IMG/VR virus record: IMGVR_UViG_3300021351_000053
Coordinates: 1-35,664 of that record
DNA length: 35,664 bases
Reading direction: 5' to 3' (one strand)
Origin: a virus
Shown here: positions 1 to 35,664 of the stretch, piece after piece
Numbering within the stretch: the first letter of the stretch is position 1
Layout: every line of letters begins with the position of its first letter
Program-made: the position numbers and the translations under genes
Notes under the pieces: generated by a model
The model's database searches: none
The model's input: the letters and a program-made list of their open reading frames with translations, nothing else
Told to the model about the DNA's origin: nothing

Positions 1-1472
1 ACCCGCCCGTACCATTCTGCTCTCAAGAGCCGAGTAGAGTATCTTGTGCGCAGACCTTTTCGATATGTCTGGTCTTCTGGGTCGAGGAAGGTTGGGGTGA
101 GTTGAAGTGGAACGTAGGGAGCGAAAACGAACCCTGCGTCGAGGTAGCTCTGACCTCTGAGACCCATGAGAATATAATTGGTTCGGAAGAATGGGTCTTG
201 GTACATCATCCATTTGTTGGACAATGGGCCGAGACGAAGGATTCCGAAGTGACTGGTAATGGGGCCATAGCTTGGTGGAACCATGGTTCCATCATATGGA
301 CCGCTTGGGCTTGCAGGGTCACTGACGAACGGCGCTCTGTAATCCATGTGAGTTTGGAGCTGGATAATTTTCGCAGAGACTTCGGGGCTTGTGACTGCCC
401 AGTTTGCGGGGGCGCGACGAGACTCTTTGTGAATCTGGAAGCTCACGTTCGACATTTGGGTCATGACCGAACGAATATGATCGACTTCACTGAGACCTGC
501 TGGAACTGTGAAGTCAAATGACCGGGTGATTCCAGCACTTGCTTGGAATAATTCTTCGAGAATTCCCCGGTCCAATTCAAGGCCGATTTCTTGGCTGATA
601 CCGCTAACCAATTCAGTCTCGGCGTCCACTCCATGGAAAGCCCGAAGGTCATCGGCGGCCTCGGAAGACCAGCGAGCCTTGAGTTTTCGTGTGGTGGCCC
701 GAATCTCTTGGAGGTCGATATCGATAAAGACATCGGGGACCAAGCGATTGGCTTCGGAGTCATATGAATATGATGCCCGGATAATGTTGCCAGCAGTTGT
801 GGCCACTGGGAACGTAAAAGCTCCGACCTGACCATTGGCATAGTTGATTGTTCCGGCACCACCGCCCGTGAACGTTCCTGATCCGTCGTCAATTTTTTCT
901 TGAACCACGGTATCGGTTGCGACGGTGTATTCTTGGATAACCAGACGGATACCAAGAGCAGCGTCGAGAGGTCTTACAGGGCTGTAAGCAAGGATAACGG
1001 AACCGGGAGTACCACCGGACCATTCACCACCTGAAACAACGTCTGCAAGTTTCTCCCATTGCACCAACTCCGCTGAATAATTTTCATCGAAGTTTTGGAG
1101 CAGATTGGTTCCTGCTGCTGTCGACCCTTTGGACTTGCCGTGCTTGTACTCGAAGTAGAAGACGGCTCCCACCGGGGCAGTCATGGGCTGAATCGAAACG
1201 ATTTCGTTTGCGATCAGGTTAGGAAAGACTCTTCTGAGAACGGGGAAGATATATTTGGTGTACTCGCCTGCATTGACAGCGAGGGTGTCCTCCGAGAGTT
1301 GACGACGCATATCGCCAAACTGATTCTCGAAGAGCATTGCCATGCACTTCTGGGTGTGCTCATTTTGAACACCTTTGAGATACTTTCCCCATTTGTTTTT
1401 CAGTTGTACGGTGTAGGACTCATCTCTGATGCTCCTGGCACCGGTCTCAGTGAGCTGATTTCTGGCTTCCAT
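1..1472 (-). CDS. Major capsid protein, T4 gp23-like (3' end beyond window)
   Basis: The reading frame opens at ATG 1472 with GAGGAGG just upstream and stays open to the left edge (490 codons), so the C-terminus is missing. It resembles T4 gp23: an N-terminal delta-like segment with LKNKWGKYL and LFENQ, then RRVFPNLIANEIVSIQPM, a central LKARWSSEAADDLRAFHGVD region, and a C-terminal YLDAGFVFAPYVPLQL followed by RKGLRTRYSTR. These match conserved gp23 landmarks in order. LSE at residues 59-61 sits where T4 gp23 is cleaved by the gp21 protease after Glu65, so removal of about 61 residues is inferred. It forms the hexamers of the head shell. The gene lies 31 nt downstream of the protease-scaffold gene, the T4 21-22-23 order. 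Confidence 0.93.
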   Translation of the reverse strand, partial: MEARNQLTETGARSIRDESYTVQLKNKWGKYLKGVQNEHTQKCMAMLFENQFGDMRRQLSEDTLAVNAGEYTKYIFPVLRRVFPNLIANEIVSIQPMTAPVGAVFYFEYKHGKSKGSTAAGTNLLQNFDENYSAELVQWEKLADVVSGGEWSGGTPGSVILAYSPVRPLDAALGIRLVIQEYTVATDTVVQEKIDDGSGTFTGGGAGTINYANGQVGAFTFPVATTAGNIIRASYSYDSEANRLVPDVFIDIDLQEIRATTRKLKARWSSEAADDLRAFHGVDAETELVSGISQEIGLELDRGILEELFQASAGITRSFDFTVPAGLSEVDHIRSVMTQMSNVSFQIHKESRRAPANWAVTSPEVSAKIIQLQTHMDYRAPFVSDPASPSGPYDGTMVPPSYGPITSHFGILRLGPLSNKWMMYQDPFFRTNYILMGLRGQSYLDAGFVFAPYVPLQLTPTFLDPEDQTYRKGLRTRYSTRLLRAEWYGR

Positions 1473-1503
1473 CACTTCCTCCTCTGTTCGGCCCCAGGAG
1501 GCC

Positions 1504-2622
1504 CTAGTTTCCGAAACCCCTTGTCCCGGCGAACTCATCAAACTGCTCTTCAGTCAACCCTAATTCAGCAAGTGGGTCATTGGAATTTTCATTGACTCCA
1601 TTGCCTTTGTTGAATTCAGGCTCTCCGTGAGTATCTTCGTAAACGTCCCGCTCCTTACCCTGTGCAACACGGCTCCTGATCCGCTGTGCCTGATCTTCAT
1701 CGATTCTTGGGGGTTCGGGATGACGCTTATCATAACTCGCAATGACTCTCTCCACATCATCGATAGACGTGGCTTCTTCACAAAGTCCTCGCAGGTCATC
1801 AGCGCCTGGGTGTCCGTTGATACGTTGCTCCACATGAAGCGCAAGCTGCATTTCTTCTGCAACTCTCAGGGCTTTTTTGGTGCGCTCGTCCGCCTTCGCC
1901 TTCTCAGCCTCAGCCTCTTCGGCCTTCTCCTCGGCGACTCTGAGTCGAGCCTCGAACTCTTCGACCTTGGCTTCAATCTCAGCGTCTCGCTCTTCAGCCT
2001 TCTCCTGCTCCTGCACCTGTGCCTTGACTAACTCTTCTTTGACAGCCTCGACCTTTTCCTCAATTTCGTCGATTGACTCATATTGAGAAACATCACCAAC
2101 GAGGGTGATAATAGCATCGCGACCATCTTCCTCGGCCACAAGACGCTCAAGGTGGAGTTGATAAGCTGCCTCAGTAGCAACCGATATCATCTCCTCCATC
2201 GCTTTGTTTGCAGCCTGGACTTCCAGCTCTCTTTCGGCCAAGTCCCCTTTGAGCTTTGCAATCTCTTCGTCCTTGGCATCAATGGCCATACGTTGGTCCA
2301 TTGGTGCCCCAAAGGGAGCGATGATTCTTGCAACCTGCTCCAAGGTTACTTTTGCTTGGGCAACTTCGGGGTCCGATAGGGCCTCTGAGGTGGCCTTTTC
2401 ACGAGCCGAATCCTCAACCTGCTCCATCGTTCGTCGAAGCTCACCAGAGAACTGCTCTCGCAGTCGCCTTTCGGTGCGCTCCTCCGCCTCACTTACCGCC
2501 TCGGAGAGAGAGCGCCCGTGGGCTTCGCCAGCTTCTGTCAATGCGGCTTTTTTGGCCTCACTTGACAGCGCCTCCACGAGCCCTGGGTAGTCCCTCTTGA
2601 GGTCTTCCAGGGTCAAATTCAT
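1504..2622 (-). CDS. Internal in-frame scaffold-only product (nested start)
   Basis: ATG 2622-2620 inside the protease-scaffold gene begins a 372-residue product (MNLTLEDLKRD...) that contains only the coiled-coil scaffold part. GGAGG lies at 2632-2628, five bases before the ATG, which is better than most ribosome sites in this window. The position coincides with the junction between protease domain and coiled coil. Phage lambda makes its scaffold Nu3 from an internal start in its protease gene C, so there is precedent. The start is read directly from the sequence; use of it is inferred. Confidence 0.6.
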   Translation of the reverse strand: MNLTLEDLKRDYPGLVEALSSEAKKAALTEAGEAHGRSLSEAVSEAEERTERRLREQFSGELRRTMEQVEDSAREKATSEALSDPEVAQAKVTLEQVARIIAPFGAPMDQRMAIDAKDEEIAKLKGDLAERELEVQAANKAMEEMISVATEAAYQLHLERLVAEEDGRDAIITLVGDVSQYESIDEIEEKVEAVKEELVKAQVQEQEKAEERDAEIEAKVEEFEARLRVAEEKAEEAEAEKAKADERTKKALRVAEEMQLALHVEQRINGHPGADDLRGLCEEATSIDDVERVIASYDKRHPEPPRIDEDQAQRIRSRVAQGKERDVYEDTHGEPEFNKGNGVNENSNDPLAELGLTEEQFDEFAGTRGFGN

Positions 2623-3153
2623 GCCGTCCTCCGGTATTTTTTGCGTCTCCTCGTGAAAAACCTCGGGATACGCTGTCTTCATTGCTGGGTCTGCCACAAA
2701 ATCAAATGTGTGCAGACGAAAATCTTCTTGAACCTCATGAACCCCTCTGGAATTCACTTTGGTTGTCCCAAAACCCCGGCTGGATACACCAATTTTTCCA
2801 TTGGCATCCAGTATGGCTTTGGCAATACGACCATTAGGGGTGTCAATCAGCTCTGCCGCCCCTTGGACTTCACCTCCCTCCAGATGCAAGTTTGTCAAAA
2901 TGTGACTAACCCTCTGGAGTTTTGTTCTTCCATCAGCAGGATGGTCTAGCTCACCGAACACCATTCGGCCTTCCAAGGCTTCACCTAGTCGACCAATTTC
3001 TCTCTCCCAAAGGTGCCGCCCATACAGCCTTTTGTTTTCGGTTGGTTGGTCGGACCTGGCAAATTGCCCTCTGACAACATATTTGCCAGGTTGGTCCTTG
3101 GACTCCTCCAGAGTGAATTCCAGAGGCATGGAGTCAATGAGTATTTCTGCCAT
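1504..3153 (-). CDS. Prohead protease fused to scaffold (gp21-gp22 fusion)
   Basis: A 549-residue protein. Residues 1-170 resemble the T4 gp21 prohead protease family (peptidase S77): GELDHP with candidate catalytic His71, GVSSRGFG with Ser124/Ser125, and a following FDFVADPA. Residues 178-549 are almost entirely charged coiled coil rich in Glu, Ala and Lys, as expected of a gp22-type scaffold. In T4 these are two genes; here they are one frame. An internal ATG at residue 178 with its own ribosome site probably also gives free scaffold. The start ATG shares its A with the TAA stop of the upstream 76-residue gene, indicating translational coupling. In the family the protease digests scaffold and trims capsid proteins at (L/I)xE sites during head maturation. 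Confidence 0.85.
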   Translation of the reverse strand: MAEILIDSMPLEFTLEESKDQPGKYVVRGQFARSDQPTENKRLYGRHLWEREIGRLGEALEGRMVFGELDHPADGRTKLQRVSHILTNLHLEGGEVQGAAELIDTPNGRIAKAILDANGKIGVSSRGFGTTKVNSRGVHEVQEDFRLHTFDFVADPAMKTAYPEVFHEETQKIPEDGMNLTLEDLKRDYPGLVEALSSEAKKAALTEAGEAHGRSLSEAVSEAEERTERRLREQFSGELRRTMEQVEDSAREKATSEALSDPEVAQAKVTLEQVARIIAPFGAPMDQRMAIDAKDEEIAKLKGDLAERELEVQAANKAMEEMISVATEAAYQLHLERLVAEEDGRDAIITLVGDVSQYESIDEIEEKVEAVKEELVKAQVQEQEKAEERDAEIEAKVEEFEARLRVAEEKAEEAEAEKAKADERTKKALRVAEEMQLALHVEQRINGHPGADDLRGLCEEATSIDDVERVIASYDKRHPEPPRIDEDQAQRIRSRVAQGKERDVYEDTHGEPEFNKGNGVNENSNDPLAELGLTEEQFDEFAGTRGFGN

Positions 3154-3383
3154 TACCAGATCCTCGATTTCGTCGTCTTTGCCCTAAGCCCAGTCCTGTT
3201 CAAAAGAGGTTGGAACTTCTTGGGCCTTTTCCTTTTCGGAACTATCTTACGCTCACCAGGCTTTTCAAAGCCAATGATATTTCTTCGTGTCTCCACTCCA
3301 AGAAGCTCTCTTCGCCCACTCCGATAGGCTGTCCGACGCTTTCGCGGAGCCTCGAACAGCCACTCTAGTGGTACCCAGCTCAT
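3153..3383 (-). CDS. Small basic head-region protein (unknown)
   Basis: A 76-residue, strongly basic protein rich in Arg and Lys, especially residues 14-25 and 44-60. Its ATG overlaps the TGA of the upstream gene (ATGA) and its TAA overlaps the ATG of the protease gene (TAATG), so it is translationally coupled on both sides. T4 has small core proteins (gp67, gp68) between portal and protease. This gene sits in that position, but no sequence similarity to them can be asserted. A head-core or DNA-contacting role is an inference from position and charge only. Confidence 0.6.
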   Translation of the reverse strand: MSWVPLEWLFEAPRKRRTAYRSGRRELLGVETRRNIIGFEKPGERKIVPKRKRPKKFQPLLNRTGLRAKTTKSRIW

Positions 3384-5521
3384 GAAGCCTTCGCGCCGCC
3401 GAACATATGCCCAAAGCCAGGCATGAGAGCAGCCGTTGCCGCCTTGAGGTCTTTGTCATCCCTTGCGTATTTTTCCAGTTCAGCCTTTGCAATCTTCTGC
3501 TTTCGCTCCGGATCAAAGTTTACATCCCCAGGCTCTGCATCATCAGGGTGTACAAACCAAGGCTTCCTCTTGCCTTTGTACATCCAGGCAGGAGCCTTGA
3601 GACCTGTGATTTGCGAGAGGTAGAAAATCACCCGCAAAACATCGGTCATTGTATCGATTCTCTTGATGTGACGCCCTCTGCCATCAATAGCTTTATGCTT
3701 TGAAATGACAGCTTTGGCCGCATTCATGGCATTCGTTATGTTTTTATCCTGCATGGCCATGTTGATGGCCTTGAGGTACTTGCCAGCAACGCTGGTATCT
3801 GGAGCAACAGTTTTTCCAGCGGGAACTCCACCCCCGCCGCGATGCACAACAAGCGGTCTTTCGCCGCCGCTGCCCTGTCTCCGAAGTTTTCTCCGTGGCG
3901 CGACCATGGGCTCATCATCTGGCTCAATGGGGTCAGGTGTGAAACCCATGCTCGATGGACTGGGAACACTGAAAAATCCCATCTTTGCGGGACTTGGAGG
4001 GACATACTCAACCAACTCGTCCCACTCACCCACTCCCTCAAGAACCATCGAAATACCAATAGCCTCACTGAGAGAGGGAGATCCGCACTCTTCATACTCT
4101 GTGAGTGCCTTTATTACCGATTTGAGAACAGTCTGAATATGCTCTTCCTGCTCATCAGAAGGCTCTCCATCTTCATTTTCTTCGACCGCATCTGAAAGGT
4201 CTACTGCCTTATCAGAAAGCTGGAAAAGGATTTCACCTGTGTCCTCTCCCATCGCATGAAATATTTCACCAAGGTACAAAGCTGTCTTTGCTGCATTGAG
4301 AAGAGCCTCTACAGCAGGAGAAATCTCAATATCCTCGTCTTCGGTGATATCGTCATGGTCTTCTGTGATTGGAGCGGTGGACTGTCCCAGTTCTTCATAT
4401 ATGGTGGCAATCTCATCACTCCAGGATTTCTGGACGACTCGACGATCCATTTTGTGGAGCTTTTCGAGCCCCTTAGCTCCGAATTTTCTGAGTTTTTTAA
4501 CGTTCGTTCTTTTGATTTTTCGTTTGAATTTCTGGCGATAAATCTTGGCATCTAACTTTCGAGCACCACGAGATTTAAGATATTCCCTGTGTCGAAGCCT
4601 TTTGGCTATACGAGCTGCTGCACCCTTGGCCTTTTTGACTACTCCCAGAGCCGCTTCATCCAGCTCGTCTTCTATCTCCCAATCCTCGCCCAGCTCCCAA
4701 CCTTCGTCGATGAGATATTGGATGTCAGCATCCAAATGCTCATAACTCATCACTCTTTTACTTTGAGCTGGTTTGAGCCAAACAGGAGAGCCATCAGGTT
4801 TTCCACCTGGCATGGTTGCCAAGAAATAATAATCAGAACCTGACTTCAGAAGAGCAGCACCGCCGCCCTTTTTTATCATCCGAATAAAGGATTTCGGGAA
4901 GGGACCATCGGCGTCACCCTTGGAAGGGTAATTTTTGACAACTTGGTAGCTGTCACTACCTATTTTTAGGGATTTTGCCTCTTCAAGGTCTTCAAGGTCT
5001 TCTTTGAACCCAGATTTGCTCAAAAGTTTTCGATATTGAGCATTTTTGTTTTGACTCCAAGGCAATTCATTACCTTCAGTGTCAACAGCTATATACCCCT
5101 CTCCGTATGTAGCCCCTTTGGGATGAGGTGACATAATCACTTTCCCAATGACCTTGCCATCATAGCGAACTTCAGATACCGGGTAGGCTTTTTCTTTTCC
5201 CTTGATAAACGGGAATTTTTTCTTTCCAATAACCTTTGAACTATACCCTGACTCACCAAGATATGATTCATCTTCAAGGTCTTCTCCCTCTTCAAGACCT
5301 TCTTTTTTTGCCAGAAGAGTCGAGTTGTATTGGGCCATAGACCTGGGAGACGAATCACCCTCTTGAAGACCGCTCAAATTAAAAAGAGCAGCCCCCTCTT
5401 CGAGCATCGCCGTATTTCGGTCAATTTCACTCAAAACCCTATCAGGATCGAGCCCCATCTCTGCCAATTCTTCTTCTATGGGGCGAACAGCTACGTTGTG
5501 TGGGTGTCTAAAGGCGCTCAT
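3380..5521 (-). CDS. Putative internal head/core protein
   Basis: A 713-residue protein with no recognised enzymatic motif. ATG 5521 follows GGAGGTCAAT, a good ribosome site. The N-terminal 90 residues are acidic and carry LxE tripeptides (LEE 40-42, LQE 52-54, LEE 76-78, LGE 88-90), each followed by Gly or Ser, like cleavage sites of T4-type prohead proteases. Residues about 295-365 form a very basic block (KRLRHREYLKSRGARK and similar) that could contact DNA or RNA. Residues about 385-470 are acidic, and a Pro/Gly-rich linker follows at about 505-570. Position between portal and protease plus candidate protease sites suggest an internal core protein. Function is not established. Confidence 0.6.
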   Translation of the reverse strand: MSAFRHPHNVAVRPIEEELAEMGLDPDRVLSEIDRNTAMLEEGAALFNLSGLQEGDSSPRSMAQYNSTLLAKKEGLEEGEDLEDESYLGESGYSSKVIGKKKFPFIKGKEKAYPVSEVRYDGKVIGKVIMSPHPKGATYGEGYIAVDTEGNELPWSQNKNAQYRKLLSKSGFKEDLEDLEEAKSLKIGSDSYQVVKNYPSKGDADGPFPKSFIRMIKKGGGAALLKSGSDYYFLATMPGGKPDGSPVWLKPAQSKRVMSYEHLDADIQYLIDEGWELGEDWEIEDELDEAALGVVKKAKGAAARIAKRLRHREYLKSRGARKLDAKIYRQKFKRKIKRTNVKKLRKFGAKGLEKLHKMDRRVVQKSWSDEIATIYEELGQSTAPITEDHDDITEDEDIEISPAVEALLNAAKTALYLGEIFHAMGEDTGEILFQLSDKAVDLSDAVEENEDGEPSDEQEEHIQTVLKSVIKALTEYEECGSPSLSEAIGISMVLEGVGEWDELVEYVPPSPAKMGFFSVPSPSSMGFTPDPIEPDDEPMVAPRRKLRRQGSGGERPLVVHRGGGGVPAGKTVAPDTSVAGKYLKAINMAMQDKNITNAMNAAKAVISKHKAIDGRGRHIKRIDTMTDVLRVIFYLSQITGLKAPAWMYKGKRKPWFVHPDDAEPGDVNFDPERKQKIAKAELEKYARDDKDLKAATAALMPGFGHMFGGAKAS

Positions 5522-5530
5522 ATTGACCTC

Positions 5531-6463
5531 CTACGCCGCCGGGGCGTCGAATCGGCGAGCCAATTTCTCAGCAAATACCGCCGCCAATGCCATCTCATAC
5601 ATATGGGACGCCACACCGTCATGGATGCGAGCCAAACTCTGGAGGTCTCCATCTTCAGATACCGCCATGGCATCTTCCACGATCCCTCGCATTCGGCACA
5701 AATCGATGTCAAACGCCTCAACAAATTCCACATAATCCGCCACTGACAAAGCAGGGTCGTCGCTCCCTACTCGAAGGACGTGAGCTTCGGTTATCTCTCT
5801 CGCAAGAGCCAATCCGTTACACATAGAAGATAGATTTTCCTTCAAAGTCACCAGCGAACTGGCAACAATACGTCGCAATCGTTCTTCATTGTCTGAGGTA
5901 TGCTCTTGGATATTCTCAAATCGTGGTTGTGGGGTGGGTTTGTTTGCTTCTGCACCAACAAAAGCCTTCATTGATTTCTCATTGGTGCGAACAGCTTTGA
6001 ACCAATCTCGTTCAAGAATGTCTGTTTTGAGAAGGTCGTCCTCTACCGATTCAGCCGTCAACCTGACCCCACCCTGCACCAGACCATAAAGCTCATCCAT
6101 CATGCTGATGGCACCGCCTCGGTCTCCTGACAGAATGGCATCAACAGCCAATTGGGCCATCTCCCTCGCTTCACGAGTCATCTCCCTTGCCTCGCGAACA
6201 GGAACACTTATGGCATCGACCTGCTCAAGCTGGGACTCCCCGGTATCCTCTGAAATACCAAGGGAGGCGCGGAAGAAATCGCCCTCCGAATTAGCGACGA
6301 TGATATGGGTGGGAAATGTCCAAGATTGGAGCTGAACCCCTTCACCGCCTCCGAATAATTCGGAATAACGTTCGACCATCTCATCAGCTCTTCGTATAGC
6401 TACTTCATAAGACCCTTCGATGAGCTTAGAGAGGAAATCACCGTCAACCAATTTTCTTGTCAT
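5531..6463 (-). CDS. Hypothetical head-region protein
   Basis: A 310-residue, mostly helical, acidic protein that is not recognised. ATG 6463 is preceded by a weak AGG ribosome site; the stop lies 9 bases before the next gene. Residues about 90-107 carry a repeated REAREM motif, suggesting an amphipathic helix. There is no signal peptide or membrane segment. It is the first gene after a promoter-like element and directly follows the portal gene, so it probably belongs to the head assembly set. A portal-associated or core protein is possible; nothing more can be said. Confidence 0.6.
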   Translation of the reverse strand: MTRKLVDGDFLSKLIEGSYEVAIRRADEMVERYSELFGGGEGVQLQSWTFPTHIIVANSEGDFFRASLGISEDTGESQLEQVDAISVPVREAREMTREAREMAQLAVDAILSGDRGGAISMMDELYGLVQGGVRLTAESVEDDLLKTDILERDWFKAVRTNEKSMKAFVGAEANKPTPQPRFENIQEHTSDNEERLRRIVASSLVTLKENLSSMCNGLALAREITEAHVLRVGSDDPALSVADYVEFVEAFDIDLCRMRGIVEDAMAVSEDGDLQSLARIHDGVASHMYEMALAAVFAEKLARRFDAPAA

Positions 6464-6498
6464 GTCGCCTGTTGGTTTATGGGTTGCCCTAAGCAGCT

Positions 6499-6528
6499 AA
6501 CCTACGACCATCATTGAAGCGATGTCAA
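6499..6528 (-). promoter_or_regulatory. Promoter upstream of head-core genes
   Basis: In the 95-base gap between portal and the 310-residue gene, the minus strand has an exact TTGACA (6528-6523), an 18-base spacer and TAGGTT (6504-6499). It would drive the 310-residue gene and the genes down to the capsid gene. The -10 is weaker and the spacer longer than in the other promoters of this family. Confidence 0.45.
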
Positions 6529-6558
6529 GCTGCTGTTCCCATCACCAAAGGCATCCTA

Positions 6559-9500
6559 TCACATGGGAGGAGAAGCAGCAGACCGGAAGGCCCCGCGAAT
6601 GTCCATCATGAGGCCCCCTAGCTCCTTCAAGCGTCGGGTAGTATCTCGGCTTTCTCTGAGAACTTTTGAAAGCTTATCATTGGCCTTTCTTTCGGCCTGT
6701 TTTGAGCCGTCGAAACCTCTGCGCCAGTCCTGTTTTGAAACCGATGTCATGAGCTTTGACAAGCGTACATCAAGGTCTCCCTTGAGAATGGCATCACGTT
6801 GATCCTCGGGACTCATTCCCTCCATTCTCATTTTTTCTATATCAGCTTCCCTTTTGCCCTTGTCCATATCTTCCTGGCTCTTCTCTTTCATCACAGCCGC
6901 CGCTTCATCCTCGCTGAACTTGTAGAGATGCATCAAAACCCACCTGGTTCCCACGTCCTCTTTCATCCGAGACGCAAGATCCGCTGTGGCACTCATTACC
7001 TCCACCCGCGCCAATTCCAGAATTTGACTCGGAACATTCATCCTGATGTCATAATCCGCCTTGGCATTCATCCCCTTGGCTATCAAATGGATTCGACTGG
7101 CTTGACGATAACCACTCCTGATTACCCGCTGAATTCTCATTATCGTTCGAGCAAACCTAATGTCCTCGCTCGATAAGGCGTTTCTGGTGCTCTCCCCACC
7201 ATACCCCATGTATGTCTTGGGAATTTTGATGGAACTGACCAGCTTGTCCCTGTGGTATTCCAGGGTATCCGTTTCTGAGTAGTCTGGGCCACTGATAACA
7301 TCGATCTCTGTTGTTCTTTTACCCCCGCGCACGGGCACGAAGAAATCCTCATCCATCGAGTTGCGAACAAAGACGCCTGACCCATAAATTGTCTTTTTAT
7401 TTCCATCTCTTGCGAGTAATGCAAAATTATGATGCTTGCTCACTGTCATACAGTATTGATCTTGATTCTTTACCTTCCTAACCGAAACAACCTTATGATT
7501 ATTGGGCTCAACCAAAACATTTTCTTTGAATGCTATAAAATTTTCAAAACCAAGGAATCGATACATCTTGAGCAACATATGGCGATGAACTTTTTTTACA
7601 TTTCTATTTCGCTTTCCACCATGCTCTCTGAGAGTCTCAACCAAATGCTCATTCACACCCCTAACAATATCTTCTGCACCAGCTTTCGGGTTCTCTCGGA
7701 TCAAAGCCTTGACTCCAGAAATGAACTCTTCTGGAAAAACAAGCTTCATCCTCTTTTTTGCTTTTCGAGCCCTTTCCGGATCAGCCCACATCTCAGCTTT
7801 CAATTGACTCCTAACAATATTGTCTTCTTTGTGTTTTTCTGAATTGTTATATTCAATAATATGCTTCTTGGTGTTGTGTAGCCGATTCAGAATTGACGTT
7901 CTTTTTCTCTTCTCATCACTCTTGTTGTAAGCCGTTATGGATTTGGAATGAACATCAAAATGCCTTTTTGCATGCTCAAAATTACTCAATACTTCTAAAT
8001 TAACAGGCTCATTATTTCGCTTGTTTTCATCCTTATGATGAGTCACCCACTGACCATTAATACCCTCAGCCAATGTTCGAGCCATCACACGATGAGAAAA
8101 CTCTTTTCTTTTTACAACAGGATTATAGACAAGCTCGTATCCATCAAGCGACTTACTAGCACTAATGCTCCTGTAAAGAGGCATCACACTGTCGCCAGGC
8201 TTCAAATCTTCAGCATTGGCATAAGTTGTATCCCGGCGCATCACAGGATGATCAGGGGCCATTTCAGCCCAATTGCCGTCATCAAAAGTCACCCTTACTG
8301 TTTCTGCATTCTCCCTCGTTTTACCAACCCACTCAACTTCACCAGGAGTAACGCCCCCCGTCTCATGGTCTATCGAATAAACCCAATGTTTTTTTCCTTT
8401 GTCATACTCTTTCGCCATTTGCTCGATAGTGATATCCCTGCCATCCAATAATGGAATCGGTGTGCTTGCGGCCACAGGAAGCGGATTAAAACGCATGTCC
8501 AACTTGCCGTCCGGTTTTACAAACTTTTGGCGAGTGAAGGAGTTCTTGACCTTGTTGACAAAAGCCAGCCCCCGCTCGGCATCAAGCTCACCCACATCGA
8601 TATAAAAGGCATATCGAGCAGGAGCCCTCTCCAGCTTGTAGATCAAGAGAGCATCTTCCAAAAGAGCCAATCTCTTCCAAATCCACCTGGCCGGATCGAT
8701 GACTGCGCCTCCATAAACCGACCTAAGATGCTTGCCCCTGAGCCTCCAATGAACCAGCTCCCAGTCCTCAAAGACCGTCAGCTCTCCAGGGTTGCGCCCC
8801 ATTGCGGCTGGGACCTTCGCCCCCTCCTTGCCACTTCGATACGCCTGCTGCGCACTGGCCAAAGCATAGAAATCTTCCAAAGAGAGATTGAACTCACCCC
8901 TGATGTCCTGAATGAAACCAATGAGCTGCCCCCTGGGTCCTTCGACCCTCCTGACCGTCGGCGGAGGGAGATAACTGAGCCCCACGAGCCCTTGATCAGT
9001 GACTAGAGCCTCCCCATAGACGTTCCCGTATTTGCAGAGGGTTCGCACCACGCCCCAGATGTCGTCCTCAATCAGAAGCTGCTTATGGAGCATATGATTC
9101 AGCTCATCAGCAATCTTCTTGTCTTCGGAGGTCGCCCAGATGGCCTGTTCACGGTCGAGGTCTGGGCTGGTCGCATCATCGGCGTAGATATCGAGCCCAC
9201 AATTATGAACAAAAACCGACCCTCCATTTGAAGTCCCAACCGCAAAATTACGATATCCAGGAACCTCCAAATCAAATACCTCTTCATCACCTACATACTC
9301 AACAGAAACAACACGATGATTTAAATATTCACTATCACCAAGCTTTGGACCATTGAGGTTTGAACCAAGAATTTCCTGGTCCAATCCATACTGAGCCATT
9401 CTTCTGGCCAAAGTGTTCCAAGATACCTTCAATTTCCGAGCTGCCTCACTCACAGATAAAGACGCACGAAGAGAAGCCTCAACAACATCCGGAGCCAAAG

Positions 9501-10545
9501 GAATTCCACTCTTCTTATAACGTCCTTTTTTGCTACTCAACTCTTTGGTCAACCATGATGAACCTTTCTCATCATGAAATCGCTTTTGCCCATCCAAAAT
9601 TCTTTTGCGACTCTCAATATCTTGCCACTGACCCTTAACAGCTTTCGATATCTTACTCCTACGAACTTCCTCGTATTCTCCACGCTGGTGATGATTGATA
9701 TGTCCTTTTCTCGTCATTATTTCGAGGTTGCTTGGCCTTGGGTTCGCCTTGTTCTCATCCCTATGATGGACGCACTCTCCACGCTCTAACAACCTTCCTC
9801 GCATCGCCTGAGCCACAAGACGATGAGTATCTGTGTATAAACACCCACCACTTTGTGTTTTTTGCAATGGCTCATAAATAGAATGATACCCACTCTTTCT
9901 TATTTTGAAGGTACAAGGCATCAACCTGTCATTTGGCTTTAAATCCTCAACGGGCTTGTACTCACCATTTCGCATCATAAATAAATGGTCACCTGTTGCC
10001 TTGATAGACCATTTTTTCGTGCGCCTGAAATCCTGATAAGTCACCTTATATACAGGTTTTACGCCTTTTGGTATGGGTCCTTTCGCCTTCGCAACAACCA
10101 CTTTTCCTGATTTGTGATCAAAAGCATAGACAAGCAATTCCTTATACTTGCCCTCTTCATAGTCCTTCGCCAATTCCCCTATGGTTTTACTATTTACCTT
10201 GACAATGCTCATGTCATCTTCTATATTAGCTCTACCCGCAGAGTCAACATAAAATACCGACATATCAGCAGAAATACAGGATACTTCGGGATATTCATCC
10301 ATCTCTTCATAGTCAGCGAAGCGTTGCTGGAGGTCTTGGTCGATCCTGAGATAATTGGCCAGCGCATCATAGCCGAATTGATTTACCAAATTATAAGGAA
10401 GCCCCGCCATCGAAACCGCCGGGGTACCACCACGTTGAAGCTCTGCCGCTTGCCTTTGAGGGGTTCTTGCGAAAAACGACCGCAGGGCATTACCCACGTT
10501 GGCCGTGAAACCCTCCCAAAGCCGTCTACTTCCTACTTCTGCCAT
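6559..10545 (-). CDS. Portal protein, T4 gp20-like, interrupted by two inteins
   Basis: A 1328-residue precursor; removing inteins at residues 90-448 and 690-1062 leaves about 596 residues, comparable to T4 gp20 (524). Portal features in the exteins include DEYPEVS joining to CGLDIYADDAT, VVRTLCKYGNVYGEALV, WELVHWRLRGKHLRSVYGGAVIDPAR, and after intein 2 SMDEDFFVPVRGGKRTTEID with YHRDKLVSSIKIPKTYMG. This order matches T4-type portals. The protein forms the dodecameric DNA channel and head vertex that docks the terminase. Its ATG overlaps the TAA of the terminase gene (TAATG). The C-terminal 150 residues are charged and helical. Both inteins must be excised for a continuous portal fold. Confidence 0.9.
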   Translation of the reverse strand: MAEVGSRRLWEGFTANVGNALRSFFARTPQRQAAELQRGGTPAVSMAGLPYNLVNQFGYDALANYLRIDQDLQQRFADYEEMDEYPEVSCISADMSVFYVDSAGRANIEDDMSIVKVNSKTIGELAKDYEEGKYKELLVYAFDHKSGKVVVAKAKGPIPKGVKPVYKVTYQDFRRTKKWSIKATGDHLFMMRNGEYKPVEDLKPNDRLMPCTFKIRKSGYHSIYEPLQKTQSGGCLYTDTHRLVAQAMRGRLLERGECVHHRDENKANPRPSNLEIMTRKGHINHHQRGEYEEVRRSKISKAVKGQWQDIESRKRILDGQKRFHDEKGSSWLTKELSSKKGRYKKSGIPLAPDVVEASLRASLSVSEAARKLKVSWNTLARRMAQYGLDQEILGSNLNGPKLGDSEYLNHRVVSVEYVGDEEVFDLEVPGYRNFAVGTSNGGSVFVHNCGLDIYADDATSPDLDREQAIWATSEDKKIADELNHMLHKQLLIEDDIWGVVRTLCKYGNVYGEALVTDQGLVGLSYLPPPTVRRVEGPRGQLIGFIQDIRGEFNLSLEDFYALASAQQAYRSGKEGAKVPAAMGRNPGELTVFEDWELVHWRLRGKHLRSVYGGAVIDPARWIWKRLALLEDALLIYKLERAPARYAFYIDVGELDAERGLAFVNKVKNSFTRQKFVKPDGKLDMRFNPLPVAASTPIPLLDGRDITIEQMAKEYDKGKKHWVYSIDHETGGVTPGEVEWVGKTRENAETVRVTFDDGNWAEMAPDHPVMRRDTTYANAEDLKPGDSVMPLYRSISASKSLDGYELVYNPVVKRKEFSHRVMARTLAEGINGQWVTHHKDENKRNNEPVNLEVLSNFEHAKRHFDVHSKSITAYNKSDEKRKRTSILNRLHNTKKHIIEYNNSEKHKEDNIVRSQLKAEMWADPERARKAKKRMKLVFPEEFISGVKALIRENPKAGAEDIVRGVNEHLVETLREHGGKRNRNVKKVHRHMLLKMYRFLGFENFIAFKENVLVEPNNHKVVSVRKVKNQDQYCMTVSKHHNFALLARDGNKKTIYGSGVFVRNSMDEDFFVPVRGGKRTTEIDVISGPDYSETDTLEYHRDKLVSSIKIPKTYMGYGGESTRNALSSEDIRFARTIMRIQRVIRSGYRQASRIHLIAKGMNAKADYDIRMNVPSQILELARVEVMSATADLASRMKEDVGTRWVLMHLYKFSEDEAAAVMKEKSQEDMDKGKREADIEKMRMEGMSPEDQRDAILKGDLDVRLSKLMTSVSKQDWRRGFDGSKQAERKANDKLSKVLRESRDTTRRLKELGGLMMDIRGAFRSAASPPM
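7360..8478 (-). mobile_element. Intein 2 of portal (Pro1, class-3-like, HNH)
   Basis: Residues 690-1062 of the precursor (373 aa). The block A pattern aligns as PVAASTPIPLLDG with Pro at position 1 instead of Cys or Ser. Block B reads APDHP, so the usual Thr is Ala. Block F has Tyr-Cys-Met where Tyr-Asp-Leu is usual (Cys1032), and the end is VRN followed by Ser, so the penultimate His is Arg. Splicing would join FNPL to SMDEDFF. An HNH endonuclease domain is visible at about 833-862 (VTHHKDENK, then NLEVLSN and HAKRH). Pro1 plus block F Cys is known from class 3 inteins such as the mycobacteriophage Bethlehem DnaB intein. The Trp and Thr of their WCT motif are not evident here. Confidence 0.8.
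9202..10278 (-). mobile_element. Intein 1 of portal (HNH type)
   Basis: Residues 90-448 of the portal precursor (359 aa). It starts CISADMSV and ends VFVHN, with Cys449 as the first downstream residue, so it has standard Cys1, His-Asn and Cys+1 chemistry. Block B is ATGDHLFM and block F is VFDLEVPGYRNFAV. The homing domain is HNH (CVHHRDENKANPR, then NLEIMTRKGHINHH at about 258-286). A helix-turn-helix module (SVSEAARKLKVSWNTLARRM, about 364-383) may help target DNA. Its HNH region resembles that of portal intein 2, so the two are probably related. Confidence 0.9.
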
Positions 10546-13500
10546 TATCCCCTCGTGAAGGGCATCGGCATATTTTTCGCCGAAACCTTTTGACCAACCA
10601 TACCTTGTCGACCCCCTCTCTGACCAGACGAGGGAGGAACCATTACTTTACCACCTGTCACCCAGGAATCGTCTCTCACTTCGGTCATTGAATTCCTGCC
10701 AGAGGTCAATGGTGCCATTGGAAGCCCTGGTTGACGAGTCATCAGACTGTGAACTCCACCCGCCAAGCTATCTGCTAGATCTTTTTCTCCCCTAGCCGGA
10801 TGGTCAATCATGAATTTTGGAATAACACCCTTGGTTTTTTGCACCCTCTGAAGGGCTCGAAGCTGTCGCTGAATCGTTACATTGTCCTGAAGTCTCAGCC
10901 GATTCTCGTAAAGAGCGATTTTTAGAGATTCATAAGGAACCGTTGTTTTATCCACTGACAACACATCAGACTCAATTCCTCTGGTTTTGAATTGCTGCCT
11001 AGTGTCAGCACTTTGAAAACTGTCCATCGAAGCGTAGCTAATCTGAAACCCATGTGACAAAAACTCATAGATAATGCCCCGGATATCCCCCAGAAAAATC
11101 TCATCCCCTGGAGGAGGAATGATTTTCAGCATAAAGTCCGTTTCAATGACAGGAGCGACCTCTTCGTAAGACTCCCCACCAGCATCACGCCTGGTGACTT
11201 CCGTATGTCCTGCAATGTGAAGGATCGTGAGGCCAGCACAGTCACCCGATAACGAAGGGTCAATATGAGCATATCGAACCGCCCCTGGATGTCGAATGGG
11301 TCGCCAAGCTTCCTCAGTGAAGCCACCAGGAATAGCCCTCTTATATGGAATTGCTACCCTCTCCCACCAAAACTCTAAGGGATCACCACTCATCCACTCT
11401 TCTACATCAACAGGGCTCTTCAATGTCTCATCAATAGCCTCTGCGATTTTTTCCCTGCGATGGATAAATAAACTAACACTCTCGGTCGCAATTCCCGCAA
11501 TATCCCTGAGAGCACCCTCTAAATCAGCATCGAAATCAGGGAAATATTCCTCTGGTACATCAATGATCCGAAGCTGTGACTGTTTATACCACTCAATATC
11601 TTCTGGGGATGGCTTTATCTTTGAACGAACGGTTTCATTACCAACAGCAATCTGAAAAGTTTTTCCACTAAAATTATCAACGGGCTTCACGCTCCAAGTG
11701 CTGTAATCCCTCAAGAAAACATCAGGAGATTGTCCTGATCGGGCTTCTTCTATTTTCTGCTCAATGAAGGTTACAGGCTTCTCTTTGGAGCTGACCAAGA
11801 ACATCAACCCTGGAAGTTTTCCAGCCTTCATGAATCGAGATTTCATCCTTCGAATAATGGCCTTGGTCAAAACCTCGCTCTTATCGACCTCTACCAGCCG
11901 CCCTGTTTTGTCGAGTTGACGCCTGCCACCCATGAATGAATTATGAACAACCACACCTTCTGCAATAAAATTGCCATGTGGTGAAGACATTATGTCAAAA
12001 GTTTCACAGCTTCCCGAACTTGTAATTGAGACAACCCTGGCCAAATATCCCTTTCGTCCCAAACTTTGAAGGTCCACCCCTTTATCCTGCAAAAGATGCG
12101 ACAAGCCTCGAATTTCGCCTTGTTCTTCCCGCTGTAACAAAACCCCTTGGGCTTTACCTCTATAATCTCCACCGACCCGTCTATCTTCTCTATTCTGAAA
12201 TCTGGGATTGTCGAATACATCACACCGTCGAATTCGAATGGTATTCTCAATGGCTCGTACTCGAAGCTCAAAATTGTCTTGTCGTTGTCGAATATCCCTA
12301 TAACATGCTTCTCCCACAGCGACCTGTAAGCACATTTTCCTGCCTTTTTCGTGCTGACATATCCCATAGGAGGCCATTCCTTCGAGGACATGATCTCGCT
12401 GAGTTTCTGCCTTGTTTTCCTTGAATGTTTGAAATTCCTTGTTTTGTTTCTTTCGGAAAGGTTTCGTTTGAAATCTTCTGTGTGCCTGAAAGAACGCTTT
12501 ACCTTGTCCATCTTCGTCCTGTATTCTGGGTCTTTCCACCGTTCCTTCAATCTCTCTGACTGTTTCTCCCTCTCTTCTTCTGTCCACCCCTTCCGCTCTT
12601 TTGGCGGACGCATTCTCGCCCTTTCCCTGTCCACATGCTCCTTCAATTTCTCGTCTGGCACACCATTGACATCTATCCCTTGCTTTATAGCTTTCGTTCT
12701 GATGTTCGACAGCTTTATCTTTTGCTTTGTTTCCTCGGACCTCTTCCTTTTTTTCACACCTGTCTTCGTCTTTGACATTTTCTCTCTGGACTCTTTGGTG
12801 TGCTTTTTTCCAAAAAACGGATTTTTCCTGCCCCGATGATTTCTCGACATCAACAATCACCACCTCGTCACCAATCCTGAGATCCGCGACCCTAACGTAC
12901 CCCTGCCCTTTCACCAGAAATGGATGCTTTGATGTGGCCCTGATAACTGTGCCGTTATCCAATTCAACACTATAAACAAAAGTATCTGTCGCTCTTTTTA
13001 TCGTACCAATCGAAGGCACAACATCCCCAGTGCGCTCTATATATGCCATAATAGGAGTAATAGTCCCATCATGTTTATATAAATCATAAATTTCCTTATA
13101 CCCTTGGGAGGTTAGGATTCTTGTATCACCAGACAGGCACATCTCGTCCAGAAAACCACTAAAAACGTTCGTCCCGATTGCCGCGCTGGATGTTGACCCC
13201 GCTACCACAATTATTTTTTTGGTAGGAAAACGAATTTCATACATTGTTTGAGCGATTTTATAGGGGCACTTCTCTTTGAAGTATGGGCTAAGTTGAAGCT
13301 TTGACCCCAACTCAGCAAGGGGAACTCTTCTGGCCGCCTCCCTTGTAGCTGAAAGAATAGCAACAGCCAGCGCCGTTCCTTTGGCTAATCCATACACTCT
13401 CTGGGGTTCTGCCAGGCATGAAATTTGATATAAAATGTAAGCAAGTCCACATGTTGCGAAGAAACTATTGTGAACAACGATTCCATTGATAACTGCATTT

Positions 13501-15026
13501 TGAGTCTCAGGCACACTCAGGTCATAAACATCATGGATTCCAATGTCCGTGACCGATTCCACCCGCTCCCAAACAATGTCGTCCACCATGTCCGCAAATT
13601 TTCGATACCTGCCTTTGTACCCTGTGGCCTCACACAATCGCTTGAAACGCTGGGCACCCATACATGAGCCATCAGCCATGGCAGCAAGCTTTCTCCATTG
13701 CTTGTTGTTATGCGGCCCTGTCTCCTTGCGAATCTCCTTCAATTCCCTGTTGGTAATAGGCACCACATCCCAGTTTGAATTAGGCTTTTCAACCGCCCTG
13801 GCCTGAAATATCAAACGAGAACATGCCCCCTCCTTGCCAGGGATAAATCCCACATGTTCCATAAATAAGAGCTGATTGGGAACATCAGCTATCTGAAGAC
13901 GCCAAGCATCAAACTCCCCATCTTGATTCTTTTTCCTCCGATAGCTCTTTCTCGCTGCAACACCAAATCGCCTGAGAAGATACTGAATGTCATCAATCAA
14001 TCCCTCAGACGCCAGCGTGATTTCAATCTTTCTCGGAGAACCCGTGTAAACATTCCCATCAGTAAAAAGCCACCTGAGAAACAAAGAAAGCTGTTCATCA
14101 CACAGCCCAAAATACTCACCAGGCACACGCTTCTTTTTTGACAAACATCGAATCCCAAGTTTCTCGGTCCAATCTTGAAGCCCACTCAAAAAAACAGAAG
14201 GTTTCCTTTTGTCTTTTCTCCAAGCACTAAATCCCTGAATAGAATGCGCTCGTTTAACAATCTCATCCCGTAATACAACATTACCCTTGGTATAACTTGT
14301 AATAGTCCGCTCGGTCATGCCACCGTCAGCTATCAACGCCGCCGCAACAATCACCTCATCATCAGTCACTTTCAAAGGACTCAATGGAGCAGGAACCCGC
14401 CTTGCCACCGCAACAAAATCACCCTTGCTAAGCTCCCCTATTGGCTTATACCCATTTGGGCACAACACAGGATGATCAAGACTCACCTCCAGCCAATGCC
14501 CAGAAACAAGAGTCATTTTTGAGCATCTCTTTTGACCAGACTTCCAAACCTTGCTTGACCGCCTATGAGAGACTTTATTTCTACCATCTAAAGAAGGGAC
14601 CAAAGGAGTCAAACCAACAGCTTGACTTATCTTGAATCTTCTGCCAGATTCACCATCTACAAAATAGGAGTTTTCGGTTCCACATTTCCCCCATCCGAGC
14701 GAACCAGTCAAAATTGCTTCAGAATATCCTCCCTCAAACAGTTCAACAAAATCATCCTGAAGCTTGGGCCACATATTCGAGCCCACAGCCCCTAGATAAT
14801 ACTCATCAAGCAAAAAGGTTCGTGGAGAAACAGGCTCCTCAACATATTCAATATTGATGAACTCATCGAGCACATCATTTTGACCCTGCTCCAGCTTGTC
14901 GAGGTAATGAATAAATGCGGCTTGTTCGTCGGGGCTCATTGCCTCCAACGAATCAACCATGTCTTTGACGATTTCTTCCTCAGTCCGGACGGACCTCGGC
15001 CTTCCACCAATAATCTCGATAGCCAT
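10545..15026 (-). CDS. Terminase large subunit, gp17-like, interrupted by two inteins
   Basis: A 1493-residue precursor; removing inteins at 115-520 and 630-1029 leaves 687 residues, close to T4 gp17 (610). The Walker A box is GSLGWGK|SFFAT with intein 1 between Lys114 and Ser521. The Walker B box is FSGFLDEM|SFM with intein 2 directly after the DEM. The C-terminal part has RNase H-like nuclease signatures: YAHIDPSLSGDCAG, ISYASMDSF and the final EKDLADSLAGG. The ATPase half powers DNA translocation into the prohead and the nuclease half cuts concatemers. The ATG overlaps the TGA of the upstream gene (TGATG), and the stop overlaps the portal start. Without splicing neither ATP-site motif is intact. 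Confidence 0.93.
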   Translation of the reverse strand: MAIEIIGGRPRSVRTEEEIVKDMVDSLEAMSPDEQAAFIHYLDKLEQGQNDVLDEFINIEYVEEPVSPRTFLLDEYYLGAVGSNMWPKLQDDFVELFEGGYSEAILTGSLGWGKCGTENSYFVDGESGRRFKISQAVGLTPLVPSLDGRNKVSHRRSSKVWKSGQKRCSKMTLVSGHWLEVSLDHPVLCPNGYKPIGELSKGDFVAVARRVPAPLSPLKVTDDEVIVAAALIADGGMTERTITSYTKGNVVLRDEIVKRAHSIQGFSAWRKDKRKPSVFLSGLQDWTEKLGIRCLSKKKRVPGEYFGLCDEQLSLFLRWLFTDGNVYTGSPRKIEITLASEGLIDDIQYLLRRFGVAARKSYRRKKNQDGEFDAWRLQIADVPNQLLFMEHVGFIPGKEGACSRLIFQARAVEKPNSNWDVVPITNRELKEIRKETGPHNNKQWRKLAAMADGSCMGAQRFKRLCEATGYKGRYRKFADMVDDIVWERVESVTDIGIHDVYDLSVPETQNAVINGIVVHNSFFATCGLAYILYQISCLAEPQRVYGLAKGTALAVAILSATREAARRVPLAELGSKLQLSPYFKEKCPYKIAQTMYEIRFPTKKIIVVAGSTSSAAIGTNVFSGFLDEMCLSGDTRILTSQGYKEIYDLYKHDGTITPIMAYIERTGDVVPSIGTIKRATDTFVYSVELDNGTVIRATSKHPFLVKGQGYVRVADLRIGDEVVIVDVEKSSGQEKSVFWKKAHQRVQRENVKDEDRCEKKEEVRGNKAKDKAVEHQNESYKARDRCQWCARREIEGACGQGKGENASAKRAEGVDRRREGETVREIEGTVERPRIQDEDGQGKAFFQAHRRFQTKPFRKKQNKEFQTFKENKAETQRDHVLEGMASYGICQHEKGRKMCLQVAVGEACYRDIRQRQDNFELRVRAIENTIRIRRCDVFDNPRFQNREDRRVGGDYRGKAQGVLLQREEQGEIRGLSHLLQDKGVDLQSLGRKGYLARVVSITSSGSCETFDIMSSPHGNFIAEGVVVHNSFMGGRRQLDKTGRLVEVDKSEVLTKAIIRRMKSRFMKAGKLPGLMFLVSSKEKPVTFIEQKIEEARSGQSPDVFLRDYSTWSVKPVDNFSGKTFQIAVGNETVRSKIKPSPEDIEWYKQSQLRIIDVPEEYFPDFDADLEGALRDIAGIATESVSLFIHRREKIAEAIDETLKSPVDVEEWMSGDPLEFWWERVAIPYKRAIPGGFTEEAWRPIRHPGAVRYAHIDPSLSGDCAGLTILHIAGHTEVTRRDAGGESYEEVAPVIETDFMLKIIPPPGDEIFLGDIRGIIYEFLSHGFQISYASMDSFQSADTRQQFKTRGIESDVLSVDKTTVPYESLKIALYENRLRLQDNVTIQRQLRALQRVQKTKGVIPKFMIDHPARGEKDLADSLAGGVHSLMTRQPGLPMAPLTSGRNSMTEVRDDSWVTGGKVMVPPSSGQRGGRQGMVGQKVSAKNMPMPFTRG
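11940..13139 (-). mobile_element. Intein 2 of terminase (Walker B site), with a gene in another frame inside
   Basis: Residues 630-1029 of the terminase precursor (400 aa). It starts CLSGDTRI and ends EGVVVHN with Ser+1; block B is ATSKHPFL, and block F is ETFDIMSSPHGNFIA, so the splicing parts are standard. The middle, residues about 726-1000, shows no endonuclease motif in this frame and looks like arbitrary highly charged sequence (KKEEVRGNKAKDK and similar). The same bases in the +1 frame encode a coherent PD-(D/E)XK endonuclease, listed separately. The intein frame nevertheless stays open throughout, as splicing needs. Confidence 0.9.
11990..12850 (-). CDS. Homing endonuclease in +1 frame inside terminase intein 2
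   Basis: A 286-residue protein from ATG 12850 (in-frame TTG codons at 12856 and 12853 precede it), read one base downstream of the terminase frame. GGTGA lies six bases before the ATG. Residues 4-50 hold NUMOD3-like DNA-binding repeats (GRKNPFFGKKHTKESREKMS, then RSEETKQKIKLSN); related repeats recur to about 155. Residues 175-235 look like a restriction-fold nuclease: SLWE with Glu180, IPDF with Asp217, and IIEVKPKG with Glu231 and Lys233, a PD-(D/E)XK site. It ends at TAA 11992-11990, inside the bases encoding intein block F, so both frames are functional there. It probably cuts intein-free terminase alleles. The out-of-frame arrangement is highly unusual. Confidence 0.8.
   Translation of the reverse strand: MSRNHRGRKNPFFGKKHTKESREKMSKTKTGVKKRKRSEETKQKIKLSNIRTKAIKQGIDVNGVPDEKLKEHVDRERARMRPPKERKGWTEEEREKQSERLKERWKDPEYRTKMDKVKRSFRHTEDFKRNLSERNKTRNFKHSRKTRQKLSEIMSSKEWPPMGYVSTKKAGKCAYRSLWEKHVIGIFDNDKTILSFEYEPLRIPFEFDGVMYSTIPDFRIEKIDGSVEIIEVKPKGFCYSGKNKAKFEACRIFCRIKGWTFKVWDERDIWPGLSQLQVREAVKLLT
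13467..14684 (-). mobile_element. Intein 1 of terminase (Walker A site, LAGLIDADG)
   Basis: Residues 115-520 of the precursor (406 aa), inserted between the Lys and Ser of Walker A. It starts CGTENSYFVDGESG and ends GIVVHN with Ser+1. Block B is SLDHPVL and block F is VYDLSVPETQNAVI. Two LAGLIDADG helices are visible: VIVAAALIADGG (about 226-236) and LSLFLRWLFTDGNV (about 313-326). Its endonuclease part (EITLASEGLIDDIQYLL, RRFGV, AWRLQI) resembles the helicase intein 1 endonuclease, which sits at the equivalent P-loop site. Confidence 0.92.
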
Positions 15027-15718
15027 CAGCTACCACCGACTGGCTCGGCCTCCGCGTCAATAACAGCAGGTATGGACGCTGCTTGTGTCAAACGCTTGAA
15101 CATGGAAAGGACTTTGTGACGACTTTCGGGGTCGGCCATAACAGCAGAAACCCTCTGGCCTAACCTTGAATCCGCGCCGCCCTCGATTTCCAGACTCACC
15201 CTCATTCGATTCATGACTGGACCGAACTGCTCCTGAAGCTTGGCATGGCTCATCAATAAACTTTCGGCCCGCCCGAACTCTTTTGGCATCTCTTCGTAGG
15301 GCTCGCCCGCTTCACTCTCTAGGTGCATCAATCTATCGAGCCGATCACGCTGGGCGAGATAAAGGCTTTCAGCTTCCAATAAAAGGTCAATACCCTTGGA
15401 GGCTTTTCGGTATTGCTGCGAAGCTATTCTCCCAGGAGGTCTGGGCTCTTCAAGATTCTCGGAGGAACACGTCGCTGGCCATCCCTCTGGATCAACTGGC
15501 GGCAACATATTTTTGCGCCTCTCCCTCAGATGCTCAGCAATTGTACGCTCCGCAAAATCTGTCAGTAGCTCAAAAGTCCCTTGGATATACCTCGCCACAT
15601 CAACCGCAGGAACTTCATCACGAAGCATCTCATCTACTTCGTCGATTATAGGCAGTTCTGCGATGCGATGAGCGGTAGCCAAGCCGCGCTTTTTATGAAT
15701 GGGTGTTACGTCTCCCAT
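15026..15718 (-). CDS. Candidate terminase small subunit
   Basis: A 230-residue protein directly upstream of the large terminase and coupled to it by a TGATG overlap. The N-terminal part (about 30-50) reads EVPAVDVARYIQGTFELL, compatible with a small helical DNA-binding domain. The middle and C-terminal parts are helical with coiled-coil character and an acidic end (VIDAEAEPVGGS). Small terminases are poorly conserved and often have exactly this position and architecture, so the call rests mainly on context. No Shine-Dalgarno sequence precedes ATG 15718, and a promoter-like element ends close to it, so the message may be leaderless. Confidence 0.45.
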   Translation of the reverse strand: MGDVTPIHKKRGLATAHRIAELPIIDEVDEMLRDEVPAVDVARYIQGTFELLTDFAERTIAEHLRERRKNMLPPVDPEGWPATCSSENLEEPRPPGRIASQQYRKASKGIDLLLEAESLYLAQRDRLDRLMHLESEAGEPYEEMPKEFGRAESLLMSHAKLQEQFGPVMNRMRVSLEIEGGADSRLGQRVSAVMADPESRHKVLSMFKRLTQAASIPAVIDAEAEPVGGS

Positions 15719-15846
15719 ATTATTATCATTGTGGACAATAGCAGCTTATAGGTCAAGATCGTTTGCTAGGAGTGAAGGTCAATTTCACTTTATTGGAGTC
15801 AAAGGGTGGGTATGCTTTTTGTTCTTCCAGGTCTTCAGGATATCCA
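15719..15846 (-). promoter_or_regulatory. Intergenic control region upstream of packaging operon
   Basis: This 128-base gap holds a 17-bp imperfect palindrome GTGAAGGTCAATTTCAC (15772-15788), 15 of 17 bases identical to a perfect palindrome at 27569-27585. Nearer the gene the minus strand has TTGACC, a 17-base spacer and CACAAT, placing transcription start within a few bases of ATG 15718. The promoter call is tentative. Confidence 0.4.
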
Positions 15847-16824
15847 TCAATGTCCTAAATAAAGCAGTCCGTCAAAATCCTCAAAGAATGTAAGTAAATC
15901 AACGTCATCATTCTCACCAAGCAATTCATACTCAATAGACTCAACGAGAGACGCCGCATCATCCTGGTCTTCGCCCAATACCCCTCGGGTGGCTCGAAGA
16001 CGATCACGCTCGATAGCCTCACGAAGCTCTGGGCAATCGATAGGAAGCGCACTGTGAGCAACTTGGAATTTTGGCACTGGAGGCATGCTCTTCATTGGAC
16101 GCTTTCGCATAGACGACCTGAAAGCCTTGCTATATTGGCCAAGGGCCTCATCCCTGACAGAATTCAATCGGGCCAAGAGCCCCTTATATGGACCCCAAAC
16201 CTTCGACCCAAAGGCATCTCGAAAATCAATGAAGTCTTGATACAAGGCTCCAATCTCTTCCCGAACAGTCTCGTCTTTGGGCTGCTTGTATTTCAGGATT
16301 CTATCAATTTGGCGGAGCATGAAAGCCCCGTCATCAGCCAATGAATGAATGCCAGAAGAAAGGTTTTTTAGCTGGGCTCGAATCTCTTTCTTAAGCTGAA
16401 CCTGGGAAAGCTTGCCCCAGTCCATCTTGCCCCGCTTCAGAGGCTTCCCTTTTCCGCTGTGCCTGCGAGTAGTAATCCCCATGGCCTTCGTCAAATCAAC
16501 AAAGCCCTGGGTCGAGTTCTTGAAGGTTGCATAAACACCATTGATATCCCTGGACCACCTGGCGACCTCTCCCTGGATAACAACCTTGGACCAGTCCGAT
16601 TGTTCGGCCTTTTCGAGAATCTTATTGGCCGACTCCATGAATTTATCGATATCTTTGTGCATCATCTGGCGAAGACGAATTTGAACATCCTGGAGAGGGC
16701 TCCGCCAATCTGCTATTTCTTCAGTAATATCAGGCTGACAAGCCGGTGTCTTCACCAATGAAGGCCCAACATATCTCTCTCTGGTAGCTCTGAATTCCTC
16801 TGAAAACTGTCTCGCGGTCTTCAT
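15847..16824 (-). CDS. Hypothetical protein
   Basis: A 325-residue protein, not recognised. ATG 16824 follows GGAGG nine bases upstream. It is mostly alpha-helical and charged, with no signal peptide or membrane segment. Residues about 118-135 (TTRRHSGKGKPLKRGKMDW) are basic and about 285-315 acidic (GEDQDDAASLVESIEYELLG). It is the last gene of the upstream cluster before the control region of the packaging genes. A structural or DNA-packaging accessory role is possible but unsupported by any motif. Confidence 0.6.
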   Translation of the reverse strand: MKTARQFSEEFRATRERYVGPSLVKTPACQPDITEEIADWRSPLQDVQIRLRQMMHKDIDKFMESANKILEKAEQSDWSKVVIQGEVARWSRDINGVYATFKNSTQGFVDLTKAMGITTRRHSGKGKPLKRGKMDWGKLSQVQLKKEIRAQLKNLSSGIHSLADDGAFMLRQIDRILKYKQPKDETVREEIGALYQDFIDFRDAFGSKVWGPYKGLLARLNSVRDEALGQYSKAFRSSMRKRPMKSMPPVPKFQVAHSALPIDCPELREAIERDRLRATRGVLGEDQDDAASLVESIEYELLGENDDVDLLTFFEDFDGLLYLGH

Positions 16825-16854
16825 CTGTTCTGACCTCCGCTAAAGGCCAGGCTA

Positions 16855-17106
16855 TCATGTTCCTGCAAGGCCTTCCAGAGTTGTTGCAATTGCCGATAGT
16901 TCAGCTCTCAGCTTGATCGTCTCCTCTTCCCCAAGGGTCTGAACCACCATCGCCCCCTCGTCCACCTCTACCACTTCGGTTGGATTGCCCTGCCCATCCC
17001 TGGAGACAACCACATTCGGAGGGCTCTTCAGCTTGCGCTCCCAACCCGCTAAAATCTTCCTTGCCGCCCCTAACGTCTCCGCCGCCATTTCACGTCTAAT
17101 GTGCAT
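16855..17106 (-). CDS. Small hypothetical protein
   Basis: An 83-residue protein with no recognised domain. Its ATG shares its A with the TAA stop of the upstream 353-residue gene (TAATG), so translation is coupled. The first 30 residues and the last 25 (GEEETIKLRAELSAIATTLEGL) are predicted helices, with a Gly/Asp turn-rich stretch between. It may be a small partner of one of its neighbours. Confidence 0.55.
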   Translation of the reverse strand: MHIRREMAAETLGAARKILAGWERKLKSPPNVVVSRDGQGNPTEVVEVDEGAMVVQTLGEEETIKLRAELSAIATTLEGLAGT

Positions 17107-18164
17107 TACTTCACCCCTTCGTCTTCACCTTCAGTGTTTAAATACTCCCGCCCGTAAATGACCTTCTCATCCTTCGGGTCGAGAGCAATAACCATCAAGC
17201 CAGTGTTGCGCTCAAATGCCGCCAACCACTCGCCAATCATCACGGTTTTTTTGTCATGTGTGAAAGATAAGAAATGCTGGGCTATCAGACTCAAAGAGTA
17301 CCCATCATTACGAGTATTCGCTAACCCCTTGGCGACCTCCACCGCCTCCAAAATGGAATCTTTGGTGTCCTTCGGAATCCTCATTGAAAAAGTCGTCCAC
17401 TCTTTGTCAGCCTCTTTCACCTCTTTCACCTGGTCCTCTGTTGGAGGAGCCACGCCCAATGACTCGCCTTCAAGCTCCTCACCACCAGCTATGGCACCCT
17501 TTCCATTGGATTTTCCACTGCCAGAAGAGATAAAAGGAAATTCAACAGGTTCGGGGTCATCTGGGGTCATCCCTGGAGGTGGGTTCATCTTGAGAGCAGA
17601 ATCATCTCGACGATCTTTCTTTTTTCCAGCCGCTTTGAGCCCTGCCCTGGCATGCTGCCCCAGCTCCTTCTCGCTTATTGACCTGGCCAGCTCGAACCAC
17701 TTGTCAGCATTCTGTGGGTCTACAACCCTTACCAAATGGTACGCTTTTGTCCATCCGATAGACTTCGCCTCTTCTATCAGGCGAGCATCACCCTTCTGTT
17801 CAACGTTGAACCACCAATGAATGGCCGAAAGCATATGAGCTTTGCGAACAGTAAATCCCAGCTCTGACTCGACGTAATCCTTGAAATGATCATGAGCGCC
17901 GAGGCTTTTCGCTGTATAGAGCCGCTCATTGCTCACCCTCCAGAGCAAATGGGCCATCTCGAAGTAAGTGTCCTCATAGACCTGTTTCAATCGTATGAGC
18001 TTCAGATGGACCTTGTTGGCCTCGGTCTCATCTGTCGTTAGGACCTCAACACCACGCTTGGCCCCTGACAGGGAAACAAGGTTCACACCCTTCTTTATCT
18101 TCTCTTCTTTTTCTTCCTTCTCTTCCTCGTCTCGATAACCACCACGTCGCTTGGCAACCTTCAT
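17106..18164 (-). CDS. Putative DNA-binding protein (unknown function)
   Basis: About 352 residues starting at ATG 18164, which overlaps the TGA of the ruvC-like gene (TGATG); an in-frame GTG one codon earlier is the alternative. The N-terminus is highly charged (EEEKEEKEEKIKKG). Residues about 55-125 (YEDTYFEMAHLLWRVSNERLY, then FKDYVESELGFTVRKAHML) resemble helical segments seen in phage and plasmid regulatory or partition-like proteins. A Pro/Gly-rich linker follows. Residues about 255-300 (TTFSMRIPKDTKDSILEAVEV) could be a ribbon-helix-helix-like domain. It is co-transcribed with the recombination genes. The DNA-binding assignment is an inference. Confidence 0.5.
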   Translation of the reverse strand: MKVAKRRGGYRDEEEKEEKEEKIKKGVNLVSLSGAKRGVEVLTTDETEANKVHLKLIRLKQVYEDTYFEMAHLLWRVSNERLYTAKSLGAHDHFKDYVESELGFTVRKAHMLSAIHWWFNVEQKGDARLIEEAKSIGWTKAYHLVRVVDPQNADKWFELARSISEKELGQHARAGLKAAGKKKDRRDDSALKMNPPPGMTPDDPEPVEFPFISSGSGKSNGKGAIAGGEELEGESLGVAPPTEDQVKEVKEADKEWTTFSMRIPKDTKDSILEAVEVAKGLANTRNDGYSLSLIAQHFLSFTHDKKTVMIGEWLAAFERNTGLMVIALDPKDEKVIYGREYLNTEGEDEGVK

Positions 18165-18781
18165 CACTCCATCACCTTCCCCTTCGTATTTTCAAACAGC
18201 CACCTGGCGGTAACATAGGCATCGGCCTCATGGTCTGTTTCAAAGATAATCTTGTTGAGCGCTAACGCCTCAAGGACCTTCTCCTTCTGGTTCTTGCCGC
18301 TGCCTCCATACCCCAGGACCGTCTTTCTAGCAGAATTGGCTGTCACTATTTCAGGGAAAATATGACAAGCAAGCCAAATCTGGGTCAGAACCACATAAAA
18401 CAAACCCCCGCGCTGAAGAACTTGACTTTTACCACCAAAAGACGCCCCTCCCCCCTCGATGGCAATATGCTTGATACGAAAATTGCGAATGATACCAATG
18501 ATTTCATTGGCAAGCCGGAGAATGCGATCTACACGGTCCCTCTCTGTCACCTTTTTTTTCTTGGTGCTCGTAAGAGGGCAACGAAACGTTGTAGACCGAA
18601 GAATGTGGCCCCGGTCTGTCAAAATCACCAGCCCTGTGTTCACTAACTCAAGGTCTAGTCCTAAAACTCTTCCAGGAGTCCTCCAGTTCTCGGCATTGAC
18701 AAGCGCCAAACCGAGTACGTCCGCCATCTGGGCAGGCAGGGATGCTGGATTCGGGGTTTTTTGCCGCTTCTCTAAAGACAC
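18164..18781 (-). CDS. RuvC-like Holliday junction resolvase
   Basis: A 205-residue RNase H-fold protein. The catalytic acids can be placed: LGLDLELVNTG (Asp43), IAIEGGG (Glu109) and TDHEADAY (Asp183, Asp187), the D-E-D-D pattern of RuvC. It would resolve branched DNA before packaging, a job done by endonuclease VII in T4. The start is GTG 18781 behind AAGGAGAAGG; the next Met (18727) has no ribosome site. The chosen start means a 134-base overlap with the end of the Cas4-like gene, unusually long here. Even without it the catalytic core, which begins near residue 38, would be intact. Confidence 0.82.
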   Translation of the reverse strand: MSLEKRQKTPNPASLPAQMADVLGLALVNAENWRTPGRVLGLDLELVNTGLVILTDRGHILRSTTFRCPLTSTKKKKVTERDRVDRILRLANEIIGIIRNFRIKHIAIEGGGASFGGKSQVLQRGGLFYVVLTQIWLACHIFPEIVTANSARKTVLGYGGSGKNQKEKVLEALALNKIIFETDHEADAYVTARWLFENTKGKVME

Positions 18782-19604
18782 TGACCTTCTCCTTCTCCTT
18801 CAACATCATTTCCGGATCAAACACTATTTGATGCTCGACAAACGCATCAGCCAAATGCTTCGATGTGCGATCCACATACACCAATCGACCATACTTCATC
18901 CCTGCGAGCCCCAGATACCAGTTGAGCTGTTTCACGTTGCCTTCGTCAGGGGCTTCTTTTATCCATCCCATCCCATCAGTTGATGACTTTGTTTTCAAAT
19001 CCCATAATTCACCGCCGTATGGACCCCAATCAATGACCCCATCACTCAGCCCTGCAACCTTCAATTCCAGGTCATAAACGAGAGGTTCAATATATCGAAA
19101 GGCACTGCGCCACGTTGGCTTGTGACCGCAAGCAGGACACACCTTTGGACACAACACTGAACTCCGAGGAGTCACTTTGTCAGTGTAACTCTCCCCATGG
19201 GAGAGAATCTCTGTTTTATCATCAGGGTCATACCCCTCGACATGAAGACAAGAGGGGCATTCCCACCCACCTTTGATGATGCGAGCAGGACCCATCCACA
19301 TCTCCTGAAACAAGGTATGATGAGCTGTGCCCCCATCCATCCACCAGCGATTATCAGGGCCTATCTCGTCAAGAAGAGGCACTCCCACCCGCTGGGCTAT
19401 AACCCATGCCCGTGGACACCAACCTGCAAGAATCGATGGAGAGAGCCACATGTCAGCGTCAACATGAACCTCCCTGGTCTGGACAATGGCCTCCATTATT
19501 CGGGGCTGAAGCCATAAATCACGAGGCATCTTCAAGCCTTTTTCTTCTTGGATTTTTTGAGCTATTTTGAGCTGTCCTCTTCTTACTAAATTTCCGAGAC
19601 CCAC
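18648..19604 (-). CDS. Cas4/RecB-like PD-(D/E)XK exonuclease with Cys clusters
   Basis: A 318-residue protein. GTG 19604 follows GGAGGAAGA. Landmarks of the Cas4/RecB/AddB nuclease family are: ILAGWCPRAW (Cys63), GGTAHHTLFQEMW (His95/96), LSDGVIDW (Asp188), ELWDLKTKS (Asp202-x-Lys204), the following NVKQLNWYLGLAG helix, and C-terminal Cys in CPDGGRTRFGACQC. Cys63 plus the C-terminal cysteines could hold an iron-sulfur cluster as in Cas4 and AddB. An extra zinc-ribbon-like insertion lies at 116-159 (CPSC, then CPKVCPACG). It probably acts as a nuclease in recombination beside the RecA-like protein and two resolvase-like enzymes. No Cas1 or CRISPR is near, so an adaptation role is unlikely. Confidence 0.82.
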   Translation of the reverse strand: MGLGNLVRRGQLKIAQKIQEEKGLKMPRDLWLQPRIMEAIVQTREVHVDADMWLSPSILAGWCPRAWVIAQRVGVPLLDEIGPDNRWWMDGGTAHHTLFQEMWMGPARIIKGGWECPSCLHVEGYDPDDKTEILSHGESYTDKVTPRSSVLCPKVCPACGHKPTWRSAFRYIEPLVYDLELKVAGLSDGVIDWGPYGGELWDLKTKSSTDGMGWIKEAPDEGNVKQLNWYLGLAGMKYGRLVYVDRTSKHLADAFVEHQIVFDPEMMLKEKEKVSVFREAAKNPESSIPACPDGGRTRFGACQCRELEDSWKSFRTRP

Positions 19605-20020
19605 TCTTCCTCCAACCCTGCTGCATCGAGCAAACGCTTGAACACACTACGAGGAACAGCTATCCAATCGGCCTCTGCAACAATCTGTCCTGGCTTGGCC
19701 AATTTGCTCATCACTCCAGGTTCAAACTGAATCGCCAAAGCAGGCTCCTTATCGAGCCCCGCTTCATCAGTGATTTTATTGAGCCATGCAACTTGCACCC
19801 TGAGAGACTGGTCCGTGGTGCGCTTGCACTCTATCAGGAATTCCATCAATCGGGTAGCCACCCCCCTAACATCACCCTTGAATCCCTGCTTGGAACCACT
19901 GCCAGGTTGAACACGCCCCTCCAAGACCTGAGCCGTGTCTTTTTCGTGCTTTTTTGGCTTGCGATCCCTAGCGGATTTGCCGCTTATCTCATCTCTCATG
20001 AATCGGGGAAGAGCCATCAT
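19586..20020 (-). CDS. PD-(D/E)XK resolvase-like nuclease (Hjc/VRR-type)
   Basis: A 144-residue protein. The active site reads HEKD (Glu26), PGSGSKQGFKGDV (Asp50) and FLIECKRT (Glu64-x-Lys66), a typical E-D-ExK arrangement of archaeal-type Hjc and phage resolvase-like nucleases, followed by SLRVQVAWLNKI. The ATG overlaps the recA-like stop (ATGA). Its substrate is likely branched or recombinational DNA, inferred from its neighbours. It is a different fold from the RuvC-like protein two genes downstream, so the phage may carry two junction enzymes. Confidence 0.75.
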   Translation of the reverse strand: MMALPRFMRDEISGKSARDRKPKKHEKDTAQVLEGRVQPGSGSKQGFKGDVRGVATRLMEFLIECKRTTDQSLRVQVAWLNKITDEAGLDKEPALAIQFEPGVMSKLAKPGQIVAEADWIAVPRSVFKRLLDAAGLEEEWVSEI

Positions 20021-21306
20021 GCACCAGGGACGAATCGAGCACAGAGGGCTTGGCGTATCGCAAAATTTATCTCTGGGTTGTTTTGGATTCCCTCAAGGAT
20101 TTCTTTTTGAGTAGAGAATTTCAAGCCCGCCATTCTGTATTCTTTTTTTGTTTTGTTTTTCTTGTTTTCCGTTTCTGTTATCAAGAATTTCATGGCTAGT
20201 TTATTGATATACTCACTCTCTTGAACCGTGCCATCCGGGAGCTGCTCATAAAAACCCTTCCGCCCCTTGGTTCCACAACTTCGATTTTTCGTGATCTCAA
20301 AATTGAACTTCTCGCTCACCATCGTGGAGATAACCTCTTTTTGGCCTCCATACTGTTCGGCAATAAAATCACCCTTGGAACCCCGGAACCTTACCTCGAT
20401 ATGCGCCCCGAAATCCTGACCCATTCCACCGGGCTTTACACTTGGGTCTCCGAACATGACCCCGATTTTCATCCTTGTCTGGTTGATCCAAATCTGGGTC
20501 AATCTCCGACCCGCCCTATGAACCCCCGACGCGCTAGAAATAAATTTCCTAACCCCTTTGTTGATAATTCTAGCCTGGAGCCCTTGTTGCCAGTCATGAG
20601 CACTAGCCTCCACCTCATCCTTTGGAACGAAATGAGCAAGGGAATCAAGAATCAACAAATCAACACAACCGCTTGAAGCAAAAACATGAGCGATATCAAT
20701 AGCATCCTCGCCTACCTCCGGCCTAACAAGCATCAATCGGCGAGGGTCCCCAAAATTGGCAAAATATCTCTTCTCAAATGCGTCCTCTGCATCTACAAAA
20801 ACCACAATAGGCTCTTCATATGAGTTTTTTTTGAATTTTTCTTTTTCTCTTGTTACCCGGTCAGCGTATTCCTTTGCTTTCTCACCAGGCTTTTTGGGAG
20901 AACGAGCCCAATCATGGTCCATACAGCCCTGGGTGTAACAATCACACTCCCCCGTGGCCGACCAACGAGCATCAGGATCAGCCGCTAGCTCTTTTTCAGT
21001 AGGAGGGACCGCCTCAATATTTTTCGCTGGCCTCCAACAATTGCGGCACAACGTTTGGAAAATCCCGGCAATCCTATGCGCCGTGGAAGTCTTCCCACCA
21101 CTCTTGTCACCCCAGAACGAATGCGCCCGGCCAATGACAACACCGAACCCACTTTCAAGGGAGCCCCCCAACCCCAGATCCAAGGCAAAAGAACCCGATG
21201 AAACGCGCATGTCTCTTGTTGCGATTCTTTCCCCACTGCCCAACACATTCGGTCCATACTTCTTGAGCAGCGCCGTCTTTGCGACAGCCAGACCGCTTTT
21301 TTCCAT
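20017..21306 (-). CDS. RecA/UvsX-like recombinase with Cys-rich insertion
   Basis: A 429-residue protein. Walker A is GDKSGGKT (66-73); Walker B-type strands are VFVDAEDAF (169-177) and LLILDSLAHF. QIWINQTRMKIGVMFGDP and the GGMGQDF loop match the RecA core, and the length fits RecA/UvsX. About 85 residues between Walker A and the VDAEDAF strand are extra. They contain CRNC (87, 90) and CDCYTQGC (121, 123, 128) followed by MDHDW, a plausible zinc-binding module not found in standard RecA. It should form filaments on single-stranded DNA for strand exchange. It lies 2 bases from the upstream gene and probably shares that gene's promoter. Confidence 0.88.
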   Translation of the reverse strand: MEKSGLAVAKTALLKKYGPNVLGSGERIATRDMRVSSGSFALDLGLGGSLESGFGVVIGRAHSFWGDKSGGKTSTAHRIAGIFQTLCRNCWRPAKNIEAVPPTEKELAADPDARWSATGECDCYTQGCMDHDWARSPKKPGEKAKEYADRVTREKEKFKKNSYEEPIVVFVDAEDAFEKRYFANFGDPRRLMLVRPEVGEDAIDIAHVFASSGCVDLLILDSLAHFVPKDEVEASAHDWQQGLQARIINKGVRKFISSASGVHRAGRRLTQIWINQTRMKIGVMFGDPSVKPGGMGQDFGAHIEVRFRGSKGDFIAEQYGGQKEVISTMVSEKFNFEITKNRSCGTKGRKGFYEQLPDGTVQESEYINKLAMKFLITETENKKNKTKKEYRMAGLKFSTQKEILEGIQNNPEINFAIRQALCARFVPGA

Positions 21307-21308
21307 GT

Positions 21309-21665
21309 CTAATAACCCGGCTTCCTTTTTGATGCCCTGCTTTGATCTGCTGCCTTTGGTTCCTTGGAACCGCCGTCACGGACTTCCATGACCTCGGTTT
21401 CACACCTCTGCTCGACCCACCTCTTCGCGAACTCGTCAGCCGCGTCAATGTCTTCGACATAGCAAGGCAGTTCCAGGGTCACGTCAAACCTGGCCGATTC
21501 AAAGTTACCAAGGTTCATCGTAAGCCCATAACCACGCCTCACACGGGCCACAGGGCCTTTGAAGTCGTGGGTGAAAACCACCTCTTCCTTTGCATCTGTT
21601 TTGTAATCCTCACCCTTATGAGAAAAACGCCCATCAATAAAGGCGATTGCTACTTCTTCAGCCAT
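21309..21665 (-). CDS. Small conserved-looking protein beside recA
   Basis: A 118-residue protein whose core reads GLTMNLGNFESARFDVTLELPCYVEDI followed by a helix AADEFAKRWVEQRCE, an alpha/beta arrangement. The last 25 residues are basic and flexible. ATG 21665 has an excellent GGAGGAG site and lies just downstream of a strong promoter. Its position directly before the recombinase suggests a recombination accessory role, but no motif proves it. Confidence 0.65.
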   Translation of the reverse strand: MAEEVAIAFIDGRFSHKGEDYKTDAKEEVVFTHDFKGPVARVRRGYGLTMNLGNFESARFDVTLELPCYVEDIDAADEFAKRWVEQRCETEVMEVRDGGSKEPKAADQSRASKRKPGY

Positions 21666-21683
21666 ATCTCCTCCACTCCATTC

Positions 21684-21711
21684 ATTCTAGGCACTAATAA
21701 AGGATTGTCAA
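21684..21711 (-). promoter_or_regulatory. Promoter of recombination operon
   Basis: The minus strand has TTGACA (21711-21706), a 16-base spacer and TAGAAT (21689-21684), then a 118-residue gene behind GGAGGAG. The -35 box touches the stop codon of the upstream regulator gene. This is one of the best promoter matches in the window. It would drive the small protein, RecA-like recombinase and the nuclease genes. Confidence 0.7.
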
Positions 21712-21712
21712 C

Positions 21713-22315
21713 TTATTGAGCCGCTGATTCGATCTGATTTTGATACAAGCTATCTCTGACCTCGATATCCCTCAGATAACTCTCGTTGCGTCTGGAATTC
21801 GTCTGGGCCAGGGCACTCTCGAATTCCGTGCAATTGACAGGCACCCCCGCCTTGACCCACTCGGCCTCAATTTTTCCGTACATGTGGGGATCAACAGGAT
21901 AGAGTCTTCTCTTCGTTCCAATCATCTCCCGAACAGCATCCATCATGGCTTGTGTGTAGAACCTAAATTTCCTGGACCCCTGAATATATGGAGTCTTGGG
22001 CAATATTTCGCTCTTTTCCCACTCATTAATGGATTGAACAGACCTACTGATAAACATCGCAAAGAAGCCGATGGAGTAGAGAACAATCTCTCCACCGTCG
22101 CCTGTTCTATACCTTTTTGGGACTTGATGCCTCGGGACCTTTACCCTCGGAGTCGACCGTTGACGCTCTCTGTGTTCAGCCGATTGACCCAACACTTTTT
22201 CTTTGTAATCAGGGTCCTTTTCATAAGCAGACTTCCTCTTGCTAGAAATCCGCTCCTTATTCGCCTGATACCATTCGCTGTAATAATCTTTTCTTGGACT
22301 TGGTGACTTTGCCAT
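21713..22315 (-). CDS. HTH (MerR-like) DNA-binding regulator
   Basis: A 200-residue protein. Residues 83-130 (GFFAMFISRSVQSINEWEKS, then RKFRFYTQAMMDAVREM) fit a MerR/excisionase-type winged helix-turn-helix: a helix, a recognition helix ending in WEKS, a wing with KFRFY, and a long helix. The N-terminus is basic and Tyr-rich (KDYYSEWYQANKERISSKRK). ATG 22315 has AGGAG upstream. The promoter contains a 7+7 palindrome over its -10 box, suggesting autoregulation. It lies between the replication and recombination blocks and may control the switch between them; this is inference. Confidence 0.65.
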   Translation of the reverse strand: MAKSPSPRKDYYSEWYQANKERISSKRKSAYEKDPDYKEKVLGQSAEHRERQRSTPRVKVPRHQVPKRYRTGDGGEIVLYSIGFFAMFISRSVQSINEWEKSEILPKTPYIQGSRKFRFYTQAMMDAVREMIGTKRRLYPVDPHMYGKIEAEWVKAGVPVNCTEFESALAQTNSRRNESYLRDIEVRDSLYQNQIESAAQ

Positions 22316-22333
22316 TTTGTGTCTCCTGGTAAC

Positions 22334-22361
22334 AAACTAACACTTAGTTTGGCATTGTCAA
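22334..22361 (-). promoter_or_regulatory. Promoter with built-in palindromic operator
   Basis: The minus strand has TTGACA (22361-22356), a 16-base spacer and TAGTTT (22339-22334). The palindrome AAACTAACACTTAGTTT (22334-22350, 7-bp arms, 3-bp centre) covers the -10 box and most of the spacer, where a bound dimer would block polymerase. The adjacent gene encodes an HTH protein, the obvious candidate ligand. Confidence 0.65.
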
Positions 22362-22364
22362 TGA

Positions 22365-24182
22365 TTACCCAGCCACCACAGTCCCCAGAGTCGCGTAATA
22401 ATCCCTCCTATACCGCTCTCTTTTCGAGGCCAAAGGAATCCCTAAATCAACGATATCGCAAACAATTGGCGCAGGCTTGCCCCGGCATGTCCCAGCTCTC
22501 CAGGGGCAATAATGCTCACACTTCTCTTTTTTGGGTAAACAGATTCTTCTAATACGACCAAGAGACTGCTGCACGTCACTAATGGGACTTACCAAGAACT
22601 CGGAATCAATAGCAGGAATATCAGTGCCTTCTGAGCACATTTGGTAAGTTGCCAGGACTACCCGCGCACGCTCGGCCTCCACAAGCTCGGCCTGGGTCCT
22701 TTTCTTCTTCTTCTCAACCTTCTCCTGACAAATCTTGAACTCCTTGGCGATATCATAAAGCTGGGAGTCTTCCAGGTCCTCAAGAGTCACATGGACCCAT
22801 TCCAAATCTTCGTCAGCGTCCGTTATAATTCCAGCAATTGCAGCATAATCACCCAATTTCATGATCAAATGATGGCTCTTGCTCATGTTCTCTTTGTTTG
22901 TCGAGATTAGAGGCTTGATATCTCCCATGTCATGAAGAGGTTTCCACTTCCTGGCCATGCTTCGATAAATGGTCTCAATAGCCCTCTGCCGCCCTCCGTC
23001 CTTCATGGGCCAAGACCTTGGAGCGAGCTTCGGACGGACCTCGCCCGTGAACCATTCGCCCACATAGAACCCCGTGGTCAGCTCTTCTCCGGATTCTTCC
23101 CTCCATGCCTCCCGCAAAGAAGCCTCCAACGTTCTCAGATGGTCGAGCCTTTCCGAGAGAACAAAAAGCTTCCTCTGGGCCGGAGCCTTCAGAGCCTTGA
23201 CCATTTCAGTAACAGCAGCCTTGTTTCTTTTTTTTAATCTGACCAGAACATTGATCACAATAGGAGCCTTGATTGAATCCCTTTTCACCACAGGAGGGAG
23301 AGACGTGTTTTCTATCTTGATCATTCTGACATTGGGCTTCGGAGTCTCGGTCTTTGCCTTGTAGACAATTTCCCCAATATGCCACCAGAAAACTTTGTCC
23401 GCCCCGTCCATCCTCCTCGGGGTAGCAGTGAGCCCCAACCGGAAGGCAGCCGGGAACTTGGGGGGAATAAGGGAAAATGTGGGAGCCCCCGTGCGATGAA
23501 CTTCATCAGTAATAACAATCCCCGGCCAATCATAAAGCTCTTTTGGGTATCTTTCCCCGTTATCCAAAGCAAGACTTTGGACCATGGCAACAACCAAATG
23601 CTTCCCCTCGAAATCGCACTTTTTCTCCCGAACAATCCCCACCTTGATACCTGGAAAAAACGCCTCGGCTCTGCTTATCCATTGGGTCTGGAGAAATTCT
23701 TTGTGAACGACGATCAACGTGGTTCGTTGAAGCTGATTGACGAGCCCAAGGGCTGTCGCCGTTTTTCCGGCCCCTGTGTCAGCCTGGAAAATCCCACCCA
23801 GGAGCAGACCAATCCGACGGTCACTAACTTCTTCCTCTACTATCTGCCTGTATCGATCACAGAACAGGTCGATAACCTCCCCCTGCTCGGCATAAGGCCC
23901 CTCATGGGTCAGAAGGCATTCAGGCCGCTCGTCCCACTCATGCCCAAATGAAATATCCCAATCGTACTCATAGGGCTGATTCGCTGTTTTGAACCAGAAA
24001 GACCTGGGTACCCCAAACTCGAAGGAGGTCTCTTGGTAGCACCTCACAGGCTCAGGTCTGATGTCATCATATCCACTGGCCTTGCGGGGAGTGATTGTCA
24101 GGGTTTTTCTAAAATATGAAATAAGCTCAGGGTCCATCTCGCTCTTTGCGAGCCAAACCATTCCAGATACACGAGGGCGCAT
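22365..24182 (-). CDS. SF2 DNA helicase, UvsW-like
   Basis: A 605-residue protein starting at ATG 24182, chosen for its AGGAGA ribosome site; a longer frame back to 24389 exists but would overlap the SSB gene. SF2 motifs in order: FQADTGAGKTATA (Walker A, 134-141), TDEVHR (DEVH, 226-229), GLTATPRRMDG, then CSEGTDIPAID and QQSLGRIRR near the C-terminus. T4 UvsW is a branch-migration helicase of about 500 residues with the same motifs. A Cys-rich segment after motif VI (CLPKKEKCEHYCPWRAGTC) could bind zinc. It would process recombination intermediates or stalled forks together with the SSB and RecA-like protein. Confidence 0.85.
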   Translation of the reverse strand: MRPRVSGMVWLAKSEMDPELISYFRKTLTITPRKASGYDDIRPEPVRCYQETSFEFGVPRSFWFKTANQPYEYDWDISFGHEWDERPECLLTHEGPYAEQGEVIDLFCDRYRQIVEEEVSDRRIGLLLGGIFQADTGAGKTATALGLVNQLQRTTLIVVHKEFLQTQWISRAEAFFPGIKVGIVREKKCDFEGKHLVVAMVQSLALDNGERYPKELYDWPGIVITDEVHRTGAPTFSLIPPKFPAAFRLGLTATPRRMDGADKVFWWHIGEIVYKAKTETPKPNVRMIKIENTSLPPVVKRDSIKAPIVINVLVRLKKRNKAAVTEMVKALKAPAQRKLFVLSERLDHLRTLEASLREAWREESGEELTTGFYVGEWFTGEVRPKLAPRSWPMKDGGRQRAIETIYRSMARKWKPLHDMGDIKPLISTNKENMSKSHHLIMKLGDYAAIAGIITDADEDLEWVHVTLEDLEDSQLYDIAKEFKICQEKVEKKKKRTQAELVEAERARVVLATYQMCSEGTDIPAIDSEFLVSPISDVQQSLGRIRRICLPKKEKCEHYCPWRAGTCRGKPAPIVCDIVDLGIPLASKRERYRRDYYATLGTVVAG

Positions 24183-24192
24183 AGATTCTCCT

Positions 24193-24255
24193 GTCAAAAA
24201 CCCTATGCACCCCCCTCGAATGACCTGGGGGGATAAATCATTGTCAGGGGTGCAT
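24193..24255 (-). promoter_or_regulatory. Hairpin between SSB and helicase genes
   Basis: On the minus strand ATGCACCCC pairs with GGGGTGCAT over a long loop (24205-24255), followed by AGGGTTTTTG and then the helicase ribosome site. A CCCCCC run inside the loop can instead pair with the same GGGGGG run. It could be a weak terminator or attenuator, or a translational switch for the helicase. Confidence 0.45.
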
Positions 24256-24297
24256 GAAGGAAAATTCAAAAGGGAGACAAGGACAAGAGCGTTTCGT

Positions 24298-25056
24298 TCA
24301 ATAGGGGGCTTCTTCATCATTTTTTGATGAGCCACCATCACCATTCTCATCTGGCCTTGCAGCACCAAACATTGCATCCAACTCTTCATTGGAGCGAACT
24401 TCTAAAATCTCCCCATATTCATAGGGTTCCCAAGGCGCTCTCTCCCACAGCTTATCAAGAGTGACATATTTTTCGGGATCACTGATTGCCTCGTTGACCT
24501 CTTTAGCCCACTCCTTCAATTGAGTCTTTCCGTAGGCTATGATTTCTTTCGGAGGGATTTTTTCAACCAACGTGAACTCATCGCCCACGCTTTCCGTTTT
24601 TCCCCCGCTTCGATAGATGTCAAAAATACATCCTGCCAGGCCGCCATTTTGCTTTTTGATCCGCTCTAATTTTTTCAGAACACCAGGCTTGTCTTTCCCT
24701 CCCAATTTGGCAACGAATAGCTCTCGCCCAAAGCAAAAACTCCTGCCCTGTTTGCTTTCCCAGGGAGTCATATTGATAACTGTGAGCATCCCAATAAAAC
24801 TGGGCTTGCGATCAGGATATCGCTTGCAAACGGCGCACTCACCATCCATTCGATTACGCACCTTACATGGTTCGTAATTCCGCCAACTTCCATTGTGTTT
24901 GAAATTGTGTTCCCAGAATGTCGTGGGATTGTCATCGAGGAAGATGACTCTTTTATCAGTATCCGGTGGCATCCAAAAACGACGTGGCCCCTTGGGACCG
25001 TCATCGAAATCATAGGCATTGTTTGATGACTCAAATCCAGTGTTAAACCAACCCAT
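24298..25056 (-). CDS. Single-stranded DNA-binding protein, gp32-like
   Basis: A 252-residue protein from ATG 25056, which follows AAGGAG at eight bases; an upstream in-frame ATG at 25122 would lie in the leader hairpins. The N-terminus (MGWFNTGFESSNNAYDF) is basic/aromatic. A Cys/His cluster (His50, His54, Cys64, Cys74, Cys77) resembles the zinc site of T4 gp32-type proteins. The tail is acidic (DENGDGGSSKNDEEAPY), as in SSBs that dock replication partners. Position between primase and helicase supports the call. It would coat single-stranded DNA in replication and recombination. Confidence 0.72.
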   Translation of the reverse strand: MGWFNTGFESSNNAYDFDDGPKGPRRFWMPPDTDKRVIFLDDNPTTFWEHNFKHNGSWRNYEPCKVRNRMDGECAVCKRYPDRKPSFIGMLTVINMTPWESKQGRSFCFGRELFVAKLGGKDKPGVLKKLERIKKQNGGLAGCIFDIYRSGGKTESVGDEFTLVEKIPPKEIIAYGKTQLKEWAKEVNEAISDPEKYVTLDKLWERAPWEPYEYGEILEVRSNEELDAMFGAARPDENGDGGSSKNDEEAPY

Positions 25057-25071
25057 AATATATCTCCTTAC

Positions 25072-25117
25072 CTGCTCACCAGAGCAGCATTCATTCTTAC
25101 GTGCAGCACCGCTGCAC
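25072..25117 (-). promoter_or_regulatory. Two-hairpin 5' leader of the SSB gene
   Basis: The predicted transcript start (about 25118) is followed at once by a perfect 7-bp hairpin (25117-25101, 3-base loop). A second 6-bp hairpin (25087-25072) lies just before the AAGGAG site at 25069-25064. T4 gp32 represses its own translation by binding a structured leader, so an analogous control is plausible here. Confidence 0.5.
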
Positions 25118-25124
25118 TCCATAC

Positions 25125-25153
25125 AATCTAACCCATGGTGAGGGACGTGTCAA
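25125..25153 (-). promoter_or_regulatory. Promoter of SSB gene
   Basis: Minus-strand TTGACA (25153-25148), a 17-base spacer and TAGATT (25130-25125), in the gap between primase and SSB. Expected start of transcription is near 25118. Confidence 0.65.
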
Positions 25154-25163
25154 CACTCTCCCC

Positions 25164-26336
25164 TCAAGGTTTTCCGAGAAGCCTCGTCCTTTCATGAGGT
25201 AACATTTTCGCAGGGTCTGATCCCTCTGGACATGGCCTAGAGAAAACAGGCACTCGCCCAGCGATCATCTTCTTGATCAGGACTCCCATCTCCCGCCCCG
25301 CATTATCTCCATCATGGACGACAAGAATGATTCTCATGGGTCTGTTTGGAATGCTCGCGTAATGCACCAGGCGTTCCACCTGGCTCCCCCCAACTTTAGT
25401 TCCCAAAGTCGCTACAACCGGACGGTAACCAGCCTGCCACAAAGCCAAGGCATCCATGTGCCCCTCTGTTACATAAAGCCTGACCCCGCTGTCATTAGGG
25501 AGCATGTGCTCTCCATAAAGAAAAACATTGCGCTTGAACCCTTTTGAATGGAGATATTTCGGGGGAGGTTTTTTCCCGCAAGCCCCGCAAATGCTCTTCC
25601 CGGTAGAGAGCTTTATCCACTTGCCCCCGCACCAGCACCTCTCAGCATAAAGACGACCGCTAATCGCAATAAGGCGACCGTGATGGTCTCTCATGGGAAA
25701 CAGGATTCGACGCATCTTGGTATCCACCCCCATTTCCCACTCTTGCCACGTGTCTTCGTAAATCCCTCTCAGCTCGGCATAGGGATGAATCTTCTCGGTC
25801 AAAAAAGGCTCGTACTCGGACCATGGAATCTCAGGCACATCGTCACTTTTGGCAATTGAGTATTTGTCATGCCAAGGAGCATCATGGGCTTGCCTCTTTC
25901 GACGAAATATCTCATGAGCCCCGCCATCCTCCTTGAGCTTAGCAAGCCTGATGATTTTCTCGCTGACAAAAGGATTTTTGGAATCTGTGCCCTCCAAAGG
26001 CTTGACCGGAACAGGACCGTCAATAGCCTCGATAACACTCATCATGTTGATCCCAGTCTTGTGCCATAGAAGACACACCAAATCCCTCAAGGCTCCTTGT
26101 TGATGGCAAGACTGGCAAGAATAAATAGGGTCGCCATATCGACCACTAGGAAAGACCACCATCGAAGGGCTGTTGTCCCTCCCCCTCGGGTGGGTCCATG
26201 AAGCCAACAGGCACGAACAGCGTACTCTGTCACTACCCAGGCTCAGGTTTTGGGCACCAATGGTGGCCAATATCGATTGAAGTTTTTGAGGGGTCACTCC
26301 TGACAACTTACAATCTAAGAATAAATTGTCAACCAC
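25164..26336 (-). CDS. DnaG-like primase
   Basis: Up to 390 residues from GTG 26336; GTG 26297 (residue 14) is an equally likely start because a promoter lies between them. The N-terminus has a CHC2-type zinc finger (VRCSCLLASWTHPRG, then YSCQSC). A second Cys pair set follows in the middle (CWCGGKW and CGACG). The TOPRIM core is LYVTEGHMDALALWQAG and IILVVHDGDNAGRE with the catalytic Glu and the DGD acids. It would make RNA primers for the lagging strand with the DnaB-like helicase encoded upstream. Neither GTG has a convincing Shine-Dalgarno sequence. Confidence 0.85.
   Translation of the reverse strand: MVDNLFLDCKLSGVTPQKLQSILATIGAQNLSLGSDRVRCSCLLASWTHPRGRDNSPSMVVFPSGRYGDPIYSCQSCHQQGALRDLVCLLWHKTGINMMSVIEAIDGPVPVKPLEGTDSKNPFVSEKIIRLAKLKEDGGAHEIFRRKRQAHDAPWHDKYSIAKSDDVPEIPWSEYEPFLTEKIHPYAELRGIYEDTWQEWEMGVDTKMRRILFPMRDHHGRLIAISGRLYAERCWCGGKWIKLSTGKSICGACGKKPPPKYLHSKGFKRNVFLYGEHMLPNDSGVRLYVTEGHMDALALWQAGYRPVVATLGTKVGGSQVERLVHYASIPNRPMRIILVVHDGDNAGREMGVLIKKMIAGRVPVFSRPCPEGSDPAKMLPHERTRLLGKP
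26305..26332 (-). promoter_or_regulatory. Promoter at the primase start
   Basis: Minus-strand TTGACA (26332-26327), a 16-base spacer and TAAGTT (26310-26305). The predicted start falls on or next to GTG 26297 of the primase frame, consistent with a leaderless message. The -35 overlaps the TGA stop of the co-chaperonin gene. Confidence 0.5.
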
Positions 26337-26991
26337 TCATAAGAAGGTCGGGGTGGAGCACGCCCCTTTCTGTGTCCCACCAAGGATTGAAGTTTTCTAC
26401 CAGGCAAAGAACCTTGTCAGGATCGAGCACTCGCATATAGAGGGGATGAGCAAATTCTGGCGGCTGAAACATGAGCCCCAACCGTGTCCCAAAACGCCGG
26501 TTGAACATGACCACCGAGCCAAGCTTCAACCCCTCATCCTGGAGCCCCCTGAGTTTCGGACAAATTATCGCCCCCTCAGAACACCGGATTGTACAGTCTT
26601 TGCACAAAGACTCCTGGCGATTGTTCATCATCCGGCCCGGCCCCATTGCACAAACAATCCCATATCGTTCATTCAAATGCTTGTATCTTGCGAACTTGAA
26701 CGCCTCGTCAGGCAACCAAACCCCTCCCTGACTCTGATTAGGCATCCCAAGGTCTGCCACAAAAATAAAATCGTGCATGGGCCTCACTGGGAAGCCCTCC
26801 ATCTTCTTCATCTTCTTCACCACCTTCTCCATCTTCTTCACCACCTTCTCCTTCGGATTGAACTTCGGCAATTGCCATGGAGGTGATGGCATTGGAGGTG
26901 GACAAGGATAGTTCTTTTCATCAAATAAATCCCTGGCCAACTCGCGGGTTAGCTCGACAACATTATCATCCCCTGGGTTCCAATAAGTCAT
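26329..26991 (-). CDS. GroES-like co-chaperonin (gp31 analogue)
   Basis: A 220-residue protein. Residues 68-200 follow the Cpn10 pattern: FPVRPMHDFIFVADL, a mobile-loop region ending GGVWLPDEA (89-97), RYGIVCAMGPGR (109-120), GLKLGSVVMFNRRFGT (154-169) and PDKVLCLVE (191-199). Differences from GroES are a 67-residue N-terminal extension with a Pro-rich part and a Lys repeat (KVVKKME, KVVKKMK), and an inserted Cys-rich loop at 127-147 (Cys130, 133, 137, 144) that may bind metal. T4 gp31 replaces GroES so that GroEL can fold the capsid protein, and this phage has a gp23-type capsid. ATG overlaps the upstream TGA. Confidence 0.75.
   Translation of the reverse strand: MTYWNPGDDNVVELTRELARDLFDEKNYPCPPPMPSPPWQLPKFNPKEKVVKKMEKVVKKMKKMEGFPVRPMHDFIFVADLGMPNQSQGGVWLPDEAFKFARYKHLNERYGIVCAMGPGRMMNNRQESLCKDCTIRCSEGAIICPKLRGLQDEGLKLGSVVMFNRRFGTRLGLMFQPPEFAHPLYMRVLDPDKVLCLVENFNPWWDTERGVLHPDLLMSG
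26811..26852. repeat. 21-bp tandem duplication in co-chaperonin gene
   Basis: Two adjacent 21-base units (26811-26831 and 26832-26852) differ at one base and encode the KVVKKM repeats of the N-terminal extension. This looks like a recent slippage duplication that keeps the frame. Confidence 0.75.
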
Positions 26992-27521
26992 AACGCGCTC
27001 GGGCTCTCGCCCACGAGCACCGCATCATTTGCAGCTTCTCGGGCGTCCATCAGATTATCAGCTTCTTCCTCGCTCAAATCCTTCGGGGTCCCACGCCTAC
27101 GCGCACGCGCATATGCCAACTGTTGGGCCTGCCTCTGTTGCTTGACCTGCGCCATCTTCTCCCTGGCAACCATCATTTCATCCATCGTCATTGCCCCGCT
27201 GTTTTTTTTAGCTCGCAACAAACGATAGAGCGAAATAATACCAATCAGCTCATCTGCTACCAGAGAAGTGATACTAATCAACCCCCCAAAAACAAGAGCC
27301 ATGGGCCAGGCCCACTGCTCAACAAGAAATCCCCACAAAAAACCGACCCAGACCCCGCAGCACATCGAGCAACTCAAAAGGTTCCCCACTATACGAAAAG
27401 GGCTATATTCCTTCTGAAACCCAAGGAACCACTCCCGCAAAGGCTCAAAAATCCTCCCCGCAGAAATCACCAGGGTTACACCAATCAGCCCAATTACCTC
27501 CCACCATTGAATGCTCATCAT
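26988..27521 (-). CDS. Membrane protein, three predicted TM segments
   Basis: A 177-residue protein. Hydrophobic segments lie at about residues 6-24, 46-68 and 72-100, the second with a Cys-rich CSMCCGVWVGF motif reminiscent of DUF1360-type membrane proteins. A charged, helical cytoplasmic-type tail (about 105-177) rich in Gln, Arg and Ala follows. Two adjacent ATGs (27521, 27518) are possible starts, behind tandem GAAGGTGG repeats that can act as ribosome sites. The stop overlaps the co-chaperonin start. A holin role cannot be excluded but the gene is far from the amidase. Confidence 0.6.
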   Translation of the reverse strand: MMSIQWWEVIGLIGVTLVISAGRIFEPLREWFLGFQKEYSPFRIVGNLLSCSMCCGVWVGFLWGFLVEQWAWPMALVFGGLISITSLVADELIGIISLYRLLRAKKNSGAMTMDEMMVAREKMAQVKQQRQAQQLAYARARRRGTPKDLSEEEADNLMDAREAANDAVLVGESPSAL

Positions 27522-27568
27522 CCACCTTCATCCACCTTCCTTATACCCACCTTCGTCGTCTTATTAAG

Positions 27569-27585
27569 TGAAATTCAATTTCACT
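27569..27585. promoter_or_regulatory. 17-bp perfect palindrome, putative operator
   Basis: GTGAAATTCAATTTCAC is a perfect 8-1-8 palindrome in the 97-base gap between the DnaB-like helicase and the membrane-protein gene. A 15/17 match occurs at 15772-15788 before the packaging genes. This suggests one dimeric regulator acts at both sites. Confidence 0.5.
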
Positions 27586-27618
27586 CGCAGGGCTTCCATG
27601 TTTTGCTGGTTTTTTTGA

Positions 27619-30600
27619 TTAGTAAACTAGATCGTGGCCCTTGTCGTCAAATTCATCATCATCATCAACATCACTGACAACAGAGGTTCCTATTTCATCG
27701 AAATTCATCTCGTCCATGTCCCATCGAGAGACCACAGCAGACCACACAGCCTGCCTCCTGGCCTTCAGAGGGACGAACAGCATCTGCTTGTCCAACTTCA
27801 TGTCATCATCTTGGTAAAGAGCAAAGAGATTATGGCAATTATGGACAACCAATCCATGGCAAAGGAACCGATGGTCATTATGTTCAACAGTCAGGTCCCA
27901 CATTTCGCTCATCCCAACATCACGCACCGCCCTGATTTGCTCCAAAGCAAAATTATGATGTTCCGGAGCCTCAACCATTGAGACATAACGCCCGCTCGAT
28001 GGCGGAGCGTCCAAGAGCTGACTGGTTTTCCTCACCGACAAGAGACCAATTGTTTCCATCCAATGCCTGGTCCCCCTGCGACCAAGCCACACCTTTGTCA
28101 CCCCGTCATAACAACGTATTTTCGGAGAAAACCCAGCCATCCTCAGTAATTCTCCAACGCCCATGCCCAAGGGTCGAGAAGCCGTTGTCAAAAACATCTG
28201 CCCCGCACTCGTGATATGGCCATCAGCGCACAGCAAGCCCCGAACAAATGCCAACCGACAAGCATGGGGGGCAGACCAAAGACGCTCAGGAACGATTTTT
28301 TCTTTGGAAAGGTGAGACGGAACACCAAGCCACCTCAAATACCGGACCAACCCAACAGAACATGCCTCCACAACATCACACGTTTTTGCCCCAGGCGTCC
28401 CCTTGATCTTATGCGCAGCATCAATGCCAAAAAGTGCGCTAAAGGACCGGACCAACCATCTGGCAACATCAGCGTCCCTGGGGTCCACCCCTATCGGCAC
28501 CCTGTTCTCTTGCCGAACACTCCCATTGCCAATGATGTAACCCAATAACTCAGCCAGCTCTTCGCTCCACAAATCTGGGTATTTGACATCACCCTCATTG
28601 GAATGCTGTCTTCGTGAATCAAACCCAGCCAAAGCCTGACTGCCACCATGGAAGTCCCTTTGAATAAATACCCAGTCCCCAGGCATTAACTTCTCAGAAC
28701 GAACCCACTGGGGAACCATCCCGCCAGCAAGAGCCCACACCTTGTGCTCTGGACTCATACGAACAGCAAAGCCACTGTCCAATTCAACCGAAAGAGTGTT
28801 TTTCTGCCCTGAAGGCCAAGACTTCGCCGGGGCCACCGTGTCACCAATGGCAATTTCACCACCACCTGAAAGACTCTCAATAGGAACAGCTCCAGATGGC
28901 GTGTAGACCAGCGAACCTTCAGGCACACAATCTTGATAAAGTGTATCTGAGAAAGCCAAAGCATCTTCGAGGCCACCGGTTCCGAGACCTTTTTTCAAAG
29001 TCTCCTTGGCGCTCTTTTTCACCTTGGCTGTACGGGCAAGCTGGCTTATGGCACAGAAGGGTTTTTGCTTTTTCCGGGAAGTCGAACGCATCCAATCCAC
29101 TGTTGAAACCATACGCTCCTGGCGATCACCCCTGGACCCTGGACCTTTTCTTATTCCGCCCTGGGCCACCTTCAACATATAGGCTGAATCAATCCCCACC
29201 AAATCCGCTTCAGTGGCATCAATAGCCTCTTCAATAAAATCAGGCTCCAGTTTGTCTTCGTCATCTAATATGAAAAGATTCTTTGCCTCATCAGCTTTTT
29301 CTATGTCTTCGATGGTTTTGAAGAATTGAGGTTCGGCATACATTCCCAGGGTGGCAGAAACAACATCGCCGTAATTGAATCCACCGTGCTTGACGACAAA
29401 CCGCTCGGCCATCTCGACCCGGTTCATCTCCGGACTGACAAGGAGCACCTTTTTCCCCTGTTCAAACGCCGCATTCAGGCAAATAAGTACCATCGTCCAT
29501 GTATTGTGAACAATAAGATCGTTCGCAACAAAACATGACGTTGGTTGAACAGTTAAATCATAAATTTTCTGCTCCCCAACCTCTTCAATGGCAACAATTT
29601 GATCCCAAAAAATGTTTGAATCCCACCACCATTTAAATTCATCTTCCACTCCAAAAACATTGCAAAAACCACGAAAAGCAGTCATTTTTATAGAATTTCG
29701 AGGTCCAAACAAATCCCTCGTACAAAAACCAGAACGCCCTAATTTTTCCGCAACTTTTTCATGCAACCCACCTTTCCACCTTCCAGCTCCACCTTTTGAA
29801 ATCTCCTTTATTCGCTGAACCTCTTCATCTGACACCCTTGGATAGCCAATATTGGGACCACGAGCCATAGATGCACCAGCCTCAACACGCTCGGCTTTTT
29901 CACCCCACAAAGAAAAAGAATTAGAAAAATTCTTCACACACTCAGAATGAACCCTGAGACGCCAAGAATCATACTCTCTCTCTGATATCTTAGCCTTTTT
30001 ATACGAAGTAGTGGATTGAACACCAAAACGAAGCAATAATGACTGGATTTGATAAATCATTTCTTTAGATGCAAGCGTTATTTCAGGCTCGCCCCGCTTT
30101 GAAACATATCCATCACACATCCAAAAAATTGACAAAAATTTAGCCAATTGATTTTCTGGCAACGAAAAAATCTGTTCTGGAATTATCTTGTGTCGAGAAA
30201 GCTTTTTATCAATACCGAGAGAAACAAGGAATTGTCTAACAGCATTCCCTTTTGGAGAACCAATACGCCTCACAAAATCATAATCACAACCACCACGAGG
30301 CACAACATCAACACCAAATGCCTGTGCAACCTTCTGCGCCAAAACAATAATTGCCTCATCTTCTGTGCTAAAACCAACATGATTCCCAGTGCATGACCCT
30401 TGTGAAAGCAAAATAGCTAATGCAACAACATCACATTCCTTCATAGACTTTGGCTTTTCAGGATGAGGCATTTTTGACGGAGAAGCTATTGTCATCCCTC
30501 TTCTTATCTCATCAGCACGCTTCCACCCTTCAGCGGTCAAGAATGGATGTTCTGGGGTCGCAACAATTGAACGTCCTGTCCTTGTCGTTACTCGCAAACA

Positions 30601-31317
30601 ATTTTTGTACCCCGTGTCAACCTTAGCCGTTATACCCTGAACATGGACACCCTCGCCTTTTGACCAAGAAGTAACACGATCAATCGAATCATCCTCGTAA
30701 ACACTCCCGATTCTTCTTGGAACACCACTTACAGGATCAGTGATTACCGTGTCCTCATGAACACATTTTCCAACCGAGGGTCGAGCAACAAACATTGTGA
30801 GAGTTCCGGGCCACATCCCCATGGTCATCTTTGTCATGGTCTCCCAGGGAAATTGAACTCCGGTCTCTCCGCGTTTTGTTCTCTCGTAAACCCCCCGAAC
30901 TTCCGGGGCAACTTCTGCAAGTGTGTGAACTCGTCCTTTTTGAATGGACAAGCCACGGAGGTGGTCGGAGAGCTTGTGGACCTCTTCGGCTGCCTTGTCC
31001 TTGTCACCCTGTTCCAGATGCTCAAGACCCGCAGCATAACCGAATTCCAGCGCCCTGAATCTATGGCGATCAAGGAGCTGGTCCACCACCCAATCGATAG
31101 CAGTCCCTTCCTCGACCCTTTCAATGTTGACCCCTGTTTGTTCTCTAACGACAGAGGGGGGTGGGAGCTGACCATGTTCTTGATAATAATCTTGGACGAA
31201 AGACCAGGCTCTTTTTCCAGGCTTCAAAAGAAGCTCATCTTGGAGTAGTTCCCTTGCTTTTTTATACCCAGTCTCGTTTTTTGTGGCTAATCCAATTGCG
31301 GCTGCATCAAGATCCAC
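27619..31317 (-). CDS. DnaB-like replicative helicase with two inteins
   Basis: A 1232-residue precursor; removing inteins at 185-605 and 797-1160 leaves 447 residues, a usual DnaB size. RecA-fold landmarks are Walker A ARPSVGK|TWTM, KVLLVSPEMNRVEMAERF, the Walker B strand ADLVGIDSAYML and KPFCAISQLAR; GGLEDALAFSDTLYQD leads into intein 2. The tail is acidic (DVDDDDEFDDKG). GTG 31317 follows GGGGGGAG. It would unwind the fork as a hexamer, loaded by the DnaC-like protein encoded just upstream and working with the DnaG-like primase. The unspliced protein cannot bind ATP because intein 1 splits the P-loop. Confidence 0.92.
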   Translation of the reverse strand: MDLDAAAIGLATKNETGYKKARELLQDELLLKPGKRAWSFVQDYYQEHGQLPPPSVVREQTGVNIERVEEGTAIDWVVDQLLDRHRFRALEFGYAAGLEHLEQGDKDKAAEEVHKLSDHLRGLSIQKGRVHTLAEVAPEVRGVYERTKRGETGVQFPWETMTKMTMGMWPGTLTMFVARPSVGKCVHEDTVITDPVSGVPRRIGSVYEDDSIDRVTSWSKGEGVHVQGITAKVDTGYKNCLRVTTRTGRSIVATPEHPFLTAEGWKRADEIRRGMTIASPSKMPHPEKPKSMKECDVVALAILLSQGSCTGNHVGFSTEDEAIIVLAQKVAQAFGVDVVPRGGCDYDFVRRIGSPKGNAVRQFLVSLGIDKKLSRHKIIPEQIFSLPENQLAKFLSIFWMCDGYVSKRGEPEITLASKEMIYQIQSLLLRFGVQSTTSYKKAKISEREYDSWRLRVHSECVKNFSNSFSLWGEKAERVEAGASMARGPNIGYPRVSDEEVQRIKEISKGGAGRWKGGLHEKVAEKLGRSGFCTRDLFGPRNSIKMTAFRGFCNVFGVEDEFKWWWDSNIFWDQIVAIEEVGEQKIYDLTVQPTSCFVANDLIVHNTWTMVLICLNAAFEQGKKVLLVSPEMNRVEMAERFVVKHGGFNYGDVVSATLGMYAEPQFFKTIEDIEKADEAKNLFILDDEDKLEPDFIEEAIDATEADLVGIDSAYMLKVAQGGIRKGPGSRGDRQERMVSTVDWMRSTSRKKQKPFCAISQLARTAKVKKSAKETLKKGLGTGGLEDALAFSDTLYQDCVPEGSLVYTPSGAVPIESLSGGGEIAIGDTVAPAKSWPSGQKNTLSVELDSGFAVRMSPEHKVWALAGGMVPQWVRSEKLMPGDWVFIQRDFHGGSQALAGFDSRRQHSNEGDVKYPDLWSEELAELLGYIIGNGSVRQENRVPIGVDPRDADVARWLVRSFSALFGIDAAHKIKGTPGAKTCDVVEACSVGLVRYLRWLGVPSHLSKEKIVPERLWSAPHACRLAFVRGLLCADGHITSAGQMFLTTASRPLGMGVGELLRMAGFSPKIRCYDGVTKVWLGRRGTRHWMETIGLLSVRKTSQLLDAPPSSGRYVSMVEAPEHHNFALEQIRAVRDVGMSEMWDLTVEHNDHRFLCHGLVVHNCHNLFALYQDDDMKLDKQMLFVPLKARRQAVWSAVVSRWDMDEMNFDEIGTSVVSDVDDDDEFDDKGHDLVY
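27838..28929 (-). mobile_element. Intein 2 of DnaB-like helicase (LAGLIDADG)
   Basis: Residues 797-1160 of the precursor (364 aa). It starts CVPEGSLVYTPSG and ends HGLVVHN with Cys+1. Block B is MSPEHKVWAL and block F is MWDLTVEHNDHRFLC. The endonuclease helices are LAELLGYIIGNGSV (about 921-934) and RLAFVRGLLCADGHI (about 1021-1035). Extein junctions are TLYQD and CHNLFALYQD. Confidence 0.92.
29503..30765 (-). mobile_element. Intein 1 of DnaB-like helicase (Walker A site, LAGLIDADG)
   Basis: Residues 185-605 of the precursor (421 aa), between the Lys and Thr of the P-loop. It starts CVHEDTVI and ends NDLIVHN with Thr+1. Block B is ATPEHPFL; block F is IYDLTVQPTSCFVA. The second endonuclease helix is LAKFLSIFWMCDGYV; the first (VVALAILLSQGS) has lost the acidic residue, so cutting activity may be reduced. 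Segments EITLASKEMIYQIQSLLL and YDSWRLRV are shared with terminase intein 1. Confidence 0.92.
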
Positions 31318-31373
31318 GGCGAAAACTCCCCCCTACACCCCCCTTGAGGGTTACAGGTTGGTCATGACCTGTT

Positions 31374-32063
31374 TTATCCAGTGAGTCGGGCCTGCATATC
31401 CTGCTGAACCCGATCACGCCAATTGTGTGCTCTCAACAGAACAGGATACATGGCCTCTCGCATCACCTCCACCATAGAAGCAATGTATCTCGTTTGCAGA
31501 GAGGCCCCTCTGGGATTATCCACAGGGGGTGTGGTAGGTAGATTCGTTGTGATTAGTGTGACTCGCTTCTGCGCGGACCGCTCCCTGATAAGGTTTTCAA
31601 AAAGCCTCTCAGCAAAACCTGTCTCCCCTGTGTGCTCTTTCCCCAGATCATCTAGAACAAGGAAATCCACCTCCCTCGCTCTTTCCATCAAAGTCTTTTC
31701 ATCAGAAAACATGGTTCCATCGAGAACGCTAGCTCTCAGGGTCTCAGCTTGAACAAACAGAGCAGATGCACCACGACGCCGAGCTTCCATCATGACAATG
31801 ACAGCGGCTGAAGTTTTGCCATGACCGTTTGGCCCCCAAAGGAGAAGGCCCTCTCCACGATCAAGCATCTCATCAATGTTGCGAAGGTAAGAGCGCAAAG
31901 TATCCCTTCCCTCGCACTCGGGGATTGCGTTGAAATCAGACTGCCAGAACCGACGAGGAACCCTCATCAGCTCCATATGAGCCCTTGTCAACTTTATTCG
32001 TAGTCCTACGACTCTCATCGCTCTGCCCATGTCCAGATTACCAACCACTTCCCTTGTCCTCAT
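31374..32063 (-). CDS. DnaC-like AAA+ helicase loader
   Basis: A 229-residue AAA+ ATPase. Walker A is GPNGHGKT (77-84), Walker B FLVLDDLGKE (Asp138, Asp139) and sensor 1 LITTNL, with a C-terminal Arg-rich region. It matches the DnaC/IstB type of loader in length and motif order. It would place the DnaB-like hexamer, encoded immediately downstream, onto DNA. The start at ATG 32063 overlaps the upstream gene by 26 bases and lacks a clear ribosome site; ATG 32030 and 32018 are alternatives that keep the whole ATPase domain. Confidence 0.85.
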   Translation of the reverse strand: MRTREVVGNLDMGRAMRVVGLRIKLTRAHMELMRVPRRFWQSDFNAIPECEGRDTLRSYLRNIDEMLDRGEGLLLWGPNGHGKTSAAVIVMMEARRRGASALFVQAETLRASVLDGTMFSDEKTLMERAREVDFLVLDDLGKEHTGETGFAERLFENLIRERSAQKRVTLITTNLPTTPPVDNPRGASLQTRYIASMVEVMREAMYPVLLRAHNWRDRVQQDMQARLTG

Positions 32064-32535
32064 AGGGAGTCAAGTCTTCCTTGATATCTCCCCATCCCTG
32101 AGAAGGGCTAGCATCGGCACCTTCCTCTGAGTATTCCCCAGAAGCAATCCTCGTTTCTCGCAACTCCGGGACCTTTGCCAAGCCTTTTATTTCAGCGATC
32201 AATGTGTCTCTCATGACCCACAAAAGCTTGAACCCTGGCATCCCTTTGCGCGACATTTTCCTCCTGTCCCACGTACCAAGAAAATGATCGATGATTTCCA
32301 CAGCCTTATCAAACCCCTGCTCGTCAATCAGCTTCTTCGCAAGCGCGAACTCAGCACCACCCCACTCCACCGTGACCCCAGGAAACCGACGAGCGACCAT
32401 AACTGACCACTCTTTTCCCAACCATTTCGCAGGACTCTTCTCTATCCTCTTTTTTACCTTACGAGCCCTCGCTTTTGCCCCTTTGTCGCGTTGAGCGATT
32501 GCCAAGTTAGAAAGAGTGAGAGTCTTTGAGCCCAT
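32038..32535 (-). CDS. Putative replication accessory/initiator protein
   Basis: A 165-residue basic protein with an acidic tail. The N-terminal 45 residues are very basic (AKARARKVKKRIEKSPAKW). Residues about 60-105 (FALAKKLIDEQGFDKAVEIIDHFLGTW, then KGMPGFKLLWVMRDTLIAEI) form a helical domain reminiscent of phage replication-initiator C-terminal regions. It directly precedes the helicase loader, where many phages encode an initiator or replisome organiser. The function is inferred from context. The ATG coincides with the predicted transcription start, so the message may be leaderless. Confidence 0.5.
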   Translation of the reverse strand: MGSKTLTLSNLAIAQRDKGAKARARKVKKRIEKSPAKWLGKEWSVMVARRFPGVTVEWGGAEFALAKKLIDEQGFDKAVEIIDHFLGTWDRRKMSRKGMPGFKLLWVMRDTLIAEIKGLAKVPELRETRIASGEYSEEGADASPSQGWGDIKEDLTPYEDKGSGW

Positions 32536-32541
32536 TGTTTT

Positions 32542-32569
32542 ATTCTATAACATGAAAAGTGATTGTCAA
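32542..32569 (-). promoter_or_regulatory. Promoter of replication operon, leaderless type
   Basis: Minus-strand TTGACA (32569-32564), a 16-base spacer and TAGAAT (32547-32542). Only six bases separate the -10 box from ATG 32535, so transcription should start at the A of the ATG. There is no Shine-Dalgarno sequence and no alternative downstream Met before residue 46. Confidence 0.7.
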
Positions 32570-32841
32570 GGCAGATCAAAGACATCCTTAACCCGAGAGG
32601 TATCAATAACATCCATTGTCCCCCCTGAATACAAGATATCAGCATGATAATAAACATCTCTCCACTTATGACCAAACCTCGATTGAGCCCTGGACGCCAA
32701 GGCAATGGCCTCGACTTCGCTCATCATTTTTAGTACGGAATTGGCTTTGTAAACAGTGACCACCACTGCTATCGCTCCATTATGAAGTCTAACATATTGG
32801 CCAACCTTGGGCCGTGGGTAGGTATCGATCAAGGAAGTCAT
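32566..32841 (-). CDS. Small hypothetical protein
   Basis: A 91-residue protein, not recognised. The first half reads as beta strands (VGQYVRLHNGAIAVVVTVYKA), like a small SH3-type barrel; the second half has KWRDVYYHADILY. ATG 32841 lies 3 bases after the stop of the upstream gene without a strong ribosome site, so it is probably translated by coupling. Its stop overlaps the -35 box of the replication promoter. Confidence 0.5.
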   Translation of the reverse strand: MTSLIDTYPRPKVGQYVRLHNGAIAVVVTVYKANSVLKMMSEVEAIALASRAQSRFGHKWRDVYYHADILYSGGTMDVIDTSRVKDVFDLP

Positions 32842-32844
32842 GGA

Positions 32845-33180
32845 CTAAAGACGGTCAACCATCATCCGGCTTGTAAAACTCACACCCATCGCGAATTTTT
32901 CGGCATCAGCAGGGTGAAGTCTGCCTCTTTCATCTAGTGCAGGCATGGGCTGGTTATGCTTCACAGCCTGTTCCTGTGCAGCTCGCCCCGCTTCCACAAG
33001 CTCGTGACGGTTCTCGTGACCCCATACAGTTTTTCCTGCATAGAGCAAACAATAAGCACAAACAGCAATTTCGCTACCATCTAAAAATTTCGCAGTCCAT
33101 GTCGCCTTTCGCCCCTTGCACTCCCGGCAAAGACAGCTTTCCTGACAAACACGAACATCTTCATTGTTGAAATACAACAT
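32845..33180 (-). CDS. Small Cys-rich (zinc-ribbon-like) protein
   Basis: About 111 residues from ATG 33180; an in-frame TTG two codons earlier is less likely. CQESCLCREC near the N-terminus and CAYC about 20 residues later form a treble-clef- or ribbon-like set of Cys pairs. The rest is helical and polar. The ATG has no ribosome site; TATAGC lies eleven bases upstream, so a very short leader is possible. It may be a DNA- or protein-binding adaptor; no specific role can be named. Confidence 0.5.
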   Translation of the reverse strand: MLYFNNEDVRVCQESCLCRECKGRKATWTAKFLDGSEIAVCAYCLLYAGKTVWGHENRHELVEAGRAAQEQAVKHNQPMPALDERGRLHPADAEKFAMGVSFTSRMMVDRL

Positions 33181-33230
33181 AATCAAATGACGCTATAGTG
33201 ACCAGTTGCCAATAAGTCTAGTTATTTCTT

Positions 33231-33896
33231 TTACTTTGACCCAGCCATGTGGCTCAATTCTCTAAAAACATGAAAACCAGGGTCATATTTTTGTCTCGTT
33301 TTGTGAAAATGGCCAATGACACCTTTGAACGCTCTGCGCTCCTCTTTTGTTAGCGCTCTGAAGGCTATGTCTCCATTGACTTCTCTTGGAAAATCCAATG
33401 GAATCCCCAGCTCAGAACACAAAACCCTTGTAAGCGCTGCAATGCTGTCAATCTGGCAGGGAAAGAACCTGGCACACATGAGCTTTACGCCGTGGATTCG
33501 CTCCTCATCCAGGATTCGATCTTTACCCCTATTTGGGACCTTCTGTCCCTTGGTCCGAAAACCGTAGTTCGCAACCTCAATGCTGATTGAACGCCGCCCC
33601 ATTTGGCCACCAGTATCTCTTGGGTCATATTTCACAGGGTCGATAAATTGATAAATAACACCCTCTCTATCGATGCAAAAACTCACTCCAAGGTTTCGAT
33701 TGATCAGGGTATGGTAGGTTGTCTCAGCACTGTTCTCACCGCCTGTCCAGTGCCAAATAATCAGGTCAGGATGAAGCTCCCGTTCCCGCGTGTTCTTCTT
33801 GCCCACGAACGTCATCTCGTGGTGGTCCTTCCAGGTCAGCACTGGGGCTTTCACTGGAACGCTCTTCCCGTTGAGTATGATTTTGCTCGTCTTCAT
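33231..33896 (-). CDS. N-acetylmuramoyl-L-alanine amidase (endolysin)
   Basis: A 221-residue Amidase_2/PGRP-type enzyme. LIIWHWTGG supplies the first zinc His (His49), SFCIDREGVIYQFID and SISIEVANYG are core strands, and GVIGHFHKTRQKYDPG supplies the second His, the Lys and the Asp of the active site. It cuts the amide bond between MurNAc and the peptide stem to lyse the host. There is no signal peptide. ATG 33896 is directly preceded by GGAGG with almost no spacing; ATG 33815 is an alternative. The first start overlaps the upstream gene by 131 bases. Confidence 0.85.
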   Translation of the reverse strand: MKTSKIILNGKSVPVKAPVLTWKDHHEMTFVGKKNTRERELHPDLIIWHWTGGENSAETTYHTLINRNLGVSFCIDREGVIYQFIDPVKYDPRDTGGQMGRRSISIEVANYGFRTKGQKVPNRGKDRILDEERIHGVKLMCARFFPCQIDSIAALTRVLCSELGIPLDFPREVNGDIAFRALTKEERRAFKGVIGHFHKTRQKYDPGFHVFRELSHMAGSK

Positions 33897-35016
33897 CCTC
33901 CAAGTCTACACCGAGAGCTTTTTCATGTCTCTCTTTGATGCCAAGCAGCCTCGCTTTAGCTCTTTTTGACAAATGCTTGGTAGGAACAACCGGCTTCCAA
34001 AGTTTTTGACCTCTCGACTCAAATTGCTCATATTCATACCCCAACGAAAGGCAAATAGGTTCCGGGTCCACTCGGCACCCCCGAGCGCCTGGCCTACACC
34101 AAAAAGCATTGAGAGTCTCTGTCTCAGGTATTCTTGCCAAACCTCTTTCACATGCAATCCGGTCATCACAAGATGCGCTCTTGGACTCACACCGGCCTCC
34201 CCACGTCAGTGGGTAGCCCTTGAGCCATTTCGCCCTGTGGCCGGGTCTGGCAGGAGGAAGCTCTCCCTTGATGAGGTAGCGACCATCAGAGACGATTTGA
34301 CTACACCTCTGTTGGTACATTGCATCCCATTGATCCAAGGTTCCATGAAAGCCTTCTGGTGGGTCTTCACAATCAATAGTTAGATTCCTTATCCAGATAG
34401 CTCGTTTGTTTCGAGCCTTGATGAATCCAAGGGCATGTCTTTGGTGTCTTCTCAGGGCTGACAAGTAGGTTTCTCCCTCGCCCTCGATGCACTCAGTTAT
34501 CCGAGAGACCCTCTTTCTATCGCATGATCGGCTTCTGTTGTTTTTGACGACCTGCCAAATTCCCACACAGTCTTGGGTGTGCCCCCCTGATTCGGCCATG
34601 CACACGCGGAGAAAGGCCGTCAACGTTGCTTCTTCGCTTTCCTCTTCTGGGATATTCCAAAGCCTTCCCCTTGTCGCGGCTGGGCTCTCCCATTGAAACC
34701 TTCGGATTCTGCGCTTTTTTGGCGGGGGGGGCTTCGTTAGTTCCCCCATAAGCTGGCGTTGTTTCTTCCATTGTTTTTCGCGCTCATCACGTTCCCGATC
34801 AGCCTTCGCAAGAAGAACCTCTCGCTCCTTCTGCCTTTTCTCTCGCAACTCTGCCCTGGCTAGGCTCCTTTGAGCGAACAAATCCTCTATACTGGCCTGT
34901 GCCTCTTCCTCACATGTCGGAAAAGGAACAACGATTAATATAGCCAACAGCACCACAATCGTTACCAAAAACAGTCCCCTAGCCTTCGCCGACATACTCT
35001 TCCACCATGCCACCAT
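33766..35016 (-). CDS. Membrane-anchored putative peptidoglycan hydrolase
   Basis: A 416-residue protein from ATG 35016, chosen because AAGGAG lies seven bases upstream; an earlier TTG (35040) lacks this. Residues about 15-34 (LFLVTIVVLLAILIVV) form one membrane segment or signal anchor, ending in PFPTC, a possible but imperfect lipobox. A charged coiled coil (about 40-100) and Pro/Arg linker follow. Residues about 132-265 hold FLRVCMAESGGHTQDCVGIWQVVKNN, resembling lysozyme or transglycosylase folds with Glu in AESGG. Many Cys suggest disulfides outside the cytoplasm. The last 45 residues overlap the amidase gene and are low complexity. A cell-wall-degrading or spanning role beside the amidase is inferred. 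Confidence 0.55.
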   Translation of the reverse strand: MVAWWKSMSAKARGLFLVTIVVLLAILIVVPFPTCEEEAQASIEDLFAQRSLARAELREKRQKEREVLLAKADRERDEREKQWKKQRQLMGELTKPPPPKKRRIRRFQWESPAATRGRLWNIPEEESEEATLTAFLRVCMAESGGHTQDCVGIWQVVKNNRSRSCDRKRVSRITECIEGEGETYLSALRRHQRHALGFIKARNKRAIWIRNLTIDCEDPPEGFHGTLDQWDAMYQQRCSQIVSDGRYLIKGELPPARPGHRAKWLKGYPLTWGGRCESKSASCDDRIACERGLARIPETETLNAFWCRPGARGCRVDPEPICLSLGYEYEQFESRGQKLWKPVVPTKHLSKRAKARLLGIKERHEKALGVDLEDEDEQNHTQREERSSESPSADLEGPPRDDVRGQEEHAGTGASS

Positions 35017-35069
35017 CTGTGGTCTCCTTTTTGCTGCCAAGACGCATCATTTCATGTTTTCAATGAATG

Positions 35070-35098
35070 ATAATACCCTGGGCTGGTGTGATGGTCAG
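35070..35098 (-). promoter_or_regulatory. Possible promoter of lysis genes
   Basis: Minus-strand CTGACC (35098-35093), a 17-base spacer and TATTAT (35075-35070), downstream of the terminator and 54 bases before the lysis gene start. The -35 is only a partial match. Confidence 0.35.
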
Positions 35099-35132
35099 TC
35101 ACGGGGCGGCACCCTAGCACAATGATGGATTT

Positions 35133-35169
35133 AAAAAAAGCGAGCCCCCTGGCACCACCCAGGAGGCTC
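35133..35169 (-). terminator. Intrinsic terminator
   Basis: On the minus strand GAGCC and CCTGG pair with CCAGG and GGCTC (35169-35142), followed by GC and seven T (35139-35133). It is the clearest rho-independent terminator in the window and ends the putative small RNA. Confidence 0.8.
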
Positions 35170-35355
35170 TAAGACGGAGTGACCACCAGAAGGGGCCACA
35201 ATTGCCACGAGGGACATCGCTTTCGTGACAACACCCGGGGCTGTCGGAGCTGACCCGAAAAGCCCGCTAAAATCACCTGCTTTAGCTATGGCCTGTGACC
35301 GCGACCGTTGCTTACAGGCTGCCACATTTCAGCAGACTTTTCGTCCCAGCTCCTT
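35133..35355 (-). ncRNA. Putative structured small RNA, about 220 nt
   Basis: Bounded by a strong promoter (expected start near 35355) and an intrinsic terminator, with no convincing reading frame inside. The 5' end GGAGCTG (35353-35347) pairs perfectly with CAGCTCC (35252-35246) and encloses several helices: a GAC/GTC hairpin, CTGC/GCAG, CCTGT/ACAGG and GCTAAA/TTTAGC. Further 3' are GACAGC/GTTGTC with a 7-base loop, CACGA/TCGTG and GTGGCC/GGTCAC. It matches no RNA class I recognise. It could be a regulatory RNA or a packaging-type RNA; the role is unknown. Confidence 0.55.
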
Positions 35356-35361
35356 ATTGAC

Positions 35362-35389
35362 AATCTAGGAATTTGCACAAGATTGTCAA
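35362..35389 (-). promoter_or_regulatory. Promoter of the small RNA, within an inverted repeat
   Basis: Minus-strand TTGACA (35389-35384), a 16-base spacer and TAGATT (35367-35362). The element lies in a 10-bp inverted repeat (ATTGACAATC at 35356-35365, GATTGTCAAT at 35381-35390), so the plus strand also has TTGACA at 35357-35362 with AAGATT 16 bases on. It may fire in both directions or be an operator. Confidence 0.65.
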
Positions 35390-35390
35390 T

Positions 35391-35664
35391 AAAAAGAGTC
35401 AAGGAAAGGGCTTATGCCCTGAATCATGCCCCCAGACAAGCACAAAAAAAGTTGAGGGCTTTACCACTTTTCTGGAGGTCCTTGCATACCGCTCACCCTC
35501 GGCCTCCCCAATCGGCAATGGCTACCGCCTATGAGCAATCCCCCTCACAGGTAGGGCCTCCAGTCACACCGAAGAACGCGCCCCCTTTTCCGAAACAAAA
35601 AGCACCAAGGTCGTGTCATTTTGCCCCGTACTAAGGGGGTGGACAGCTTTACCTGTTTCCATCC
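35391..35664. other. Gene-free edge region with a second folded element
   Basis: No supported gene on either strand. On the minus strand CTGGAGG (35563-35557) pairs with CCTCCAG (35478-35472), closing about 90 bases that contain a strong hairpin (35554-35522: CTACC/GGTAG stacked on TGTGAG/CTCATA). AAAAGT/ACTTTT and a T-run at 35450-35444 follow, a weak terminator. A second structured RNA on the minus strand is possible; its promoter would lie upstream or off the edge. Confidence 0.35.

What the first reader, a model, noticed from the sequence alone, without database searches (positions are those of the whole stretch)
11940..13139. An intein whose homing endonuclease is a separate gene in another reading frame
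Terminase intein 2 has normal splicing blocks in the terminase frame, but that frame is meaningless charged sequence in the middle. The +1 frame there encodes a coherent 286-aa NUMOD3 plus PD-(D/E)XK endonuclease with its own ATG, a GGTGA ribosome site and a stop. The host frame must stay open through about 287 codons for splicing; with random codons the chance is about one in a million ((61/64)^287). The last codons of the nuclease also overlap bases encoding intein block F. Standard inteins carry the nuclease in frame. I know of no described intein built this way.
Basis: partly seen in the sequence, partly recalled or inferred. Interest (0 to 1): 0.93.

Follow-up and report, generated by a model that had tools for sequence, protein, structure and literature searches.

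The report
Intein with an overlapping nuclease gene
A phage packaging gene carries a self-splicing insert whose DNA also spells, one base out of register, a separate DNA-cutting enzyme; the same two-genes-in-one-stretch design turns up hidden in dozens of other phage genomes, so it is a real and repeated way of building a mobile intein.

Summary
Terminase intein 2 (13139-11940, minus strand, 400 aa) has intact class 1 splicing blocks in the terminase frame. The +1 frame inside it encodes a 286-aa NUMOD3/TnsA-type PD-(D/E)XK nuclease (12850-11990) with the strongest Shine-Dalgarno pairing of 24 starts tested.

The terminase frame is open by selection, not luck. At 89 nuclease codons where a silent T would create a terminase-frame stop, T occurs 0 times, against 42 of 102 elsewhere. 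Codon shuffles expect 17-33 stops. Compensating sequencing errors are excluded. Eight other relatives of the nuclease have 20-58 stops in that frame.

The design is not unique. Other nucleases are nested out of frame in contiguous inteins: HNH/NUMOD4 in three terminases, DUF559 in helicases of Vibrio, Pseudomonas and Corynebacterium phages (40 records matched, 8 fetched, all +1), and LAGLIDADG in Xanthomonas phage FoX3 (+2). The DUF559 pair persists at 36-59% nuclease identity, while the host frame changes about as a by-product would.

Closest known: fractured genes (split inteins with a free nuclease between) and the ShiLan element (out-of-frame HNH, no intein). A relevant 2025 preprint could not be read, so priority is uncertain. 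Splicing and homing are inferred, not shown.

The parts
10545..15026 (-). Terminase large subunit host frame, 1493 codons open, holding inteins 1 and 2
   Evidence: intein-free relatives 75-83% identical L018, L021, L025
11940..13139 (-). Intein 2 (class 1), 400 aa, inserted after FLDEM (Walker B) before S
   Evidence: empty sites FLDEM|AFMGG in L018, L024, L025, L019
12849..13139 (-). N-terminal splicing half (C1, block B TSKH, ends GDEVVIVD)
   Evidence: alignment; AlphaFold2 pLDDT 72-92; Foldseek hits DnaB, RecA, NrdJ-1 inteins
11940..12041 (-). C-terminal splicing half (block F RVVSI...TFDI, block G VVVHN)
12855..12866 (-). Shine-Dalgarno-like GAGGTGGTGATT of the nested gene, lying inside codons for GDEVVIV
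   Evidence: anti-SD pairing -15.6 kcal/mol, strongest of 24 starts, top 0.3% of background
12857..12859 (-). TGA stop in the nuclease frame just upstream of its ATG
11990..12850 (-). Nested nuclease gene, 286 aa plus TAA, +1 frame relative to the terminase
12773..12850 (-). NUMOD3 DNA-binding motif of the nuclease (residues 1-26)
   Evidence: Pfam PF07460 2.2e-10
12053..12283 (-). TnsA-like PD-(D/E)XK catalytic domain as matched by Pfam (residues 190-266; conserved E180 lies just before, D217, E231, K233 inside)
   Evidence: Pfam PF08722 2.7e-10; alignment; Foldseek TnsA 1t0f, 1f1z
12048..12845 (-). Terminase-frame spacer inside the intein (residues 99-364): no stops, predicted disordered
11990..12041 (-). 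Stretch coding both the nuclease tail and intein block F

Best explanation
Intein 2 is a contiguous class 1 intein whose homing endonuclease is a nested, overlapping gene in the +1 frame at the usual endonuclease insertion site. Ribosomes reading the terminase frame pass through the nuclease region as a stop-free disordered spacer; the Hint halves fold and splice the intein out (inferred). Ribosomes starting at the internal ATG behind the strong Shine-Dalgarno make a free 286-aa NUMOD3/TnsA-type nuclease (inferred from anatomy). The nuclease would cut intein-free terminase alleles and drive homing (inferred). Shown: both frames are intact, the terminase frame is kept free of stops by selection, the nuclease keeps its catalytic residues, and the same design recurs with three other nuclease families.
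For: Both frames and domains. Silent-T test: 0/89 versus 42/102, Fisher 2.5e-14; other window genes carry 31% T in the same context. Synonymous shuffles expect 16.8-33 stops, minimum 7 in permutations, observed 0. Eight other relatives of the nuclease have 20-58 stops in that frame. The third frame has 18 stops, so only the host frame is protected. Anti-SD pairing -15.6 kcal/mol. Nuclease catalytic domain pLDDT mostly 86-98 with TnsA as top fold; intein ends fold as Hint, spacer disordered. Empty sites in relatives, which carry Ala at +1 where the invaded allele has splicing-competent Ser. Recurrence: L113, L114, L115 (HNH), CP-T1/Rostov M3 and other Vibrio phages, MR14, phi673 (DUF559), FoX3 (LAGLIDADG).
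Against: No expression, splicing or cleavage data. No close relative of this exact intein was found in IMG/VR or phage records, so two-frame comparison was possible only for the HNH and DUF559 cases. Several other nested starts lack a Shine-Dalgarno, so how they are started is open. The FoX3 case is statistically weaker (3.3 stops expected, P 0.008).
Confidence: 0.87

Rival explanations
1. Sequencing or assembly error: two compensating indels put a normal in-frame nuclease out of frame.
For: The contig is a virus record from IMG/VR, and both frame changes fall at domain borders.
Against: An in-frame nuclease would have 17-33 stops in the displaced host frame; there are none. Other relatives of the nuclease have 20-58. 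The same design occurs in independently sequenced cultured phages.
Confidence: 0.01
2. Cryptic split intein: the nuclease stop overlaps a terminase-frame ATG (TAATG at 11992-11988), so reinitiation makes a C-terminal piece and splicing is in trans, as in fractured genes.
For: TAATG overlap. Related TnsA-type nucleases sit between split-intein halves in L005, L028 and Salmonella phage S16.
Against: Trans-splicing would not require a stop-free host frame, yet stops are strictly avoided. The restart would leave only 17 intein residues. The other nested cases lack the overlap.
Confidence: 0.05
3. The terminase-frame spacer is itself a functional protein domain, not a by-product.
For: Host-frame identity between DUF559 homologues is up to about 7 points above by-product expectation in some distant pairs.
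Against: Composition matches by-product expectation; L113/L114 host identity is 26.2% against 24.8 +/- 2.3% expected; AlphaFold2 sees disorder.
Confidence: 0.05
4. A group I or II intron inside the intein carries the nuclease, so the host frame need not be translated.
For: Nuclease ORFs are common in phage introns (general knowledge).
Against: No Rfam match at gathering score in the window or nine related loci. The ORF fills the insert and runs into block F, leaving no room for a ribozyme. Stop avoidance would be unexplained.
Confidence: 0.01

Closest known systems
Fractured genes: split inteins with a free-standing homing endonuclease between the halves (Dassa et al. 2009, doi 10.1093/nar/gkp095; cited in PMC8899391, paper itself not held; description from general knowledge)
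   Same: Nuclease is its own gene at the intein's endonuclease position. The same NUMOD3/TnsA nuclease family is found there in L005, L028, Salmonella phage S16 and Proteus phage PM2. Best sequence match of intein 2 in the PDB is the NrdJ-1 split intein.
   Different: Here the host frame is continuous, so the intein is one polypeptide that would splice in cis; in fractured genes the host gene is broken in two.
ShiLan element: out-of-frame HNH nuclease in a mycobacteriophage methylase (Arsenault et al. 2025, PMC11855218)
   Same: A nuclease ORF out of frame with an open host frame in a phage gene.
   Different: ShiLan has no intein splicing domain and no detectable ribosome site, and is predicted to stay in a non-essential methylase. 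Here the carrier is a splicing-competent-looking intein in terminase, with a strong Shine-Dalgarno.
Canonical full-length inteins (for example intein 1 of this terminase, and both portal inteins of this phage)
   Same: Hint halves flank a nuclease at the same site.
   Different: There the nuclease is in the intein frame and part of the same protein.
Mini-intein
   Same: The terminase-frame product carries no nuclease domain.
   Different: It carries a 266-residue by-product spacer, and the nuclease gene is still present in another frame.

Membership tests
Class 1 intein | Cys or Ser at position 1 | tested here: met
   C1 of CLSGDTRILT
Class 1 intein | TxxH in block B | tested here: met
   TSKH, H72 invariant among five inteins
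Class 1 intein | C-terminal HN followed by Ser/Thr/Cys | tested here: met
   VVVHN|S; uninvaded relatives have A there
Class 1 intein | Hint fold | tested here: met
   Pfam PF14890 7.5e-12; Foldseek DnaB, RecA inteins
Class 1 intein | Self-splicing activity | not testable with these tools
   needs expression
Canonical endonuclease-containing intein | Nuclease in the same reading frame as the splicing domain | tested here: not met
   +1 frame, own start and stop
Split intein / fractured gene | Host gene broken into two ORFs | tested here: not met
   1493-codon continuous frame; 0 stops under selection
Split intein / fractured gene | Free-standing nuclease gene between splicing halves | tested here: met
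NUMOD3/TnsA-type PD-(D/E)XK nuclease | NUMOD3 motif plus TnsA-like catalytic domain with conserved E, D, E, K | tested here: met
NUMOD3/TnsA-type PD-(D/E)XK nuclease | Site-specific cleavage and homing | not testable with these tools
   needs biochemistry or co-infection
ShiLan-type out-of-frame insertion | Nuclease out of frame with an open host frame | tested here: met
ShiLan-type out-of-frame insertion | No intein splicing domain in the host frame | tested here: not met
   Hint blocks present
Group I/II intron with nuclease ORF | Intron RNA structure | tested here: not met
   no Rfam match at gathering score

The most novel reading that the evidence does not exclude
Overlap-coded inteins are a widespread, long-lived and so far unrecognised class of mobile intein, assembled independently with at least four nuclease families. 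They are the missing intermediate between ordinary inteins and split inteins: one silent C-to-T change creates a host-frame stop, and a restart downstream would leave a fractured gene.
Probability: 0.45. Interest if true: 0.86.

Novelty: new variant of a known kind. Interest (0 to 1): 0.78.

Why it matters
It shows that an intein can carry its nuclease as a second gene in the same DNA, so nuclease and splicing protein are made separately and could be regulated separately. It gives a strong natural case of overlapping genes, where one frame is selected for sequence and the other mainly for lack of stops. It offers a concrete route to split inteins, whose origin is an open question. Gene finders hide such nucleases under the host ORF, so homing nucleases in phage helicases and terminases are under-counted.

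Tried and rejected
Searching IMG/VR and phages with the full intein host frame found no relative, as expected if the spacer is unselected. A nine-sequence nuclease alignment was too diverse to scan with. About 90 relatives of the TnsA domain and 79 of the HNH were screened for nesting; among these only L113-L115 showed full nesting. L190 was flagged by the screen but has only an 89-codon overlap. KLEP7 RNA ligase has its LAGLIDADG in frame. Campylobacter phage IBB_35 RNR, S16 UvsW and PM2 UvsW have broken host frames and count as fractured genes, not nested ones. Gorbalenya 1998 'Non-canonical inteins', Dassa 2009 and the Gosselin 2025 preprint are not in the library.

Full report
What is there. 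The window is a 35,664-base IMG/VR virus record. On the minus strand the terminase large subunit is one open frame of 1493 codons, 15026-10545, holding two inteins. Intein 2 covers 13139-11940, exactly as reported, with C1, TSKH, HN and Ser at +1. Relatives 75-83% identical lack both inteins. At the intein 2 site, L018, L019, L024 and L025 read FLDEM|AFMGG, so the invaded allele has Ser where these have Ala. Inside the intein, the +1 frame carries a closed ORF of 286 codons (12850-11990) with NUMOD3 and TnsA-like domains. Catalytic E180, D217, E231 and K233 are conserved with diverse relatives. The AlphaFold2 catalytic domain has pLDDT mostly 86-98 and its best solved match is Tn7 TnsA. The terminase-frame model folds only at its ends, as a Hint domain, with residues 99-364 almost wholly below pLDDT 50.

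Is the open host frame chance? No. A terminase-frame stop arises only where a nuclease codon ends in T and the next begins AA, AG or GA. At the 89 such codons that could end in T, none does; at the other 102 eligible codons 42 do (Fisher 2.5e-14), and other genes of the window use T at 31% in the same context. Permuting synonymous codons expects 16.8 stops (minimum 7 in 20,000); the window's codon usage expects 33. The third frame has 18 stops. Eight other relatives of the nuclease have 20-58 stops in the corresponding frame. Thirty-five codons are one silent C-to-T change from truncating terminase. The amino acids of the spacer match what the nuclease plus a no-stop rule would give. Compensating sequencing errors would leave many stops and are excluded.

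How it may be expressed. The ATG follows GAGGTGGTGATT, whose pairing with the 16S tail (-15.6 kcal/mol) is the strongest of 24 starts and in the top 0.3% of background. The site lies within codons for the GDEVVIV stretch of the splicing domain. Internal initiation is therefore the simplest route; it is inferred, not shown.

Is it unique? No. A search with the N-terminal splicing half found L113: a terminase intein at Walker A with a NUMOD4/HNH nuclease nested in +1, 0/48 versus 53/97 (Fisher 6e-13). Its nuclease led to L114 and L115, with the same design at 44-53% nuclease identity. Between L113 and L114 the nuclease frame is 44.7% identical and the host frame 26.2%, against a by-product expectation of 24.8 +/- 2.3%. 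Among cultured phages, the helicase intein of Vibrio phages CP-T1, 24 and Rostov M3 hides a DUF559 nuclease in +1. That nuclease matches 40 phage records, each under a single host-frame annotation (often helicase). The eight records I fetched for this group, from Vibrio, Pseudomonas (MR14) and Corynebacterium (phi673), are all +1 with the host frame open and 0 of 31-54 sensitive codons ending in T. These eight were chosen by nuclease similarity, not by openness; L114 and L115 were flagged by openness. Intein domains are found in their host frames, weakly in phi673 (1e-4) and MR14 (8e-6). Nuclease identity is 36-59% between lineages and host-frame identity 17-35%, at or a few points above by-product expectation. 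Xanthomonas phage FoX3 has a LAGLIDADG_2 nuclease nested in +2 of its helicase intein (9e-22), though openness there is less surprising (P 0.008). Pooled over nine representatives the silent-T count is 0/454 versus 395/1004; related sequences are pooled, so this is a summary and not an independent test. No intron RNA was found.

Relation to known systems. The same TnsA-type nuclease family sits as a free gene between split-intein halves in L005, L028, Salmonella phage S16 and Proteus phage PM2 (PM2 by synteny and sequence, not scanned with Pfam). That is the fractured-gene arrangement (Dassa 2009, not held). The ShiLan element (PMC11855218) is a published out-of-frame HNH with open host frame but no intein and no ribosome site. 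The phi673 paper noted a helicase intein, absent from phi674, and did not report a nested nuclease in the passage found (PMC6132909). I found no paper in the library that describes a contiguous intein with its nuclease out of frame. However, the ShiLan paper cites Gosselin et al. 2025, 'Actinobacteriophage Inteins... Non-Canonical Architecture', beside a remark on overlapping reading frames; I could not read it, so priority is uncertain.

Verdict. Real, functional-looking and recurrent; a new variant of a known kind. Origin is unsettled: a nuclease gene dropped in out of frame would usually break the host, so either rare donors with an open companion frame were fixed, or these inteins passed through a split stage. 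Both are inference.

Noticed in passing
window 7360-8478 (-): Portal intein 2 lacks the N-terminal nucleophile (starts P-V-A-A-S-T) and has YCMTV in block F and a Trp before block B: it looks like a class 3 intein, with an in-frame HNH.
   Followed up: partly
window 6559-15026 (-): Two adjacent structural genes carry four inteins with different nucleases (LAGLIDADG, nested TnsA-type, two HNH).
   Followed up: partly
L005:2595-6023: Terminase split at Walker B with a short (about 33-residue) N-terminal intein piece, a NUMOD3/TnsA-type nuclease gene and a long C-terminal piece: an atypically split, fractured terminase.
   Followed up: partly
L028:2065-4478 (LR745208, 485 kb phage): Another fractured gene with a TnsA-type nuclease between intein halves.
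   Followed up: partly
L195:1814-4540 (Salmonella phage S16), L193:1814-4546 (Proteus phage PM2): UvsW helicase split by a nuclease ORF (NUMOD3/TnsA-type in S16) that overlaps both halves; annotated only as hypothetical protein between helicase pieces.
   Followed up: partly
L024:3933-5015: Relative of this phage has an HNH-like intein at a third terminase site (VRDY|STWDVK).
   Followed up: no
L200:659-5249 (Campylobacter phage IBB_35): RNR gene marked as intein-bearing has broken frames around a nested CDS: probably a fractured RNR.
   Followed up: no
L199:2180-4546 (FoX3, NC_055837): The intein-bearing helicase is labelled 'head morphogenesis' in the RefSeq copy, apparently a mis-annotation.
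   Followed up: no
window 11988-11992 (-): The nuclease stop overlaps a terminase-frame ATG (TAATG), a possible reinitiation site.
   Followed up: partly

Follow-up and report, generated by a model that had tools for sequence, protein, structure and literature searches.

The window analysed here, 35,664 nucleotides in all, makes up an entire IMG/VR fragment. The phage it comes from is uncultivated and has a major capsid protein of T4 type, and the main genes of the window all lie on the minus strand. Close to its end the same strand carries a structured RNA gene, followed by a longest frame of 424 amino acids and then by a gene for N-acetylmuramoyl-L-alanine amidase (33231-33896). The features of the locus are as follows, the four contigs being the window and three relatives described below.

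35362 to 35389, minus strand: promoter, with the -35 element TTGACA at 35389-35384, a 16-nt spacer and the -10 element TAGATT at 35367-35362
35133 to 35355, minus strand: predicted transcript of about 222 nt, placed by the promoter and terminator positions and by the fold, with a putative start
35246 to 35353, minus strand: 5' domain of about 108 nt, with the stem GGAGCUGG...UCAGCUCC continued by CGAAAAGUCUGCUGAAAU/AUUUUAGCGGGCUUUUCG, which includes three G-U pairs
35202 to 35231, minus strand: HP1, UUGUCACGA[AAGCGAUGUCCC]UCGUGGCAA, proposed from sequence, complementarity and accessibility
35179 to 35199, minus strand: HP2, GUGGCC..GGUCAC, in which the relatives have pairs altered at both partners
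35170 to 35178, minus strand: unpaired linker UCCGUCUUA, a putative seed, drawn from the alignment, covariance-model matches and leader complementarity
35134 to 35169, minus strand: intrinsic terminator GAGCCUCCUGGGUGGUGCCAGGGGGCUC with U tract, its loop GUGGUG conserved in four of four members
33766 to 35040, minus strand: downstream gene, longest frame of 424 aa, conserved beside the RNA in all four contigs

The 424-aa frame belongs to no known family, lacks a homologue in cultured phages, and may truly start at an internal ATG. It begins about 100 nt past the RNA terminator, behind an apparent promoter of its own. Each of the four contigs has a conserved element just past the terminator (TGTGCTAGGGTG, TGTGGTAAAGTG, TGTGATAGGGTG and TGGTAGGGTG; TGTGCTAGGGTG in the window, at about 35095-35120), from which the downstream gene is probably transcribed separately. 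Elsewhere in the window, translations of the portal, terminase and replicative-helicase-like frames (6559-10545, 10545-15026 and 27619-31317) appear to be interrupted by intein-like insertions.

Anatomy of the RNA gene

The RNA gene promoter, TTGACA-16-TAGATT, is sigma70-like and agrees with the consensus at 10 of 12 positions. It fits a class, TTGACA-N16/17-[CT]TAG[AG]TT, that recurs upstream of genes in the window and its relatives; a single scan returned 3 promoter-like sites where 1.2 were expected and 5 terminator-like sites where 1.6 were expected. The terminator stem (35169 to 35142 on the minus strand) has 11 pairs, 8 of them GC, and runs into the U tract. Between promoter and terminator there is no credible reading frame. 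The combination of an independent promoter and an intrinsic terminator in an intergenic region, by which sRNA genes are recognised, is thus present. The promoter also sits inside a palindrome with 10-bp arms (35357-35389, TTGACAATCT-N12-AGATTGTCAA), so that an operator, or firing in the opposite direction, is possible.

The predicted folding energy of the minus-strand RNA is -104.7 kcal/mol, whereas dinucleotide shuffles give -82.4 (z -4.7, reached by 0 of 200). A plus-strand reading was dropped, its fold being weaker (-89.8 kcal/mol, z -3.6). The 5' domain alone reaches -53.9 kcal/mol (z -6.0), the complementary strand only -38.0, and it is on the minus strand only that the non-Watson-Crick pairs of its long stem are G-U pairs. 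We count four main structured units, the 5' domain, HP1, HP2 and the terminator, where the sequence-only reading had put at least seven hairpins besides the closing helix. That helix, GGAGCUG with CAGCUCC, is real, but it closes only the 5' portion of about 108 nt (35353-35246) and not the whole RNA, as had been thought. The RNA gene had also been placed apart from all protein genes; its position is indeed intergenic, though a protein gene starts only about 100 nt beyond its terminator. The strand, which had not been named, is minus. Two further points stood: a promoter and an intrinsic terminator do flank about 220 frameless bases, and the class, which that reading did not recognise, is an uncatalogued one. 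No Rfam family matched at the gathering threshold in the window or the relatives, and permissive thresholds gave implausible matches only. ARAGORN at default settings found no tRNA or tmRNA in either, and relaxed settings yielded only low-scoring noise. By these two tools the RNA matches neither 6S RNA, tmRNA, tRNA nor any other catalogued class.

Related RNAs at the same locus

Three related contigs encode the neighbouring genes of the RNA: G001 (3300033155_001653; L002/L008), G002 (3300009082_000055; L003/L010) and G005 (3300027057_000001; L009). At the same locus, upstream of the same gene, each carries a shorter RNA of about 70-105 nt, with a TTGACA-N16/17-TAGGTT promoter immediately 5' of it. 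The last 50 nt or so of these RNAs are 82-89% identical to the window; the neighbouring genes stand at about 65-76% nucleotide identity, and the flanks of the RNA do not align. All four members share a 3' module made up of HP2, the unpaired UCCGUCYUA and the terminator with its GUGGUG loop. The linker takes the form UCCGUCCUA in the relatives, where it is conserved and unpaired. HP1 with the loop UGUCCYC is common to the window and two relatives (three of four members); in those two it reads GCUGCGG[CUGUCCUC]CGCAGC, and the loop segment UGUCC(C)UC recurs in HP1 of the window. No counterpart of the 5' domain was found in the relatives; it is unique to the window phage, and this extra domain probably serves to stabilise the RNA.

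In the alignment of the four members (A3), 98.6% of pair cells hold standard pairs and five pairs are altered on both sides, and its covariation score was reached by 0 of 500 shuffles. Homologues that destroy the pairing, which the sequence-only reading had named as evidence against itself, were therefore not what the three related contigs offered. With promoter, terminator, fold and homologues that keep both promoter and terminator, the reading of the locus as a stand-alone, uncatalogued RNA gene is supported, and the earlier observation as a whole is partly confirmed; neither the 3' module and its conservation nor the likely target had been noticed in it. A covariance model recovers the four members at E-values, rough ones, of 7e-15 to 2e-18, as it must by construction. 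What it adds is a negative result: no credible further member emerged from 436 kb of clade and outgroup sequence and seven further records. When viral contigs and bacterial genomes were scanned for the pattern, everything beyond the known relatives was a chance match, excluded by context or by the covariance model. Among cultured phages a DNA search found no homologue of the RNA and no sequence similarity in 50,697 phage records.

The relatives have another promoter 5' of the sRNA, which drives a conserved noncoding stretch of 430-800 nt (L008 6505-6990, L010 1977-2470, L009 about 7010-7640), 68-92% identical over 73-295 nt. The stretch opens in the manner of a minigene, with an RBS and an ORF of two codons (AUG-GAC-UAG, AUG-AGC-UAG or AUG-CCC-UGA). 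At L009 7100-7630 and L010 about 2440-2470 it holds several ends resembling a tRNA T-arm and acceptor with CCA, for example GTGGGTTCGAGGCCCACGGGGGCCACCA, despite which ARAGORN at default settings found no tRNA in the L009 and L010 stretches.

A recurrent leader complementary to exposed segments

A search led by the conserved linker UCCGUCCUA brought out a recurrent RBS leader, AGGACGGAGGACACCAUG (also given as GGACGGAGGACACCAUG), which precedes several phage genes in the relatives. In most cases a TTGACA-N16/17-TTAGATT promoter is no more than about ten bases away. The GGACGG of the leader is also kept where no promoter adjoins it (G005 22816, G001 28428), and at G001 6508 AGGACGG is retained although an insertion has displaced the Shine-Dalgarno sequence, which indicates that this part is not merely a piece of the latter. 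In the clade contigs, 14 of 290 starts have GGAC ahead of the RBS GGAG, and at 13 the extended leader is present; the figure is 0 of 183 starts in contigs where the RNA was not found, one of which (G003) stops short of the RNA position. G010, which shares its source metagenome with G001, contains two motif leaders and no copy of the RNA in 56 kb; it may be another part of an RNA-bearing genome.

Exposed segments of the relatives' RNAs show perfect complementarity of 8-10 nt to the leader. G002 has three such segments, the HP1 loop with the stem edge (UGUCCUCCG), HP2 (CCAUGGUG) and the linker (CUCCGUCCUA), each a perfect complement of some part of the leader; in G005 the segments are HP1 and the linker, and in G001 the linker and the terminator loop (UGGUGUCC). 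Coverage by 8-mers complementary to the leader exceeded that of dinucleotide shuffles in the three relatives (P 0.001, <0.001 and <0.001), with the reservation that the complementarity is partly unspecific, since much of the leader contains the Shine-Dalgarno core GGAGG. The segments are mostly unpaired (predicted 0.63-0.77), that in HP2 of G002 less so (0.46). Pairing of the linker with RBSs was equalled by 0 of 100 shuffles in G001, 0 of 100 in G002 and 1 of 100 in G010, for which the G001 linker was used because its 56 kb show no RNA copy; the G005 linker alone did not rise above shuffles (81 of 100). Accessibility-aware duplexes of RNA and leader came to -12.8 to -26.6 kcal/mol, versus means of roughly -4 to -13 for shuffled leaders. 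When gene starts are ranked by predicted pairing, the motif leaders take places 1-4 in G002 and places 3-6 in G001, where the complement of the RNA itself and one further gene come first. The match of linker and leader was noticed first and tested later on the same data, whereas the HP1 loop came to attention only afterwards and conformed to expectation. HP1 itself forms in the predicted duplex with the leader and is absent from the single-strand minimum-energy fold of the whole RNA.

In three relatives, then, a conserved segment predicted to be unpaired is complementary to the regions where mRNA translation begins; for the window this applies only against the relatives' leaders. The window counterparts of the complementary segments are UGUCCCUC and CUCCGUC. 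Set against the leaders of the relatives, the window RNA gave modest values, P 0.02 at k=7 and 0.08 at k=8, and its duplexes were significant with three of five leaders. Within its own 35.7 kb no gene start has the GACGGAG leader, GGAC precedes GGAG at 0 of 20, and pairing of the linker with window RBSs does not exceed shuffles (56 of 100). The best predicted target, first of 28 at -13.6, is a 118-aa gene at 21665, by sequence the orthologue of a motif-leader gene of G002, which gives no more than a weak hint. Sister contigs with AAGACGGAGGACACCATG leaders that would fit the window linker were sought and none matched, in a collection that may hold no sister contigs. The motif genes of the relatives lie mostly upstream of the RNA or elsewhere, that is, in regions outside the window's edge, and the target genes of the window phage are presumably in the unsequenced part of its genome. 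Its matching targets, and hence the same regulation, we infer from the relatives.

A candidate regulator of a phage regulon

Gene anatomy, conservation and complementarity in the relatives form the computational basis on which we lean, with some reserve, towards a phage-encoded, stand-alone antisense sRNA that acts in trans by binding the common RBS of a phage regulon. That the RNA is a genuine phage sRNA with host mRNAs or a protein for targets, its complementarity to the leader being incidental or the relic of an inverted promoter-RBS cassette, appears unlikely to us, although some points favour it. Host RNAs are the targets of many known phage sRNAs (review PMC12197685), no target stands out in the window itself, and the reverse complement of the G002 RNA resembles an RBS (TAGGACGGAGCGACCACCATGG), which would fit an origin by inversion. 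However, complementarity falls in two or three separate exposed segments and not in one inverted block, and these segments count among the RNA's best-conserved parts, with the HP1 loop and the linker belonging to different elements.

A cis-acting leader or attenuator, controlling whether transcription continues into the cell-wall/lysis and replication genes downstream, would account for a terminator that stands at most about 100 nt 5' of the next gene in four of four contigs with no coding sequence in between. We nevertheless rate it as quite unlikely, given that the conserved element behind the terminator resembles an independent promoter in all four, that no antiterminator alternative conserved across them was seen, and that a conserved unpaired linker and loops would be superfluous for an attenuator. 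It is improbable that the region is a functionless, structured intergenic stretch arisen by chance, since promoter, terminator, linker, loops and compensatory pairs are conserved at one locus in four divergent contigs. A general anti-Shine-Dalgarno RNA, one that reduces translation initiation across the board, as CCUCC in HP1 of the relatives and CUCC in the linker might suggest, is hardly credible, because the complementarity runs past the Shine-Dalgarno sequence in both directions (GGAC 5', ACA(CC) 3') and the motif leaders outrank most other starts that bear one.

If the RNA is indeed an antisense regulator of phage leaders, it would be expressed from its own promoter, and the linker and HP1 loop would pair in vivo with the leader over the Shine-Dalgarno sequence and the start region. 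Such pairing would block translation of the phage gene set jointly, repression being likelier than activation.

As far as we know, phage sRNAs described to date have either a single phage mRNA or host RNAs as targets. C4 is processed out of a transcript that also contains its one target mRNA, ant. The loop-borne complementary sequences of this antisense RNA of phages P1 and P7 are directed at a phage mRNA around its RBS (PMC12197685), and the likeness to the window RNA lies in this phage antisense design with RBS-complementary sequence in loops. In contrast to C4 and its single target, the RNA here has its own promoter and a terminator before the next gene, and the complementary leader stands before many genes; in neither the window nor the relatives did the C4 model of Rfam match at gathering level, and C4 was not among the permissive matches. 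The small RNAs sar of P22, OOP and PreS of lambda and VpdS of VP882 include some that pair near phage translation starts, and none of them, as described, recognises a repeated RBS motif of a phage gene set (PMC12197685). In the literature covered, which leaves most subscription journals outside, we found no description of a phage sRNA that reads an RBS motif common to many phage genes. A protein offers the nearest functional likeness: RegA of T4 recognises about 30 phage mRNAs where their translation begins (PMC3014915), one regulator for many phage initiation regions, whereas the regulator proposed here is an RNA. A search of the contigs for the RegA family (PF01818) gave no match, and its control likewise matched nowhere.

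For the T4-like clade we tentatively suggest, as a reading that may well hold, that one sRNA, sharing the promoter class of its targets, serves as master translational regulator of a regulon with identical RBS leaders, a counterpart of RegA in which seed and leader are maintained together. The hypothesis yields exact and cheap predictions. If true, the regulon would account for the identical RBS cassettes scattered across these genomes, and an sRNA that reads a motif of many of its own phage's RBSs would be a compact, programmable switch for a whole class of genes.
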